In this document: positions 1-64,000 of the stretch, in pieces | Layout of the letters: the number at the start of each line of letters is the position of its first letter | Position numbering within the stretch: position 1 is the stretch's first letter | Origin: Echinicola rosea | Lineage (GTDB): Bacteria > Bacteroidota > Bacteroidia > Cytophagales > Cyclobacteriaceae | Direction: 5' to 3' | Assembly: GCF_005281475.1 (NCBI RefSeq) | Contig: NZ_CP040106.1 | Coordinates: 4,864,501-4,928,500 of the forward strand | Length of the DNA stretch: 64,000 nucleotides | The notes under the pieces: generated by a model | The model's input: only the letters and a program-made list of their open reading frames with translations | Told to the model about the DNA's origin: nothing | The model's database searches: none | Made by a program: the position numbers and the translations under genes

Positions 1-214
1 TTTTGGTTTGATTGATTTTCTCTAAAAGTACTGCGGTATCATAAGGCGGCTTGGATACCCCCTCCTGGTTCCAAGTCTCTGACATATCCTTCCCTATCAA
101 TTCCGAAATTTCAGGATCTTCCAATGATTCAAACAATTCGTCTAACTCATCTGGAGAGCACTCACCAATTACATATCTATTCCATAAGGATAAAAACCGT
201 TCTTTCTTATTCAA
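1..214 (-). CDS. FecR-family anti-sigma factor, N-terminal part (runs off window)
   Basis: Read on the minus strand this stretch is open for 71 codons to the window edge. It begins at a TTG (212-214), because an in-frame stop lies seven codons upstream and no ATG intervenes. The product starts LNKKERFLSLWNRY and continues VIGECSPDELDELFE, which is the short helical N-terminal region of FecR-type anti-sigma factors. These proteins sit in the inner membrane, hold an ECF sigma factor and respond to a TonB-dependent receptor. It lies about 217 bp downstream of an ECF sigma gene on the same strand, the standard pairing in Bacteroidota. The membrane segment and periplasmic FecR domain lie outside the window. 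The TTG start is inferred; the family assignment rests on the N-terminus and the neighbour. Confidence 0.72.
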   Translation of the reverse strand, partial: MNKKERFLSLWNRYVIGECSPDELDELFESLEDPEISELIGKDMSETWNQEGVSKPPYDTAVLLEKINQTK

Positions 215-431
215 CTTTTTACTGGTTACTTTTTAGGTAGGACGACTCTCAACCGACAAGAGGACTAGTGACCTGTCCATTTATTTTAAAAAAAATTAAG
301 TCCGCTCTTTCCTGCCAAAATAATAATGGCAAAATCCAAAAATCCAAAAGCCACTTTTCAGGCTAAGCAAAAAACAGGTGAATGGATTGGTTATGCAAAA
401 ACCATGGATCCACAATGTTACACTGACCAAA

Positions 432-980
432 TCAGAACAAATACAAATTCCTTTTCAAGGCTTTTTTCAACACTTTAAGTGCTTCCACCATGTGATTTCG
501 AACAGTGTTTTTGGATATATTTAACTTGAAAGCTATATCCTCGTAAGTGAGTCCCTGATTTCTACTCAGATCAAATACCAACCGCTGCTGGGCAGATAGG
601 TTTTCCTTTATTTTGGACAGATATCCTGTATTATCATCTTCCATATGGGGATTGAAAGTAGGTGTCAAATTCATTTTAATAGTCTCAGCCAATTTTTTAT
701 CCCTTGCTACCTTTCGAAGTACGTCAATGGATTTTCTCTTGACCATTGTAAAAAGATAACTATCAAAATTATCTACCTCTTTTAGTTTCCCCTTTTCTTG
801 CCAGATTTTAATGAAAATTTCTTGTACCAGATCTTCCGAAAGTGCCTTGTCTTTTAAATAAGTCTTCGCAAAGTGATAGACTCTATTATGGTACAATTCA
901 AATAAGACGCGGAAGGCTTCTTCATCACCATCGGCAACTGCTAAAAAGAAATCCCTCCTTTCATTCGAAAGACAAAGCAT
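432..980 (-). CDS. ECF sigma-70 family RNA polymerase sigma factor (FecI-like)
   Basis: A 182-residue protein of typical ECF sigma length. Region 2 covers about residues 22-90, with the ALSEDLVQEIFIKIW segment that contacts core polymerase and the -10 element. A helix-turn-helix region 4 covers about residues 125-172 (LTYEDIAFKLNISKNTVRNH). Such factors direct RNA polymerase to outer-membrane transport or polysaccharide-use genes once the cognate FecR protein releases them. The downstream gene on the same strand is the start of a FecR-like protein, so the two probably form one signalling unit whose receptor is outside the window. The ATG at 980 is followed directly by good sigma-2 sequence, and about 100 bp of AT-rich DNA upstream (981-1080) would hold the promoter. 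Confidence 0.92.
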   Translation of the reverse strand: MLCLSNERRDFFLAVADGDEEAFRVLFELYHNRVYHFAKTYLKDKALSEDLVQEIFIKIWQEKGKLKEVDNFDSYLFTMVKRKSIDVLRKVARDKKLAETIKMNLTPTFNPHMEDDNTGYLSKIKENLSAQQRLVFDLSRNQGLTYEDIAFKLNISKNTVRNHMVEALKVLKKALKRNLYLF

Positions 981-1080
981 ACTATTTCATTTACAAACAA
1001 ATTAAATACGAAACAAAATAATACATTTTTATTTCAAATCCATATTTTTTTATAAGTAATAATTTAACCTCATCATTAAC

Positions 1081-1271
1081 CTAGTGTCAAGTCAAACCTG
1101 CCTTTGCCGGCAGGCAGGCCTAAACCTACGTGTAATCCGGTGTGTCTTTTGGCCGATCCCTACGTTGCAAAAAGACTTCCTTAGCTGCGGCTAGGGGCGT
1201 TTTTTGCGCCTTGATCTCGTCCAAAATCCGCTACCGTCTTACCCGTCATTTAAGCGTTGACTTGACACTAG
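1081..1271. mobile_element. M1 element copy 1, MITE-like, 15-bp terminal inverted repeats
   Basis: A 191-bp non-coding segment bounded by perfect 15-bp inverted repeats (CTAGTGTCAAGTCAA at the left, its reverse complement at the right). Related copies are at 22291-22458 and 37358-37546, the latter two in opposite orientation to this one. The interior has a small GC-rich hairpin (GCCTTTGCCGGCAGGC) and conserved blocks such as ATGACGGGTAAG. There is no transposase ORF, so it would have to be moved in trans. Its right end overlaps the TAG stop codon of the downstream cytochrome gene. No unambiguous target duplication was seen. Confidence 0.75.
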
Positions 1272-3400
1272 TCCAGCACCACCTCATCCACAAATACCCA
1301 AGCCTTGTCTCCTGCTCCACGGTGCCATGGAGGTAGTTTGTTCAAGGGGATAAGCTGCAGCCTGATTTTTTGGTAGTTTCCTGCAGGCATAGGAAATATT
1401 TTTTGGTCCATTCTGCTTTTATCAAGTTTCGAAGGAATGGATGGAGTTTCTGTATATACGGTCTCCCAACTATTTTTTCCTTCACGAACAGCCGATACTA
1501 TCACTTTAGCAGGCGGGAAAATATAAGCTCCCTCTTGATACAATAAACTGACTGCCAACTGATTTACCTTATCCCCATCAAACTCCATGGTCAGATCGAA
1601 TGGTTCGTCCTTGAAACCCAACCAGCCTCCGGAGGTGTAGGTTTCTCCACCTTTTTTCAGGTCAAATAGTGTTTCCTTACCATTTCCAGCATACTGTTTT
1701 GCAGGAAGGTTTTTCAAGTGCGCCTCATTGGGAAGTACCCCTACACTATAAAAAGTCCCTAAAGCGGGCTCACTGCTCTTCCAACCTTCTGCCAGGGCAA
1801 TAGCCTTGAGCTGTCCCGTTTGGCTCATGGTGATGGGGCCTTCATAAAGGGGACTCGAAGCACTGTCCGGCTCCGAACCATCCAAGGTATACCGTAACTC
1901 CACCGAACCAATAGGATGCTTCAGAATGATTTGTTGTGGTCCTTTGGCAATCGGCTTGTCGAGAACTACTTCCGGTGGGTTCAACTGATATACGACCCCA
2001 TCTCCTACAAATCCCCATTCGAAGGTCACTCCTGCCAACTTCTCCTGATAAGCCGCTGCATCCTTGTCACCCAATCCTGTATTCCAAAGATTCACCAACT
2101 CCAAAGAAGCAATACCTTTAAACACTTCAAAAACAGTCGGTTCCAGGGAATTCCCGGCAATGGATAACCGTTTTAAACTGGGCAAAACCTTTAGTACTTC
2201 CAGCTGCTCAGCATTGACACCTGAGAAATTAAGTTTGAGATCTTCCAACTGCTCAAAATCTGCTAGCCACGACAGCGGAACATCTTCCAGTGGCATTTGA
2301 TTTAAATTGATGCTCACGACTTGCTGGCTGATGGCCGCTAGCTCACTCAGCGATTCAGGATCAAAGGCTTTTGCACCAAAATAAGATACCTCTAAGGCTG
2401 CAGCGCCTGGAAATAAGGGTGCTACCAATCTATAATGGTTGTTCAATTCGGCTATTTCTTTGGGATCCGCCTCGGGAAAATCATAGGGATTTTCCTTTTT
2501 CAGCTGCAAGCTGGCCAGTTCATAAAGTGGATTTTCCTCTCCCCCTTCCATTACTTTTTGACTAAAACTCGCTCCACCTTTTACCCATAACCGTAATATT
2601 TCCAATTCCTCCGGAGTGAGCTGTGCCTTGCCTTTCGGAGGCATGTGTTTCTTTTCTTCCTTGGGCAACATGAGGCGGTGGACCAGTAAGGACTTTTCCC
2701 AATTGGTGCTATCAAATAAGGTCCCTGATTCCCCACCTTTACGGATGAATGCCACTTCATCCAGCCTCAGCTCCCCTTTACTTTTGCTGGCCTGGTGACA
2801 ATTGACACATTTCTGCTCTAAAATGGGTTTTACCAAATGCTGGAACACTTCGGCATCTTCCAAGCTCACCTGGGCGGCTTCTTCCGTCCGAAGAGGAGCC
2901 ATCAGGAAGTCGCTTCCATGGGTCAGGTCAGCTCCCAAATGTCCTGCTCCAATCAACAGAAAGAGCATTATCAAGCCAATTGGCTTGACAGTTTTTGGCC
3001 ACTGGTCCATCGTAAAGTACATCAGTATCCCCAAAAAATAAACCGCTACCCCCAGCCATTTGTGCAAGGTCAAATTGTCCCCTTCATAGCCTTCTTCCTG
3101 GCTAAGCACCCAGCCACTGAGCACCGCTATTCCTGCAAAAAACACCGCAAACAACAGCGCCCATTTCGTAATCTTTCTCTGATAGGCTTCCGGCATGATC
3201 CCCGGCACAAGCATAAACGCCAAAGCCACTAGCATCAGCACGATTGGAAAATGCAGTACCAAAGGGTGGCTCCTCCCTAGCACCTGCAGCAAGGCCGGTA
3301 CCATCAACCGATCACCAGCCAAAAAGAAAATGAGAATAAAGCCAGTGAAAACGATCAACGCATTTTCGATCCAGCCCCGGAGCTTACTTTTTATGTTCAT
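1268..3400 (-). CDS. Membrane-anchored c-type cytochrome with DUF2231-like, LRR-like and chitobiase-like C-terminal regions
   Basis: A 710-residue protein. Residues 10-160 hold about five hydrophobic helices resembling DUF2231-type membrane regions. They are followed by a planctomycete-type cytochrome C domain with one heme-binding motif, C198-VN-C201-H202, in VKPILEQKCVNCHQ, and the usual LRLD and HMPP motifs. Residues about 330-450 contain leucine-rich segments (LPSLKRLSIAGNSLE). Residues about 480-560 carry the YTLDGSEPD motif of chitobiase C-terminal-type beta domains. It is the last gene of a minus-strand set with DUF1501 and DUF1553 proteins. Such trios are common in Planctomycetes and Bacteroidota and are thought to work in periplasmic oxidation or breakdown of glycans, but the reaction is unknown. 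The final codon and stop overlap the M1 repeat end. Confidence 0.85.
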   Translation of the reverse strand: MNIKSKLRGWIENALIVFTGFILIFFLAGDRLMVPALLQVLGRSHPLVLHFPIVLMLVALAFMLVPGIMPEAYQRKITKWALLFAVFFAGIAVLSGWVLSQEEGYEGDNLTLHKWLGVAVYFLGILMYFTMDQWPKTVKPIGLIMLFLLIGAGHLGADLTHGSDFLMAPLRTEEAAQVSLEDAEVFQHLVKPILEQKCVNCHQASKSKGELRLDEVAFIRKGGESGTLFDSTNWEKSLLVHRLMLPKEEKKHMPPKGKAQLTPEELEILRLWVKGGASFSQKVMEGGEENPLYELASLQLKKENPYDFPEADPKEIAELNNHYRLVAPLFPGAAALEVSYFGAKAFDPESLSELAAISQQVVSINLNQMPLEDVPLSWLADFEQLEDLKLNFSGVNAEQLEVLKVLPSLKRLSIAGNSLEPTVFEVFKGIASLELVNLWNTGLGDKDAAAYQEKLAGVTFEWGFVGDGVVYQLNPPEVVLDKPIAKGPQQIILKHPIGSVELRYTLDGSEPDSASSPLYEGPITMSQTGQLKAIALAEGWKSSEPALGTFYSVGVLPNEAHLKNLPAKQYAGNGKETLFDLKKGGETYTSGGWLGFKDEPFDLTMEFDGDKVNQLAVSLLYQEGAYIFPPAKVIVSAVREGKNSWETVYTETPSIPSKLDKSRMDQKIFPMPAGNYQKIRLQLIPLNKLPPWHRGAGDKAWVFVDEVVLD

Positions 3401-3574
3401 GAATGTTTATTTCGTCTTATTTGCAGCATCTGATTACCCCCCGAACAGCCTTTTGCACTTCCCTGATTAGTGTTGACAGGATTAATATTAGTTTTCATTA
3501 TCAATTATTGTAATCGCTCGTCATTTACTAAAATCCTATTGTGTTTCTCTCTGCTCCAAAATAACCCCACCTGA

Positions 3575-3596
3575 CCTCCCCGCCGTGGCGGGGAGG
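3575..3596. other. GC-rich hairpin in the gap between two operon genes
   Basis: Perfect inverted repeat with 10-bp arms (CCTCCCCGCC / GGCGGGGAGG) and a 2-base loop, in the 232-bp gap between the DUF1501 gene and the downstream cytochrome gene. There is no T-run after it on the minus strand, so it does not look like an intrinsic terminator. It may be an mRNA stability hairpin or a small repetitive palindrome. Confidence 0.5.
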
Positions 3597-3632
3597 ATTT
3601 GTCTTATATCTCAAGTCTCATATCTCAATGGC

Positions 3633-5087
3633 TCATACCAAAATATCCTTCACCACCTTGCCATGCACATCGGTCAGACGGTACCTTCTGCCAAGGTGCT
3701 TATAGGTGAGGCGCTCGTGATCTATCCCCATCAAATGCATGACGGTCGCCTGGAAATCGTGAACATGTACAGGGTCTTTGGTGATGTTGTAGCCAAAATC
3801 ATCCGTTTCACCATACACCATCCCCGACTTCACACCACCACCGGCCATCCAAATGGAAAATGCACGTGGATGATGATCCCTGCCATAGTTATCGGCAGAC
3901 ATCTTTCCTTGACAGTAATTGGTCCGACCGAACTCTCCTCCCCAAATCACCAAGGTTTCGTCCAACAATCCCCGCTGTTTCAAATCGGTGATCAAAGCAG
4001 CTGAGGCCTGATCGACGTCTTTGGCCTGACCGGCCATTTCATTGGGCAAATTGCCATGTTGGTCCCAGCCCTGATGGTAAAGCTGTACGAAGCGCACACC
4101 ATTTTCGGAAAGTTTTCTGGCCAGCAGGCAGTTGGCAGCATACGTACCGGGAACCAAGCATTCTGGGCCATATAGCTTGATGATGCTGTCGGGTTCTTTG
4201 GACACATCAGTTACTTCCGGCACGGCCGTTTGCATCCTGAAGGCCATTTCATATTGCTGGATCTTCGCTTGGATCTCAGGATCACCAAACTGCTCAAAAT
4301 TCATATGATTCAGAGCAGCGATCTGGTCAAGCATGCGCCTTCTGTCGGTTCTTTTCATGCCATCAGGATCGCCAAGGTACAGTACCGGATCTTCCGAATT
4401 GGAAAACTGCACACCTTGGTGGACGGCATCAAGGAAGCCATTGGACCAAAGCTTGGAATAGACACCTTGGCCGTTGCCTTTTCCTCTGCTGAGCAGCACG
4501 CAAAATGCCGGGAGGTTGTTGTTTTCACTTCCCAGTCCATAACTCATCCAGGATCCCATACTGGGTCGATTGCCCACTTGCGCTCCTGTCTGGAAAAATG
4601 TCAGGGCAGGATCATGGTTGATGGCTTCTGTATGCATGGATTTTACAATGCAGATGTCATCCACCACTTTTGCAGTGTGGGGAAAAAGATCGCTCACCCA
4701 GGCCCGCGCTTCTCCATACTGCTGAAAACCATAATACGAACCCACTAATGGAAAACTACTTTGGCCAGCGGTCATCCCTGTGAGGCGTTGGCCTTGGCGG
4801 ATGCTTTCCGGCAGGTCCTCCCCCATTCGCTCTTTTAGCATGGGTTTGTAATCAAATGACTCCAACTGGCTAGGAGCACCGTTTTGAAAGAGGTAAATGA
4901 CCCGCTTTGCTTTTGGAGCAAAATGGGGCAAGGCCGCCATGATTTCATCTTCAGCAGAAGATTTGCCCGAAAACAGGTCGGGAATCAACAGTGACCCCAA
5001 TGCCATGCTTCCCACGCCCAAACTCAGTTGGGACAGGAATTTCCTCCGATTTTGATTTAGTCCGTGCTCTAGCAGTTCCTTTTCCAT
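3633..5087 (-). CDS. DUF1501 domain-containing protein, Tat-exported
   Basis: A 484-residue protein. The N-terminus NRRKFLSQLSLGVG has a twin-arginine pair at R14-R15 followed by a hydrophobic stretch, indicating folded export through the Tat pathway. The rest matches DUF1501 proteins, which belong to the alkaline-phosphatase/sulfatase-like fold: FQNGAPSQLESFDYKP near the start, DQHGNLPNEM and GEFGRTNYCQGK in the middle, and GRDHHPRAFSIWMAGGG late. DUF1501 genes almost always sit beside PSCyt1/DUF1549/DUF1553 genes, as here: the DUF1553 gene ends one base before this gene begins, so the two are surely co-transcribed. No substrate is established for the family. The proximity of fucosidase and sulfatase genes makes a role in glycan breakdown plausible but unproven. 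Confidence 0.92.
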   Translation of the reverse strand: MEKELLEHGLNQNRRKFLSQLSLGVGSMALGSLLIPDLFSGKSSAEDEIMAALPHFAPKAKRVIYLFQNGAPSQLESFDYKPMLKERMGEDLPESIRQGQRLTGMTAGQSSFPLVGSYYGFQQYGEARAWVSDLFPHTAKVVDDICIVKSMHTEAINHDPALTFFQTGAQVGNRPSMGSWMSYGLGSENNNLPAFCVLLSRGKGNGQGVYSKLWSNGFLDAVHQGVQFSNSEDPVLYLGDPDGMKRTDRRRMLDQIAALNHMNFEQFGDPEIQAKIQQYEMAFRMQTAVPEVTDVSKEPDSIIKLYGPECLVPGTYAANCLLARKLSENGVRFVQLYHQGWDQHGNLPNEMAGQAKDVDQASAALITDLKQRGLLDETLVIWGGEFGRTNYCQGKMSADNYGRDHHPRAFSIWMAGGGVKSGMVYGETDDFGYNITKDPVHVHDFQATVMHLMGIDHERLTYKHLGRRYRLTDVHGKVVKDILV

Positions 5088-5088
5088 A

Positions 5089-7422
5089 TCATATTTTTGT
5101 AATCGTTTCTTCCAAATTATATAAGGTCACGATGACTTGCATCATGGCGGCTGCGTTGGCGGTCATGGCCGTTTCTTTCAGCGGTTTTTCTCCCACTTCC
5201 AGCGTAAGATCTATCTGCTCAGGCTGCGCCTCAAACCGGGCTTTTTCCTCCTCAAAATAGGCCATTAACAAAGCTGATTCATTCGGTTTGGCATCTCGGC
5301 AAACCACCTTCCTGAAGGCCCAGTTGATTGCTTCTTGGACTTCCATCCCTTGGTGTTCTATCTCTGTGGCCAAAACGCGGGACGCTTCCAGCACAAAGGG
5401 ATCATTCAACATCACCAACGCCTGCAAAGGTGTATTAGTCCGTCCACGGGTGACTTCGCAGCGGTCCCGGTTGCTGGCATCAAAAATGATGGACTTCGGC
5501 GGCGGCACGGTCAACTTGATAAAATGGTACAAACCCCTGCGATAAAGGTCATTTCCTTTATCCTGTTCATATTTGGCCAGTGATCCCCTCCCGGAGGTCG
5601 CCGCTTCCCACAGCCCATCTGGTTGATAAGGTTTGATGCTTGGGCCTCCAATCTCCTTATTGAGCAATCCGCTGCTCGCAAGCACCAAATCCTGGATACT
5701 CTCGGCAGTCAATCGCAGTCGGGGTGCCCGTGCCAAATAGAGGTTTTCTGGATCTTTGGAATACGCTTTTTCTTTTATTTCAGCACTTTGCCTATAAGTC
5801 GCCGACATATAAATTTGCTTTAGCAATCGCTTGATGTCCCAACCGTTTCCCATAAAATCCACCGCCAGCCAATCCAACAATTCCGGATGGGTAGGAAGGT
5901 CTCCCTGCATGCCAAAATCCCCAGCGGACTTCACAATTCCCTGCCCAAATATCTCCTGCCATAGCAAATTGACAAACACCCGGGCGGTCAAGGGATTTTC
6001 AGGATTTGTTGTCCATTCTGCTAAGCCTAGCCTGTCTTTCGAATAATCTTCTCCAAAGGCCATGACCGACGGAGGCGTATTTGGCTGTACCTGTTTGGTG
6101 GGGGCATCATACACCCCCCGATCCAATATGTAGGTCTTTCGTAAAGTATCCAGCTCATCCATCACTGAAACCATCACTTTGCTGGTGTCTTGGTGATTGA
6201 GATAGCTCAGCACCCCACCTGCACTTATATCGTCTTGGTCAATCCACAGAATGGGTGTTTTGGCAGGGACACTCCGTGCCACATCTCCTTCAAAACCCTT
6301 TTCGGGTGTATTGTTAAAAAAGGCATATAACTGAAAGTAATTTTCTTGCGAAAAGGGATCGTACTTATGGTCGTGACACTGGGCACATTCCATGGTGATG
6401 CCCAAGATACCTTTGGAAAACGTATTGGTCTTGTCGAGGACATACTCCACCCGGTATTCTTCATTGATCACTCCGCCTTCTTCGGTGTATTTATGATTTC
6501 GGTTAAAAGCCGTGGCCAAAATCTGCTCTTTGGTGGCATTGGGCAGCATATCACCTGCAAGCTGCCAAGTGATGAACTGGTCATAGGGCATATTAGCGTT
6601 CAATGCATGGATCACCCAGTCCCGATAAGGCCATTGAGAGCGGTATTCATCGTCTTGATAGCCGTAGCTATCGGAATAGCGAGACACATCCATCCAAAGC
6701 ACGGCCAACTTCTCTCCATAAGACTCTTTTGCCAATAGCTCGTCGATCAGGCGCTCATAGCCCTGCTCGTCCATATCTGCATACCGCTCCATCAAGTCGA
6801 TAGCTGGAGGCAAACCGGTAATGTCCAAGCTCAGCCGCTTGATCAGTGTCTGGGCATCGGCTGCTGCATTGGGCGAAAGGCCCTTCTCCGCCATTTTGGC
6901 CAAGGTAAACTGATCGATAGCATTGCTCGTCCAATCAGTCGCAGGGGGTAGATCGGCTTTTTGGGGTGGCACAAAGGCCCAATGCGGTTCGTATTTTGCT
7001 CCTTGCTCAATCCACTGCTTGATAATCGCGACCTCAGAAGGCTCCAATTTGAGATTGGAAGATGGAGGCGGCATTTGCTCGGCAGGGTCTTCTGAGGTGA
7101 TTTTCAAAAAAGCCAAGGATTCATATGGCTTGCCAGGTACAATCACATGCTGTGAAGGCTGGTCTTTCAGTGCGGCATAAGCTCCTTCTTCGGTATCCAG
7201 CCTAAGTCCCGATTCCCGCTTATTGGCATCCGGACCATGACAGGCAAAGCACTTGTCCGAAAGTATGGGACGCACATGAAAGTTATAGCTGATCTGGTCA
7301 GATGCCTTGAGTTGCTTTCCTCCATTATCAGGTGATTGACAGGACATCATTGCCCCTATCAATGCTGAAAATAGCATGATAGACTGGAGGTGTAAGCGCA
7401 TCAATAAATATTTTGGTCTCAT
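5089..7422 (-). CDS. PSD1 / planctomycete cytochrome C (PSCyt1-DUF1549-DUF1553) lipoprotein
   Basis: A 777-residue protein and first gene of the trio. Residues 8-30 form a lipoprotein-type signal ending in MMSC, so it is probably anchored at C28. A PSCyt1 heme motif C58-FA-C61-H62 follows, with ESGLRLD and EQMPPPSS. DUF1549 covers roughly residues 165-370, including a second CxxCH (C346-AQ-C349-H350) followed by DHKYDPFSQ. DUF1553 covers roughly residues 470-740 (NPLTARVFVNLLWQEIFG and the CEVTRGRTNTPLQAL segment). Genes like this are used as markers of planctomycete-style degradation of complex or sulfated glycans, but the chemistry is not settled. The 7423-7650 region upstream is AT-rich and would hold the operon promoter. 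Confidence 0.92.
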   Translation of the reverse strand: MRPKYLLMRLHLQSIMLFSALIGAMMSCQSPDNGGKQLKASDQISYNFHVRPILSDKCFACHGPDANKRESGLRLDTEEGAYAALKDQPSQHVIVPGKPYESLAFLKITSEDPAEQMPPPSSNLKLEPSEVAIIKQWIEQGAKYEPHWAFVPPQKADLPPATDWTSNAIDQFTLAKMAEKGLSPNAAADAQTLIKRLSLDITGLPPAIDLMERYADMDEQGYERLIDELLAKESYGEKLAVLWMDVSRYSDSYGYQDDEYRSQWPYRDWVIHALNANMPYDQFITWQLAGDMLPNATKEQILATAFNRNHKYTEEGGVINEEYRVEYVLDKTNTFSKGILGITMECAQCHDHKYDPFSQENYFQLYAFFNNTPEKGFEGDVARSVPAKTPILWIDQDDISAGGVLSYLNHQDTSKVMVSVMDELDTLRKTYILDRGVYDAPTKQVQPNTPPSVMAFGEDYSKDRLGLAEWTTNPENPLTARVFVNLLWQEIFGQGIVKSAGDFGMQGDLPTHPELLDWLAVDFMGNGWDIKRLLKQIYMSATYRQSAEIKEKAYSKDPENLYLARAPRLRLTAESIQDLVLASSGLLNKEIGGPSIKPYQPDGLWEAATSGRGSLAKYEQDKGNDLYRRGLYHFIKLTVPPPKSIIFDASNRDRCEVTRGRTNTPLQALVMLNDPFVLEASRVLATEIEHQGMEVQEAINWAFRKVVCRDAKPNESALLMAYFEEEKARFEAQPEQIDLTLEVGEKPLKETAMTANAAAMMQVIVTLYNLEETITKI

Positions 7423-7650
7423 GACCTAATTTAATAAGAAAAATAGCACAACACCAATTAATTTATTAATAAAAACAAAAAAGTAAAAATAATGACTTAC
7501 ATAACCTTATCTTTTTAGATTATCATTAGGTATTTTCGATTCACGCAATACCTCGACAAACTGGAAATATGCGGAGGGTAGGTTTTACTTTTCCCCGTTC
7601 ATTTCGGCTACGCCCAGGGAACGGGAAAAAAGATCGGTTACAATTAATCC

Positions 7651-8168
7651 GTCATCGCGAACGCAGTGACAGCGGAGTGAAGGATCTCGTATTCCAAACA
7701 TGGGATCAATTCGTTATCCTTCTTTACCTTGCGGCAGACAGACCTGCTTGGGTTCAAGCAAGCTTACTTGGCTTCAGACAAGCTGCCGTATGATGGGGCT
7801 TTGCTAATTCTTAGTCATAGTGAGCCGCAGGCTCAACTTTAACCGTCCCTCAGTATAACTGAAGGGACAACCGGCGATATACCATAACGTCATCGCGAAC
7901 GCAGCAACAGCGGAGTGACGCGATCTCGTATTCCAAACATGGGATCAATTCGTTATCCTTCTTTACCTTGCGGCAGACAGACCTGCTTGGGTTCAAGCAA
8001 GCTTACTTGGCTTCAGACAAGCTGCCGTATGATGGGGCTTTGCTAATTCTTAGTCATAGTGAGCCGCAGGCTCAACTTTAACCGTCCCTCAGTATAACTG
8101 AAGGGACAACCGGCGATATACCATAACGTCATTCCGAACGCAGCGACAGCGGAGTGAAGCGATCCCAT
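7651..8168. repeat. R5 tandem direct repeat, two full units and a partial third
   Basis: The unit starting GTCATCGCGAACGCAG occurs at 7651, again at 7889 and in a truncated, diverged form at 8128, giving a period of 238-239 bp. The first two units are nearly identical through GAAGGGACAACCGG near their ends. A diverged single copy occurs at about 20448-20632. No ORF of quality lies inside. This stretch between 7423 and 8225 otherwise holds no recognisable gene. Confidence 0.85.
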
Positions 8169-8225
8169 ATTACCAACTACGGGATCGCTTCGTACTCTCT
8201 TTTACCAAACAAAAATTTGCTTTCC

Positions 8226-8870
8226 TTACACCTTTCTAAGCGCATCCGCAATGGAATCATCACCGCTGACAAGGTCAAAGGACTTTTGGATGGTTCGGTT
8301 GGTTTTCAAGACTTCCAGTACCGTTTGGGCTACATCTGCGCGGGGTATGGTGCTGCGATCAAGCTGTCCACCTGCATTGACTTTGCCTGTTCCGGGTTCA
8401 TTCAATAGGCCTCCGGGACGGATGATGGTATAATCCAGCGAACTCATCTCCAACATCCGATCGGCATAGTGCTTGGCCACGTAATAGGGTCGTAGGGAAT
8501 CATTCCAGTTCTCGCGATTATTTGCCTGAAGGGCACTGATCATCACAAAACGCTTGACGCCGGTCTTTTCGGCCGCTTCGATGCACTTCACGGCTCCGTC
8601 CAAGTCGATCAACAACGTCTTATCATCCCCAGTCTTACCACCCGACCCAGCCGTAAATACCACCGCATCAATTCCTTCCATGGCTTTAGCCAAATCCTCT
8701 ACAGGGCCTTCCAGGTCTGACAGTACGGTATCGACACTTCTCTCTTTTAAAGCCGCCACCTGCTCTTCCTTTCGGACCATGGCTACCGGTATAAAATCAT
8801 CGGCCTTTTGAAGGCTTTCTACAATCAAGTGCCCTATTTGTCCATTTGCTCCTATCACAAGTACTTTCAT
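8226..8870 (-). CDS. Atypical SDR / NAD(P)H-binding oxidoreductase (YwnB/HSCARG-like)
   Basis: A 214-residue Rossmann-fold protein. The N-terminal MKVLVIGANGQIG carries the glycine-rich nucleotide-binding motif at residues 7-13. A VVFTAGSG segment follows at mid-protein, and YYVAKHYAD supplies the Tyr-x-x-x-Lys pair used by short-chain dehydrogenases. The IIRPGGL motif near residue 150 is typical of the atypical SDR5-like group that includes YwnB and NmrA-like proteins, some of which sense redox state rather than catalyse. It appears to be a single gene: the R5 repeats lie downstream and a 470-bp intergenic region separates it from a divergent SDR gene. The substrate is unknown. Confidence 0.88.
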   Translation of the reverse strand: MKVLVIGANGQIGHLIVESLQKADDFIPVAMVRKEEQVAALKERSVDTVLSDLEGPVEDLAKAMEGIDAVVFTAGSGGKTGDDKTLLIDLDGAVKCIEAAEKTGVKRFVMISALQANNRENWNDSLRPYYVAKHYADRMLEMSSLDYTIIRPGGLLNEPGTGKVNAGGQLDRSTIPRADVAQTVLEVLKTNRTIQKSFDLVSGDDSIADALRKV

Positions 8871-9260
8871 TGCATGTGTATTTTTGGTTGAACATTAAGT
8901 TAATTTTGATTATCCGCTTTTTTGCCAATAGCAACGTTTCTCACGGATTTCTCAGACTATTATAGATATTGCACTCAAAATCCATGCTTAGCTGGGCAAG
9001 CTGTGGGACATTCTTTTTTTAAGTAATACTATAATGACATCATACCAGATGTACATTATGGCAAGGAGATCATGAAGGCTCCAAAATAAATAGCGACATG
9101 AATACTTAAAGGCTGAAAGGATTGTGGATACAATGGTTTGGAGTGGCAGGTTGATGATACATGGATATTCTTGTCCCAATATTCCCAAAGCCCACTGAGC
9201 GTAGCGGAAGAGGAAGCGAGGGTGACGCGGTAACTTTTTTTACATGGGCAGAACTATTTT

Positions 9261-9307
9261 GGAACTATCGTTCCAGTATCATGGTTTCAAAATGGAACGA
9301 TCGTTCT
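9261..9307. promoter_or_regulatory. Paired palindromic operators, probable TetR-family binding sites
   Basis: Two 14-bp palindromes, GGAACTATCGTTCC at 9261-9274 and GGAACGATCGTTCT at 9294-9307, share the form GGAACnATCGTTCy and are centred 33 bp apart, about three helical turns. They lie 34-80 bp upstream of the SDR start at 9341, in the promoter position. The only regulator nearby is the TetR gene at 10196, and TetR dimers commonly bind such sites. The palindromes are seen directly; the regulator assignment is inference. Confidence 0.7.
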
Positions 9308-9340
9308 AAATAAATTTTTAACACAATAAACACAAGATTT

Positions 9341-10099
9341 ATGAGTCATTTAAACGGAAAAGTGGCTGTGGTCACCGGAGGCAACAGCGGCATTGGTTAT
9401 GCTACGGCCAAAAAATTAAAAGAAGAAGGTGCAAATGTCATCATCACGGGCCGATCTGAAGAGAAAGTCAGGACTGCAGCAGCCGAATTGGGCGTAACAG
9501 GGATCACGGCCGATGTCCTGAACCTAACGGCGATCGATGCAGCGGTCACACAGGTAAAGTCGGCATTTAGCCTGATCGATATCCTTTTTGTGAATGCAGG
9601 TGTATTTTTCCCAGCACCGATCGGCCACACGTCTGAAGACCTCTTTGACCAACAAATGGATATCAACCTCAAAGGAGCGGTATTTACCATCGAAAAGTTC
9701 TTGCCCATCTTAAATGATGGCGGGAGTATCATCAACCTCTCCTCCATTAATGCCTACACAGGAATGCCCAATACAGGAATCTATGGTGCATCCAAAGCGG
9801 CACTGAATTCCTATACCCGAACAGCGGCCACCGAACTGGCACCGAGGAAGATCAGGGTAAATGCTGTAAATCCCGGCCCCATCTATACGCCGATTTTCAG
9901 TAAAACGGGCATGCCTGAGGACCAACTCAACGGCATGGCAGCCGCCATGCAAAATCGTATCCCGCTCAAACGCTATGGCCTACCCGAGGATATCGCCGAA
10001 TTGGTGGCCTTCCTGGCCTCTGATAGGGCGTCCTTTATTACAGGAGCTGAATATAATATCGATGGCGGTACCAATGTCAATCCCCTATTGGTAAGCTGA
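9341..10099 (+). CDS. Classical SDR family NAD(P)-dependent oxidoreductase
   Basis: A 252-residue protein of standard classical SDR length. It has the cofactor motif TGGNSGIG at residues 12-19, the NAG motif at N85, catalytic S135, Y148 and K152 in GIYGASKAAL, and the PGP motif that follows. The C-terminal FITGAEYNIDGG is typical of the 3-oxoacyl-ACP-reductase-like subgroup. The product is cytosolic and the substrate cannot be told from sequence. The gene is preceded by two strong palindromes and followed, 96 bp later, by a TetR-type gene on the same strand. This arrangement usually means the regulator represses the oxidoreductase gene and itself until a ligand appears. Confidence 0.93.
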   Translation: MSHLNGKVAVVTGGNSGIGYATAKKLKEEGANVIITGRSEEKVRTAAAELGVTGITADVLNLTAIDAAVTQVKSAFSLIDILFVNAGVFFPAPIGHTSEDLFDQQMDINLKGAVFTIEKFLPILNDGGSIINLSSINAYTGMPNTGIYGASKAALNSYTRTAATELAPRKIRVNAVNPGPIYTPIFSKTGMPEDQLNGMAAAMQNRIPLKRYGLPEDIAELVAFLASDRASFITGAEYNIDGGTNVNPLLVS

Positions 10100-10116
10100 T
10101 ATTTTGCGGCTTTCAT

Positions 10117-10182
10117 TTGGAATGAAAATTCCAATATCGGAACTTTACGGGCATCCCTGTCGGGATATACCTGTAAAGTTCC
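10117..10182. other. Two inverted repeats between the SDR and TetR genes
   Basis: The first is TTGGAAT-GAAA-ATTCCAA at 10117-10134. The second has arms GGAACTTTAC (10139-10148) and GTAAAGTTCC (10173-10182), enclosing an inner hairpin ATCCC-TGTC-GGGAT. The outer arms share GGAAC/GTTCC with the operators at 9261-9307. They could be an additional regulator site, or a transcript hairpin that lowers read-through into the TetR gene. Neither is followed by a clear T-run. Confidence 0.5.
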
Positions 10183-10195
10183 AATCTAATTTACC

Positions 10196-10777
10196 ATGCC
10201 AAGAGATAAATCATTTGATGAGCATAAGGTGCTGGAGAAAGCCATGAACTTGTTTTGGAAAAAGGGCTATTATGCCACTTCCATCCAAGACCTGGTAGCA
10301 TTTCTGGGCATCAATAGGGCCAGCCTGTACGCAACGTATGGCGGTAAAAAAGAACTGTTCGAAAAAGCGTTCTGCCACTACACGAACACCAATTCCTCCC
10401 ACCAAAGGGAATTTCTGGATGCCCACCCAGACGTAAGGACGGGATTGAAGAGGTTATTTGAACGAGCCATTCAGGAATCCATCTCGGATACGGACAAAAA
10501 AGGCTGTTTTGCCGTCAACTGCACGGTAGAGTTCATTTCACATGAAGCGGAATTCGCCACGCTGATCAACCAAAACAAACAGCGCTGTGAGACCATGCTC
10601 TATCACTATCTGGCAGCTGGTGTGGAGCGCAACCAAATCTCCAAGGACAAAGACCTCCGGGCCATCGCCACCCTCTTTTTCACCTTTTACAACGGCCTAA
10701 AGGTCATCACGAAAGTGGATTTTGACCCTTCCGAATTTTCCCGGTCTGTGGACGCCTTGCTGAAGGTATTGGATTAG
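10196..10777 (+). CDS. TetR/AcrR family transcriptional regulator
   Basis: A 193-residue protein. The N-terminal TetR DNA-binding domain covers about residues 8-55, with the helix-turn-helix SIQDLVAFLGINRASLYATY and the usual KKELFEKAF that follows. The remainder is an all-helical ligand-binding and dimerisation domain, with LKRLFERAIQ and GCFAVNCTVEF typical of TetR C-terminal domains found beside SDR and efflux genes. It lies 96 bp downstream of the SDR gene on the same strand and is likely the repressor acting at the palindromes upstream of it. The ligand is unknown. Confidence 0.9.
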   Translation: MPRDKSFDEHKVLEKAMNLFWKKGYYATSIQDLVAFLGINRASLYATYGGKKELFEKAFCHYTNTNSSHQREFLDAHPDVRTGLKRLFERAIQESISDTDKKGCFAVNCTVEFISHEAEFATLINQNKQRCETMLYHYLAAGVERNQISKDKDLRAIATLFFTFYNGLKVITKVDFDPSEFSRSVDALLKVLD

Positions 10778-10982
10778 AAGGGGAATTCTTCCCGGAGATC
10801 GTGGATTTTGAACCGTCCGGTTTTCAGGGAGAGCGTTTGGATGAGCATTGGATTTATTATTCTGTGACCAACTAAAAATATCCATAAAAGCTCAAAAGCA
10901 CCGTGCTTTGTAAGCCCAAAACTCCAAAAACACAAAAGGGGAAGAAGCTTTCCCCATTATTATCCCTTTCCCATCACCACTC
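10778..10982. other. Intergenic segment with a possible C-terminal gene remnant
   Basis: After the TetR stop, the +2 frame reads FFPEIVDFEPSGFQGERL and then DEHWIYYSVTN before a stop at about 10875, without a start codon of its own. It looks protein-like but is too short to assign, and may be a relic of a gene lost when the cassette array formed. The rest of the stretch shows nothing recognisable. Confidence 0.25.
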
Positions 10983-11040
10983 GTTCAACACTGCATTCAG
11001 ACTAGGCTGTTCCAGCCGTCAGAATGCTTAGTTATTGCCA
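10983..11040 (-). repeat. attC-like site 6, closing the ParDE cassette
   Basis: On the minus strand the order is AATAAC, a 3-base spacer, arm GCATTCTGACGGCTG, loop, arm CAGCCTAGTCTGAATGC, a 3-base spacer and GTTGAAC. The arms pair except for one mismatch and two extra bases (TA) on one side, as with the extrahelical bases of integron attC sites. The R' box GTTGAAC fits GTTRRRY exactly. At 58 bp it is the classical '59-base element' size. Its R'' box only roughly matches the cassette start (GTTGACAAC). Confidence 0.72.
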
Positions 11041-11060
11041 ACAGTTTTTGATTCATTCAG

Positions 11061-11348
11061 TTATAATTTTTGGCTCAAGTCTTGTCTTCCGACGATTGCC
11101 ATTATTTCTACAATATTTTCATTGATTCTGTAGTAAATACTATCCACTCCGCATACACAACGTCTATACCCTTTTTTGATGTAATCCACAGATTCAAAGG
11201 AAAAGGGTCGTTCGGCAATAATGTCAAAATATTCAAAAAACGATTCGAAATATTTGTCAGCTTGGGTCATTCCAAATTTTTCGACTCCGTAATGGTGAAT
11301 CCGAATCAAATCAACTTTGGCTTCGTTAGTCAATTTGTATTTAGCCAC
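11061..11348 (-). CDS. parE: RelE/ParE-family toxin
   Basis: A 95-residue basic protein. It shows the ParE/RelE pattern: N-terminal YKLTNEAKVDLIRIHHYGVEKFG, central FSFESVDYIKKGYRRCVCG and C-terminal IYYRINENIVEIMAIVGRQD. ParE toxins poison DNA gyrase, while the related RelE branch cleaves mRNA; the DLxxIxxYG opening fits ParE better. The start overlaps the stop of the upstream antitoxin gene by 8 bases, the usual translational coupling. Both lie in the last cassette of the integron-like array, where toxin-antitoxin pairs are thought to stabilise the array. It would be held inactive in the cytosol by its partner and autorepressed by the complex. Confidence 0.88.
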   Translation of the reverse strand: MAKYKLTNEAKVDLIRIHHYGVEKFGMTQADKYFESFFEYFDIIAERPFSFESVDYIKKGYRRCVCGVDSIYYRINENIVEIMAIVGRQDLSQKL

Positions 11349-11580
11349 CTAACAAAGACTTTGATTGAGCTAAAATACTTTCTTTACTATCTATCGTAAA
11401 TCCACTACTTTCAGCTTTTTCCAATTTAGCTCGAATCCAATCAATTTGAACTTGTTGTTTTCGGGCTTGTCTGATCAAGTCGTTGACCAATTCACTTTTG
11501 CTTGAATATTCCTTACTGTCCACTTGGGCCTTTAGCCACTCGTCATTCGGTTTTGTAAATGATATACTTTGTCTTGACAT
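11341..11580 (-). CDS. parD: ParD-like ribbon-helix-helix antitoxin
   Basis: A 79-residue protein beginning MSRQSISFTKPNDEWL, a typical ParD ribbon-helix-helix N-terminus. The SKSELVNDLIRQARKQQ segment follows, and then an extended acidic tail (LEKAESSGFTIDSKESILAQ) that would wrap the toxin. The ATG at 11580 is chosen because the longer open frame upstream (to 11628) would add unrelated residues before the conserved start. It overlaps the ParE-like gene by 8 bases. The dimer is expected to neutralise the toxin and repress the pair's promoter, which must lie in the 50 bp between this start and the attC-like site at 11632. Confidence 0.87.
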   Translation of the reverse strand: MSRQSISFTKPNDEWLKAQVDSKEYSSKSELVNDLIRQARKQQVQIDWIRAKLEKAESSGFTIDSKESILAQSKSLLGG

Positions 11581-11631
11581 AATTTTATTTTTTGATGTAA
11601 AAATACACCAAAAACGAATCGTTTCCAAATT

Positions 11632-11766
11632 GTTGTCAACGGTAAAGTATAAGCGGAGTGCGGGATTTCAGAGCAATTCGCTTTCCGCCTTCCGTAAAGT
11701 TAATTAATAGAAAAAATGCTCAATTTTTGTTACTTACCCCGCATTACGCTTATACAATGTTGTGGG
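11632..11766 (-). repeat. attC-like site 5, closing the zeta cassette
   Basis: Arms at 11647-11664 and 11738-11755 (GTATAAGCGgaGTGCGGG against GTATAAGCGtaATGCGGG) pair along 18 bp with two mismatches, and are bounded by AAC...GTT. The R'' box CCCACAAC (complement of 11759-11766) is the exact reverse complement of GTTGTGGG, which begins this same cassette after site 4. The last codons of the 63-residue cassette ORF read through this site into its stop, as is common for cassette genes. Confidence 0.72.
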
Positions 11767-11925
11767 TAGTAATTCATTTGGATCTACCGCTTCAATTTTG
11801 CCATTTCTGGTTACAATCATTGGGCTTTTCTTTTGTTTCTTGAATTCCACAAGCCTTTTGTAGGTCTCTTCAAGCCCTTTAACTATTCTGTCTCTTTCCT
11901 CTTTTAATTGCTCTTTATTGTCCAT
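11734..11925 (-). CDS. Small protein following the zeta-type kinase, possible antitoxin
   Basis: A 63-residue charged protein. An N-terminal helical half (EQLKEERDRIVKGLEETYKR) is followed by VEFKKQKKSPMIVTRNGKI and a tail ending LYKRNAG that is encoded by the attC-like palindrome. It starts 11 bases before the end of the zeta-type kinase gene, so the two are translationally coupled. The position and size suggest an antitoxin or regulatory partner of the kinase. In the classic epsilon-zeta pair, however, the antitoxin comes first and has a different three-helix fold, and I do not recognise a family here. The partner role is an inference from overlap only. Confidence 0.6.
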   Translation of the reverse strand: MDNKEQLKEERDRIVKGLEETYKRLVEFKKQKKSPMIVTRNGKIEAVDPNELLPTTLYKRNAG

Positions 11926-12490
11926 AATATTTTCCTTTTAGTTCATTCCATCTTTCTGAATTATTGATGGTTTCTTCCCCTAAAGCACCTTCTGCAATAA
12001 TTTCATAATTATCACCCGAATTATTTACAAACAGCCAGTTGTCTACCTTAGGGAGAAAAAGGTTGAAAAAATTGTTCAACCCACTAGTATATCTTCTTCT
12101 GATAACTTCCTCAGGAATAAAATGGCCACCTTCTTTCACCCTTGTCTCAACTCTGGAAATTGCCAATTCCTCAGAATTAAGCCAAAAAAACAAGCAAGTG
12201 ACTTGATATCCCACCCCCTTAGCTTTTTCAATAAATTTAACGTAGCTCCTGGTTGAAAGTGTAGTTTCAAATGCAAAACTTTCGCCTGCCTCTAACAAAT
12301 TCTTTATCCTTTTTAACATTAATCTGCCAGCTTCAATTCCTGCTTTTTCCGGTTGGAATGGGGACAGCCCTCTTGCAATTTCATCCGCATTCACAAACTC
12401 TTTGCAATCCAGTATTTCCGGTAAAATGGTATATGATGCTGTTGTTTTTCCAGCCCCATTACATCCTGCTATAACGTATAATTTTTTCAT
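11915..12490 (-). CDS. Zeta-toxin-like P-loop kinase
   Basis: A 191-residue protein from the ATG at 12490; a longer frame using TTG at 12499 adds only three residues. It opens MKKLYVIAGCNGAGKTT with a Walker A motif at residues 9-17. FVNADEIARGLSPF follows, then FAFETTLSTRSY, the pattern of zeta-toxin kinases and related nucleotide kinases. Zeta toxins phosphorylate UDP-N-acetylglucosamine and block cell-wall synthesis; related enzymes use other small substrates, so the target here is open. It shares a cassette with the overlapping 63-residue ORF and is bounded by attC-like sites at 12543-12678 and 11632-11766. Confidence 0.85.
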   Translation of the reverse strand: MKKLYVIAGCNGAGKTTASYTILPEILDCKEFVNADEIARGLSPFQPEKAGIEAGRLMLKRIKNLLEAGESFAFETTLSTRSYVKFIEKAKGVGYQVTCLFFWLNSEELAISRVETRVKEGGHFIPEEVIRRRYTSGLNNFFNLFLPKVDNWLFVNNSGDNYEIIAEGALGEETINNSERWNELKGKYYGQ

Positions 12491-12542
12491 CCAAAACAAA
12501 TATACAATTAACTATGGATTTGGTAGCGTGTCCTGCCTATTA

Positions 12543-12678
12543 CCCACAACGGTTTGCAGGTTTAAGAATTTGCGGAATTACTTGCAGAAACTTTGTGAGC
12601 CTGCACTAAACTTAATAATAACAAGTGATGGAAGTGAAAGCACTTCGCCCGAAATTTTTTAGACCTGTTGTTATAGGC
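12543..12678 (-). repeat. attC-like site 4, closing the truncated 174-residue cassette
   Basis: Minus-strand order is GCCTATAAC (R''), an arm with CAGGTCTAAAAAATTTC, a long centre, an arm AAATTCTTAAACCTGC and CCGTTGTGGG (R'). The two arms pair imperfectly over about 20 bp and are bounded by AAC...GTT. The start of its own cassette, which should read GTTATAGGC, is missing, consistent with the truncation of that cassette by the adjoining intron fragment. Confidence 0.6.
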
Positions 12679-12683
12679 AGTTT

Positions 12684-13208
12684 TTATTTATCTGGGCTAG
12701 CTTTTTTATTGTAAATCTTATTTAACTGAGCATATAAACTTGTCAATTTGGGTTGAAGGCATGTATTAAGATAAATGTCAATATTTTTATCACTTCCGTG
12801 TTTTATAAGCAACTGTTTTAATCCAATATTTAATTTCTGTAAATCTTTGTCTTTTCTAATTTTTTTAATTTTCAAGTTGTCTTGTATATGTTCATAACGG
12901 TTTTGAAAGATATGACACGTATTATGTCGTCTATACTCTATATACGAATATTCATCTTCTCCCAATTCTGATTTAATATTTGTCAATCCATTAATGAGTT
13001 CATCATACCATTCTAACTTGTTTTCATTCTTTCCGCCTCTTAAATGTTCAAAGACTTTAAGAGCATAAGATAAACCTTCCGCGGTAGCTTCATAGAATTT
13101 TATATAAAACATTTCTTGATAGATAAAATCCCATTTTTCAGTCAGCTCGTGATTTAAATAAAACAGAGAAATCTCAACGCTACTACAAGTCAATCTGTCT
13201 CTACACAC
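12684..13208 (-). CDS. Unknown protein, probably N-terminally truncated
   Basis: An open frame of 174 codons from a GTG at 13208. I do not recognise a family. The sequence is largely helical, with FYIKFYEATAEGLSYALKVF and charged C-terminal helices (LKIKKIRKDKDLQKLN), no signal peptide and no membrane segment. Upstream, the reading frame meets DNA that looks like the RNA part of a group II intron (13209-13648), and the expected cassette start and the other half of the upstream attC-like site are missing. The natural start has therefore probably been deleted, and the first dozen codons may be intron-derived. It ends just before attC-like site 4. Whether it is expressed is doubtful. Confidence 0.5.
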   Translation of the reverse strand: MCRDRLTCSSVEISLFYLNHELTEKWDFIYQEMFYIKFYEATAEGLSYALKVFEHLRGGKNENKLEWYDELINGLTNIKSELGEDEYSYIEYRRHNTCHIFQNRYEHIQDNLKIKKIRKDKDLQKLNIGLKQLLIKHGSDKNIDIYLNTCLQPKLTSLYAQLNKIYNKKASPDK

Positions 13209-13648
13209 ACTATCGGTTTTCTACCTCTAAGTTGTCCTTATTGTGTATTTCCCTTGGCATTTGTGTGTAGTTTCCCAAGTTCCGTAAATAAGCCTGAATA
13301 AAGTTCTTGCCATCTGAATGACGCCAGCCTTACAGAAAATAAATAGGCTCGCTCTGTAATTAATGCTATTGCTAACATTACTTTTCACTCCGTATCATAC
13401 TTCGTAGCTTTTGACTGGAGGTTCCTACTTCTCGACACCTCTTCAATGGTTCACTTTCGTTCAACTCCTTTATTTGTACCTGCTAGCCTCTTTGGACTAG
13501 ATTCTCCTAAACGCTCAGCACCAAGACTATTAATCAAAGCACCTTTAGGTGGTTTAGAGCCATCGCCTATACAACGCCCCTGATGGACCTACCATCATCT
13601 TATTTACAGCATTCAACCTTTTATTGCCGTGGTTGATTCTTGGCACAC
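13200..13648 (-). mobile_element. 5' fragment of a group II intron inserted in an attC-like site
   Basis: On the minus strand the segment starts GTGTGCC at 13648, matching the GUGYG 5' end of group II introns, directly inside the second arm of attC-like site 3. It then has about 440 bp of structured non-coding sequence with features reminiscent of intron domains I-III: GAAAGTGAACC, GGAACCTCC, TACGGAACTTGGGAAACTAC and GGGAAATACAC. There is no reverse transcriptase ORF and no domain V-like 3' end, so only the 5' part remains. Group IIC introns are known to target attC sites, which fits the position. The assignment rests on remembered consensus pieces, not on a folded structure. Confidence 0.5.
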
Positions 13649-13766
13649 TATGAAAAGTAGGCGATTTCGAAGCACAAAATTTTCGGTTAAGCACCAAGTT
13701 TGATACGAGCCACCAGCCTCGAACTTACTGCTGTTTCGCCTATTTTTTATATACATTGTTACCTGC
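13649..13766 (-). repeat. attC-like site 3, interrupted by the intron fragment
   Basis: Arms at 13736-13753 and 13649-13664 (TATAAAAAATAGGCGA against TATGAAAAGTAGGCGA) pair with two mismatches. The R'' box GCAGGTAAC (complement of 13758-13766) is the exact reverse complement of GTTACCTGC, the start of this cassette. The second arm ends abruptly where the GTGTG of the intron begins, so the R' end is lost. Confidence 0.65.
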
Positions 13767-13772
13767 TGGCTT

Positions 13773-15455
13773 TTATTTTGGTATTCCCTTTTTATTTGAG
13801 TTTTCAATCCAATTCTTAACCTCTCCAATAAAATCCCAAACATCTCCACCTGCCGGCTTTATGTAGTTTGGCTCTTCTGGATTATCACCCATTTTTGAAA
13901 ATATATCAATAAGCCAGTTTGAACCGTGGCCATTAGCGTTTAGATGTTTTAACCAACTTTCTAATTCTCCTTTTTGTATTACAAAAACACCATATTCGAC
14001 CAACTGATTTAGAAAATTTGAACAAGCTTCTTTATCTTCACCATTTAATAAATCTATACCTCCTTTGATTTTCCAATTTACACCCGTGTTATTAAATGTA
14101 TCGTATAAACTCTTTCTTTGACTATGAAAAGGTTGATGATTCAATTGAGGAATAAATGAGCCATCTAATAATTTTGTAAATACCTGACCGCCTTCTTTTA
14201 AAACGTCAATGTCAACAACTCCAACTGCTGGAATTCCAAGTTCTCTTAATGGTTTTACAATTTCCCAAACCGTTTGTTTATTTTGAGCATTTATAAACAG
14301 ACAATTACTTATGGCTCTCTCATCACCCGCTGATAATAATCTTTCATTAATTTCTTGATAAAATGCTCTGTCAGAGTCAGCTTCAGTTACAATAACAGAT
14401 TCGTAAAACAGACCATTTAAGACTCCCGTTGAGCGTAAAAGGGGATGTCTCATTAAATGTAAAATTTTCTCTTTTGGTAGAATTCGGGATGTTGGAATGC
14501 CATTTTTATAAGTCAACCTTACAATGTTTAGGGGAGAACCCGATTGAATGCATCCCATTAAAAAAGAAGCACTATGAGTTGCAACAAGAAGTCTTTTATT
14601 AGAATTTCTTAATGATTTCCCTATCTCTTTTCCTAGTTTGTTAGATAATGCAGGATGAAGAAATGCTTCTGGTTCATCAATTAATGTAATCTTAGGGTCG
14701 CCAGCAAGTAATGTTGTTAGTATTCCCGAAAAGGCTTTTACTCCGTCACTTGCTTCGTTTATAAGTGTTGCTTTTTTATGAAATTCAATAGCTTCATTTT
14801 CCCATCCTTTTTCTTGTCTTTCACTATTGGGTGCAGTATCTGAAAGACGAACTCTCAATTGACCTATATTAGTTGGGTCAATAACATAATATTTGCCAAA
14901 TGCCTCATAAATAATTCGTCTTAATTCTTTTCTTAAATCATTATCTAAAAAAAGGTGAGATAGATGATTTGTTGGCGTTGATTGAAGGTCACCAGCAGTT
15001 TGCTCATTTAATAAATTTAACCTATTAGTTCCATCTAACCGTAAAGTGTACAAGTCGATAAATTTGGAGTACCAATGATTATTAGATGGGGTTTGTGCTA
15101 CTCTTATAACTTCATCTTTTAATACTTTAACTCTTTCTGCTTGATTCTTTTGAGAACTTAATTTCCCAATAATTATTTGACCTTCACTAATAGATTCATT
15201 TTGTGTAGGAGTTTGCGTGATTTTGTTTAACTCTGATTCAATTTCATTTTTTGAAAGAGGTGTAAATGTCAAACTGTCCAAAATTAAATCATTTGGTTGT
15301 CCTGATGTTTTCCTTGAGAACTTTTCAATTTCAATAAGAATTCTACTTTTTCCAGAGTTGTTTGGTCCAACAAAGACAGTTATTGGTGTTAAGTCAACTT
15401 CAAGATTTGGTTGTCCTTGAGATGACCCGGACTTTAGTTTTATTTTATTTATCAT
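13773..15455 (-). CDS. OLD-family-like AAA ATPase with TOPRIM nuclease region
   Basis: A 560-residue protein. The AAA15/ABC-type ATPase half has Walker A G30-PNNSGKS, an ABC-like signature EASDGVKAFSGI (234-245), Walker B LIDEPEAFLHP with D260-E261, and an H-loop in ATHSASF at H294. From residue 350 a TOPRIM-like half follows, with VIVTEADSDRAFY (E358) and VGVVDIDV (D415, D417), the acidic residues that bind metal in OLD nucleases. OLD proteins use ATP-gated DNA cleavage in phage defence; Gabija GajA is built the same way. No GajB-type helicase is adjacent, so it would act alone or with the neighbouring cassette. It occupies a whole cassette, which is long for one. Confidence 0.85.
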   Translation of the reverse strand: MINKIKLKSGSSQGQPNLEVDLTPITVFVGPNNSGKSRILIEIEKFSRKTSGQPNDLILDSLTFTPLSKNEIESELNKITQTPTQNESISEGQIIIGKLSSQKNQAERVKVLKDEVIRVAQTPSNNHWYSKFIDLYTLRLDGTNRLNLLNEQTAGDLQSTPTNHLSHLFLDNDLRKELRRIIYEAFGKYYVIDPTNIGQLRVRLSDTAPNSERQEKGWENEAIEFHKKATLINEASDGVKAFSGILTTLLAGDPKITLIDEPEAFLHPALSNKLGKEIGKSLRNSNKRLLVATHSASFLMGCIQSGSPLNIVRLTYKNGIPTSRILPKEKILHLMRHPLLRSTGVLNGLFYESVIVTEADSDRAFYQEINERLLSAGDERAISNCLFINAQNKQTVWEIVKPLRELGIPAVGVVDIDVLKEGGQVFTKLLDGSFIPQLNHQPFHSQRKSLYDTFNNTGVNWKIKGGIDLLNGEDKEACSNFLNQLVEYGVFVIQKGELESWLKHLNANGHGSNWLIDIFSKMGDNPEEPNYIKPAGGDVWDFIGEVKNWIENSNKKGIPK

Positions 15456-15480
15456 ACTTTACGTAGATGTGTTTTAGCTT

Positions 15481-15617
15481 GCAGGTAACGTTTTGCAGCT
15501 AAGAAACGTGGGGCTTTTCGAAGCGCTTTCCTGTCCGCCTGTGACAAAGGTAGCCACGAAGATCGAACCTTTCGGAAACCAATGTCCGCCCCATGTTTTC
15601 TTAGGTGCTGTTAGTGG
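15481..15617 (-). repeat. attC-like site 2, closing the HEPN-like cassette
   Basis: The arm CTAAGAAACGTGGGGC near 15499-15514 pairs with the complement of GCCCCATGTTTTCTTAG near 15589-15605, separated by a GC-rich centre and bounded by AAC...GTT. The R'' box CCACTAAC (complement of 15610-15617) is the exact reverse complement of GTTAGTGG at the start of the same cassette. Total length is about 137 bp, long but within the range of variable attC sites. Confidence 0.7.
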
Positions 15618-15624
15618 CTGGCTT

Positions 15625-17073
15625 TTATATAAATTTCATTTCATTCTTATATCTAGAGTCATTAGCAAGTCTCTGAAGAGATCCTTTTGGAAAATTAATT
15701 ATCAGATCTAATACCTTTGTAATATGAACATCCTTTGTTTTTGATTTAAAGAAAGTTGCAAGTTTTCTCAGTCTAATGTCAGGTTTGGTATAATTGAAAT
15801 CTGTTACAAACTCAGGGTCTTTAAATAATCTTAGAAACTCCTTAATTTCTGTTACTGTAAATGACTCAATGAATTTGTTATAGAATTCTGCTGCATTTTC
15901 ATCAATTCCTTGACGGTAGCCCTTGCCGTTTCCTACATAACAAATTGAAATTACCTTGACGAATAATTTTCTAACAGCGTCTGGTATTCCATTTGCTGGT
16001 ATTGAAGCATCAATTGACTTTGCATGAGAATATTCATTATAAAAGTTGTTCCATTCAAAGTGTACAGTTTTTAAGTTTTGAAGTTTTTCAAGCAATTCTG
16101 CTGCTAAACTGTCCTCATCTTTGTAATGTTCCCCATTTACCGTTTCAAGAAATTTTTGAACTGCATCTTTTCTATCAACGTCTCCATTTTTTCTATAGAC
16201 GCCAAACTTTGCACCTATTCTAAATTTGGTGTCTTCTGTTGTGGATTGCCATATATGGGGAGTAAGCCGGTCAATGTTCTTGCGAACAGGTGCTTGAGTT
16301 CGTGGGTCAGAATAGATTCCGAAGATAGAAAGAAGGAAATCATCTACTCGTTCTTGTGGTTGTTTTAATAAATCTTGTCCAATTATAGGAAAGTCATCCT
16401 TTGGTATTTCTTTTGTCCTTATGTTTTCGAAAAGTTGCTTTATCTGAATTAAAGAATGGTCTGGCTTTGCGGTAATCGCGTACTTCAAGCAGCTCTCTAG
16501 TAGGTTCAGCATTTCTAACCCCGTGATTGAATTTTCATTAGGGTGTGCTGCACTTGCGTGATTTCTTAAATAATTTACATGTTCTAATCGTCTATAATTA
16601 ATATCATTTACAAAGCCGATCCTTCTGCAAATTTCCAATAGATCATGGTCTCCGATAGCCTCTAAATCATCTGCTGAATTTAGATTCTTATATTTAGAAT
16701 TTATGGTTCTTGAAACTTGAAGAAAATATTCTAGGTCAAAATTTGAAACTAATCGTCTTAATGCTTTAATCGTTTCATCCCACAAAAAATTCAGAGCACC
16801 GTCAAAAAGTCCAACGGATACGGCAACTGTAAACTTGGATAAATAGGTCGCTTTAAGCCTATCTTCCATTGGCAAAATCTCAATTGAACTTTCAAGTGCA
16901 TAAATCACTTTTCGTCTTTCTTCTATAGGAGATAGTATATTTTCAGTTGGTAATCCTACATGAGTTAAAAGGTTCGCCAATGGCTGATTAAAGGCAGCAA
17001 TTGAAGTTTCTATTTTTTCAGGTGTGTTTCCTGTTGGTATTAGAATGATCTGATTTTTGTTTTCTTTTTCCAT
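15625..17073 (-). CDS. Unknown protein with a HEPN-like RxxxxxxH motif
   Basis: A 482-residue, mostly helical, cytosolic protein with no signal peptide or membrane segment. I do not recognise a named family. Residues 160-180 read RRLEHVNYLRNHASAAHPNE, containing R170-N-H-x4-H177, which resembles the Rx4-6H catalytic motif of HEPN ribonucleases in a suitable helix context. That is the only functional hint. It fills one cassette, bounded by site 1 upstream and site 2 downstream, between a trypsin-like protease cassette and an OLD-type ATPase cassette, so a defence or toxin role is plausible. Alternative: a housekeeping-neutral cassette gene of unknown use. Confidence 0.6.
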   Translation of the reverse strand: MEKENKNQIILIPTGNTPEKIETSIAAFNQPLANLLTHVGLPTENILSPIEERRKVIYALESSIEILPMEDRLKATYLSKFTVAVSVGLFDGALNFLWDETIKALRRLVSNFDLEYFLQVSRTINSKYKNLNSADDLEAIGDHDLLEICRRIGFVNDINYRRLEHVNYLRNHASAAHPNENSITGLEMLNLLESCLKYAITAKPDHSLIQIKQLFENIRTKEIPKDDFPIIGQDLLKQPQERVDDFLLSIFGIYSDPRTQAPVRKNIDRLTPHIWQSTTEDTKFRIGAKFGVYRKNGDVDRKDAVQKFLETVNGEHYKDEDSLAAELLEKLQNLKTVHFEWNNFYNEYSHAKSIDASIPANGIPDAVRKLFVKVISICYVGNGKGYRQGIDENAAEFYNKFIESFTVTEIKEFLRLFKDPEFVTDFNYTKPDIRLRKLATFFKSKTKDVHITKVLDLIINFPKGSLQRLANDSRYKNEMKFI

Positions 17074-17090
17074 GGTCTATTTTTAGCTTG

Positions 17091-17154
17091 CCACTAACGG
17101 TTTGTGTATGGTGCGTATCCCGCAGGGTATGCACTATACACCTTGTTGGCGGTA
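17091..17154 (-). repeat. attC-like site 1, closing the protease cassette
   Basis: A compact 64-bp site. Minus-strand order is TACCGCCAAC, arm GTGTATAGTGCATACCC, loop TGC, arm GGGATACGCACCATACAC, CCGTTAGTGG. The arms pair over 17 bp with two mismatches and one side carries extra bases. The R'' box TACCGCCAAC is the exact reverse complement of GTTGGCGGTA (complement of 18021-18030), which begins this cassette. Confidence 0.78.
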
Positions 17155-17155
17155 G

Positions 17156-18001
17156 TTATTTTAATTGTTTCAAAATATTATCGGTATAATCCTCAATATC
17201 GAATTTGTTTAGAACATCAAATATCAACGAAGCTTTCCATACATGTCCTAATTGAAGAGATTCTTGGTCTTTTATTCCAACTGGTGTTTGATTTACGAGT
17301 TGTTCAAGAAACTTATTTTTTGTAAGCATTTGCATACTTGCGTACACACCAATAAATTTATTTATAACACCACCTTGCATTCCACCATCAATGGTTTCAT
17401 ACATTCCTTGAGCTCTAGCAAAAACTGGAGCTCCAGACATTCCAGGAAAAGCAGAGATGTCAAGTACAATAAGTTTTTTTCCATCAAAATCTACGTCAGG
17501 TTCACTTGCAATGCTTCCAGTTTTCCAAATGGGCAAAGAGTTCTTTTTATCGTAATACCCATAAGGGTATCCAACCACAGATGTTCTTGTCGTTGTTCTT
17601 ACTTTTAATTTGTTTTTCGCCCACTTTTCATTTATGCAGTTCACTATTTCCGCTTCTTGGTAAACTTGAGTAGGCATTGGGATTATGGCAAGGTCTGCTT
17701 CTTTGTTATCTTCATTTACCAACCATACTGGCTTATTTTCAGATGTATATAATGGAAAACGGAATTCTTTAACTTTTTCAGGATTGTCTTTGGATATATG
17801 AATGTTGAATGAAATATTGTCTCCAATTGGAGCCTTTTTTTCAAGAGGTGCTGAACCAGTTAATACATGATAGTTTGTAACTAAAAAAATGATTTGTTTT
17901 GAGTCGCACTCATGATAAACATAAAATCCTGTTCCTTGTGAAACTAATTCATTCCCTTTTAATAGTTTAATAGGAGTTGTTATTAATGATGCATCTTCCA
18001 T
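17156..18001 (-). CDS. Trypsin-like serine protease, cytosolic
   Basis: A 281-residue protein with a full trypsin-type catalytic triad: H45 in FLVTNYHVLTG, D103 in KEADLAIIPM and S189 in FPGMSGAPVF. The spacing and the GxSG context match HtrA/trypsin-like peptidases. There is no signal peptide and no PDZ domain, so it is likely to act in the cytosol. Stand-alone trypsin-like proteins occur beside bacterial defence genes, and this one is the first cassette of the array. It starts 20 bases inside the cassette boundary (18021-18030), so its promoter is either in that short stretch or upstream of the array. Confidence 0.82.
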   Translation of the reverse strand: MEDASLITTPIKLLKGNELVSQGTGFYVYHECDSKQIIFLVTNYHVLTGSAPLEKKAPIGDNISFNIHISKDNPEKVKEFRFPLYTSENKPVWLVNEDNKEADLAIIPMPTQVYQEAEIVNCINEKWAKNKLKVRTTTRTSVVGYPYGYYDKKNSLPIWKTGSIASEPDVDFDGKKLIVLDISAFPGMSGAPVFARAQGMYETIDGGMQGGVINKFIGVYASMQMLTKNKFLEQLVNQTPVGIKDQESLQLGHVWKASLIFDVLNKFDIEDYTDNILKQLK

Positions 18002-18020
18002 TTGTTAAGTTTTTTTTAAT

Positions 18021-18030
18021 TACCGCCAAC
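18021..18030 (-). other. Upstream boundary of the cassette array (half-site)
   Basis: GTTGGCGGTA on the minus strand complements the R'' box of site 1 and marks the start of the first cassette. Upstream, around 18031-18060, no partner arm for a complete attC or a recognisable attI is visible. The array therefore either begins at a secondary site or has been cut off from its integrase by rearrangement. Confidence 0.6.
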
Positions 18031-18420
18031 ACTTATATAAAAGCAACTCCATTGCCTCTATATCCATTATATTTTCCGTTTGTAAACGGCTATAAACGTT
18101 TATTTCCGGTTACAAACGAGTAGTGGCGAATTTAGCCCTTCCCAAAGAGACATAAAATACCTTAAATAGGGTATTTTTAATTGATGCCTCGGATAGAAGA
18201 TGGAATTTGGTGCGAAAAGGACGGTTTTTTCCGTCAGGTAAGTGCTGATGTTGCGCCGGGTTTACCGGGCGGTGCCTGTGTGCTTGCATATAGAGAGTAG
18301 TATATTTTGTTAAAAAATGGCTAATACCAAATCAAATATAGAATTTTTTGACTGTTATAGAAATATCAAATGGCTTTTAGTCATTTCTACTATATCAATC
18401 GGTGGTCAGTTTTAGATAAT
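18031..18420. other. Intergenic DNA upstream of the cassette array, no confident gene
   Basis: AT-rich DNA with one short plus-strand ORF at 18184-18300 (38 codons, MPRIEDGIWCEKDGFFRQV...) that is locally more GC-rich than its surroundings and might be a gene remnant. No ribosome binding site or family is recognised. Confidence 0.3.
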
Positions 18421-18589
18421 AACCTAAGCTCGACTTAATTTTAGTATAAAAAGCGTCATAGCGACCCCTTTAAGGAGGATGTGGGTTGGAAAAGGGTGTG
18501 GCAACTCGCCGCGGCGAGCTGCCACGGCTTCCACCCCTCAAATCTCCCTCTTAGCCTCGCAGTGACGATTTTATAATCGAACTGAGGTT
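18421..18589. mobile_element. M2 element copy 1, MITE-like
   Basis: About 169 bp, bounded by AACCTAAGCTCGACTTAATT at the left and TCGAACTGAGGTT at the right, which are imperfect inverted repeats of each other. The interior has a hairpin-rich core around CACCCCTCAAATCTCCCTC. Three other copies are at 22911-23082, 25607-25779 and 34023-34191. There is no ORF. In this copy the central hairpin differs (CTCGCCGCGGCGAG). Confidence 0.8.
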
Positions 18590-18833
18590 AATAAGTGGTC
18601 GGTGAATCGGTAATCCTTTGTGCCCTTCTGCAGTAGGCAGTAAAACTGAAGGGACAACCGATTTTAGCTGTTCGGGGTTTGTAATTCCGAACCGAGAAAA
18701 TGGGGATTTAAAATCCCCCCTAGACCATTTGTGAGGAGCACCGACATCAATAGAGCTCTAGACTTTAAGCAACAACATGGGTTAGCCTGACGGCTATGAG
18801 CGGCAGACAAGCTTGCATGGCGGATTTACCACC

Positions 18834-20303
18834 TTACTCCACATTGGTAATCCGGAAACTCCAGGCGTACGCGCAGGGCAATTGGTTGGAGGCGAGGCGG
18901 GGTACTTTTACCAAGAGGTCATTTCCCCTTTGCTCAAAATCAAGCGGGGCATCTTGTCCAAGCAAGGTTACTTCGGTCTCTTCGGAAGCTTGGATATCTT
19001 TGATCAGCAGGTCCTCGGCGGGGTAAATGGGACTGATGGCATATACATCTCCCTCCTTTTGGGTAAAAAACAGCTCTTTGACGGCCTTACCCGGTGCGGG
19101 ATCGACGGTCTGTTTGAGGATATAGTCTCCACCAAGGTAGCCTTTTTCGTGGTCGATCTTGCGGTCGCCATCTGACCACTGGGCAGCTTGTGTCCACTTT
19201 CTGGTGCCGTAGATGGCTTCTCCGTTTACCTGCAGCCACTGCCCGATCGCCAGCAACCTTTCCTGCATGATGGGCGGGATGCTTCCCCGTGCGTCAGGAC
19301 CGATGTCCAGCAGCAGGTTACCGCCGTTGCTGACGATGTCCACCAGCATCAGGATCAGTGCTTGGGCACTGTTATAGTCCTGTGCATCCTCATTTTGGTT
19401 ATAGCCAAAGGAAAAGCCCATGCCGCGGCATTCTTCCCAAGGCTTGTCAAAGGTCTTTCCTGCCTCATATTCGGTGGTATAATAGCCACCATGCTGTTGG
19501 CGTAGGCCTTTGCCCCATCGGTCGTTGACGAGGATATCGTCCTTGGCAGCGGATTCGTTGTAGAGCCAGGCCAGAAATTCCTCGCTTTTCCATTGCTCAC
19601 CCTCCATTTCCCACTCGCCATCTGTCCAGAGGATGTCGGGCTGATAGCGTTGGACCAAGTCTTTGATCTGGGGCAAATAATGTTCCTCCACAAAACGTGT
19701 TTTATCGTTTTGCCACCAAGGGTGATACCACTCGTATAGGGAATAGTACACGCCCATTTTTACGGGGGTTTTGCGCACGGCCTCGGTCAGCTCCCCGACC
19801 AGGTCACGCTTGGCTCCTACTTCCATGCTGTTCCAGGCAAATCCCCGGTCATTGGCCTGTTCATTTGGCCAGAGGGTAAATCCATCGTGGTGTTTTGAGG
19901 TCAAGACGATATACTTGGCACCTGCCTTTTCGAAAAGCTCCGCCCATTCTTCTGGATCAAAAAGGTCCGCGGTAAACATTTCCCCAAAATTGTAATATGG
20001 GAAATCGGCTCCATAGGTCTTCACATGGTATCGGTACACCTCATCCCCTTCAAAATCCCCATTGCCAAATAGCTTTTTACTCTGCAGCCAATACTGGTAC
20101 CATTCGGTATAAGTACCTTTTGGTGACCAAGCGGGAACTGAATATGGTCCCCAATGGATAAAGATTCCGAATTTGGCATCTTCAAACCAAGCGGGCACTG
20201 GTCGCTGGTCCAGCGATTCCCAATTGGCTTCATATTCCTGCGCCCGAAGGCTATATACCGCCACCATCAGGCAAATGAGGGTCCATATTCTTTTCATTTT
20301 CAT
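18834..20303 (-). CDS. Alpha-L-fucosidase, glycoside hydrolase family 29
   Basis: A 489-residue secreted enzyme. Residues 1-21 (ending YSLRAQ) form a signal peptide. GH29 hallmarks follow: WFEDAKFGIFIHWGPYSVPAW at about residues 39-59, YIVLTSKHHDGFTLW with H138-H139, and LWTDGEW carrying the nucleophile D228. A C-terminal region after about residue 370 would form the beta-sandwich. It hydrolyses terminal alpha-L-fucose from glycans in the periplasm or outside the cell. The next upstream gene on the same strand encodes a GH20-like protein, with 435 bp of repeat-containing DNA between them, so they may be separately transcribed. Confidence 0.93.
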   Translation of the reverse strand: MKMKRIWTLICLMVAVYSLRAQEYEANWESLDQRPVPAWFEDAKFGIFIHWGPYSVPAWSPKGTYTEWYQYWLQSKKLFGNGDFEGDEVYRYHVKTYGADFPYYNFGEMFTADLFDPEEWAELFEKAGAKYIVLTSKHHDGFTLWPNEQANDRGFAWNSMEVGAKRDLVGELTEAVRKTPVKMGVYYSLYEWYHPWWQNDKTRFVEEHYLPQIKDLVQRYQPDILWTDGEWEMEGEQWKSEEFLAWLYNESAAKDDILVNDRWGKGLRQQHGGYYTTEYEAGKTFDKPWEECRGMGFSFGYNQNEDAQDYNSAQALILMLVDIVSNGGNLLLDIGPDARGSIPPIMQERLLAIGQWLQVNGEAIYGTRKWTQAAQWSDGDRKIDHEKGYLGGDYILKQTVDPAPGKAVKELFFTQKEGDVYAISPIYPAEDLLIKDIQASEETEVTLLGQDAPLDFEQRGNDLLVKVPRLASNQLPCAYAWSFRITNVE

Positions 20304-20738
20304 ACGTTTAGGGTATTGCTATTTCGGTTCTATATGATTTACCTTGGGTTATTATTAGTAGTAGTCGTATCATCTCAGCATTGTCTCCTACTCTTCCTTT
20401 GTTACTTTTCGCCCATCTGCCGTAGGACAACTAGCTACATCTCGTGCGTCCTCGCGAACGCAGTGGCAGCGAAGTGAAGCGATCTCGTGTTCCAAACATG
20501 GGGTCAATTCGTTATTCTTCCTACTAATGGCCCGTTTTCATTAGTTCTTTTTCATAGTGAGCCACAGGCTCAACTTTAATCGTCCCTCAGTAAAACTGAA
20601 GGGACAACCAGCTACATCTCGTGTCCCAAAACAGGTGAACGTTTTATGAGCTCGCCCGCTCCTATTGGCTACGCTCAGGGAACGGGTGAAGGGACAACCG
20701 GGTAGTGGACTGTCATCTTTCGCCCTCCCTTTAAGGGA
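20304..20738. repeat. Intergenic region holding a diverged R5 copy
   Basis: About 20448-20632 repeats the R5 unit of 7651-8127 in shortened form: CGCGAACGCAGTGGCAGCG, a central TCAATTCGTTATTC, CATAGTGAGCC and GAAGGGACAACC near the end. No gene is visible; the first bases upstream of the GH29 start would hold its promoter. Confidence 0.65.
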
Positions 20739-21857
20739 TTAGTATTGCCTTTCCATTTCATTCACCTTGTCAAACATCACTCGGAAAGTATGCCAAGCGG
20801 TTTCGTTGTCGCCTTCACGATCTGGTTTATCACCATAGTATCCTTCCATAAATCCTCCGGCACTGGACCAAACCGTCTGCATCATGCCGTAAAAATTTGG
20901 CTTCATTTCCTTGGTAGCTGAGGCCCGAAAGCGGTACATGTCTTCCACTTGCTGCGCAGAAACCTCCGGCTTCCGCCAGTTGCAGGTAAGTACTCGGAGC
21001 CCCTTCATGGCAAAGTAAACGGCCGTCTGGTCTGCTCTTTCATAGTGCCAGTCCCCAATTACCACATCCTTGGGAATCATGTCGATGGCGCGGTGGGTAT
21101 TGTTCATGCTGGCTTCCCACATCCCCATCCCGGTGGTCTTGCCGTCCAGCAGGCGGTCTCCCCAGATCCATAGTTCACGATCGCTCTTAGCCAAATGATT
21201 GCGGATTTTCCAAACCTCATCGGCAAAGAGCTTCGCCTTGTCCCTTCCTCCACAGCGTGGACACTGATCATCTCCAATGTAAAATACTTCGTCCATCCCT
21301 GCATGAAAGGCATCCGCCTCAAAGACGTCGCAGATTTCATCCACCAGGTCAAAGACCACATCATGCACCTTGGGATGTAAAGGACAATAACTTTTGCAAT
21401 AAAGACCATCTTCATTGGGCCATTCATATTTCTCGGGTAGCTTCACGTGAGGGGTTTCGTCAAATTCCGGATATACCTCAAGCAATTTTCCCAGTTCACT
21501 ATGCCAAGATTGGTGCCCCAGTAAATTGACCTGTGGAATGATGCGGATGTCATTTTCTTTGCACACAGCGACCAACTGCTTTACTTGGGCTTGTGTAAGT
21601 GGATTAGCTGAGCGTAGCTCCGGATGGCTGAGGTATTCATAATTATATTCCACTCTAAGGATTAGCACATTGATCCGCCTAGGCCCCAACTCCTCATCGA
21701 TAAATTCAACGAACTGTTCCACTTTTTCGGGAGCAGGAGCAGCTATCGCAAAAGCCCTTACAGGCAAAACATCGGGAGCAGTTTCCTGTGCCTGCAAGGG
21801 CAATATGCTGGTCAATACAAATACGAAAATGCTACACCATTCTATCAAATGCTTCAT
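20739..21857 (-). CDS. GH20-like secreted glycoside hydrolase
   Basis: A 372-residue protein with a signal peptide (residues 1-23, ending LQAQ). It has the TIM-barrel pattern of family 20 beta-N-acetylhexosaminidases: RIIPQVNLLGHQSWHS around residues 105-120, and DAFHAGMDEVFY with the D189-E190 pair that matches the HxGxDE catalytic signature. The protein lacks the N-terminal GH20b domain seen in full-length enzymes and is short. CPRCGG at about residues 198-203 may bind a metal. It probably releases hexosamine or a related residue from a host or algal glycan. It lies in the same direction as the fucosidase gene. Confidence 0.82.
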   Translation of the reverse strand: MKHLIEWCSIFVFVLTSILPLQAQETAPDVLPVRAFAIAAPAPEKVEQFVEFIDEELGPRRINVLILRVEYNYEYLSHPELRSANPLTQAQVKQLVAVCKENDIRIIPQVNLLGHQSWHSELGKLLEVYPEFDETPHVKLPEKYEWPNEDGLYCKSYCPLHPKVHDVVFDLVDEICDVFEADAFHAGMDEVFYIGDDQCPRCGGRDKAKLFADEVWKIRNHLAKSDRELWIWGDRLLDGKTTGMGMWEASMNNTHRAIDMIPKDVVIGDWHYERADQTAVYFAMKGLRVLTCNWRKPEVSAQQVEDMYRFRASATKEMKPNFYGMMQTVWSSAGGFMEGYYGDKPDREGDNETAWHTFRVMFDKVNEMERQY

Positions 21858-22116
21858 TGTTATAGTTTTTTGAATATGTTTTCCACCATATCGGGAATAG
21901 GCTAGCGATGAACGGTGGTACTTTATGAATTTAACACATTATTTTATCAAAAACTAAGCAATAAATAGTAAAATTTATAGAATAACCAATACATACTTAT
22001 TTGTTTTTTTAAGAAAACAAAAACAAGTTGGTCATTGAAGGAAAACCTACTTCGGTGAATCTAATGTGCTAAAATTATGTCCTTCCCTCTTTTCAATAAT
22101 CACCAGGGCAAACGTA

Positions 22117-22283
22117 TTTAGTGTTTTGAAGGGAAACAATTTTCGTGTAGGCATAGCTATCATCCGTGCCGCTGACACTCCTTCGGGAGGTTGAGGAGAC
22201 CTTAAGCTCCTGGGGATGAATCCGCAGGTTACTAAATTTATCGTGCCGCTGGCACTTTGCCCCGATTTGTACATTGGAAACCG
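22117..22283. repeat. R4 dispersed repeat copy 1
   Basis: About 167 bp starting TTTAGTGTTTTGAAGGG and ending TTTGTACATTGGAAACCGC, with internal short palindromes (GTGCCGCTGGCAC near the end and CTTCGGGAGG in the middle). Copies are at about 34682-34839 and 59014-59170. It is non-coding and abuts the M1 element at 22291. Confidence 0.78.
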
Positions 22284-22290
22284 CTGTAGC

Positions 22291-22458
22291 CTAGGGTCAA
22301 GTCAACGCTTAAATGACGGGTAAGGCGGTAGTGGATTTTGGACGAGATCAAGGCGCAAAAAATGCCCTAGCCGTAGCTAAGGAAGTCTTTTTGCAACGTA
22401 GAGATAGGCCAAAAGACACACCGGATTACACGTAGGTTTAGGTTTGGCTTGACACTTG
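22291..22458. mobile_element. M1 element copy 2
   Basis: A 168-bp copy bounded by CTAGGGTCAAGTCAA and TTGGCTTGACACTTG, imperfect inverted repeats. It is in the opposite orientation to the copy at 1081-1271 and matches the one at 37358-37546 through CGCTTAAATGACGGGTAAG. It sits 7 bp from an R4 repeat. Confidence 0.75.
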
Positions 22459-22573
22459 ATTGCCGAATGGAGGGATAGGCTGAAAGAATGATGAGTTGAT
22501 TTGGATCGAACAAGCCATCGCACCTATCTGCTCATGTATAGTAGTTGGCTTGGTTGAGGTTAAACCCTGAATC

Positions 22574-23583
22574 AATGCCGTTTAGTTAAGGGTACTCCTT
22601 CCTTTTCATGTACCTAAGAGGTCTTTTTTTGATTGACTTTGACTGGGGAAACCTGATCATCCTGGTGGATTTTATCCTTTTCCTTTTTTCCATTGATGAA
22701 AAAAGAAAGAAAAAAATCTAGGCCGGTGGTCTGCCTTTTAAAATGGGACATGGATTTACCCTGCGACGTGCATCCGTCACCCATTTTAATTTCCACCCGA
22801 TGGCTTCGACCTAAAATTGAGTGGGTCTCGCTGTTCCACGACGCGAGCCAACTCACTTTCTTAACGGCCTCCACCATCGGCTGGAAAACAGGCATACCAA
22901 GTGCCGTAATAACCTGAGCTCGACTTAATTTTAGTATAAAAAGCGTCATTGCGAACCCTTTTAAGGAGGATGTGGGTCGGAAAAGGGTGTGGCAATCCCG
23001 AAATACCGAGACTGCCACGGCTTCCACCCCTCAAATCTTCCTCTAAGCCTCGCAGTGACGATTTTATAATCGAACTGAGGTTAATAAGGAAACGATACCT
23101 TTTTTGGCTCAGGGGGGCTTATCGTTCCGGCTCAACTTGGTTACTTAAGAAAATATACCACTACATGGAATAATGATGATAATTTATCCATAAGAAACTT
23201 ATTAATCGGATCCGCCTTGCAGGTATTGGGCGTTAAGAAATTAAAAAGCGGGCGGGCAAAAAGGCAGGCTTGTTTGACGAAATGCTGCCCAAAAAGAATG
23301 TTGGCAGCTCAAGAAGGTTTACCTGGCTTTAGATAGGCCTGCTTGGCTTTAGACAGGAGGAGTTTGCCTGCATGAGGGGAGGTTTTAATTTTAGGCCAAT
23401 AGATGCACACCTGTGCGCCGTGGCGTAGCGGCGGTTTTTTTTGGTTACTTTTTTGACCTGAAGCAAAAAAGTAACAAAGGTAAAGGGATGAAAACCACCT
23501 AGGGATTTAGCTAGAAAAATAACTGCCCAAGGGAAAAATTATAGAACACATATTTCCAGATACACACTAAACTAAACGGCATT
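22574..23583. mobile_element. R3 element copy 1, with a nested M2 element
   Basis: It starts AATGCCGTTTAGTT (22574) and ends AACTAAACGGCATT (23583), a perfect 14-bp terminal inverted repeat. Without the nested M2 element (22911-23082) it would be about 840 bp. It includes the palindrome GTTACTTTTTTG...CAAAAAAGTAAC near 23450-23480. Open frames inside are inconsistent among the three copies and are not believed. It looks like a non-autonomous transposable element of an unidentified family. Confidence 0.75.
22911..23082. mobile_element. M2 element copy 2, nested in R3 copy 1
   Basis: It starts AACCTGAGCTCGACTTAATT and ends ATCGAACTGAGGTT. It interrupts R3 between GCCGTAAT and AATAAGGAAACG; the R3 copy at 59303 reads straight through at the same point (GCCGTAAGAAGGAAGCG). 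The flanking AATA-like bases on both sides suggest a short target duplication. Confidence 0.82.
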
Positions 23584-24227
23584 AAACCCAGAATATGCGT
23601 TAGCAACTGAGCATCCTGCCTCATCCGCCTTTGGCGGAGGGTCATATAGAAGGTGCAGGTGACAACAAAAAATGATTACACACAAAAGGGTAAGTTCCGT
23701 AGGAACGGCAGATATAAATGCAAATAGAAATATTTTTTTTAACTGCGTTTACCATGCAAAAATCACTTGAAATTTCCAATAACCACCATTAATACTTAAA
23801 TTATCACTTGTCTTTTGGGGAAAGCCAAAAATAATTTTTGGCCCTATATGGATTGTAGTGGGTGAAGATAAAATGCCGGTTATTTTACCGTTGATGCATC
23901 ATCTTTTCCAATGGGGAATTTCCTGTTCTGCCTTGAGGTATTTGACGTTAAGAAATCAAAGAAGTGGGCTGGAAAAGGCGCAGGCTTGTCTGACGTGAAT
24001 CAGCACAAAAAGTTGGTTTGCTGCTCAAATGGATGAGTTTGACTGCGCGAGTGCTGGCTTTGATTTTAGCCGAAATCGCTCACCGCAGCGGTTTTTTTTG
24101 AATAGTAAGTAGGTCCTCGCAGAAACCACTGAAATCTCAGAAAAGCCTTATTTCATTCTGGGTATTCTGTTCGGTCTGTGAGCAATAAAATCTACGGGCA
24201 CGAAAGCGTATAATCAAATTATAGTAA
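23584..24227. repeat. Intergenic DNA with repeat fragments
   Basis: 23585-23610 resembles one end of the R6 element (AATATGCGTTAGCAAC). A diverged piece of R3 is at about 23932-24110 (ATTTGACGTTAAGAAATCAA, CGCAGCGGTTTTTTTTG). No gene is recognised. The last 60 bp before 24228 would contain the promoter of the membrane protein gene. Confidence 0.5.
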
Positions 24228-25541
24228 ATGGAACTAGAACATAAGAAATCAGCTTTCAAAAAATGGCTTGACAACCTCCAACAGGAAAGTTGGCAGTTAG
24301 AATTGATCATTTCAGGATTTTTGATCTATGCCCTGTTCAGTGCTTTCGGCACTTTATTGGAAAATTCCACCTTGGCTGCGGCGCAGGAAAACCTCTATAG
24401 CAGCATCATTGCCATTTTTTTGGTGTTTTCTGTCTTTATCTTAATGCTTAACCTATGTATCCACTTGATATTAAGGGGGATTTGGATTGCAGCCATTGGA
24501 CTGAGGTCGGTTTCTGGGGACATCAATTATGAAAAACTAAAATTGAAGGGGAAATTCAAGCCCTTTCTCACAGAAAAGGTAGGACCTTTTGACAAGTACA
24601 TCGGATTTTTGGAAAAATACAGCAGTGTTGTCTTTGCCAATACTTTCCTGATGATCTTTTTTCTGTTCTCAGTTTTTGTGGTTTTGGGACTTATCCTCCT
24701 GATTGACACGGGATTTATGCTTTTGCCACAAAATACTTTTACCATCACGATAAAATATGCTTTTAACTTTATATTTATATTAGGTGCACTGTTGACATTT
24801 TTGGATTTCATAACCCTCAGCGGGCTAAAACGTACGGTCTTTTTTAGCAGGTTCTATTATCCAATTTACCGATTTTTCAGTGTGATTACCTTGGCCATGT
24901 TTTACCGTCCCATGATCTATAACCTGATCGACAACACGTTTGGCCGTAGGATGATTCGGTTCCTTCTCCCTACTTACCTGTTGATTCTGTTTGTGGCAAG
25001 CCTAGACTATCATTACTCCGCCTACCTTCCCTTCGAAGCGGTGTTGTCTCCCAAAAAAAATGAAATAGGTGCCTCTTTGGCCAGTCCAGACCATTACCTC
25101 GATGAGCTTAATGCGGATATCTATGTCATCAATGCAGCTGTGCAGTCCAAAACCATCTCAGCAAACCACCTGAAGATTTTCATCTCTTTTCATCGTGAAA
25201 TCGAGGACATCATCCTGGCCAACTGCCCTCCATTGCAGAAGAGTAAAATCCATAGGGGACTTTACTCGAGAATTCTTCCGCACAAAACCCAAGATGACAA
25301 CACCATTAAACAAAACCTAAACGCCTACCTTGGCTGTTTCCAACAGCAATTCAATGTTTCCATTGATGGAAAGGCCATTGCAGCAGACTTTGTGATCAGC
25401 AGTATTCAAAACGGACAAGTGGGTTTTGAAAGCAATGTGTCCATCAGTCAATTGCCCCCTGGAAAACATGTACTTCTCATTGACCATCCCAGCGACGCTT
25501 CAAGAATGTTTGCCTGTATCACGTTTTGGTATTTTCCCTAA
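24228..25541 (+). CDS. Multi-pass membrane protein of unknown function
   Basis: A 437-residue protein not assigned to a family. After a short amphipathic N-terminus (KKWLDNLQQESWQLELIISG), six or so hydrophobic helices can be seen at roughly residues 22-44, 60-85, 135-160, 180-203, 218-238 and 245-265. A soluble C-terminal part of about 170 residues follows, containing LSPKKNEIGASLASPDHYLD and a terminal beta-rich segment with LPPGKHVLLIDHPSD. The topology suggests an inner-membrane protein with a large periplasmic or cytoplasmic C-terminal domain. It stands alone, bordered by repeats on both sides, with no functional partner nearby. Confidence 0.75.
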   Translation: MELEHKKSAFKKWLDNLQQESWQLELIISGFLIYALFSAFGTLLENSTLAAAQENLYSSIIAIFLVFSVFILMLNLCIHLILRGIWIAAIGLRSVSGDINYEKLKLKGKFKPFLTEKVGPFDKYIGFLEKYSSVVFANTFLMIFFLFSVFVVLGLILLIDTGFMLLPQNTFTITIKYAFNFIFILGALLTFLDFITLSGLKRTVFFSRFYYPIYRFFSVITLAMFYRPMIYNLIDNTFGRRMIRFLLPTYLLILFVASLDYHYSAYLPFEAVLSPKKNEIGASLASPDHYLDELNADIYVINAAVQSKTISANHLKIFISFHREIEDIILANCPPLQKSKIHRGLYSRILPHKTQDDNTIKQNLNAYLGCFQQQFNVSIDGKAIAADFVISSIQNGQVGFESNVSISQLPPGKHVLLIDHPSDASRMFACITFWYFP

Positions 25542-25606
25542 AATTTGGTTGTGGGTATTTCCCAAAGGAGAGTTGACCTTACTATTTCTTCGTATTTATT
25601 TCTACA

Positions 25607-25779
25607 AACCTGAGCTCGACTTTATTTTAGTAAAAAAAGCGTCATAGCGAACCCTTTTAAGAAGGATGTGGATTGGAAAAGGGTGTGGCAATCCCGAAAT
25701 ACCGAGACTGCCACGGCTTCCACCCCTCAAATCTCCCTCTAAGCCTCGCAGTGACGATTTTATAATCGAACTGAGATTA
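25607..25779. mobile_element. M2 element copy 3
   Basis: It starts AACCTGAGCTCGACTTTATT and ends TCGAACTGAGATTA, about 173 bp, in the same orientation as copies 1 and 2. It fills most of the gap between the convergent membrane protein and sulfatase genes. Confidence 0.8.
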
Positions 25780-25833
25780 CTAGTCACAGCATCATACTTC
25801 ACCCAGGGGACATCAAAACGCATAGGGTACTCA

Positions 25834-27423
25834 TCAATCCTCCGTCACTTTGCTTCCCCACCAATCGGCATTGGGCTGCCAGCCCGGGGAAAGCATGGCT
25901 TTTCTATCTTCCTCCAGCCGTTTCCATCTCACTGTCCTTGCACGCATCAGTACTTCCGCTTCCTTACTGGCATCATATGCCGGATCTGGATAGGGATAAC
26001 TGGCCTGATGGCGCTCCAGATACCCGAAGAGCTTCTGGGTAAGTTTTTTCACCATTTTACCGTGCGATCGGGCCACATCCTCCTGCTCATAGGGATCGGT
26101 GACTAAATTATACAGCTCAGCTTGCTTATTTTCCCAATAATAGATCAATTTCCAATCGCCACTTCGGATAATCGCACTGGGATCGCCTCCTTGGTTTCCA
26201 TAATGGGGATAGTGCCAAAAGAAATCCCGCGATTTCATCTTCTTCCCTTCCATTGCAGGCACCAAGCTCACTCCTTCCACCCCTTTTAGATCTGCAGGAT
26301 CACCGCCTGTCAACTCCACCAATGTCGGCAAAAAGTCAATATTGCTGGCCGGGCTTTCGATCGTTCCTCCTATTGCTTTGGGCACTTTGATAAAGAAAGG
26401 CACGCGAAGCCCTCCTTCCCACTGGTAGCCCTTTCCACCCCTAAGGGGCAAATTGGAAGTGGAAAAATTATCCCCAGAGGAGACACCTCCATGATCAGAC
26501 GTAAAGATCACGATGGTATTTTCGTCAAGTCCTTTTTTCTCCAATGCTTTCATCACGATGCCCACCGCTTCGTCCATCGCTTCCACCAAGCCACCATAGA
26601 CCGGATTATCCTGCACCTGCCTGATCGGCAGCCTACGCTCCATGGAATAGCCGTGATCTGCGATTCCGGCCGATTCAGCTTTGTTGCGGTACTTTGACCA
26701 CTTTTCGGAGGTAGTCTGTATCGGGCCATGGACAGCATAGAAAGAGAGCATCGCAAAAAACGGCCGATCATGTGCTTGTTCAATAAACGTAGCTGTTTCT
26801 TCTGCTAGGCGAATGCTGAGGTTTTCTCCATCAGGCCCTTGGCTGAGCTTGGGATTATCGTAGGGTGCAAAATAGCCACCTTTAGGGCTTCCGGCTTCAT
26901 AGCCACCAATATTGGTATCAAACCCATGGTCTTCCGGGTATGAGCCTTGGCCACCCAAATGCCATTTCCCGGCAAAAAAGGTCTCGTACCCATTGGCCTT
27001 CATGGCCTCTGGAAGGGTCACCAGCTCCGATGGCAGTGTGTGGGCATATTCAGGAGGCAGCAGCTGCGTATGCCTGCCATATTTCCTCCAGCCTTCCCCT
27101 TCCGGAGCCCCTATCCAATCGGTAATCCCATGGACCGCCGGTGTGACACCTGTCATCAGTCCAGCCCGGGAGGGGCTACAGACACGAGAAGAAGCATATC
27201 CTTGCTCAAAACGGAAGGATTGCTCCCCAAGCTTATCAATATGCGGTGTCTCATAAAATTCGCTACCGGTAATTCCCAGATCATGGTATCCCAGATCATC
27301 CACTAGTATCAACAGTACATTAGGCTTACCGCTTTCCTGTCCATACGCGGGAGCATTTGCCACACTCCAGGATAAAAATACGATACACAACCACATTTTC
27401 CATTTATAAACCAAATTGCCCAT
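25834..27423 (-). CDS. Secreted arylsulfatase-type sulfatase
   Basis: A 529-residue enzyme with a signal peptide (residues about 8-29, ending PAYGQ). The sulfatase active site is clear: metal ligands in LILVDDLGYHDLG (D42, D43) and the CSPSR signature C82-S-P-S-R86 followed by AGLMTG, in which the cysteine is converted to formylglycine. FFAGKWHLGG and IFTSDHGG supply the remaining metal and sulfate ligands. It removes sulfate esters from glycans in the periplasm or outside the cell, in keeping with the nearby fucosidase and GH20-like genes, since marine fucans are sulfated. No anaerobic sulfatase-maturating enzyme gene is in the window. Confidence 0.93.
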   Translation of the reverse strand: MGNLVYKWKMWLCIVFLSWSVANAPAYGQESGKPNVLLILVDDLGYHDLGITGSEFYETPHIDKLGEQSFRFEQGYASSRVCSPSRAGLMTGVTPAVHGITDWIGAPEGEGWRKYGRHTQLLPPEYAHTLPSELVTLPEAMKANGYETFFAGKWHLGGQGSYPEDHGFDTNIGGYEAGSPKGGYFAPYDNPKLSQGPDGENLSIRLAEETATFIEQAHDRPFFAMLSFYAVHGPIQTTSEKWSKYRNKAESAGIADHGYSMERRLPIRQVQDNPVYGGLVEAMDEAVGIVMKALEKKGLDENTIVIFTSDHGGVSSGDNFSTSNLPLRGGKGYQWEGGLRVPFFIKVPKAIGGTIESPASNIDFLPTLVELTGGDPADLKGVEGVSLVPAMEGKKMKSRDFFWHYPHYGNQGGDPSAIIRSGDWKLIYYWENKQAELYNLVTDPYEQEDVARSHGKMVKKLTQKLFGYLERHQASYPYPDPAYDASKEAEVLMRARTVRWKRLEEDRKAMLSPGWQPNADWWGSKVTED

Positions 27424-27540
27424 GATGCCTGAATTATTTACTCGTTTTTACAAACCAACAACTTACAAACTATATACTTTCGAAACACACAAAAACATAA
27501 GATTTTAAAGATAATGCAAAAAATTACACAAGATTAGGCA

Positions 27541-27570
27541 AAAAAAATCCCCGATTCGTAAATCGGGGAT
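27541..27570 (-). terminator. Intrinsic terminator after the YtxH gene
   Basis: On the minus strand a hairpin ATCCCCGATT-TACG-AATCGGGGAT is followed by a run of T residues (complement of 27541-27547). It lies about 50 bp downstream of the YtxH gene stop, in the right orientation, and would end that transcript. Confidence 0.85.
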
Positions 27571-27617
27571 CTCGACCTGAATGTTAACCTTCAGGATTTT
27601 AATATGTCGCTAATTAA

Positions 27618-27863
27618 TTAAGACTCTTTGGGAAGAACGGCATCCTTTTGCGCCTTTACCTTCTTGCTTAAATCAGAAATAGAACCTTTAAGTTCATCAA
27701 ATTTCTTGTCTAATTTTCCATTAAGGTTATTAGCCAAATCCTCGCCTTGCTTTTGAACCTTTTTTCTGGTTTTACCTCCTTCATCAGGAGCAAACATAAT
27801 TCCCAAAGCGACTCCGGCTGCTAGTCCGGCTACTAAACCTAATAATACTTTTCCTTCACCCAT
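27618..27863 (-). CDS. YtxH domain-containing protein
   Basis: An 81-residue protein. The N-terminal MGEGKVLLGLVAGLAAGVAL is a glycine-rich membrane segment, followed by LGIMFAPDEGGKTRKKV, the characteristic YtxH motif. A lysine-rich amphipathic coiled-coil tail (residues 40-75) follows. YtxH proteins are small membrane-associated proteins often linked to general stress, without a defined activity. It is a single gene with its own terminator just downstream. In many Bacteroidota it is expressed on entry to stationary phase; nothing in this sequence proves that here. Confidence 0.9.
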   Translation of the reverse strand: MGEGKVLLGLVAGLAAGVALGIMFAPDEGGKTRKKVQKQGEDLANNLNGKLDKKFDELKGSISDLSKKVKAQKDAVLPKES

Positions 27864-27992
27864 AATTTTACAATTTTTAGTGATTTAAACTAGTTTTAAT
27901 TTATTTTTACAAAATTACGCCCCATGGTTAAAAACTTATGTACCAAATGGATACGTACACTCATCATCAATCAACAACCATGCTAAAGTTGA

Positions 27993-28457
27993 TCACATTC
28001 CCTGATAATCTTGATCATTTTCTTTTTGAAGCCGGCTCAGCCCATCTTCTGTTAGGGTGAAAATCTGCTTTTTCAATGTTCTAAAATCTTTCGCAAAAAA
28101 GGCAACCAATTCTTCCAGTTCCTCTTGCCTTCTGAAGATTTTGCTAGTCATGGGATGCCCTTCATAACACCGCTGACTAATGTCGTGAAGTTGGCGGCTG
28201 ACCTTATCATCCAGCGCTTCCCTTCTTCGATCCAGGATCGACAAACGATTTTCCATTCTTCTGGAAACGTTAAAATCGAGTTCTTCCAAAAAATGATGAA
28301 AATAACCCGCCATTAATTTTTTCAGAAAACGAATTTCATCTTGGTAAAAAGCCAAATCAGAACGCCAATGTTCACCAAGTGCATAAAACTCAGTGCTCAT
28401 ATCACCATTTTGGTGCATTATCATCCCTTGATCCTTGGCTCCCAAATCAGCTTCCAT
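27993..28457 (-). CDS. Unknown coiled-coil protein
   Basis: A 154-residue protein with no signal peptide or membrane segment and no family that I recognise. Residues about 30-150 are predicted from composition to be long charged helices (FYQDEIRFLKKLMAGYFHHF; RMENRLSILDRRREALDDKV), so a helical bundle or coiled coil is likely. It lies 129 bp upstream of the YtxH gene on the same strand and could be co-transcribed with it. The M at position 12 or 15 may be the true start, since the first residues are not distinctive. Confidence 0.65.
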   Translation of the reverse strand: MEADLGAKDQGMIMHQNGDMSTEFYALGEHWRSDLAFYQDEIRFLKKLMAGYFHHFLEELDFNVSRRMENRLSILDRRREALDDKVSRQLHDISQRCYEGHPMTSKIFRRQEELEELVAFFAKDFRTLKKQIFTLTEDGLSRLQKENDQDYQGM

Positions 28458-28573
28458 AACATTAGCGATAGAAGTAAACTAAAATCTTACTGTAAAATCC
28501 TCATTCCCTCAGGCAGCCTTCCTTTAAAATTGCCTTCGATGAATGGTAAAAGGCGTCTCCACAGACGTCACCT

Positions 28574-28594
28574 TTATGCCCACGATGGGCATAA
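28574..28594. other. Perfect 9-bp hairpin in a 265-bp intergenic region
   Basis: TTATGCCCA-CGA-TGGGCATAA between two minus-strand genes. No T-run follows on the minus strand, so termination of the D-lactate dehydrogenase transcript by it is uncertain. The rest of 28458-28722 shows nothing recognisable. Confidence 0.4.
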
Positions 28595-28722
28595 GGGCAC
28601 CTCATCGTTTCTGACATCTGACATGTATAATTTAACCAAATGAATGCCTATTGGCAACAAAAACTGCAAAAATAAATACGATTTCCGTCAAAAACGATAC
28701 GATCAAATACATCCAAGGAACC

Positions 28723-29721
28723 TTATCCGCCCTTTAGTTCATGGGGACTGGACTCTTTATTGGCCCAGCAGTTTAGGTTAAAAGCAGTGACATTGGCTAT
28801 TTTTGCCAATGCTTCCTTGGTCAAAAAAGCTTGGTGGCTCGTGATCAGGACATTCTGAAAGGTGAGCAAGCGGGCGATCACATCATCCTGAAGGATATCT
28901 TCCGAATGGTCCTCGAAGAAAAGGTCTTCCTCCTCTTCATACACATCCATTCCGAAGCTGCCTATTTGGCCAGTTTTCAAGGCATCAATGACTTCTTTGG
29001 TATTCACCAAGGCACCCCTACTGGTATTGATGAGCATCACTCCCTTCTTCATGTGATCGATGCTGGAACTATTGACCATGTACTTAGAGTCGGACGTAAG
29101 GGGAAGGTGTAGGGTAATAATATCGGATTGGCTACAGAGGGTTTTAAAATCCACATACTTAATGGCCACTTCTTCCCTTAACCCCTCATTGATAAAGGGA
29201 TCATATGCCAGTAGCGTACATCCAAAACCACTCAGTGTCTTGGCTACTTTGCTGCCTATTTTACCCGTACCGGCGATGCCAATCGTCTTTCCCTCCATGT
29301 CAAAGCCCACTAAGCCATCCAGGGAAAAATTAAGATCCCTCACCCTGTTATGGGCCTTGACCAGTTTGCGGTTTAGGGACAGCATCAGCGCCACGGTATG
29401 TTCTGCAATGGCCGCAGGTGAATATTCCGGCACACGGGCCACCTTAATGCCCAGTGCTTCCGCTGCTGAAAGATCCACATGGTTAAATCCTGCAGAGCGC
29501 AAGGCCAAATACCTTACCCCCATCTGCTGTAACTTTTCCAATACTGGCCGAGCACAATTATCGGTCACAAAAACGGCCACCGCCTCACTACCTGCGGCCA
29601 AATCCACGGTATCCATGGTCAGCCGCATCTCCAACAATTTAATTTCATGTCCTAAAAGGGCTTCTTGTAAATAAGCATGCTCAAATTTATGGGCACTGAA
29701 TGCGGTAATTTTCATTGTCAT
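28723..29721 (-). CDS. ldhA: D-lactate dehydrogenase (2-hydroxyacid dehydrogenase family)
   Basis: A 332-residue enzyme of the D-isomer-specific 2-hydroxyacid dehydrogenase family that reduces pyruvate to D-lactate with NADH. The NAD motif G151-T-G153-K-I-G156 is present. The catalytic trio falls at R235 (INTSRG), E264 (DVYEEEE) and H296 (ITSHQAFLT), the same numbers as in the well-studied lactobacillus enzymes. YSPAAIAEHTVALMLSLNRK is also typical of D-LDH. The enzyme is cytosolic and would recycle NADH under oxygen limitation. An FNR/CRP-like palindrome lies about 500 bp upstream. The start MTMK could be either of two ATGs, with no functional difference. Confidence 0.92.
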   Translation of the reverse strand: MTMKITAFSAHKFEHAYLQEALLGHEIKLLEMRLTMDTVDLAAGSEAVAVFVTDNCARPVLEKLQQMGVRYLALRSAGFNHVDLSAAEALGIKVARVPEYSPAAIAEHTVALMLSLNRKLVKAHNRVRDLNFSLDGLVGFDMEGKTIGIAGTGKIGSKVAKTLSGFGCTLLAYDPFINEGLREEVAIKYVDFKTLCSQSDIITLHLPLTSDSKYMVNSSSIDHMKKGVMLINTSRGALVNTKEVIDALKTGQIGSFGMDVYEEEEDLFFEDHSEDILQDDVIARLLTFQNVLITSHQAFLTKEALAKIANVTAFNLNCWANKESSPHELKGG

Positions 29722-30460
29722 CGAATTAAAAGGTGGGTATTTTTTAGTACTAAATTGTCAAATCAGGTTGCCCTATAAAACCCTCCGACCTTATGACAAC
29801 TGGTGTTTTGCCGTCTCGCTGCGGTGAAGGACTTCCCTATATTTGACCTGAACCTGACAAAATAGGTTGGGTAATTTCAGGATGATTGCAACACACTATG
29901 CGCCTCCCGAATGCTTTAAAAATCACTTACTAAAAATAGCCGATTTTAAACTTACTTCAAAAATATCAAGGTCCAAAATTTAGGTAAATGCAGCCAAATC
30001 GTTATTGCCCCGAATGCCTGACAAACAATATATGAGGCAACTAGATGCCGTGATTGCCCTGCACTATACGTCCAGTTTACCTAGACCATTTCCCCCTTGA
30101 CTTCTACTATTCCTTTTCTTCAGCAACCAGACATCCCGTCGCATCATGCAACATAATCGACCTGATATTGGGTTTGAACAATGCATTAAATCAAACGAAA
30201 TACCTAACACTTTCTTAAGAATATGATTTAAATCATGGCCATTTACTTTAAAAAAATCATTTTTATTTGTTCATTTACAAGTGAAAACTAGGTAAAAATA
30301 CCTAAAAGTACATAATCCCTAATTATTATCTACACGGAAGAGGGGAACGGACATCAACATGTGCCTAAAACGGAAACACCAACTCCCAATAGGCTTCTTA
30401 CCGAAAAATAAAGCGGCATTGAAATTGTTAATGTAGCTGAGAACCTCTCCAACTTATTTT
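29722..30460. promoter_or_regulatory. Divergent intergenic region with an FNR/CRP-like palindrome (30223-30236)
   Basis: The 739-bp region between the divergent D-LDH and receiver-like genes has no credible ORF. At 30223-30236 there is a perfect 14-bp palindrome, ATGATTTAAATCAT, containing TGAT-N4-ATCA as in FNR/CRP-family boxes. It is about 500 bp from the D-LDH start and 225 bp from the receiver gene, so the target gene is uncertain. The DNA just upstream of 30461 is AT-rich. Confidence 0.4.
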
Positions 30461-30850
30461 ATGGTTGAAATTGTAATTATTGAAAAGGACCTTGATCTGG
30501 CCGACAATATTTGTGAAATCCTTAAATATGGTAATTTCACTCCTGTCGCCCTTAAAACAATCCCTGAAAGCCTGGACATTGACAAGCTTAATCCCTCGCT
30601 GTTTATCGTTGGAGAAGAGGATAAAAATGACCAACAACTTATGGGAAGAATAAGCAAATTGTGTAACCATTTCCACTGTCCAGTAGTAGTGCTTTCTTCC
30701 GGCCTGTATTCAGCTTATGAAAATCCACACGCTGCCTGCACCCTAAAAACTGCAACTGTAAACAAACCCTTTACTTTCCGGTCATTGCACTCCGCTGTCA
30801 ATAGGCTACTTAAGGAGCAAGGTGCTAAAACGACCATGTGCATTAGCTGA
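30461..30850 (+). CDS. Degenerate response-regulator receiver protein
   Basis: A 129-residue protein with the beta-alpha pattern of a stand-alone receiver domain: VEIVIIEKDLDLADNICEIL at the start and NKPFTFRSLHSAVNRLL at the end, whose lysine matches the invariant receiver lysine. At the expected phospho-acceptor position the sequence is NPSLFIVGEEDKND: the strand ends IVG where an aspartate is normal. The acidic pair near the N-terminus is also replaced (EKD). It probably cannot be phosphorylated normally and may act as a constitutive or protein-binding module. No kinase is adjacent. A terminator follows at 30884. Confidence 0.75.
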   Translation: MVEIVIIEKDLDLADNICEILKYGNFTPVALKTIPESLDIDKLNPSLFIVGEEDKNDQQLMGRISKLCNHFHCPVVVLSSGLYSAYENPHAACTLKTATVNKPFTFRSLHSAVNRLLKEQGAKTTMCIS

Positions 30851-30883
30851 GGAATAAGGCCTTGATTTTTTTTCAAAACCGAA

Positions 30884-30918
30884 AGAAGGCTGAAGCGTAG
30901 CCACTCCAGCCTTCTTTT
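30884..30918 (+). terminator. Intrinsic terminator after the receiver-like gene
   Basis: AGAAGGCTG at 30884-30892 pairs with CAGCCTTCT at 30907-30915, followed by TTT. It lies about 35 bp after the stop of the receiver-like gene and just before the convergent lyase gene ends. Confidence 0.75.
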
Positions 30919-30979
30919 CAGGCAATCCTTGTCCACAGGAAAAGGGCTGCCATCAATTAACAAAAACCCAAATAACGAA

Positions 30980-33463
30980 TTAATTATCTTTAACGAAGAC
31001 GTTTACCCATCTGGTCATGGTGTGGCCTTCCTTATCTTCTACATTGACTTTTACGGCAGCCAGTCCTGCTTCTACAGGTGTAAAGATCAAGTGATCATCC
31101 TGGATGGTAAAAGGCTGGTCTTTTTGCTCTTCCAGTGAATAGTGAAGTCCATCTTCAAATCCCTTGAACAGTGGTTTGAGGGCCAGGTTCAGGGCATCAC
31201 CTTTCTCCATAAAGTAATGCGGCCTGGACATCCAATCCAAATATTCGTCTAGCTGGGTAAAACCATCGCGGTCTTTATCCTGGTTGGCATCCGAAAAGTC
31301 ACCATGATCACTGTTAGGATTCAGTCCTTTGGCTTCCTCCCACCAATCAGGCAAGCCGTCTTGATCGCTATCCCAGTTTTCGGGACGCTTCACCTCAGGA
31401 TAATCTTCCCATCCCCCTACATCCTTCTCCGTATCCGGCATTCCGGGAATGCCGCTTAAGCTGCCTTTGTAAGTATAGGTACTGTCCAAGGTTTCTTGGA
31501 TGATCCTTTGGTCATGATCATCTAACACTGGCTGGTTGGCACCGACATCTGACAATACGATTTTATATGCTTCCCTAGCGGGCTGCGTGGTAATGTGTGA
31601 TGGAAAAAAGGGTTCGTCCACAAAGCCTTCATATTTCTTGTAATCTCCATTATGATAGCGCTCTCTTCTTCCTTCTTCCTGATTATCTTCGTCAAAATAA
31701 CCCGGCATCACGTTACCGGAAAAATACCCCCGCTGTGTCCCCAGCCCTACACCTTCATGATCGATGGTCAAGGCGATAAAATGCTTGGTACCCGGGCCTG
31801 GTTTATAGTAATTGTTGACAAAATTCACCTCATGGGACCCGCCATCTGTCGTCCTGCTTCCCCAGTTGTAAACCACATTGTTCCGAATATCCAATTTACC
31901 TTTGTAGTAAGCATTGCCATCCAGTCCACTGCCCATACTCCAGTTTCTGCCATAGTTATGAGCCAACAAATTATGGTGGAAACTCCCAATATCACCACCG
32001 ATCGTGGCCGCATATCCGTGCATTTTCCCCTGTTCGTATTTACTATGGTCGGCTACATTGAGGGCTTCGGCGATCAAAGTTTTCTGTAGGGTAATATGAT
32101 GCGCTCCCCGCGAACTAAAGGATTCATCGATCGTCCACCGGATGGAACAATGATCAATAATGCTATAGTTGGCACCTGTAAGTCCCATACCGTCAAAGGT
32201 ACGTCCCGAACCGATGCCTACTCGAAGAAAACGGGCCACCCCATCATCACCGGTGATGCCCAATGGCGCCCTTTTGATCATAATTCCTTTTCCAGGAGCC
32301 GTTTGTCCTGCAATCGTCACATAGGGCTGGTTGGAAACCAATCTGGACTTAAGCTCAATCGTCCCTCCCACCGCAAAAACAATGGTTCTTGGGCCTATAT
32401 CATTGGTCACCGCTTCCCGCAAGCTTCCCGGACCGCTGTCGTTAAGGTTGGTCACGATGACCACTTTGCCACCTCTACCACCACGCGCGTAGCGACCATA
32501 TCCTTCCGCTCCTCGAAATGCCAACTGGGCTGGCCTGAAATACCACACATTTCCTTTGGTGATCTCCCCGGACGGACCTACTTCGTCCACCCTCCAATAA
32601 TAGGTATCCATGCTGTAGAGATCATTCACCTGATATTCGTTTGCTGTAAGTTCTCCTTGGTAAGCATCATCTTGGGGAGTAGCCTTCGATACGGATGTTT
32701 TTGACGTACCGAAATACAGCTGGTGCTTCACGCCTCTTTCGGCAGGTTCCCATTTCAGCGTTACACCACTGTCCGCTTCCACGTGTTCGTCACCATCTTC
32801 AGGCACCGGATTTTTTGCTTGCTTTTTTATATCGGGCCTGTTCAGCTCAAACCCATTCCAAACCAAGGCCGCAGCATTGGTTTGGTCTTTGGGATCGTTC
32901 ACCATCCTGATGGTCACTGCTTCACCTGCTGCTACTTCAAATGTCAAGTACGCTGTAGCCGTGACAGCCCTGCTATCTGCCCTATTACTGGGCATCAGGT
33001 CATCCATCTGCAATTCATCATTGACATAAATATCAATAGGAGAAAACGTATGGTTTTCCGGATTGTCAAACGTATTGTAAAAATTCATCAGGGTATGCTT
33101 CCCGGCCGGAAGTCCATCGATGGTCAAGATTATCTCTTCATTGGCCACCACTCCGTCATTGCTTAGGCGAGCGTAAAAGGGGGCTTGGACACCTGCCTTA
33201 TACCAACTGGAATGTAGTCCGTCACCGCTTACGGTAAAGGTTATATCGGAAAAATCAGCTTCTGCTTTATTTCCTTCTTCCACTACCCAGGAAGTGTATC
33301 CAGGCTCGTTCACCTCTCCTAACTTCCTTCCTCCAAAATCAAAATCAACTTTTAACGCTGGCGACTGTGCATAGCCGTGGGTAGCCATAAGTCCTAAAAT
33401 GGCCAAGCATACCCATTGATAAAAATACGCTCGTAAAGGTGCAATCGTTCGCTTCATCATCAT
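30980..33463 (-). CDS. Secreted PL1-like polysaccharide lyase, multidomain
   Basis: An 827-residue protein from the ATG at 33463, the first of three consecutive ATG codons; the frame is open further upstream but adds residues before the signal peptide. After the signal (ending THGYAQ) comes a malectin-like or CBM-type domain of about 170 residues, then a fibronectin-III-like segment (VTLKWEPAERGVKHQLYFGT). The pectate-lyase parallel beta-helix follows: GAEGYGRYARGGRGGKVVIV, DSGPGSLREAV, YVTIAGQTAPG, IIDHCSIRW. Near the C-terminus, DSDQDGLPDWWEE and NQDKDRDGFTQLDEY are calcium-binding repeats. It would cleave a uronic-acid polysaccharide such as pectin outside the cell. Confidence 0.88.
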   Translation of the reverse strand: MMMKRTIAPLRAYFYQWVCLAILGLMATHGYAQSPALKVDFDFGGRKLGEVNEPGYTSWVVEEGNKAEADFSDITFTVSGDGLHSSWYKAGVQAPFYARLSNDGVVANEEIILTIDGLPAGKHTLMNFYNTFDNPENHTFSPIDIYVNDELQMDDLMPSNRADSRAVTATAYLTFEVAAGEAVTIRMVNDPKDQTNAAALVWNGFELNRPDIKKQAKNPVPEDGDEHVEADSGVTLKWEPAERGVKHQLYFGTSKTSVSKATPQDDAYQGELTANEYQVNDLYSMDTYYWRVDEVGPSGEITKGNVWYFRPAQLAFRGAEGYGRYARGGRGGKVVIVTNLNDSGPGSLREAVTNDIGPRTIVFAVGGTIELKSRLVSNQPYVTIAGQTAPGKGIMIKRAPLGITGDDGVARFLRVGIGSGRTFDGMGLTGANYSIIDHCSIRWTIDESFSSRGAHHITLQKTLIAEALNVADHSKYEQGKMHGYAATIGGDIGSFHHNLLAHNYGRNWSMGSGLDGNAYYKGKLDIRNNVVYNWGSRTTDGGSHEVNFVNNYYKPGPGTKHFIALTIDHEGVGLGTQRGYFSGNVMPGYFDEDNQEEGRRERYHNGDYKKYEGFVDEPFFPSHITTQPAREAYKIVLSDVGANQPVLDDHDQRIIQETLDSTYTYKGSLSGIPGMPDTEKDVGGWEDYPEVKRPENWDSDQDGLPDWWEEAKGLNPNSDHGDFSDANQDKDRDGFTQLDEYLDWMSRPHYFMEKGDALNLALKPLFKGFEDGLHYSLEEQKDQPFTIQDDHLIFTPVEAGLAAVKVNVEDKEGHTMTRWVNVFVKDN

Positions 33464-33656
33464 GCTATTGGTTATTTTTGGTGTTGGACGCTTCCTGATT
33501 AAGGCAATAATCGGCATCCACTAGCTTTAAGAACTGCTTGAAAGTACTATCTATTTTTCCCTTAAATGAGTGTATTTCTGCCAAAATGGATATTTGTCCA
33601 CTGAATCGGGAAATAAAGTGGCCGAATGATCAATGAAGAATTCTACCCGCATTATC

Positions 33657-34513
33657 AATGCCGTTTAGTTAAGGGGATTTCCTTCTTTTCATATACCTAA
33701 AAGTCCTTTTTTTGATTGACTTTGACTGGGGAAACCTGATCATCCTGGTGGATTTTATCCTTTCCCTTTTTTCCATTGATGAAAAAAGAAAGAAAAAAAT
33801 CTAGGCCGGTGGTCTGCCCTTTAAAATGGGACATGGATTTACCCTGCGACGTGGATCCGTCACCCATTTTAATTTCCACCCGATGGCTACGGCCTAAAAG
33901 CGAGTGGGTCTCGCTGTTCCACGACGCGAGCCAACTCACTTTCTTAACGGCCTCCACCATCGGCTGGAAAACAGGCATACCAAGGGCCGTCAAAAGGAAG
34001 CGATACCTTTTTGGGACTTATTAACCTCAGTTCGATTTTAAAATCGTCACTGCGAGGCTTAGAGGGAGATATGAGGGGTGGAAGCCGTGGCAGTCTCCGT
34101 ATTTCAGGATTGCCACCCCCTTTTCCAACCCACATCTTCCTTAAAAGGGTTCGCAACGATTTTAATACAAAAATTAAGTCGAGCTCAGGTTATTAACTGA
34201 ATCCGCCTTGCAGCTATTGGGCGTTAAGAAATTAAAAAGCGGGTGGGCAAAAAGGCAGGCTTGTTTGACGAAATACTAGCCAAAAATAATGTTGGCTGCT
34301 AGAAAAGGAGGAGTTTGCCTGCATGAGGGAAGGTTTTAATTTTAGCCCAATAGCTGCACACCTGTGCGCCGTGGCGTAGCGGCGGGGTTTTTGGGTTACT
34401 TTTTTGACCTGAAGCAAAAAAGTGACAAAGGTATAGAGGTGAAGACCATCTTTGAATTTAGCAGAAAAATAATAGAACCAATATTTCCAAATTCACACTA
34501 ACTAAAGGACATT
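33657..34513. mobile_element. R3 element copy 2, with a nested M2 element
   Basis: It starts AATGCCGTTTAGTT and ends AACTAAAGGACATT, imperfect terminal inverted repeats. An M2 copy (34023-34191) interrupts it at a different point and in the opposite orientation from R3 copy 1. Without M2 it is about 690 bp, shorter than copy 1 because of an internal deletion near 34300. Confidence 0.75.
34023..34191. mobile_element. M2 element copy 4, nested in R3 copy 2
   Basis: It starts AACCTCAGTTCGATTTTA and ends AAGTCGAGCTCAGGTT, inverted relative to the other three copies. It splits R3 between GGGACTTATT and ATTAACTGA; the uninterrupted R3 copy near 59750 reads GGGACTTATCAACTGA. ATTA is present on both sides and is a candidate target duplication. 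Confidence 0.82.
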
Positions 34514-34681
34514 GCCCGCATTATGCACTAGCCTATCTATTGCGACCTGACACTACTTCAAAATCAGTCGCTTCGCTGCTGTTTTCGATTCTACCAAGCG
34601 GCAGACAGATTCACCATCAGCCGCGACGGATGATTCAATCTCCAAACAGCCTGATTTGTAAGCGTCCTGCATAAAGCGGGT

Positions 34682-34839
34682 TGAAGAGAAACAATTTTCG
34701 TGTAGGCCTAGCTATCATCCGTGCCGATGGCACTCCTTCGGGAGGATGAGGAGCGCTTAAGCTCCTGCGGATGAATCCGCAGGTTACTAAATTAATCGTG
34801 CCGCTGGCACTTTGCCCCGATTTGTACATTGGAAACCGC
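34682..34839. repeat. R4 dispersed repeat copy 2
   Basis: It matches the copy at 22117-22283 from GAAACAATTTTCGTGTAGG to GTACATTGGAAACCGC with few changes. No gene lies between it and the secreted protein start at 35015; 34840-35014 is presumed promoter DNA. Confidence 0.75.
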
Positions 34840-35014
34840 AAGAAAAGCTGAAAGCACAAACAAACTGTTTCAGATCACAAAGGAGGGGCTAATGCCTGCT
34901 TCTGGTATTTCAGCTTCCTGACATCCCGATTCAGCAAGGCCCTGTCCCTGTTAGAAGATTTTCCTTTGCCGATAGCTATTCTTTTACTTTACTTCATACA
35001 TTCGTAAATCCAAA

Positions 35015-36277
35015 ATGTATATCCGATTGATCCATATCCGGTCTTTTTTATTATGCGTGGCATCCTTTTTCCTCCCTGCCCAACTACAGGCACAACAGGA
35101 AGCTTTTATCTATGGGGAAGTAGAGCTTCGGAATGAAACCAAGCTAAAAGGGAAAATTACTTGGAGTGCTGGTCAAAGCCTCTGGGTGGACCTATTGGTA
35201 GCCGAAAAAAAGGACAACACCATCCTCGAACACCTTAGCCAGGATGATATCCCTCACCTCAGTGCAGGAGAAAAAAAAGCAGAATGGGGATTTATGGCCC
35301 TTTGGAAAAACCAATACCCTTCTCGCAAACTGACCTTCCGAAGCCAATTTGGGAACATCCTGGAAATTATGGTCACCGGAGATGATGATGCGACGATCGT
35401 ACTGAAAAACCATGAAAACATCCGGATATTTTTAAATGATGACCAGGAATATGCCCACCAACTGGGCGAAACCATCACCGTTCAGGTCGAAAGCGGAGAA
35501 AAGAAGCCGCTCTCATGGAAAACAATCGAACGCATCAGGTTTCGAAAAACACCTGCAAACCTACCGAATTTTGAAAGCAAGCCGCTTTACGGCCTTGTAA
35601 CCACCAGAACAGGTTATGCCTACCAAGGCTTGGTCAAGTGGGACATGAACGAACACCTCGATGACCAGTACCTGGACGGCACCACCATCGATGACCGCAG
35701 TGCACGCTACCACTTTTATGAGGTGAAATCCATTCGTCCAAAAAACAAAGGCTCCCTTATCCAATTACAATCCAACAAAGAAATTTACCTCCACGAACTG
35801 ACCAATGTAACCAATAAAAATGCAGGCATCCAAATACGCAATCCCCATTGGGGTCAGATAGCGCTGAAATGGGGTGATTTTAAAACCGCCCATTTCACTC
35901 CCTATCCGACCGAAACAGGATTTGGTTATGATGATTTTGAGACCCCCAGTGCACTCTACGGCACTGTCAAATTAAAAAGTGGACAGGAAATCACCGGATC
36001 CATATACTATGACCTCGATGAACACTGGAACATCGAAACCCTGGATGGTTGGGCGCAAGGTGGTGGTCTAAGGCAAGTCCCTTTCTCATTGATCAAGGAA
36101 ATTTACCCGGTAAGTGATACCCATACAGCAGCGATCTTGGTCGATGATGAGAAAATTATTCTTGGAGAACGAAGCGATGTGGACCAAAACAATTGGGGCA
36201 TCATGATCAGGTCAACGGACGGCCAGTTCAGCTATGTGCCGTGGCAAAATTTGCGCAAGCTAACATTTGATCACTAA
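35015..36277 (+). CDS. Secreted protein of unknown function, upstream of LytS/LytTR genes
   Basis: A 420-residue protein with a signal peptide (residues 1-26, ending LQAQ). The family is not recognised. Two segments are similar to each other, YQGLVKWDMNEHLDDQYLDG near residue 210 and ITGSIYYDLDEHWNIETLDG near residue 330, each followed by a short beta-rich stretch, so the protein seems built from repeats of about 120 residues. Charged and aromatic residues dominate, and no catalytic motif is evident. It is followed after 21 bp by the histidine kinase gene and may be part of the same operon, for example as a periplasmic sensor accessory. That role is inference. Confidence 0.7.
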   Translation: MYIRLIHIRSFLLCVASFFLPAQLQAQQEAFIYGEVELRNETKLKGKITWSAGQSLWVDLLVAEKKDNTILEHLSQDDIPHLSAGEKKAEWGFMALWKNQYPSRKLTFRSQFGNILEIMVTGDDDATIVLKNHENIRIFLNDDQEYAHQLGETITVQVESGEKKPLSWKTIERIRFRKTPANLPNFESKPLYGLVTTRTGYAYQGLVKWDMNEHLDDQYLDGTTIDDRSARYHFYEVKSIRPKNKGSLIQLQSNKEIYLHELTNVTNKNAGIQIRNPHWGQIALKWGDFKTAHFTPYPTETGFGYDDFETPSALYGTVKLKSGQEITGSIYYDLDEHWNIETLDGWAQGGGLRQVPFSLIKEIYPVSDTHTAAILVDDEKIILGERSDVDQNNWGIMIRSTDGQFSYVPWQNLRKLTFDH

Positions 36278-36298
36278 AGGGCTTTTAGTACTTTTTCG

Positions 36299-37390
36299 AT
36301 GCAAAGATTTAAATTGCACCACAATTCAGTTAAATTTTCTTCGATCTGGATGGAAATGAAAAAGGTGTTTAAAAACAAAAAATGGGTTATCGCTATGGCT
36401 GCAACCGCAATACTGCCCGTAATGGGCATGTTTGCACTTGGCGAAAACAGCTATGCAGCTGCCTTGCTGTGGATCATTGCTGTCCTGGCCCTACTGATCT
36501 GGGGAAACATCAAAATCCATCAGCTTCTGGACAAGATACACCCGTGGGGAAAACTGCCTCTCCGTCGGTTTTTGACCCAGTTTTTGGTCAGTGGGATCTA
36601 TTCTCTGATTTGCATCAACGTTTGCTATTATTTTCTCAAAACACTCTTTATCGGATTGCCTCCTGATGGTGAGCAAATGCTTCTTTTGAACATTTATGGT
36701 CTGCTCTTTTACATCCCGGTAATGTCCATAAATTTTGGAGTTTTCTTTATGCAAAGGTGGAAAAAAGCCACGCTCAGGACCGAGCAACTCCAAGCTGAAA
36801 ATCTCAAAAGCCGCTTGGAATCCCTGAAAATGCACATAGATCCCCACTTTTTGTTCAACAACCTGAATGTACTTTCCTCATTGATCGATATAGATACGGA
36901 GAATGCTCACAGGTTTCTGGACAAATTCGCGGAAGTTTACCGTTATGTCCTCCAACATCGTGATGAGGAGCTAGTAGAACTGGATACGGAAATCGCCTTC
37001 ATCCACTCCTATATTTACCTCTTCCAGCAGCGTCTAAATCGACAATTGAACATCTCCATTGACTATCGTCCCTCCAAGGTTACCCATTACATTCCTACCT
37101 TGGCGGTGCAAATGCTACTGGAAAATGCCATCAAACACAATGTCGCTACCGCATCCCAGCCATTGGCCATTGAGATTTATAGGGATGGCGACCGATATAT
37201 CATCGTAGAAAACACCTACCAGCCCAAACAACAGGAAGGAGGCTCCTTGCCAAAATCGGGCCTGGACAACATTATTAAAAGATTGGCCTATTTCTCCGAT
37301 GAAGAAATGGTCATCTCCCAAAGTGATACTAAATTTACCGTTAAACTGCCCCTTCTGCAAGTGTCAAGTCAACGCTTAAATGACGGGTAA
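36299..37390 (+). CDS. LytS/YehU-type membrane sensor histidine kinase, C-terminus altered by M1 insertion
   Basis: A 363-residue protein. Four membrane helices fall at about residues 28-48, 52-70, 94-116 and 128-150, followed by a linker helix. The His_kinase domain has KMHIDPHFLFNNLNVLSSLI, in which H183 is the phospho-acceptor. The ATPase domain has VQMLLENAIKHNV and GLDNIIKRL. It should phosphorylate the LytTR regulator encoded 216 bp downstream. The last nine codons (VSSQRLNDG) and the TAA come from the M1 element starting at 37358, so the original end was replaced. The catalytic core is complete and the kinase may still work. An alternative ATG at 36350 would shorten it by 17 residues. 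Confidence 0.9.
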   Translation: MQRFKLHHNSVKFSSIWMEMKKVFKNKKWVIAMAATAILPVMGMFALGENSYAAALLWIIAVLALLIWGNIKIHQLLDKIHPWGKLPLRRFLTQFLVSGIYSLICINVCYYFLKTLFIGLPPDGEQMLLLNIYGLLFYIPVMSINFGVFFMQRWKKATLRTEQLQAENLKSRLESLKMHIDPHFLFNNLNVLSSLIDIDTENAHRFLDKFAEVYRYVLQHRDEELVELDTEIAFIHSYIYLFQQRLNRQLNISIDYRPSKVTHYIPTLAVQMLLENAIKHNVATASQPLAIEIYRDGDRYIIVENTYQPKQQEGGSLPKSGLDNIIKRLAYFSDEEMVISQSDTKFTVKLPLLQVSSQRLNDG

Positions 37391-37546
37391 GGCAGAAGTG
37401 TATTTTGGACAAGATCAGGGCCCGAAAAACACCTATCCGTTGTAAGGGAAGTCTTTTTGTAACACAGAGATAGGCTAAAAGACGCACCCGATTACACGGA
37501 GGTTTAGGCCTGCTTGCCGACAAAGGCAGGATTGACTTGACACTTG
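37358..37546. mobile_element. M1 element copy 3, at the 3' end of the kinase gene
   Basis: About 189 bp bounded by CAAGTGTCAAGTCAA and its inverted repeat ending GACTTGACACTTG. Its first bases encode the last codons and stop of the histidine kinase gene. The remainder separates the kinase from the response-regulator gene at 37607. It has the same orientation as the copy at 22291. Confidence 0.8.
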
Positions 37547-37606
37547 GGGATAGCCGTATAGGGCAACATTACTAATTAACCAAAACCAATATCAAACCCA
37601 TCCATT

Positions 37607-38374
37607 ATGAAGGTACTGATCGTAGAAGATGAGGATTTAGCAGCAGCCAAATTGACGAAAATGCTGGAAAAATATGACAGCTCGATACGGATTTTGGGAA
37701 ACCTTACCTCTGTAAAGGACACCGTCCAATGGCTCCGACAAAATGCGGCACCTGACCTGATCATGATGGACATTCGTATCGATGATGGTGTGTGCTTTGA
37801 GATATTCCAAGAAGTGGAGGTTACCAGCCCCGTGATCTTTACCACCGCTTACGATCAATATGCCATCAAGGCCTTTCAAGTCCACAGCATTGATTACCTG
37901 CTGAAGCCGTTTTCTTATGAAAAATTGGAAAAGAGCTTGGAAAAACTAAAAAAAATCAACCAAAATCCGCCCACAGCCTCCCCTACGGTCAAGGTAGAGG
38001 AACTGCTTCAGGCATTACAACGTAATGAACCTTCTTATAAATCCCGTTTTTTGGTCAAAGCAGGTACAAAAATCCGTTCCGTAAAAACAGAAGACATCGC
38101 TTACATCTATACCGACAGGAAGCTGAATATCCTGGTCACCAACACTGGTGACCGCTATCCTCTCGACCAATCATTAGATGAACTCTCCCAAGTGCTGGAT
38201 CCTGACATCTTTTTTAGGGCAAATCGGCAACTGGTCCTTCATATTGATGCGGTATCCACCATCCACCCCTATTTCAAAGGGCGCGTAAAGCTAGACCTTG
38301 ATCCACCGCTTGACGCTGAAATCATCATCAGCAGCGAAAAGACACCTGACTTCAAAGCTTGGCTGGACAAGTAG
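37607..38374 (+). CDS. LytTR-family response regulator
   Basis: A 255-residue protein. The receiver domain covers residues 1-115, with the acidic pair E8-D9, phospho-acceptor D55 (DLIMMDIRIDD) and the invariant lysine in YLLKPFSYEKL. A short linker leads to a LytTR DNA-binding domain at about residues 150-250, with FLVKAGTKIRSVKTEDIAYI and FFRANRQLVLHIDAV. LytTR proteins bind direct repeats and often control cell-surface or extracellular polysaccharide genes. The partner kinase is immediately upstream; the M1 element sits between them and could reduce or alter co-transcription. Confidence 0.94.
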   Translation: MKVLIVEDEDLAAAKLTKMLEKYDSSIRILGNLTSVKDTVQWLRQNAAPDLIMMDIRIDDGVCFEIFQEVEVTSPVIFTTAYDQYAIKAFQVHSIDYLLKPFSYEKLEKSLEKLKKINQNPPTASPTVKVEELLQALQRNEPSYKSRFLVKAGTKIRSVKTEDIAYIYTDRKLNILVTNTGDRYPLDQSLDELSQVLDPDIFFRANRQLVLHIDAVSTIHPYFKGRVKLDLDPPLDAEIIISSEKTPDFKAWLDK

Positions 38375-38873
38375 TCATTTTGTGAGAAGTGTGTGAGTCT
38401 TGCGTATTGAGATATCAGTCCTGAGACTTGAGACAAATGGCGATTGTATTTGGTATTGGGCAATTTGGATGTGCTGGGTCTCTGTCCCTCCACTTAAAAA
38501 AAGGAGCTGCCATGGGTGACCACCGGCTAAGCTCATGCACCCTTAACTTTTCCTGATCAGGTTTCGGTTACCTTCCGGAATCCTTGTCGATAAAAATCAA
38601 GAAGATAATACACCTAAATTCCTAGGGTCAAAAAGTCTGGATAGAAAATAACAGGTGAACAATGAAAAAGTGTCAAGGGATCCCAGGACCTGACAGCCCA
38701 ACATCATCAATAATTCCAACGCAGAAATATCCCAATTCGAGGCAAGATTTTCCCTTTTGAAGGACGATTGGTTATTGGCTTCTTTTTTTTAAAGTAAGTT
38801 AGGATTACTAAAACAGGCAAAAAGATCAACTTTCGATTGTCGAACTCTAAAGAAAACAATAAACCAAATTACA
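38375..38873. other. Intergenic region, no gene seen
   Basis: Contains a short phrase AGATATCAGTCCTGAGACTTG that echoes TCTCAAGTCTCATATCTC near 3605, but no ORF or clear hairpin. The last 100 bp are AT-rich and presumably hold the promoter of the lyase gene. Confidence 0.4.
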
Positions 38874-40589
38874 ATGCTAAAAACTCGAATCAGTTTTTTA
38901 TGCTTGGCCATCACCATCATCTCCTTCTCGAAGGTGCTGGCCCAGTACCCGGACGTATCTTCCAAAGAGCGGGCAAAAGCAGACTCCATCAAATCAGTGG
39001 CCTTAAAGCATTCCGATGAGGCTTGGGAAAAAGCCCGAATAGCCGTTTATCGTGAAGAAATGCAAGGCAAACCTTATATTCCTTGGGCAGCACGACCGAC
39101 CGATCTTCCCCAAGCAGAAATCCCCGCATTCCCTGGTGCCGAAGGTGGCGGAATGTACAGCTTTGGTGGCCGGGGAGGAAAAGTCATCACCGTCACCAGC
39201 TTGGAAGATCATGGCCCCGGCACCCTCCGAGAAGCCTGTGAAACCGGTGGCGCCCGCATCATTGTCTTTAACGTAGCCGGTATCATCCAACTGGAAACAC
39301 CCCTGATCATCAGGGCACCCTATGTGACCATAGCTGGCCAAACTGCTCCCGGAGATGGGGTCTGTGTGGCTGGAGAAACCGTGTGGGTGGACACTCATGA
39401 TGTGGTGATCAGACACATGAGGTTCCGTAGAGGAGAAACCTTCGTGGGACGCAGAGATGATGCCATCGGTGGCAACCCCGTTGGGAATATCATGATCGAC
39501 CACGTTTCTGCCAGTTGGGGACTGGACGAAAATATGTCCATCTACCGCCATATGTACGACCCAGGCGGAGGATATAAAAGAGAAAAACTGCCGACGGTAA
39601 ACATCACCATCCAAAACAGCATCTTCTCAGAAGACCTGGACACTTATAATCACTCCTTGGGCAGCACCTTGGGAGGCGAGAATTGCTCTTTTATGCGAAA
39701 CCTATGGGCCAGCAATGCCGGCAGGAATCCCTCCATTGGCTGGAATGGTATCTTTAACTTCGTCAACAACATCGTATTCAACTGGTCCCATCGAACCACA
39801 GACGGAGGGGACTACAAGGCCAAATACAATATCATCAACAACTATTATAAACCAGGACCTGTAACCGATCTCAGCAGATCGGTAAGCTATAGAATCCTCA
39901 AGCCAGAAGCTGGCAGAAGTGACTTAGACTCTATGGTTTTTGGACGGGCTTTCGTGAAAGGCAACATAGTAGAGGGCAATAATGAAGTCACCGAAGACAA
40001 CTGGAACGGGGGTGTGCAAATGGAAGGAAAAGACGGTCAGCTAATGACCTTTTCGGAAGCCAAGCATTATTTTCCCCGAATGAAATCCGAAAAGCCTTTC
40101 CCCATGCCACACCTGACCATCATGCCTACTGAGGAAGCTGTCCCATTTGTGATGGAAAATGTAGGGGCCACATTTCCTAAAAGAGACCCTGTGGACCAGC
40201 GAATCATCAGAACCGTCAAAACCGGAAAGCCCGAATACGTGGAAGGATTGGATCCAGCATCCTTTTACCAATTCGAGCACAGAAGGCTTCCAAGGGACTC
40301 TTATAAAAATGGCATTATCACCGATATCAGCCAAGTGGGCGGATATCCAGCATACAAAGGTACTCCGTACCAGGATACCGATAAGGATGGAATGCCTGAT
40401 GAATGGGAACTTAAATACGGCCTCGATCCTCAGGACGCTACTGATGCCAACGGCGATATCAATGGGGATGGCTATACCAATATCGAAAAATACATCAACG
40501 GAATTGACCCTAAACTAAACGTTGATTGGACCAACCTGTCTAATAATGAAGACACGTTGGCCAAAAATGGACTTTCAGTGGATAAATAA
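38874..40589 (+). CDS. Secreted PL1-like pectate/polysaccharide lyase
   Basis: A 571-residue protein with a signal peptide (residues 1-23, ending KVLAQ). The parallel beta-helix lyase motifs are strong and in the same order as in the larger enzyme at 30980: FPGAEGGGMYSFGGRGGKV, HGPGTLREAC, YVTIAGQTAPGDG, IMIDHVSASWGLDEN, HRTTDGGDYKAKYNIINNYY. The C-terminal DTDKDGMPDEWELKYGLDP and GDINGDGYTNIEKYING are calcium-binding repeats like those in many Bacteroidota lyases. It would act on uronic-acid polysaccharide outside the cell or on its surface. It is likely a single-gene transcript ending at the terminator at 40617. Confidence 0.92.
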   Translation: MLKTRISFLCLAITIISFSKVLAQYPDVSSKERAKADSIKSVALKHSDEAWEKARIAVYREEMQGKPYIPWAARPTDLPQAEIPAFPGAEGGGMYSFGGRGGKVITVTSLEDHGPGTLREACETGGARIIVFNVAGIIQLETPLIIRAPYVTIAGQTAPGDGVCVAGETVWVDTHDVVIRHMRFRRGETFVGRRDDAIGGNPVGNIMIDHVSASWGLDENMSIYRHMYDPGGGYKREKLPTVNITIQNSIFSEDLDTYNHSLGSTLGGENCSFMRNLWASNAGRNPSIGWNGIFNFVNNIVFNWSHRTTDGGDYKAKYNIINNYYKPGPVTDLSRSVSYRILKPEAGRSDLDSMVFGRAFVKGNIVEGNNEVTEDNWNGGVQMEGKDGQLMTFSEAKHYFPRMKSEKPFPMPHLTIMPTEEAVPFVMENVGATFPKRDPVDQRIIRTVKTGKPEYVEGLDPASFYQFEHRRLPRDSYKNGIITDISQVGGYPAYKGTPYQDTDKDGMPDEWELKYGLDPQDATDANGDINGDGYTNIEKYINGIDPKLNVDWTNLSNNEDTLAKNGLSVDK

Positions 40590-40616
40590 AGGTTAATGAT
40601 TTCATCAAGTCCAAAG

Positions 40617-40643
40617 GAGCCCGGCAAAACCGGGCTCTTCTTA
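40617..40643 (+). terminator. Intrinsic terminator after the lyase gene
   Basis: GAGCCCGG at 40617-40624 pairs with CCGGGCTC at 40630-40637, loop CAAAA, followed by TTCTTA. It is positioned 28 bp after the lyase stop codon. Confidence 0.82.
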
Positions 40644-40660
40644 TTTCCCCCCTTACCTTC

Positions 40661-40836
40661 AACCCGGATTATGCGTTAGGAATCGTAGTGAGAGCTGAAA
40701 TTGCAAGAAAATCAGTTAGTTTGGAGGCATTAGCGTAGCACCGCTACGGTTATGCCGAAAACTAAAGTGAAACGGCTTATTTTGTCCGCCGCGGCGGATC
40801 AGGTCGCAACAGATAGGCTAATGCATATTCCGGGTT
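40661..40836. mobile_element. R6 element, MITE-like with 19-bp terminal inverted repeats
   Basis: A 176-bp segment with ends AACCCGGATTATGCGTTAG and CTAATGCATATTCCGGGTT, inverted repeats with two mismatches, and inner palindromes (GTCCGCCGCGGCGGATC). Single ends of the same family are visible at 23585-23610 and near 34513-34540. There is no ORF. It lies between a terminator and the next gene's promoter. Confidence 0.7.
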
Positions 40837-40977
40837 CAAAATGGTAGAAACAACCATTTATAAATCCTCGACCACCATTCATTGATCTAAACATCCCCAC
40901 TACAACCATTTATCACCGAATAAAAACAATTACCAAATTATGTTTTATTTTCATAAGCGAATTATCTAATTTGCCTT

Positions 40978-41712
40978 ATGATCAAATATTTTTGCTCGGG
41001 AACTACGACATTGTTTTTTCTCCTATTTTGCTTTTCGGGCCATGCACAAAATTTGGCCAGTGGCCATGCATTGCTTCTTGAAGCTTATAAAGAAAAAATC
41101 CCCCATCCGCAGGAAACTGCCACCGGTGGGCAATATGAGGTGGGGAGTTTGTTTTATGTGGATGGGACACCCTTTCTTGAATCCTCCGAATTTACCAAAG
41201 GACAGGTTACCATTAACGGGGAGGAATTTGACCAAGTCCTGCTAAACTTTGATGTGGTCAGGGATCAGCTGATCACCTATCACCCCAGAAATTACCAACA
41301 AATCATTTTGGATTATCGAAAGGTGCAGGCCTTTCAGCTCCAAAATGGAAGGAAATTTATCCAAGTCGAAGAAAACCCTGGATACTCATGGCACTTTAAC
41401 GGGTATTATGAAGTCCTCTGGGATGATAAAATCACCATTTTATCCAAACACTATAAGGAAGAAGAAATCAAAAAAGACCACGGTTCCTCGGACAAATCCT
41501 TCGAATTCGAAATCCATGAAGATTTCTTCGTCATGACCTCACAGGGATTTCACCGGATCAACCGTAAGAAGGATATTGAAACGTACATGGGCATACCCAA
41601 AAAACAGGTCAAACAACTCTTGAAAAAAGAAGGATTAAGGTTTAAAAAACAACTGAGGGAAGTACTGGTGGTCCTTGGTGCATTTTATTCCTCCGAAAAA
41701 ACCAACTACTAG
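40978..41712 (+). CDS. Secreted protein of unknown function, first gene of the TonB-receptor operon
   Basis: A 244-residue protein with a signal peptide (residues 1-23, ending SGHAQ). Family not recognised. The mature part is rich in aromatic and charged residues (YHPRNYQQIILDYRKVQAFQ; YYEVLWDDKITILSKHYKEE) and ends in a basic segment (KKQVKQLLKKEGLRFKKQLR) that may be periplasmic and membrane-associated. The stop lies 3 bp before the TonB receptor start, so the two are surely co-transcribed. Similar proteins are often seen just upstream of Bacteroidota TonB receptors of this type, without known activity. Confidence 0.75.
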   Translation: MIKYFCSGTTTLFFLLFCFSGHAQNLASGHALLLEAYKEKIPHPQETATGGQYEVGSLFYVDGTPFLESSEFTKGQVTINGEEFDQVLLNFDVVRDQLITYHPRNYQQIILDYRKVQAFQLQNGRKFIQVEENPGYSWHFNGYYEVLWDDKITILSKHYKEEEIKKDHGSSDKSFEFEIHEDFFVMTSQGFHRINRKKDIETYMGIPKKQVKQLLKKEGLRFKKQLREVLVVLGAFYSSEKTNY

Positions 41713-41715
41713 CCT

Positions 41716-44481
41716 ATGAAAAACCATCTACTACGGTTACTTTTTTGCGGTGTTCTTGTCATCTTGGCACAACACACCTTGGCTCAAGACCAACAAAAAG
41801 AAACCATTTCGGGATTGTTTCCCGGGGTTCGCTTCTCACAGTTTGTCAATGTGGTAGAAAACAAGACAAGTTACCGCTTCTTTTACAGGGATATTGATGT
41901 GGACACCCTTTCGGTAAACATCAGTGCCAAGGAAAACGAGCTGGAAGATGTCTTGGACCTGATCTTCGAAAAGACAGCACTGCATTACTCCATTGATGCC
42001 CAGCAACGGGTTTTCATTCATAAAACGGAGCATTTCCACACTGCATTATCCAAAAACTTCTTCGACCCGGAGGAGTCTCCCGACAGCCTTGTCAACACAC
42101 AGGACGAACGCTACTTGGACAGGGCCTACACGGGCAATAAACTATGGACCATCGGAGAGGAAGATGATCAGGGACATCGCGACTTGGCCACACTCACGGG
42201 AAGGATCTTTAGCTTAAAGAACGGTGAACCGATCATCGGAGCCGTGGTGTTTGAAAAAGAAAATTACACCAGGGCGGTAACGGATGAAAATGGTCGTTTC
42301 AGTATCACCTTGCCCAAAGGAAGGCATACCCTCCATGTGCAGCACTTGGGCCAGTATCAAGAACAGCGTCAAGTGGAACTATTGGGCGATGGAAGCTTGA
42401 TAATGCAAATCGACGAAAGTATCGTTTCGCTGGATGAAGTCATCGTTAGCTCTGATCGATTATCCAATATCAACCGTACAGAAATGGGGGTGGAAACGAT
42501 GTCCATTGCCTCCATGAAGAGGCTTCCTTCTGTCATGGGTGAAGTGGATGTCATCAAGAGTATCCTTACCCTACCGGGTGTAAAAACCGTCGGTGAATCC
42601 AGCGTAGGCTTCAATGTCCGAGGCGGTGCTGCTGACCAAAACTTGATCCTCCTGAACAACTCCACGGTCTATAACCCCTCCCACCTGTTTGGGTTTTTCT
42701 CCTCTTTTAATGGTGACATGGTAGAAGAAGTAGAGCTTCATAAAGCCGGCATGCCTGCCCAATATGGTGGCAGGTTGTCTTCTGTGCTGGATGTAAAAGG
42801 CAATTACGGTAACCGGGAAAAATTCCACGGAAAAGGAGGCATCGGTTTGCTTACCAGCAGGCTGACTTTTGATGGCCCCATAGGTGAGAAAACCACCTTC
42901 TTGGTCAGCGGAAGAGCTACCTACAGTGACTGGCTACTCAATCTCGTCAATGAAAAGTCTGACCTGAATGCAGCAGGAGCATCGTTTTATGACCTTAACC
43001 TAAATCTCAAGCATTATTTTAACGACAAAAACGAACTGAGCTTCTCTTCCTATTGGAGCCATGATGACTTTAACTTCGTCGCGGACACTGTCTTCAATTA
43101 CAGCAATCGAAACGCCAACCTTAACTGGAAGCATTATTATAATGACCGTCTCGAAAGTGAAATCATCCTCGGGATTGACCAATACCAATTTGGCATCGAA
43201 GGATTTGAAAATCCCTTGAACGCCTATGATTTTGATTTTGACATTACCCAATATAATCTCAAAGCACATTTCACGTACGAGCATGATGACCGCCACACCT
43301 TTCATTTCGGAATGGACAATATCTATTACGACATGAACCCTGGCAATATGGTTCCTTCAAATGAAGCGTCTATCATCATCCCAGAAACCGTAAACAGGGA
43401 AAAAGCCTTGGAAACTGCTTTTTATCTTGGGGATCGCTATGAGATAAATGATAAGCTTACGGCTGATTATGGTGTTCGGTATGTCATTTACAATTTCCTG
43501 GGACCTAACCAACTGTACACTTATGCCGATGGGCTGCCCAAAAGTGAAGCGACGGTCACAGGAGAAGAATTCTATGCAAACAATGAAGTGATCAGCACCT
43601 ATTCGGCTCCCGAAATTAGGGTGTCCGGACGGTACATCATTGACAATTTCACTTCTATCAAAGCTGGGTTCCATACGACCCGGCAATACATCCACTTGCT
43701 TTCAAACACCTCATCCGTAACGCCTACTGATACTTGGAAGCTAAGCGATCCCTATATCAGTCCCCAACAGGGCAATCAAATTTCCCTAGGCTTCTATAAG
43801 GACCTTTTACTGAAAGAAGACAAACTGGAAGCATCCGTAGAAGTGTATTATCGGGGGCTCAAAAACCTCATTGATTACCGAAGTGGTGCACAATTGCTCC
43901 TGAATAATGATATAGAACAAGACGTGCTCAACACTGACGGACGAGCCTATGGGCTGGAGTTTCAAGTGAAAAAATCCACCGGCAAGCTAAGCGGATGGCT
44001 GAGCTATACCTACTCCAGATCAGAGCTGCAAACTTCAGATAAGGAGCCGGCTGAAAAAGTCAATGGCGGCAGTTGGTATCCTAGCAATTTTGACCAGCCC
44101 CATTCCGTGATTTTAGCAATGAATTATGAACTCTCCAAACGTGCCAATGTTTCGCTAAACACCAACTACAGCACAGGCCGCCCGATCACGCTTCCTGTTT
44201 CAAAATTCTATTATAATGGGGCTGAACAAGTTTACTTCTCCGACAGAAATGCCTACAGGATTCCTGATTATTTCAGAATTGACCTGTCCATGAACTTGGA
44301 AGGCAACCACAAAGTGGACAAGCCGGCCCATGCTTCTTGGTCGCTGGGCGTGTATAACCTACTTGGAAGAAGTAACCCCTACTCGGTTTATTACACACCT
44401 GTAAATGGTAACCTCAGAGGCTATCAGCTGTCGATATATGCGCAGCCCATTCCCTATATTACCTACAATTTCAAATTCTAA
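41716..44481 (+). CDS. TonB-dependent outer-membrane receptor with STN and carboxypeptidase-regulatory domains
   Basis: A 921-residue receptor with a signal peptide (ending TLAQ). An STN domain (about residues 40-100, ISAKENELEDVLDLIFEKT) is usually the contact for a FecR-type anti-sigma factor. A CarboxypepD_reg domain follows (about 160-240, TGRIFSLKNGEPIIGAVVFE), then the plug (about 255-370, GVNVRGG-like GFNVRGGAADQNLILLNNS) and a 22-strand barrel ending in the terminal aromatic YNFKF. It would import an unknown ligand across the outer membrane using TonB energy. It is not a SusC/SusD pair: the next gene is a DUF4249 lipoprotein. The STN domain predicts sigma/anti-sigma signalling, but no such pair is adjacent here. 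Confidence 0.93.
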   Translation: MKNHLLRLLFCGVLVILAQHTLAQDQQKETISGLFPGVRFSQFVNVVENKTSYRFFYRDIDVDTLSVNISAKENELEDVLDLIFEKTALHYSIDAQQRVFIHKTEHFHTALSKNFFDPEESPDSLVNTQDERYLDRAYTGNKLWTIGEEDDQGHRDLATLTGRIFSLKNGEPIIGAVVFEKENYTRAVTDENGRFSITLPKGRHTLHVQHLGQYQEQRQVELLGDGSLIMQIDESIVSLDEVIVSSDRLSNINRTEMGVETMSIASMKRLPSVMGEVDVIKSILTLPGVKTVGESSVGFNVRGGAADQNLILLNNSTVYNPSHLFGFFSSFNGDMVEEVELHKAGMPAQYGGRLSSVLDVKGNYGNREKFHGKGGIGLLTSRLTFDGPIGEKTTFLVSGRATYSDWLLNLVNEKSDLNAAGASFYDLNLNLKHYFNDKNELSFSSYWSHDDFNFVADTVFNYSNRNANLNWKHYYNDRLESEIILGIDQYQFGIEGFENPLNAYDFDFDITQYNLKAHFTYEHDDRHTFHFGMDNIYYDMNPGNMVPSNEASIIIPETVNREKALETAFYLGDRYEINDKLTADYGVRYVIYNFLGPNQLYTYADGLPKSEATVTGEEFYANNEVISTYSAPEIRVSGRYIIDNFTSIKAGFHTTRQYIHLLSNTSSVTPTDTWKLSDPYISPQQGNQISLGFYKDLLLKEDKLEASVEVYYRGLKNLIDYRSGAQLLLNNDIEQDVLNTDGRAYGLEFQVKKSTGKLSGWLSYTYSRSELQTSDKEPAEKVNGGSWYPSNFDQPHSVILAMNYELSKRANVSLNTNYSTGRPITLPVSKFYYNGAEQVYFSDRNAYRIPDYFRIDLSMNLEGNHKVDKPAHASWSLGVYNLLGRSNPYSVYYTPVNGNLRGYQLSIYAQPIPYITYNFKF

Positions 44482-44487
44482 TTGGAC

Positions 44488-45660
44488 ATGAAGATAAACC
44501 AACTCCTATACCCGTTCATCATTTCCATGCTGCTACTGGTCAGTTGTCGGGAGCCCTATGACCCAGAGATCAACCAAGAAGATTTGGGAATTTTGGTAGT
44601 GGAAGGCCATATCGAGACAGGTGGAAAGGCCACCATGATCCAACTCAGCACCACCGGGTCGCTGAACGATCAACGCTCGCCATTCATGGCCATATCCAAT
44701 GCGGTGGTAACTATCGAAAGCCAGTCGGGAGCGACGTACCCCCTTCCGGCTATAGCAGACGGCCAGTATTCCGCAACATACACTCTTCCGAACGACGATC
44801 TATACAGGCTGAACATCGAAATTTCTGACCAAGGACTTTACCAAAGTGAATGGCTGACACCGCTGATCACGCCAACCATCGAAGATATCGGGGTAAAGCG
44901 TAAGGACGAGAACGAACGTGCTGACGTGGAATTATATGTTTCCACCCATGGTGAGGAGGACACTAGATTCTTTACTTGGCAATACGAAGAAACGTGGATT
45001 TTCAATCCTGCGTTGCTGACTTTTTTGAAATTCGACCCTGAGCTGGATTCCGTGGTATATCGGGACCTAAGGACCGAACGGATTGACAGATGCTGGCGAA
45101 CAGAGGTTTCCAACACCATCAATATCGCTTCATCTGCCCAGTATCAGGACGATTACATTTATGAAAAAGTCATCCAAACAATGCCCTTCGGATCAGAGAA
45201 ATTCACTCAGCGATATTCTATCCTCGTTCACCAAACAGCCATTCCCAAAGAGGCATTCACCTTTTATGAGACCCTTGAAAAAAACACCAATGACATGGGC
45301 GATATCTTCAGCCCATTACCTTCCAACCTCAACACCAACATCCACTTTCAAGGCAATGGTGACTACAAGGCCATTGGTATGGTCACCGCTGGTGCATCCG
45401 CTTCCAAAAGGGTGTTCTTTGACCGATTGGATATAGGACACTGGATCGTATCCAATCCTTTCTATGCTGGCTGTGCATTGAACTACGATACCGTAAGCGT
45501 GGCGGAGGCCCCTCAAATTTTCTCCAGTGGCCGGGAAATCCCTGTCGTAATCATCGAAGGGGCAGTAGGCGGTGTGGCTGGTTACCGTGGCGGAAGCAGA
45601 AGATGCACCGACTGCACGCTGAGAGGCTCCAATACTCAACCTGACTTCTGGGAAAACTAA
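44488..45660 (+). CDS. DUF4249 family lipoprotein
   Basis: A 390-residue protein from the ATG at 44488; a TTG two codons earlier is less likely. The signal ends LLLVSC, a lipobox with C22 as the lipidation site, followed by REPYDPEINQEDLGILVVEG, the hallmark N-terminus of DUF4249. The protein is beta-rich with LDSVVYRDLRTERIDRCW and a cysteine-containing C-terminus (RRCTDCTLRGSNTQPDFWEN). DUF4249 proteins are surface or periplasmic partners of TonB receptors of the preceding type, analogous in genomic position to SusD, with unknown ligands. The start lies 6 bp after the receptor stop, so the genes are coupled. Confidence 0.9.
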   Translation: MKINQLLYPFIISMLLLVSCREPYDPEINQEDLGILVVEGHIETGGKATMIQLSTTGSLNDQRSPFMAISNAVVTIESQSGATYPLPAIADGQYSATYTLPNDDLYRLNIEISDQGLYQSEWLTPLITPTIEDIGVKRKDENERADVELYVSTHGEEDTRFFTWQYEETWIFNPALLTFLKFDPELDSVVYRDLRTERIDRCWRTEVSNTINIASSAQYQDDYIYEKVIQTMPFGSEKFTQRYSILVHQTAIPKEAFTFYETLEKNTNDMGDIFSPLPSNLNTNIHFQGNGDYKAIGMVTAGASASKRVFFDRLDIGHWIVSNPFYAGCALNYDTVSVAEAPQIFSSGREIPVVIIEGAVGGVAGYRGGSRRCTDCTLRGSNTQPDFWEN

Positions 45661-45664
45661 ATCG

Positions 45665-47311
45665 ATGATGAGATTAACTTTACTGCTTTTATTCGCAATA
45701 TTAAGCACCAATTTATGGGCTCGACAAACCCAGCAAAATCACGTCCCACGGGAAGTTGTCCATGTCCATAGTGCCCAATCCATCGCCGTGGCTGGCGAAC
45801 GGATTCCCTTATCCATCAGGATTACCATGGATCAAGCGCCTTCCTCCTCTAATTTTGCGTATGCGGACTTGATCAGTCGAAACGGAAAACGCTTTGGAGG
45901 AGCAGTAATCCCCTTGGATAAAGGAAAAGCAAATGCCTACCTTACGATCCCGGAAAACACACCTTCTGATCACTATCTTCTGAGGGTTTATTCGCGCTAT
46001 GCCGCTTCCATAAATGATGCTTCCCAGTATCATCAAGAACTGATCTCGGTCATCAATCCAGCAATCCCTCCCGCACCTAAAAATACAGAAAAATCGTTTG
46101 GGGGGAAATGGGACGGTAGTACCGCAACCAACAGCATTGCCATCCAACCTGAAAGTACACGACTTACACTGGGCGAACGGTCAAGTCTCACCGTATCAGC
46201 CAGTCCAAACAGTCATGTTTCCATTTCCATTAGCAGAAAAAACCCTTTTCTCGATGACCAGCGGTTTGCCCCGGCGTTAGCTGGGACGGATACAGGAGCC
46301 AATACCGCCGACCTTTTACCGGAATTGCGAGGCCATATCATCAAAGGCACTCTGACAGAAAAAAAAGCAGACACCACCCAGCTGTATTTCCTTTCTGCCC
46401 ATGGTGACCAATCGGCACTATACCTGGGCACGGCCAATAAGAAAGGGGAAATTTACTTTGACCTGGGGGCGCTGAAACATTACGAATTTCTTCTCCTCCA
46501 GTCGGACCAGGACTCGGTTCCTTTCGGCCTGAACTTGCAATTACCTTTTGCTGAAGCACCTTCTTCAGAAACCTTGAATTTCCCCCCCTTGGAGATCAAT
46601 GAGAAAGACAAGGCAATTTTGGATAATTTAGTATTAAGTGCCAGCACGACCACATACTTCCTCAAACCAACTCAAAAAAAACAAGTGCCAATAGTCACTG
46701 GATACGCCCCTGACCGCGGCTACAACCTGGACGATTATAACCGATTTGAGGATTTGGCCACCACTCTCAAAGAATATATCCCCACGGTCTTGGTTCGCAA
46801 AAACAAAAAGAAATTCTTCTTTAAACTGACTAATATCCCCGAGCGGTCCGTGTTTGATGGTAATCCGCTGATCCTTGTGGACGGCATGCCCGTCTTCAAC
46901 AGTCACAAGCTTGCACAGTTTAGCCCTGAAAATATCAAAAGGGCAGAAATCATCAATCGCCAGTTCTATATTCTCAGCTATGGCTTTGATGGTATTCTCA
47001 GTTTCACCTCCTACGAAAATGATTTTGGGGGCTATCCCATTCCAGAACACGCCCTATACCTGGAATACCCCCAGATCCAACAACCCGTGGATTGGCAGTT
47101 TACACCTGAGAAAAAGGACGAACATTTTCCCGACTTTAGATCCATACTGCTCTGGAAAGACAATGTCCAACTGGACAAGGAAGGAAAAATCGCCCTCCCA
47201 TTTTCAGCTTCCCAAATTCCCGGAACCTATGAAATCAAGGTCAGCCTAATCACTCCCGATGGACGACAGGTATGGACAACGAGGGAGTTGGAAGTGGAAG
47301 ATGGTATTTAG
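45665..47311 (+). CDS. Secreted MG2-like protein with a plug-like segment, TonB-receptor associated
   Basis: A 548-residue protein starting 5 bp after the DUF4249 gene. It has a signal peptide (residues 1-20), then VVHVHSAQSIAVAGERIPLSIRI and LTIPENTPSDHYLLRVYSRY, the macroglobulin MG2-type opening found in many Bacteroidota TonB-linked proteins. Around residue 390 is PLILVDGMPVFNSHKLAQFSPENIKRAEII, a segment that resembles a TonB plug motif. It ends with another beta domain (GTYEIKVSLITPDGRQVW). It probably assists the receptor complex in the periplasm or on the surface. It is the last gene of the operon; a convergent gene begins 119 bp later. Confidence 0.8.
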   Translation: MMRLTLLLLFAILSTNLWARQTQQNHVPREVVHVHSAQSIAVAGERIPLSIRITMDQAPSSSNFAYADLISRNGKRFGGAVIPLDKGKANAYLTIPENTPSDHYLLRVYSRYAASINDASQYHQELISVINPAIPPAPKNTEKSFGGKWDGSTATNSIAIQPESTRLTLGERSSLTVSASPNSHVSISISRKNPFLDDQRFAPALAGTDTGANTADLLPELRGHIIKGTLTEKKADTTQLYFLSAHGDQSALYLGTANKKGEIYFDLGALKHYEFLLLQSDQDSVPFGLNLQLPFAEAPSSETLNFPPLEINEKDKAILDNLVLSASTTTYFLKPTQKKQVPIVTGYAPDRGYNLDDYNRFEDLATTLKEYIPTVLVRKNKKKFFFKLTNIPERSVFDGNPLILVDGMPVFNSHKLAQFSPENIKRAEIINRQFYILSYGFDGILSFTSYENDFGGYPIPEHALYLEYPQIQQPVDWQFTPEKKDEHFPDFRSILLWKDNVQLDKEGKIALPFSASQIPGTYEIKVSLITPDGRQVWTTRELEVEDGI

Positions 47312-47429
47312 TATTTGGTATCAAATTAAACGAATGAAGTGGGGCTTTACGACGCCCTCAGTGACTGCTTCCAGCGATCTACATCTTCTACCTTCAAACC
47401 TTCAACTCCCCCCTTTCCCTTTCCAACGG

Positions 47430-49178
47430 TCAAAAACCTGCTGCCCAATCATCACCACGGGGATCTCCGGCTCCTTCCAATTGGCCATCTGCCCCGACCA
47501 AAATCGCATCCACGCGGCCTATACTGCCCCGATCTTTGATTTGGTGCCCCATTTTCTCAAGGGCTTTCTTGGTCGTAGGATCCAAGGCATCTCTTTCAGG
47601 GAAAATAAAATTGGGTTTCCACTGGTGGTGTACCCTACCGGCAGACACCGCATCGGTCATGTTCATCTCATGATCCAGCACATTTAAGACCACTTGATAT
47701 ACGGAGGTAATGATCGTGCTTCCACCGGGAGTTCCTACGACCATTTTGAGTTTTCCATCTTTTTCCACTATGGTGGGGGTCATGGCGCTAAGCATGCGTT
47801 TTTCAGGTTGGATAGCATTGGCTTTGCCACCGAGAAGCCCATAGACATTTGGCACACCCGGCTTACTGCTGAAATCATCCATTTCGTTATTCATTAAAAA
47901 ACCGGCACCGGAAACGAAGACCTTCGAGCCATAACCCGAATTGATGGTGGTCGTCACGGAAACGGCATGGCCATTGGCATCCACAATCGAATAGTGGGTG
48001 GTTTCTTCACTTTCTTGGTAGTCCAGCTTCATGGCGAGTACCTCTTCACTATCCGTGGCTTTGGTAGGATTGATCTGCTTTACACGACTGGTAATATAGC
48101 GATCATCCAGCAGTTCCTCTTTTGGCACATCCCAAAAATCGGCATCTCCAAGGTGCTTGGCCCGATCGGCATAAACCCTCCGCTCCATCTCTGTCATCAG
48201 GTGAATGGTCTCAGGGCTGTGAAAGCCCAGATCGCCCATGGAGAAATGCTCCGACATTTTCAACAGCTGCATCAACGCTATCCCTCCACTGCTGGGAGGT
48301 CCCATGCTGTAAATGGTCGCGCCGCGATACTTACCGGTGACCGGTTCGCGCCATTTCGCTTGGTATTTGGCCATATCCTCCAGTTCGATGATGCCATTTC
48401 CAGCCTTCATCTCAGCCACCAACAATTCGGCCGTTTTTCCCTTATAAAACCCATCGCGTCCTGACTTCTGGATGCGTTTGATGGTGGCCGCCAGGTCTTT
48501 TTGGACCAGCAGCTCCCCTTCTTCCCATTCTCCGTCAAGCTTTACCAAGGGAATGACTGTGCTGTCACGGTTGTGCTCAATGAAGGTTTTTCGGTAGCGA
48601 TTATAGTTATTGGCTTGCTTGGCGGTGATGGGGAAGCCACCGCGCGCCAACTTGTAAGCAGGCTGTAGCAATGTTTTCAGCGGTAAAGAACCGTATTTTG
48701 CATGGGCAGTGAGCATACCGTCCACTGATCCGGGCACACCCGAGGCCATGGGGCCTGCCAAGCTTAGCCCGTCGATGATATCACCGTTTTCGTCTTGGTA
48801 CATTTCCTCGTAAGCGGCCATGGGCGCTTTCTCGCGAAAATCAAGTGACACGACTTCCCCGCTTGGCTGACGGTACATCATAAATCCGCCACCTCCAAGG
48901 TTCCCAGCAGCAGGATAGACCACGGCAAGGGCAAAATGTACCGCCACCATCGCGTCAACGGCATTTCCGCCTTTCTCCAACACTTCTATGCCCACTCTGG
49001 TGGCCTCCGGATGGGCAGATACCACCATGGCCTTGTTGCCATAAACGGTCTTGCCTTCTTGGTATTCCTTTTTGCCTATTCTGGCACAACCGGAAATGTA
49101 GGCCATGGCCACAAATAGGGCGATAAATCGAATGTATCTAAGCTTTCCAGATACGGGGTGTATCAATGTGAATTTCAT
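47430..49178 (-). CDS. ggt: Gamma-glutamyltransferase (GGT) family protein, lipoprotein
   Basis: A 582-residue protein from the ATG at 49178; the frame opens further upstream to 49262, but the signal peptide starts here. The leader ends AYISGC, so it is probably a lipoprotein. The catalytic nucleophile is T393 in ETTHYSIVDANG, where the precursor self-cleaves into large and small subunits. GNLGGGGFMMYR (oxyanion and substrate loop) and GFLMNNEMDDFSSKPG (binding of the gamma-glutamyl group) are intact, as is the glycine-rich PGGSTIITSVYQV near the C-terminus. GGT hydrolyses glutathione or transfers its glutamyl group in the periplasm. It has no partner nearby. Confidence 0.92.
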   Translation of the reverse strand: MKFTLIHPVSGKLRYIRFIALFVAMAYISGCARIGKKEYQEGKTVYGNKAMVVSAHPEATRVGIEVLEKGGNAVDAMVAVHFALAVVYPAAGNLGGGGFMMYRQPSGEVVSLDFREKAPMAAYEEMYQDENGDIIDGLSLAGPMASGVPGSVDGMLTAHAKYGSLPLKTLLQPAYKLARGGFPITAKQANNYNRYRKTFIEHNRDSTVIPLVKLDGEWEEGELLVQKDLAATIKRIQKSGRDGFYKGKTAELLVAEMKAGNGIIELEDMAKYQAKWREPVTGKYRGATIYSMGPPSSGGIALMQLLKMSEHFSMGDLGFHSPETIHLMTEMERRVYADRAKHLGDADFWDVPKEELLDDRYITSRVKQINPTKATDSEEVLAMKLDYQESEETTHYSIVDANGHAVSVTTTINSGYGSKVFVSGAGFLMNNEMDDFSSKPGVPNVYGLLGGKANAIQPEKRMLSAMTPTIVEKDGKLKMVVGTPGGSTIITSVYQVVLNVLDHEMNMTDAVSAGRVHHQWKPNFIFPERDALDPTTKKALEKMGHQIKDRGSIGRVDAILVGADGQLEGAGDPRGDDWAAGF

Positions 49179-49423
49179 AATGGGATATGCAATAATATTT
49201 TTAAGTGGATCCAATTTACTAATAAAGTCAATCAACGACTGTCCTACCTCCGCAAAAAGCACAAGATATCTGAATATTTAGATTTATTTATGACCACTGG
49301 TCAAAGATTCGCTAAAAACAGGGCTCACCACCAACTTTTGGTCAAAAAATACTCCATTTTGGGTATTTTTTCGGAAAATGAAAAGCTTTAATTTGAGGGT
49401 GAATAAAAAGAAAAGAATAATCA

Positions 49424-49497
49424 ATAAAAAAGGCGAGTTGCCCCGCCTTAAATGTTTTCACAACGGAATAATCCTTATTGTGAATTGCTTTCAGAAC
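49424..49497 (-). ncRNA. tracrRNA of the type II-C CRISPR system
   Basis: On the minus strand, TTCTGAAAGCAATTCACAA at 49496-49478 is an exact 19-base complement of the 5' half of the crRNA repeat (the anti-repeat). It is followed by a short stem region (AAGGATTATTCCGTT) and a terminator hairpin GGCGGGGCAACTCGCC at 49447-49432 with a T-run to 49424. The layout anti-repeat, nexus-like stem, terminator matches known type II tracrRNAs. It is about 70 nt long, divergent from cas9 and upstream of it. Without it, Cas9 could not process or load crRNA. No expression evidence is available from sequence. Confidence 0.88.
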
Positions 49498-49499
49498 AA

Positions 49500-49530
49500 G
49501 CAATTTACGAATTGAACCAGAATAACCAAA
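49500..49530 (-). promoter_or_regulatory. tracrRNA promoter of the Bacteroidota type
   Basis: On the minus strand TTTG (49530-49527) is followed after exactly 19 bases by TAAATTGC (49507-49500), close to the TTTG-N19-TAnnTTTG consensus of Bacteroidota. The expected start would fall at about 49494-49496, precisely at the anti-repeat. The same spacing and TAnnTTGC hexamer region recur in each CRISPR repeat. Confidence 0.65.
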
Positions 49531-49539
49531 CTACTCCTT

Positions 49540-49689
49540 ATGAAAATTAAAAAAAAAGAATTTTTAAAGATGATTGGGATCAGCAGCTCCCAGCTAATGC
49601 TTCCGCCTTTTGGCCAAACAAGGTCCACACCTCTCCCCCGCCCACCGGCACCACCGATAATCCTAAAGGACGACTACATTCGCGGATGA
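49540..49689 (+). CDS. Small ORF before cas9, possible gene remnant
   Basis: 49 codons from ATG to TGA: the start MKIKKKEFLKMIGISSS looks like a Tat-type or twin-lysine leader followed by a proline-rich stretch (TPLPRPPAPP) and a short end. It may be the N-terminal stub of an exported protein cut off when the CRISPR-Cas locus was inserted, or a chance ORF overlying the tracrRNA promoter region. It stops 44 bp before the cas9 start. No clear ribosome binding site. Confidence 0.3.
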   Translation: MKIKKKEFLKMIGISSSQLMLPPFGQTRSTPLPRPPAPPIILKDDYIRG

Positions 49690-49733
49690 CATTTAGAGAG
49701 AAAAATTAATTTATATTATTAAAGTAAGATAGA

Positions 49734-52700
49734 ATGAAAAGAATATTAGGACTCGACTTAGGAACAAATAGTATTGGATGGGCGCTGATCCAGCACGATT
49801 TCGAAAATAAAGATGGTGTCATCCAAGACATAGGCAGTCGGATTATCCCCATGGGACAGGATCTTCTTGGGAAATTTGATGCTGGCCAGTCTATTTCACA
49901 AACAGCAGAAAGGACAGGTTATAGAGGCATCAGAAGACTGTATCAGCGAGATCATTTACGTAGAGATCGACTACACCGCGTGCTGAATATTTTGGGTTTC
50001 CTTCCACAGCATTACGCAGATGCCATTGACTTCGAAAGGAAACTAGGACAATTCAAACCGGGGAATGAAGAAAAACTAAACTATAGAAAAAACACTAATG
50101 GAGTATATGAATTTATTTTTAAAGATTCATTTGGGGAAATGCTTCAAGAGTTCAAAACCAAACAACCTCAACTATTTCAGCCAAACAAAAAAGGGAAATC
50201 ACCCCAAATCCCTTACGACTGGACAATTTACTATTTAAGACAAAAGGCACTCGCAAAGGCCATTTCAAAAGAGGAACTGGCTTGGGTTATCCTAAACTTT
50301 AACCAAAAAAGAGGCTACTATCAATTACGAGGTGAGGAATTGGATGGAGGCAAGGACAAACAATTCGTCCAATTAAGGGTAAAAGAGGTAGTTGACTCAG
50401 GAGAAATGGTGAAGGGCAAGCCCCTCTATGATGTTTACTTCGAAAATGGCTGGAAGTATGATCGCCAAATCACCAAAACCGAAGACTGGATAGGGAGAAC
50501 CAAAGAGTTCATAGTGACCATTTCGACTTTGAATAGTGGTGAAACCAAATATTCCTATAAGGCCGTGGACTCCGAGAAAGATTGGGCTGCTATAAAGGCA
50601 AAAACGGAAAAGGACATTGAAAATTCACAAAAAACAGTCGGTGAGTTCATTTATGAAACCTTATTGGATCATCCTAGCCAAAAAATTAGAGGTGAGCTGA
50701 TAAAGACCATCGAACGTAAATTCTACAAAGAGGAGTTCAAGAAAATCATTTCAACACAAGTCTCCTTACAACCCGACTTGTTTTCTCCTGAACTTTACCA
50801 AGCCTGCATTGAGGAACTATATCCCAGAAACGAAGCCCATCAATCGCAATTAAAAGGTCAGGGCTTTGAACACTTATTTACAGAAGATATTATCTTCTAC
50901 CAACGACCGCTAAAAAGCAAAAAATCGGATATCTCTGAATGTCCTTATGAGTTCAGGGTGTTTAAGAGAGTGAACAGTGAAACAGGGAAAACCGAAATCA
51001 CACGTCAAGGGATCAAAGCCATCCCCAAATCTCATCCCCTATTCCAAGAGTTCAGACTATGGCAATGGCTCCATAACTTACGAGTCTATCAAAAAAAGAG
51101 AACTTCTGGAGACAAAATCGAAATCGATGTGGATATCACTTCCGAACTCTTAAAGACTGAGGAAGATTGGACAGACCTATTTGATTATATGACCACCAAA
51201 AAGGAGGTAGAACAAAAGCATATTGTTAAATATTTTATTGACAAAGGCTTACTAGACAGTAAATCAAAAGATAACTATCGCTGGAATTATGTAGAAGATA
51301 AAAAATATCCAGCCTGCGACACCCAAACCCAATTTGTTTCACGCTTAAAAAAAATAAAGGGCCTTGAACCATATAGTTTACTCGCAGAAAAAACGCATTT
51401 AGGAAAAAGTGAGAGTGGTCACACCCTCAGCAGGGAAGTACAACTCTGGCATATTATCTACTCGGTGACGGACAAAAAGGAATATAAAAGTGCGTTGGAA
51501 AAATTTGCTCAAAAACACCGTATTGATGTAGATGTTTTCGTAGAATCCTTCATTAAGTTTCCTCCTTTTGAGAGTGATTACGGTAGTTACTCCAAAAAAG
51601 CTATAAAAAAACTCCTTCCACTTATGCGACGGGGAAAATACTGGGATGAGAGCGCCATTCTTGATTCTGCAAAAGAACGTATTGATGAGATCATGGAACG
51701 AGTCAACTCAATGAAGCTGGCAGATGGGTACTCAAAAAAGGAACTGACGGAGGAACTGGAAAAAGTAAGTGCTGACGATATCCCCAAACAAGTGGTAAAA
51801 AGCTTCATTCCTTACCTCAACCTGCCTTACACTGGCCTAAACACCTATCAAGCATGTTATGCAGTGTATGGCCGACATTCCGAAGTCGGGGACATTCAGC
51901 AATGGAAAACGCCCGAGGACATTGATCAATACCTTAAAAGATTTAAGCAACATTCTTTAAGGAATCCTGTAGTAGAGCAGGTAGTCTGTGAAACCCTGAG
52001 AGTGGTACGTGATATCTGGAAAAAATACAGGATAAATGATCCGCATTATCAATTTGACGAAATCCATGTGGAATTGGGCAGGGAAATGAAAAATTCAGCC
52101 GATAAGCGAAAACAACTTTCAAGCACAATCAATGAAAATGAGAACACTAACTTTCGGATCAAAGAAGTCTTAAAGGAACTAATGGAGGACCCATTGGTAG
52201 AAGGAAACGTGCGGTCTTACTCTCCAGGACAGCAAGAAATCCTAAAGCTTTATGAAGAAGGGGTTTATAAAAACCCTGACGCAAGATATGATACAGTCAG
52301 CGAAAATGAAATTCAAAAAATCAGAAGAAATAGCAATCCTTCTAAATCAGACATTCTACGATATAAGTTATGGCTTGAACAAGGCTATATTTCACCTTAC
52401 ACCGGAAAACCAATCCAACTTTCCAAACTCTTTACAACAGCATATCAAATAGAGCATATCATCCCCCAGTCCCGGTATTTTGACAATTCATTCGGAAATA
52501 AAATCATCTGTGAAAGTACCATCAACGAAGACAAGGACAATAAAACCGCTTACGAATATTTGAAAGCCAAAGGAGGCAGTATTATTAACGGCCATTTATT
52601 ACTGAAACTGGATGAATATGAAGCTCATGTAAGCCGGTATTTTAAAAACAACAAAACCAAACTTAAAAACCTACTGAGTGAGGACATCCCTGAAGGGTTT

Positions 52701-54214
52701 ATCAACCGACAGCTGAATGATAGTCGATATATCAGTAAATTGGTTAAAGGGTTGCTGAGCAATATCGTCAGGGAAAACAACGAAAAGGAAGCTACATCCA
52801 AAAACCTCATCCCCGTAAATGGTGCGATCACATCCAAACTTAAAAAAGATTGGGGATTAAACGACAAGTGGAATGAGCTGATCGCGCCACGATTTCAGCG
52901 CCTGAATGAATTGACAAAATCTGAAAACTATGGATTTTGGGACAATACCATCAATGCTTACCGAATACAAGTCCCAGATGACATCAGTAAAGGATTCGAT
53001 AAAAAGCGAATAGACCATAGACATCACGCCCTGGATGCACTGGTAACAGCTTGCACAACTAGAAATCACACACACTATTTAAGTGCACTAAATGCAGAAA
53101 AAGAGAACCATAGCCTAAGAAGTAAGCTATTGATTAAAAACGAACATGGCCATTACACCAAAACATTTCAAATGCCATGGCAATCTTTTCCGATAGAGGC
53201 CAAAAATAAACTGGAAACAATCATCATTAGTTTCAAGCAAAACTTACGGGTAATCAATAAAGCCAACAATAAATTCTGGTCTTATAAAGATGAGATCGGA
53301 AATCTTAATATTGGCAAAAATGGTAAACCGCAGAAAAAACTCAGAAAACAAACCAAAGGTGACCATTGGGCAATAAGGAAATCGCTACATAAAGAAACAG
53401 TATCTGGCGTCGTGAATGGAATCGAAACTCCTAAAGATAAAATGGCAACATCTGTCCGTACTTCCCTAACAGAAATCAAAACCCAAAAACACATTGATAA
53501 AATTGTCGATCCACAGATAAGAAATGTCATTATTCCAAATCACTTAAAAAACTACACCGATGATAAAGGAAAAATAAACTTTGCTGATGCATTTAATCAT
53601 GAAGGGATAGAGGATTTAAATAAAAACATCAATACGCTAAACGGGGGGACATTTCACCATCCTATTACTAAAGTGAAGCTTTATGAAATAGGAAGTAAAT
53701 TCCAAATAGGAGAAACAGGTAACAATTCAAAAAAATATGTGGAAGCAGCAAAAGGAACTAACCTCTTTTTTGCGATATACTGGGATGAGAAGAAACAAAA
53801 AAGGACGTTTGAAACGGTTCCGCTAAATGAAGTCATCGAACACCAAAAACAGGTAGCTCATTTACCAAAACCTGAACGCTCCCCCATACAGCCAAACCCT
53901 AAAAAAGGAAAACTGCTATTTACCCTGTCCCCAAATGATCTGGTCTATGTGCCTACTGAAGAAGAGATTGAAAACCCAAGTTTGATTGATTTTTCGAATT
54001 TAAATAAAGATCAAGCTAGGAGTATCTATAAAATGGTAAGTAGTTCCGGAAACCAGTGCTTTTTCATACAAGGAACAGTTTCTAGCAGCATAAAAAACAA
54101 ATTTGAATTTTCTGCTTTGAATAAAATGGAAAGAGATTTAAATGGAGCAATGATTAAGGAGAATTGTATCAAGTTAAAAGTGGACAGGTTAGGCAATATT
54201 CAGAAATCTATCTT

Positions 54215-54218
<4 letters not shown>
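49734..54218 (+). CDS. cas9: Type II-C CRISPR-associated endonuclease Cas9
   Basis: A 1494-residue protein, at the large end for type II-C. RuvC-I has D8 in ILGLDLGTNSIGWAL. The arginine-rich bridge helix is at about residues 63-85 (RGIRRLYQRDHLRRDRLH). RuvC-II has E780 in IHVELGREM. The HNH domain has H908, N922 and N931 in IEHIIPQSRYFDN and following, matching H840, N854 and N863 of S. pyogenes Cas9. RuvC-III has H1098 and D1101 in DHRHHALDAL. All catalytic residues are present, so the enzyme should cut both strands of target DNA using crRNA plus tracrRNA. The C-terminal 200 residues form the PAM-interacting region. It overlaps cas1 by 4 bases. The gene is AT-rich compared with cas1 and cas2. 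Confidence 0.97.
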
Positions 54219-55448
<1,230 letters not shown>

Positions 55449-55615
55449 GCAAAGCTTGCTCCATTAGATTTACTATTGACACATAAAACAAGACCAAGGT
55501 AGTTACAATAGGACTTTTTGGAGAAACCACAAAAACCGAAGCAAAAAACAGGCTCATTTTTCAATCCTAAAAATGAACATAAACAACAGCATACCAACCA
55601 CTTGACGTGGGGTAT
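55449..55615. promoter_or_regulatory. Cas-proximal leader-like region of the array
   Basis: 167 bp of AT-rich DNA between cas2 and the first repeat with no ORF. New spacers are expected to be added here, since repeats on this side are perfect while the degenerate repeat is at the far end. crRNA is read from the other direction, so this leader would be downstream of the transcript, as reported for other II-C loci. Confidence 0.55.
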
Positions 55616-58600
55616 GCTGTGATTACCATTGCAAGGTATAATTCTGAAAGCAATTCACAACAGCTAAAAGTTAATCCAAAACTGTGTTAAAGCTGTGATT
55701 ACCATTGCAAGGTATAATTCTGAAAGCAATTCACAACCAGTAACTTTTACATCCACAGCAGCATGATGCTGTGATTACCATTGCAAGGTATAATTCTGAA
55801 AGCAATTCACAACTGGTTGTATTGGTGTTGAGGAATTTACTTTGCTGTGATTACCATTGCAAGGTATAATTCTGAAAGCAATTCACAACGAGGTAAAAGA
55901 GCAACGGTTTACGGTCACAGCTGTGATTACCATTGCAAGGTATAATTCTGAAAGCAATTCACAACCAGTATATTCCTCTATATCAGTAAACTCATGCTGT
56001 GATTACCATTGCAAGGTATAATTCTGAAAGCAATTCACAACCTATGGAGGAGAAAAGGTTAGTGAGGTCGGCTGTGATTACCATTGCAAGGTATAATTCT
56101 GAAAGCAATTCACAACAACACAGACTATAAAATAAACTTTGGTCATGCTGTGATTACCATTGCAAGGTATAATTCTGAAAGCAATTCACAACGTGATAAC
56201 GCCCCATACAAGCAATTTAAATGCTGTGATTACCATTGCAAGGTATAATTCTGAAAGCAATTCACAACAACCTGCTCAATGTGACTACCCCAATAATCGC
56301 TGTGATTACCATTGCAAGGTATAATTCTGAAAGCAATTCACAACTAAGCTTAGAAGAGCTTTCTGATATTGCAGGCTGTGATTACCATTGCAAGGTATAA
56401 TTCTGAAAGCAATTCACAACTATTGTTTAAACGATGAAACAAAAGCACTAGCTGTGATTACCATTGCAAGGTATAATTCTGAAAGCAATTCACAACTAAT
56501 TAGTGTTTTTACTATCATCAATCACTGCTGTGATTACCATTGCAAGGTATAATTCTGAAAGCAATTCACAACCTGTAATTTGCTTGAACCCAGCTTTCGG
56601 TGGCTGTGATTACCATTGCAAGGTATAATTCTGAAAGCAATTCACAACTCTTTAACTCTTTGAATCTCTAAACTTAAAGCTGTGATTACCATTGCAAGGT
56701 ATAATTCTGAAAGCAATTCACAACAGCACCGAAACAGGGTATTCCAGTTCTAATGCTGTGATTACCATTGCAAGGTATAATTCTGAAAGCAATTCACAAC
56801 TCAATCCAATGAGGTCCACCCCATTCAAAAGCTGTGATTACCATTGCAAGGTATAATTCTGAAAGCAATTCACAACGGAAGATGTTTGGAAAAACAGGAC
56901 GTGAAAGCTGTGATTACCATTGCAAGGTATAATTCTGAAAGCAATTCACAACAGGATGCAATACAGATAGTAAAAGACTACTGCTGTGATTACCATTGCA
57001 AGGTATAATTCTGAAAGCAATTCACAACTAAAACTACCATATGGATGATTAGCTATCCGCTGTGATTACCATTGCAAGGTATAATTCTGAAAGCAATTCA
57101 CAACAGTAACCGTTTGGTTTTTCACCCACAATATGCTGTGATTACCATTGCAAGGTATAATTCTGAAAGCAATTCACAACCGGGTGATACGCCAGAGCAA
57201 AGGGCTGCAAAGCTGTGATTACCATTGCAAGGTATAATTCTGAAAGCAATTCACAACTGACATTGACATATTGTAACTTCCTGGTGCGCTGTGATTACCA
57301 TTGCAAGGTATAATTCTGAAAGCAATTCACAACCTGGATCGTATCTTCTTACTGGTAACGCTTGCTGTGATTACCATTGCAAGGTATAATTCTGAAAGCA
57401 ATTCACAACCGCTTTCCTGGTCTATGACCTTTAGGTTAGCTGTGATTACCATTGCAAGGTATAATTCTGAAAGCAATTCACAACATGATGCTGATTTATT
57501 GCTTTAAAAAAAGGGCTGTGATTACCATTGCAAGGTATAATTCTGAAAGCAATTCACAACAAAGAAAAACACGACCGATGATAGTACACTGCTGTGATTA
57601 CCATTGCAAGGTATAATTCTGAAAGCAATTCACAACTCATGGAACTTACCTTTCCGTTGGATGATGGCTGTGATTACCATTGCAAGGTATAATTCTGAAA
57701 GCAATTCACAACGACCTGAAAGAGCATTCACACCTTGTAGATGCTGTGATTACCATTGCAAGGTATAATTCTGAAAGCAATTCACAACACCTATAAGGTC
57801 CTGGGCTCCATTTATATGCTGTGATTACCATTGCAAGGTATAATTCTGAAAGCAATTCACAACACGACCCAGCAGGGAAACAATAAATTATTTGCTGTGA
57901 TTACCATTGCAAGGTATAATTCTGAAAGCAATTCACAACATACTTGTGTAGGTCGTGTCGTTGTTTGTGCTGTGATTACCATTGCAAGGTATAATTCTGA
58001 AAGCAATTCACAACAGTCGATGCAATGTCTACTGGTAATTATGAGCTGTGATTACCATTGCAAGGTATAATTCTGAAAGCAATTCACAACCCAATGTTTT
58101 TTTCTGAATCATAAAAGCCGCTGTGATTACCATTGCAAGGTATAATTCTGAAAGCAATTCACAACAGGTCTGTCAAATGGAAAAGGGTTTTATCAGCTGT
58201 GATTACCATTGCAAGGTATAATTCTGAAAGCAATTCACAACCGAAAAATGGCTTATACAAAAGTATCTATAGCTGTGATTACCATTGCAAGGTATAATTC
58301 TGAAAGCAATTCACAACTGACCGTTAGCAACCAATATTGAGCCATCTGCTGTGATTACCATTGCAAGGTATAATTCTGAAAGCAATTCACAACATCCCAA
58401 ATAAATAAGTGTCGCACCGTTTAGCTGTGATTACCATTGCAAGGTATAATTCTGAAAGCAATTCACAACTGAAGATGGTATAAAAGTTCCTTTGCCACGG
58501 CTGTGATTACCATTGCAAGGTATAATTCTGAAAGCAATTCACAACAAGGAAGGTAAGGTCGGGATAGAAGACTTGGCTGTGATTACCATTGCAAGGTATA

Positions 58601-58823
58601 ATTCTGAAAGCAATTCACAACACTAAGATTAACAGCACAAGAAGAAGAAGAAGAGCTGTGATTACCATTGCAAGGTATAATTCTGAAAGCAATTCACAAC
58701 AACATGGTGAGTATATTTTTTGAATACAAAGCTGTGATTACCATTGCAAGGTATAATTATTCGTGAACTTTGGTTTTTAATGGTTCTCATGAATGCTAAC
58801 GCATTTATGAAAGCAATTCACAA
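55616..58823 (-). CRISPR. CRISPR array, 42 repeats of 46 bp and 41 spacers
   Basis: The repeat as written begins GCTGTGATTACCATTGCAAG and ends GAAAGCAATTCACAAC. The unit is 76 bp (46-bp repeat, 30-bp spacer) throughout, apart from one 29-bp spacer at 56042-56070. Starts run 55616, 55692, 55768 ... 58731. All repeats except the last are identical by eye, and spacers look unique. The anti-repeat of the tracrRNA shows that guides are read on the minus strand, with the repeat starting GTTGTGAATTGC after each spacer. In that orientation each repeat contains TTG, 19 bases, then TACCTTGC, a Bacteroidota-type promoter. The terminal repeat at 58731-58823 is split by an insertion. Confidence 0.98.
58731..58823 (-). 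repeat. Terminal CRISPR repeat interrupted by a 49-bp insertion
   Basis: The first 28 bases of the repeat (58731-58758) and the last part (TGAAAGCAATTCACAA, 58808-58823) are intact. Between them, 49 bp replace a single C and the final C is missing. The insert contains an imperfect inverted repeat (ATTCGTGAAC near 58759 and GTTCTCATGAAT near 58785) and a segment GCTAACGCAT resembling the R6 element end. It separates the promoter halves of this repeat. Confidence 0.85.
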
Positions 58824-59013
58824 AAAACCGTCCCCTGAGCGGAGCCTAAGGGAACGGTAGTTAGCAGAATAGGCTCCATGGCAGGTGCCATACTTTAAAA
58901 AGCGGTAGGATAAGGGAAAGTGATGTACCTACGGCACATAAGGTAAGGTTTTCCTTACTTTCAACTACTGTTACCAAGCTTGCCCACCTATGGAGGGCCT
59001 CAGGACAAACGCG

Positions 59014-59170
59014 TTTAGTGTTTTGAAGGGAAACAGTTTTCGTGTAGGACAGCTATCATCCGTGCCGCTGGCACTCCTTCTGGCGGTGGTGGAGGCCTTA
59101 ACATCCAGCGGATGAATCCGCAGGTTACTAAACCCATCGTGCCGCTGGCACTTTCTCCAAGTTTGTACAA
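59014..59170. repeat. R4 dispersed repeat copy 3
   Basis: It matches the copies at 22117 and 34682 from TTTAGTGTTTTGAAGGG through GCGGATGAATCCGCAGG to CGTGCCGCTGGCACTTT. The 190 bp between the CRISPR array end and this copy (58824-59013) contain a short palindrome-rich stretch and no gene. Confidence 0.75.
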
Positions 59171-59302
59171 TAGAATAGCAGCAGCCTATCGCAGAAAATA
59201 CTGAAAGAGCAAGGACATCAGTTGGTCTAAAGTACTAATAAAGCATCGCACCTGTCTGCCCAAGTGGGGAGAATGATTTAGATGAGTTTAACCCGAAAAA
59301 TC

Positions 59303-60035
59303 AATGTCGTTTAGTTAAGAAGTTTTTCCAATACGGATCGTCCATTGAGAGGATTATGGTTTTAATCCATGGCTTTTTTACACCCGTTTTATCAATGTCG
59401 TTTAGTTAAGGCCATTTCCCTGTTTTCACCTGCTAGGAGTTTCTTTTCTATTTGACTTTAACTGTATGGCTTTGGCCATTTTGGTGGATTTTATCCTTTT
59501 CCTTTTTTCCATTGATGAAAAAAGAAAGAAAAAAATCTAGGCCGGTGGTCTGCCCTTTAAAATGGAACATGGATTTACCCTGCGACCGAGATCCGTCACC
59601 CATTTTAATTTCCAGCCGATGGCTACGACCTAAAAGCGAGTGGGTCTCGCTGTTCCACGACGCGAGCCAACTCACTTTCTTAACGGCCTCCACCATCGGC
59701 TGGAAAACAGGCATACCAAGGGCCGTAAGAAGGAAGCGATACCTTTACGGGACTTATCAACTGAATTCGCCTTGCAGGTATTTGGCGTTAAGAAATTAAA
59801 AAGCGGGCGGGCAAAAAGGCAGGCTTGTTTGACGAAATGCTGACCAAAAAGAATGCTGGCTGCTAGAAAAGGAGGAGTTTGCATGAGGGAGGGTTTTAAT
59901 TTTAGCCCAATAGATGCGCAGCGGCGGGGTTTTTGGGTTACTTTTTTGACCTGAAGCAAAAAAGTAACAAAGGTAAAGAGGTAAAGACCATCTTGGAATT
60001 TAGCATGAAAAATAATTAAACCCATATTTCCAGAA
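59303..60035. mobile_element. R3 element copy 3, without M2, left end duplicated
   Basis: The left end AATGTCGTTTAGTTAAG occurs at 59303 and again at 59394; from there the sequence follows the other R3 copies to about 60035 without an M2 insertion. The right terminal repeat is not recognisable, so this copy is decayed. It ends in AT-rich DNA (60036-60249) before the next gene, where no other feature is seen. Confidence 0.7.
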
Positions 60036-60249
60036 TTTGAATTTACTGATCAGTGTTGTATATTTTTAAACTCGGTTTATATATTTGGTTTTGTCAACGC
60101 CTGTCCTGGCAGCTATTAGTTAGTTTGGAGGTGGGAACGTCCCCAGTGGCCTAAATAGGCCAATGTACCGAATTGAATAATCGATAAAGTGTTCCTATTT
60201 TTAACGAGATATAACATTCATTTGAAGCCCTCTGATCAAATCTTTAATT

Positions 60250-60696
60250 ATGCATCCTTACTTTTCTCATTTGCTCCAGGATATTCAAGATGCCCATAAG
60301 GAGGAATCTTTTCCTAATCCCATCGACAAATCCGATATCGAGGAACATTTCCAAGAAATAGATCAGTGGCTTTCCGGTGATGCGGCACATACGCTTGGTT
60401 ATTACTGTGGATTAAGCCCTGAGGATTTTCCGCCTTCCAACGATTTCTCTGACGAGGAAATCAAACACATCTGTGAAGCTTTCGAAAAAATGCTTGCATC
60501 CTGGGGTGGCATCCATGATACCCCCAATAACTTCCCAATTAGGGAGAAATACAGCCTTATCATAGGATTGCTTGAAGAAGATTTCACTCCGATAAACGGT
60601 GGCGTCTATGTCTTTGATTGGTGCACAGGATATGCTCCTGATTGCCGACTGGGGGTATATTGTAGGTGTTTGGAGTTTTGGAAAGAAGACCAGTAA
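60250..60696 (+). CDS. Small soluble protein of unknown function
   Basis: A 148-residue acidic protein without a signal peptide or membrane segment. I do not recognise the family. An N-terminal helical half (IEEHFQEIDQWLSGDAAHTL; SDEEIKHICEAFEKMLASWG) is followed by a C-terminal part with four cysteines (FDWCTGYAPDCRLGVYCRCL), which might bind a metal. It lies convergent with the D-amino-acid dehydrogenase gene, with only 35 bp between their stops, and is preceded by repeats. No genomic partner suggests a role. Confidence 0.65.
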   Translation: MHPYFSHLLQDIQDAHKEESFPNPIDKSDIEEHFQEIDQWLSGDAAHTLGYYCGLSPEDFPPSNDFSDEEIKHICEAFEKMLASWGGIHDTPNNFPIREKYSLIIGLLEEDFTPINGGVYVFDWCTGYAPDCRLGVYCRCLEFWKEDQ

Positions 60697-60731
60697 CTGT
60701 CTGGAGTTCACCTATGATAAAACGTTAACCT

Positions 60732-61988
60732 TTATAATTTCCCCGCATACCTCCCCACCGCAAAAGCGTCTGTTTTCAGCGTTCCGATTTTTCCGGTTTT
60801 GAGATCGGCGAGGAGCTTGCCGGTGGCAGGTGCCAAGCTCACGCCCATCATGCTGTGCCCTGCCCCGAAGGCCACGTTTTCCCAGCCCGGTGCCTTGCCG
60901 ATATAGGGCAACCCATCTGGTGAGCAAGGACGCATGCCTTTCCATATTTTATCCTGGGAAGGAAAATCAGCCTGAAATTCAGGATAATAAGCTTTGATCG
61001 ATTCAAAAATCCCCTGTACACGCCTCATATTTATCATGTCAATACGATTGGAGATTTCCATGGTGCCGCCAAAACGGACCTTGTCGCCGTAGGGACTTTG
61101 GGAAACCCTGGCTTCTGTCAGAATACTTGCTTGTTTCAGTTCCGGCGTATTGGTCAGTTCAAAGCTGTATCCTTTTCCGCCCATCATGGGAAGCCTGAAC
61201 CCTAGCATCTTGGCGATTTCTCCTGACCATGAACCTGCACAGACCATCACATGGCTGCAATCAATTTTGCCTTGGGAAGTAATGACCGCCGTTATTTTGC
61301 TCCCTGCTTTCTCGACTCCCGTGATGCCCACATTGCTCTTTAACTGCACCCCATGCTCCTTCAAGTGATTTTTAAGGATGCGATAGAGGTCTTTTGGAGA
61401 GAGATGGGCATCATCCGGAAAATACACCCCGCCACGCACGTCCACCTCTTGGTTTGGCTCCAATTTTCGGATATCATCTTTGCTGAGGATCTCTGCATTC
61501 AGCCCACTTTCCCGCGCCAAATGCGCCAGTTCTGCCTCTTCTTTTTCGCCTTCCCTGGTCTTGTACAGCATCAACAGCCCACGGTCTTGTAATTTGATGG
61601 CTTCATTTCCATGGGTGGCTACAAAATCCATGTAAAGCTGCTTGCTGTACAGGCTGATTCCCTTTAGATAAGGAATGGATTGCGCCACATGCTTGGCATT
61701 AGAATGTCGGTAAAACTGAAGGCACCAATCGATCAATCGCTTATCCAGACGGGGCTGGATATAAAAGGGGCTTTTGGAAGAAAACATCCAGGAAATCCCC
61801 TTAGCAATCATACCTGGTGATGCCAAGGGCACGATGTGGCTGGGCACGATCATCCCCGCATTGCCCGTGGAGCAGTTTTCCTTCATGTCTCCTTTGTCCA
61901 CGACAATCACCTCTTCACCCTGTTGCTGGAGAAAATAGGCTGTAAAAAGCCCAACAATCCCCCCTCCTATTACCACCGTTGGTTTCAT
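60732..61988 (-). CDS. FAD-dependent D-amino-acid / D-hydroxyproline dehydrogenase (DadA-like)
   Basis: A 418-residue DAO-family protein. The N-terminal MKPTVVIGGGIVGLFTAYFL holds the FAD dinucleotide-binding motif. GMIVPSHIVPLASPGMI and a C-terminal GMRPCSPDGLPYIGKAPG and GHSMMGVSLAPATGKLLADL complete the FAD fold. DadA-like enzymes oxidise D-amino acids to keto acids and pass electrons to the respiratory chain. Placed just downstream of a 4-hydroxyproline epimerase gene on the same strand, the substrate is most likely cis-4-hydroxy-D-proline, giving pyrroline-hydroxycarboxylate. The 154-bp gap and same orientation suggest one transcript. Confidence 0.88.
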   Translation of the reverse strand: MKPTVVIGGGIVGLFTAYFLQQQGEEVIVVDKGDMKENCSTGNAGMIVPSHIVPLASPGMIAKGISWMFSSKSPFYIQPRLDKRLIDWCLQFYRHSNAKHVAQSIPYLKGISLYSKQLYMDFVATHGNEAIKLQDRGLLMLYKTREGEKEEAELAHLARESGLNAEILSKDDIRKLEPNQEVDVRGGVYFPDDAHLSPKDLYRILKNHLKEHGVQLKSNVGITGVEKAGSKITAVITSQGKIDCSHVMVCAGSWSGEIAKMLGFRLPMMGGKGYSFELTNTPELKQASILTEARVSQSPYGDKVRFGGTMEISNRIDMINMRRVQGIFESIKAYYPEFQADFPSQDKIWKGMRPCSPDGLPYIGKAPGWENVAFGAGHSMMGVSLAPATGKLLADLKTGKIGTLKTDAFAVGRYAGKL

Positions 61989-62142
61989 ATTGTTTTGTTG
62001 TAGAATTGTTTTAGTGTTGCGCTTTTATACTGTGGATAGCTATAAGGCTATTCCTTTGCTTTACACTTGGTTCTGAATCCTAGATACGTTTTACTTGATA
62101 TTTTGTATTTGTCCCAATCCTTGGACAGCCTTTTTCCATTCG

Positions 62143-63141
62143 CTATATCACCTGAAATCCATGCACATAGGGATCATCATCATCTAAAAAGATTGTGTTA
62201 TAACCGGTGATTTTGGCCCAGCCTTCTATACTAGGTATTATGGCATCAAAATCCCCCACTTTGGTTTCTCCGATAATTTCACCGGTAAACCTCGAACCAA
62301 TATAGCTTTCATTGACAAATGGTTCGTTGACGTGCAATTTCCCTTGCGAATAGAGCTGTGCCATCCTGGCGGAAGTTCCGGTACCACATGGAGAGCGGTC
62401 GATGGCCTTGTCCCCATAAAACACTGCATTGCGGCCGTGGGAGCTATTGTCCAAGGTCCTGCCAATCCACTGGATATGGCTCAGGCCATTGATGCGTGGA
62501 TTTTCAGGATGGACAAATTCATAGGCTTCATTAATGGCTTTACGAAGCTTTCGGCTCATCGTGATCAACTGCTCTGCGGTAAAATCCTGTAAGCCACCGA
62601 AATTTTCCTGCGGCTCCACAATCGCATAGAAATTCCCGCCATAAGATACGTCAAACGTCAGTTCTCCGAGCACATCACAATTTACTTTCAGCCCTTTGGA
62701 AATCACGAAACTGGGTACATTGGTCAATTTTACCGAAGTCACCTGTTCTCCCTCCTGCGTATAACTTACCAGCACCAATCCTGCCGGGGTTTCCAACCTT
62801 AATTTGCCAGGGGTTTTAGGTGTGATCAAGCCTTCTTCGATGGCTACCGTCACCGTGCCGATCGTACCATGCCCGCACATGGGCAGGCATCCGCTGGTTT
62901 CTATGTACAGGACCGCTACATCATTTTGCGGATCATGGGGCGGATAGAGCATCGCCCCGGACATCATATCATGTCCACGAGGTTCAAACATCAAGCCTCT
63001 CCTGATCCAATCGTAATGTTTGACAAAAAACTGCCGTTTCTCAAACATGTTTTCCCCCTCCAAAAAAGGAAGACCGCCCGTGACCACCCTCACGGGATTG
63101 CCACATGTATGGGCATCAATACAACTAAAGGTTTTTTTCAT
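62143..63141 (-). CDS. 4-hydroxyproline 2-epimerase (proline racemase family)
   Basis: A 332-residue protein of the proline racemase superfamily. Both catalytic cysteines are present: C89 in GCLPMCGHGTIG and C252 in RSPCGTGTSARM. Having two cysteines favours epimerase over 3-hydroxyproline dehydratase activity, where the second residue differs. The N-terminal FSCIDAHTCGNPVRVV is typical. The enzyme converts trans-4-hydroxy-L-proline to cis-4-hydroxy-D-proline in the cytosol. It is followed by a DadA-like dehydrogenase gene and preceded by an aldehyde dehydrogenase gene on the same strand, all consistent with hydroxyproline breakdown to 2-oxoglutarate. The dihydrodipicolinate-synthase-like dehydratase needed between them is not in the window. 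Confidence 0.9.
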   Translation of the reverse strand: MKKTFSCIDAHTCGNPVRVVTGGLPFLEGENMFEKRQFFVKHYDWIRRGLMFEPRGHDMMSGAMLYPPHDPQNDVAVLYIETSGCLPMCGHGTIGTVTVAIEEGLITPKTPGKLRLETPAGLVLVSYTQEGEQVTSVKLTNVPSFVISKGLKVNCDVLGELTFDVSYGGNFYAIVEPQENFGGLQDFTAEQLITMSRKLRKAINEAYEFVHPENPRINGLSHIQWIGRTLDNSSHGRNAVFYGDKAIDRSPCGTGTSARMAQLYSQGKLHVNEPFVNESYIGSRFTGEIIGETKVGDFDAIIPSIEGWAKITGYNTIFLDDDDPYVHGFQVI

Positions 63142-63291
63142 TTATTATTTCACCACTACTATTTAGGGTAATTTATACGATTGACTAATTTAAAGCTCTA
63201 AGGATTTTAAATCCTGACCAACGTATGCGTTCCAATGCTTTGTTTTCCAAATTGAAAATCTTTCTTCCTGTATTGGAGTCCGAGACTCCTC

Positions 63292-63330
63292 GGCTATCAG
63301 TGCAGGGGCAGAGCCCCTGCACTGATAGCC
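63292..63330. other. Perfect 18-bp inverted repeat in a 329-bp intergenic region
   Basis: GGCTATCAGTGCAGGGGC and its exact complement separated by AGA. It lies between the aldehyde dehydrogenase and epimerase genes on the minus strand. No T-run follows on that strand, so it may be an attenuating hairpin, an mRNA stabiliser or a repetitive palindrome. The rest of 63142-63470 shows nothing recognisable. Confidence 0.65.
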
Positions 63331-63470
63331 TTCGTCAACGTATTCTAAAGGACTGATCAGAAAGTGTCCTTTAGGGGATTTAGGGGCATTTTTTTTAGCG
63401 AATTCCCTTCAAAACCAACATTTCTGCTCAACCGCCAATAATGCTACCCCCACCTACTTCGTACCTTAAA

Positions 63471-64000
63471 CTACCCCCCTGTACTCAACACTCCATCAAC
63501 GGTCCTGATTATCCCCAAAGGGTTGGCTTCTTTCAGCACCTCAGGCAGCAAGCGATCCGGACAGTTCTGGAAGGCAAATGGCCGGGCAAAACGTTTGATC
63601 GCATATACCCCTACAGAGGTGCTTCGGCTGTCTGTGGTGGCGGGAAACGGGCCACCGTGCTGCATCGCGTAACCTACTTCCACACCAGTAGGCACGCCCC
63701 CGAAGAGCAAGCGTCCACATTTTTCTTGGAGGATACTGATGAGCGCTGCTTGGTCGGCCACCTCATCCTCATGGGCCCATAGCGTGATCGTTAGCTGGCC
63801 TTGCAAGGAGCTTGCTGCTTGGAGCAATGCGTCTTTGCTATCATAGGCCACCACAATCCCAAACGGTCCAAAAACCTCTTCTTGCAACACTTCCTCCTTG
63901 ATCCAAGTATCCAGATCAGTAAGGGCAAGGGCGGGATGACCTGTTTCTTTTCCTGCGGCCTTTTGGATCCACTTCAGCCCGCCAGCATTCGCCAGCTTAT
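63471..64000 (-). CDS. Aldehyde dehydrogenase, C-terminal part (probably 2,5-dioxopentanoate dehydrogenase; runs off window)
   Basis: The minus-strand frame is open from the window edge to the stop at 63471, giving the last 176 residues. VLQEEVFGPFGIVVAYD is the conserved C-terminal aldehyde dehydrogenase motif (EEVFGP), followed by LQGQLTITLWAHED and FGGVPTGVEVGYAMQHGGPFPATTDSRST, a tail typical of alpha-ketoglutarate semialdehyde dehydrogenases. That enzyme is the last step of hydroxyproline and sugar-acid breakdown, which fits the neighbours. The catalytic cysteine and cofactor domain lie outside the window. The exact substrate is inferred. Confidence 0.88.
   Translation of the reverse strand, partial: KLANAGGLKWIQKAAGKETGHPALALTDLDTWIKEEVLQEEVFGPFGIVVAYDSKDALLQAASSLQGQLTITLWAHEDEVADQAALISILQEKCGRLLFGGVPTGVEVGYAMQHGGPFPATTDSRSTSVGVYAIKRFARPFAFQNCPDRLLPEVLKEANPLGIIRTVDGVLSTGG

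What the first reader, a model, noticed from the sequence alone, without database searches (positions are those of the whole stretch)
10983..18030. Integron-like cassette array carrying defence-type genes, with no integrase in view
Seen in sequence: six minus-strand gene units separated by AAC...GTT-bounded imperfect palindromes. In four of them the cassette start is the exact reverse complement of the same cassette's R'' box. Matches of 8-10 bases in four independent cassettes are hard to explain by chance. Known: integron cassettes recombine at G/TT and circularise, which produces exactly this relation, and integrase-free clusters (CALINs) are known. Inference: this is a CALIN in a Bacteroidota chromosome whose cargo (ParDE, zeta kinase, OLD ATPase, HEPN-like protein, protease) is defence or stability related, with unusually long single-gene cassettes.
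Basis: partly seen in the sequence, partly recalled or inferred. Interest (0 to 1): 0.85.

Follow-up and report, generated by a model that had tools for sequence, protein, structure and literature searches.

The report
A second kind of integron, in Bacteroidota
The stretch is a gene-cassette array like those of integrons, and it belongs to a widespread Bacteroidota cassette system whose enzyme and recombination sites both lack the parts thought essential for classical integrons.

Summary
In detail: six minus-strand cassettes lie at 10,983-18,030, with attC-like hairpins and four exact start/R'' inversions. It is more than a CALIN. The array begins with a 40-base attI-like sequence found exactly three times in the 6.06-Mb genome, each time at an array start. 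One copy lies just past the stop of a 360-aa tyrosine recombinase, about 82 kb from the window array. Relatives of this recombinase occur in 146 of 295 genomes of the class; where the flank is readable, most are followed on the same strand by cassettes. In 59 of 78 consecutive pairs the cassette start matches its own R'' (2.9 expected by shuffling). These integrases lack the ~41-aa domain (I2) that defines integron integrases and fall outside the IntI clade. Their attC hairpins mostly lack the extrahelical bases that I2 reads; G-T wobbles stand there instead, on the bottom strand. So this works like an integron but is not an IntI integron. No recombination was shown. Cargo is partly defence (OLD-type ATPase, protease; Hachiman in a sister array). 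One reader boundary (13,376) lies inside a group II intron. Nine searches of one open-access library listed no published account.

The parts
18028..18067 (-). attI-like left end of the array; crossover G|TT at 18030
   Evidence: 40-mer found exactly 3 times in the genome (up to 3 mismatches allowed), each at an array start; in one copy its GTT is 62 bp past the integrase stop
17156..18001 (-). cassette 1: trypsin-like protease, 281 aa
   Evidence: PF13365 4.8e-11; PADLOC candidate PDC-S45 6e-39; start GTTGGCGGTA is the inverse of its R''
17096..17147 (-). attC 1, short (52 nt)
   Evidence: scan score 14.7; fold; not found by model R1
15625..17073 (-). cassette 2: 482-aa protein, no Pfam or PADLOC match
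   Evidence: homologues in 5 other genomes of 395, 2 of the 5 with attC and inverted ends around them
15487..15612 (-). attC 2, 126 nt
   Evidence: scan 14.5; R1 87.9 bits (in training set)
13773..15455 (-). cassette 3: OLD-type AAA-TOPRIM ATPase, 560 aa
   Evidence: PF13304, PF20469; PADLOC Old 2e-22
13649..13760 (-). attC 3, 5' part only, broken by a group II intron
   Evidence: R1 59.1 bits at 13649-13751; 85% identical to an uninterrupted attC at 4788963-4789074 of the genome
13246..13648 (-). ORF-less group II intron, 3' end lost, same strand as the cassettes
   Evidence: RF01999 97.7 bits; 93% identical to a fuller copy in an attC of array 3, which also has RF00029
12684..13208 (-). cassette 4: 174-aa ORF, cassette start lost
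   Evidence: no family above cut-off; 5' side fused to the intron remnant
12548..12672 (-). attC 4, 125 nt
   Evidence: scan 13.0; R1 79.5 bits (in training set)
11734..12499 (-). cassette 5: zeta-toxin-like kinase (194 aa) and a 63-aa ORF
   Evidence: PF06414 9e-12; start GTTGTGGGTA is the inverse of its R''
11638..11761 (-). attC 5, 124 nt
   Evidence: scan 15.7; R1 87.4 bits (in training set)
11061..11628 (-). cassette 6: ParD-like antitoxin and ParE-like toxin
   Evidence: PF05016 3e-10, above cut-off; PF03693 20.8 bits, just under its cut-off of 21
10987..11033 (-). terminal hairpin shared by arrays 1, 2 and 3
   Evidence: 62 identical bases in a row in all three (window 10975-11036), joined to the last cassette as ..AA|TAAC

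Best explanation
The window holds one array of an integron-like system of Bacteroidota. A tyrosine recombinase without the I2 domain (genome 4,792,646-4,793,728, minus strand) most likely recombines G|TT at an attI just past its own stop codon with G|TT in the folded bottom strand of cassette attC hairpins, inserting circular cassettes all in one orientation. Two G-T wobble positions in the bottom-strand stem, which would be A-C mismatches if the top strand folded, probably mark the right strand, the task done mainly by extrahelical bases and I2 in classical integrons. The window array is a second platform with the same attI but no integrase, probably served in trans. Shown: anatomy, recurrence, co-occurrence, covariation, start/R'' identity, missing I2. 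Inferred: catalysis, single-strand substrate, strand choice, action in trans.
For: Same attI 40-mer at three arrays, one beside the integrase. Twenty of the 22 best other places: 47 attC-like sites downstream of the integrase, 1 upstream, 5 on the opposite strand. Thirty-nine further loci chosen across families: 61 downstream in 244 kb, 4 opposite, 1 upstream in 58 kb; 18 of the 26 with 2 kb or more downstream have at least one. Start/R'' match in 59 of 78 pairs versus 2.9 shuffled, and in 28 of 37 pairs of the named Bacteroidota loci. attI 12-148 bp past the integrase stop in 23 of the 31 loci where it could be placed. KDR-to-HxLRH spacing 58-61 aa in 52 of 60 integrases (38-39 in 3, unread in 5), 100 aa in 3 of the 4 IntI rows that the pattern could read. 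All 8 array integrases tested score 195-225 bits on TIGR02249, cut-off 265. Catalytic Arg/Lys/His/Arg/His/Tyr invariant in 16 of 16 (naming of the set recalled). Stem covariation 230 two-sided cells versus 75 shuffled; one pair G-T in 37 of 43, never Watson-Crick. G-T on bottom strand 172, top 17, in 105 attC. R1 on 41 of the 80 named loci: 58 hits at E 0.1 or less, all on the expected strand downstream, in 14 of 18 Bacteroidota loci and 0 of 23 others. A cassette without any ORF of 30 aa or more is present twice in array 1, 96% identical. Empty site in G190.
Against: No recombination was observed. I2 is described as necessary for cassette capture (PMC7790495, passages). Eight of 26 loci with 2 kb or more downstream show no attC, as do 4 of 18 named ones; whether these are empty platforms or lack the system is unknown. 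Twenty of 104 confirmed attC fit better with a bulge. The best integrases of same-genus genomes are only 36-38% identical and occur in 3 of the 5 others searched, so the system looks acquired. Action in trans is untested, attC 3 is broken, and the terminal hairpin joint fits no simple crossover. One covariation measure, the number of pairs with two-sided change (16 of 18), is not above shuffles (63 of 500 reach it). The hairpin scanner is my own, the loci were chosen and not drawn at random, and the stem was named from one of the aligned sequences.
Confidence: 0.88

Rival explanations
1. An ordinary CALIN: cassettes of a classical IntI integron that lost its integrase, or that an IntI elsewhere placed there.
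For: Same start/R'' relation, AAC...GTT cores and hairpin arrays as integrons; classical IntI do occur in other classes of the phylum (105 of 395 genomes over cut-off). A Vibrio attC stripped of its extrahelical bases was still recombined on the bottom strand, 6.2-fold less (PMC2727003, passages).
Against: No match over the TIGR02249 cut-off in this genome and only one row marked 'same class' (G232) among the 107 matching genomes. Two bulges in the 5' arm, seen at 10 sites in 8 of 16 IntI loci, were seen in none of 104 confirmed attC here. The attI matches that of the I2-less integrase.
Confidence: 0.06
2. The hairpins are real cassettes, but another enzyme (host Xer, or an IS91-linked recombinase) moves them and the neighbouring integrase is a bystander.
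For: An IS91-type transposase gene with its own I2-less recombinase lies beside the terminal hairpin of array 1 (IS91 type recalled from the sequence, not searched).
Against: The integrase family, attI and array keep the same order and strand across many families, while related recombinases outside Bacteroidota have next to none (1 of 24 with 2 kb or more downstream).
Confidence: 0.05
3. The palindromes are terminators or dispersed repeats and the end matches are chance.
For: Each hairpin lies between genes; one group II intron sits behind such a hairpin, as some do behind terminators (recalled).
Against: 59 of 78 against 2.9; bottom-strand bias 172 to 17; a 96% identical cassette unit at two places; a second independent sample.
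Confidence: 0.01

Closest known systems
Classical integron (IntI, attI, attC)
   Same: Tyrosine recombinase, attI beside its gene, one-way arrays of small cassettes, AAC...GTT hairpins, circularisation relation, gene-less cassettes, very diverse cargo.
   Different: Integrase lacks I2 and lies outside the IntI clade. attC have G-T wobbles where IntI attC have extrahelical bases. Integrase and cassettes point the same way, with attI past the integrase stop.
Treponema integrons (PMC3607928, passages read)
   Same: Integrase transcribed towards attI, in the direction of the cassettes.
   Different: Treated there as intI integrons; I did not examine their I2. The present integrases lack I2.
'Integron-like' tyrosine-recombinase subgroup (PMC8138268, passages read)
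   Same: [quoted passage not shown] the present family may be part of it.
   Different: The passages I read do not tie insertion-less members to attC arrays and call the insertion essential for integron function.
NCBIfam NF040815, 'site-specific tyrosine recombinase/integron integrase'
   Same: Array integrases score 193-229 bits, 4 of 8 over the cut-off of 220, and a Chryseobacterium plasmid copy carries this name.
   Different: A sequence label (recomb_XerA_Arch); it also nearly fits the IS91-linked recombinase (192.5 bits) and says nothing of attC.
Group II introns in attC, same orientation (PMC7923331, passages read)
   Same: Precedent for group II introns near or in attC on the cassette strand.
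   Different: Here ORF-less, and present in two attC of one genome.

Membership tests
Integron (IntI type) | Integrase with the IntI additional domain (I2) | tested here: not met
   KDR-HxLRH spacing 58-61 aa in 52 of 60 versus 100 in IntI rows that could be read; TIGR02249 195-225 bits, cut-off 265, in 8 of 8; in this genome's integrase the model gap is 182-239
Integron (IntI type) | Integrase inside the IntI clade | tested here: not met
   IntI a clade without them at 100/99 and, with three further 100-aa-spacing rows, 100/100
Integron (IntI type) | attI next to the integrase gene | tested here: met
   23 of 31 placed attI lie 12-148 bp past the stop
Integron (IntI type) | Cassettes whose start is the inverse of their own R'' | tested here: met
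   59 of 78
Integron (IntI type) | attC with extrahelical bases on one side | tested here: not met
   of 104 confirmed attC 84 need no bulge, 10 fit better with a 5'-arm and 10 with a 3'-arm bulge, none with two 5'-arm bulges; G-T wobble instead
Integron (IntI type) | Integrase-mediated attI x attC recombination of the folded bottom strand | not testable with these tools
   needs a bench assay
CALIN | Two or more attC without an adjacent integrase | tested here: met
   window array: four full attC and one broken; none of the integrase matches lies in the window
CALIN | attC of the IntI kind (IntegronFinder model) | tested here: inconclusive
   IntegronFinder's model was not available; my model R1 finds them, but they lack paired extrahelical bases
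Hachiman defence (array 1, not the window) | HamA and HamB side by side | tested here: met
   E 1e-147 and 2e-234

The most novel reading that the evidence does not exclude
Shuffling of folded single-strand cassettes arose twice: once in IntI by gaining I2 to read extrahelical bases, and once in a Bacteroidota recombinase lineage that reads G-T wobbles without I2. Twelve array-less recombinases, short-spaced like the array integrases, group with the Bacteroidota family to the exclusion of IntI (90/88). That fits two origins but does not exclude one origin with losses. In another tree this genome's IS91-linked I2-less recombinase joined IntI instead (85/92, long branch).
Probability: 0.35. Interest if true: 0.95.

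Novelty: new variant of a known kind. Interest (0 to 1): 0.88.

Why it matters
[quoted passage not shown] A large natural family that carries the same kind of cassette arrays without I2, on sites that mostly lack the bases I2 reads, makes the origin of single-strand recombination directly testable. It also suggests that integron surveys keyed to IntI miss a large cassette pool: integrase relatives were in 146 of 295 sampled genomes of the class, with attC at 18 of 26 and 14 of 18 readable loci. The pool carries anti-phage genes and occurs on at least two of the five plasmid records checked.

Tried and rejected

Rows left out: 6 of 80 named loci were not scanned (L198, L200, L201, L206, L213, L225) and L195 (196 bp downstream) was in neither group. 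Of 40 regions asked for one (L140) was placed wrongly by me and dropped. Two of the 22 best other places (a second one in G120, and G157) were not fetched; L069, whose integrase is broken by a stop, was kept and dropped. In one search only attC with at least 12 of 17 stem matches were counted. In one search four 'non' rows with a stop were dropped, and three others (L217, L220, L224) have the IntI spacing and fall in the IntI clade, so not all 'others' are I2-less. Searches scanned 150 of 215 cassette ORFs (80 aa or more, cassette strand), drawn at random. My spacing pattern read only 4 of 20 IntI rows (100 aa in three, 85 in one overlong frame).
Full report
OBSERVATION. The window is G000:C1:4864501-4928500 of a single-contig 6.06-Mb genome; its name is not given, and Bacteroidota is inferred from named relatives. 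On the minus strand, 18,030-10,983, lie a protease, a 482-aa protein, an OLD-type ATPase, a 174-aa ORF, a zeta-like kinase with a 63-aa ORF, and ParDE. The hairpins between them begin with AAC and end with GTT. Four cassette starts are exact inverses of the same cassette's R''. Two exceptions have reasons: the 174-aa cassette's start was destroyed by a group II intron, and the ParDE cassette ends in a different kind of hairpin.

THE INTRON. Rfam finds RF01999 at 13,478-13,596. A 93% identical copy sits in another attC of the same genome, at 338 kb, with its 3' domains present. In the window its 3' end is lost, at about 13,246. An uninterrupted sister attC is at 4,788,963-4,789,074.

THREE PLATFORMS. 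ATGGATATAGAGGCAATGGAGNTGCTTTTATATAAGTGTT occurs three times in the genome, with no further place at up to 3 mismatches: at 342,939, 4,792,581 and 4,882,528 (the window), all on the minus strand. Each is followed by cassettes starting at its GTT. In the copy at 4.79 Mb that GTT is 62 bp past the stop of a 360-aa tyrosine recombinase. That array runs about 19 kb and carries Hachiman HamA-HamB, an EcoRI-type methylase with a GmrSD/HNH protein, and a 2,281-aa protein with helicase-type AAA domains. A cassette with no ORF of 30 aa or more occurs there twice, 96% identical, with different neighbours at both joints. A model search also finds a fourth cluster at 5.20-5.21 Mb and a single site at 4.508 Mb: 15 hits at E under 1e-4 in all, though only 150 of 1,414 first-look candidates were scored. 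I saw no piece of this attI or of the terminal hairpin in the fourth cluster (exact short patterns).

A WIDESPREAD SYSTEM. Relatives of the integrase occur in 98 of 196 genomes of the family (E 1e-60) and, by profile, in 146 of 295 of the class (E 1e-80). Around 20 of the 22 best other places I found 47 attC-like sites downstream on the integrase strand, 1 upstream and 5 on the other strand. Around 39 further loci chosen to span families there were 61 downstream, 4 opposite and 1 upstream; 18 of the 26 loci with at least 2 kb of downstream sequence had one or more. Many contigs end shortly past the integrase, as repeats would cause. In a separate set with organism names (74 of 80 loci scanned), 14 of 18 Bacteroidota loci with 2 kb or more downstream had attC, against 1 of 24 others. 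Named carriers include Arundinibacter roseus, Algibacter onchidii and Flavobacterium aciduliphilum. A Chryseobacterium plasmid carries integrase and attC too.

CASSETTE LOGIC. Over 78 consecutive attC pairs the bases after GTT match the inverse of the next R'' at 6 or 7 of 7 positions in 59. Shuffling partners gives 2.9 on average, and the highest mean of 2,000 shuffles (3.06 of 7) is far below the observed 5.59. Several failures span long gaps where a site may have been missed. In 23 of 31 loci where attI could be placed it lies 12-148 bp past the integrase stop. Cassettes have a median of 960 bp, and 220 of 232 ORFs share one strand. Cargo is very diverse: 150 ORFs hit 98 Pfam families, none with more than four members.

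THE HAIRPIN. In 43 aligned attC the 18-pair stem, named from one of them, shows 230 two-sided changes, against 75 in shuffles and at most 60 when slid. Pair 22-137 is G-T in 37 of 43 and never Watson-Crick, while 16 of the 18 pairs show two-sided changes. Over 105 attC, bottom-strand G-T pairs number 172 and top-strand ones 17, clustering at stem positions 7-8, 10 and 12-13; the scan scored both kinds alike. Classical attC beside true IntI of the same phylum instead carry two single-base bulges in the 5' arm: 10 sites in 8 of 16 loci, all on the strand opposite to intI and upstream of it. Of 104 new-type attC confirmed by exact end identity, 84 need no bulge, 20 fit better with a bulge on one side or the other, and none has two 5'-arm bulges. 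A model from the 43, applied to 41 loci not used to build it, gave 58 hits at E 0.1 or less, all on the expected strand downstream, in 14 of 18 Bacteroidota loci and 0 of 23 others.

THE ENZYME. Catalytic residues are invariant in 16 of 16. The stretch where IntI have their extra domain is about 41 aa shorter. In trees IntI form a clade without these proteins: 100/99 and 100/100. The array integrases form one group at only 74/80 in the first tree; in the second, 29 of 30 group at 97/96, and they join array-less recombinases of the same short spacing before IntI (90/88). Work on IntI says I2 is necessary for cassette capture and docks the extrahelical bases (PMC7790495, passages), and that strand choice is directed mainly by the first extrahelical base, although a Vibrio attC without them still recombined, 6.2-fold less on the bottom and 50.7-fold more on the top strand (PMC2727003, passages). 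The joint absence of domain and bases is what makes the case coherent: this lineage seems to solve the strand problem with wobbles. That last step is inference.

MOBILITY OF THE WINDOW ARRAY. In same-genus G190 the flanking SDR-TetR and fucosidase genes are 87 bp apart; here 8,056 bp lie between; in G836 other genes lie there. Homologues of the 482-aa protein occur in 5 other genomes of 395; two of the five, in other families, have attC and matching inverted ends.

PRIOR WORK. Bacteroidetes had only integrase-alone elements in an earlier survey and one complete integron, in Salinibacter, in a later one (PMC9024848, passages). Nine searches of the held open-access library listed no title or abstract start that describes I2-less integron platforms; subscription papers and preprints were not searched. 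One paper notes that the insertion is not fully conserved in its integron-like subgroup (PMC8138268, passages), and NCBI's NF040815 already uses the words 'integron integrase'.

VERDICT. It works like an integron. By the tested defining features (I2, IntI clade, extrahelical bases) it is not an IntI integron. I file it as a new variant of a known kind.

Noticed in passing
window 10975-11036; L031 near 6380-6445; L029 near 7475-7540: Three arrays end in the same hairpin (62 identical bases), joined to three different last cassettes as R''..AA|TAAC, so the last cassette seems to have lost its own hairpin.
   Followed up: partly
L029 5293-7285: A transposase gene that looks like IS91 type, with its own short-spaced tyrosine recombinase, lies about 200 bp beyond the terminal hairpin of array 1.
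   Followed up: partly
window 13246-13648; L031 about 9386-9882: ORF-less group II intron in two different attC of one genome at the same stem place, on the cassette strand; 17 further genome places share a 57-base piece at 78%.
   Followed up: partly
L030 9187-9583 and 3284-3685: Cassette without an ORF of 30 aa, present twice in array 1, once at attI; it could carry a promoter.
   Followed up: partly
L262, genome 5202.7-5211.5 kb; genome 4507.8 kb: A fourth attC cluster and a single attC, without a recognisable copy of this attI or terminal hairpin.
   Followed up: partly
L239 2641-5304: A genome of another class with a true IntI also has four attC of the new kind nearby (model R1).
   Followed up: no
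L127, L123, L171, L080: Long arrays (7-10 attC detected in about 10 kb) in other genera, good for study of cassette turnover.
   Followed up: no
L030 10490-10729 (integrase N-terminus): Many of these integrases carry an extra N-terminal stretch of roughly 80 aa or more that others with arrays (L077, L082, L070, L084) lack.
   Followed up: no
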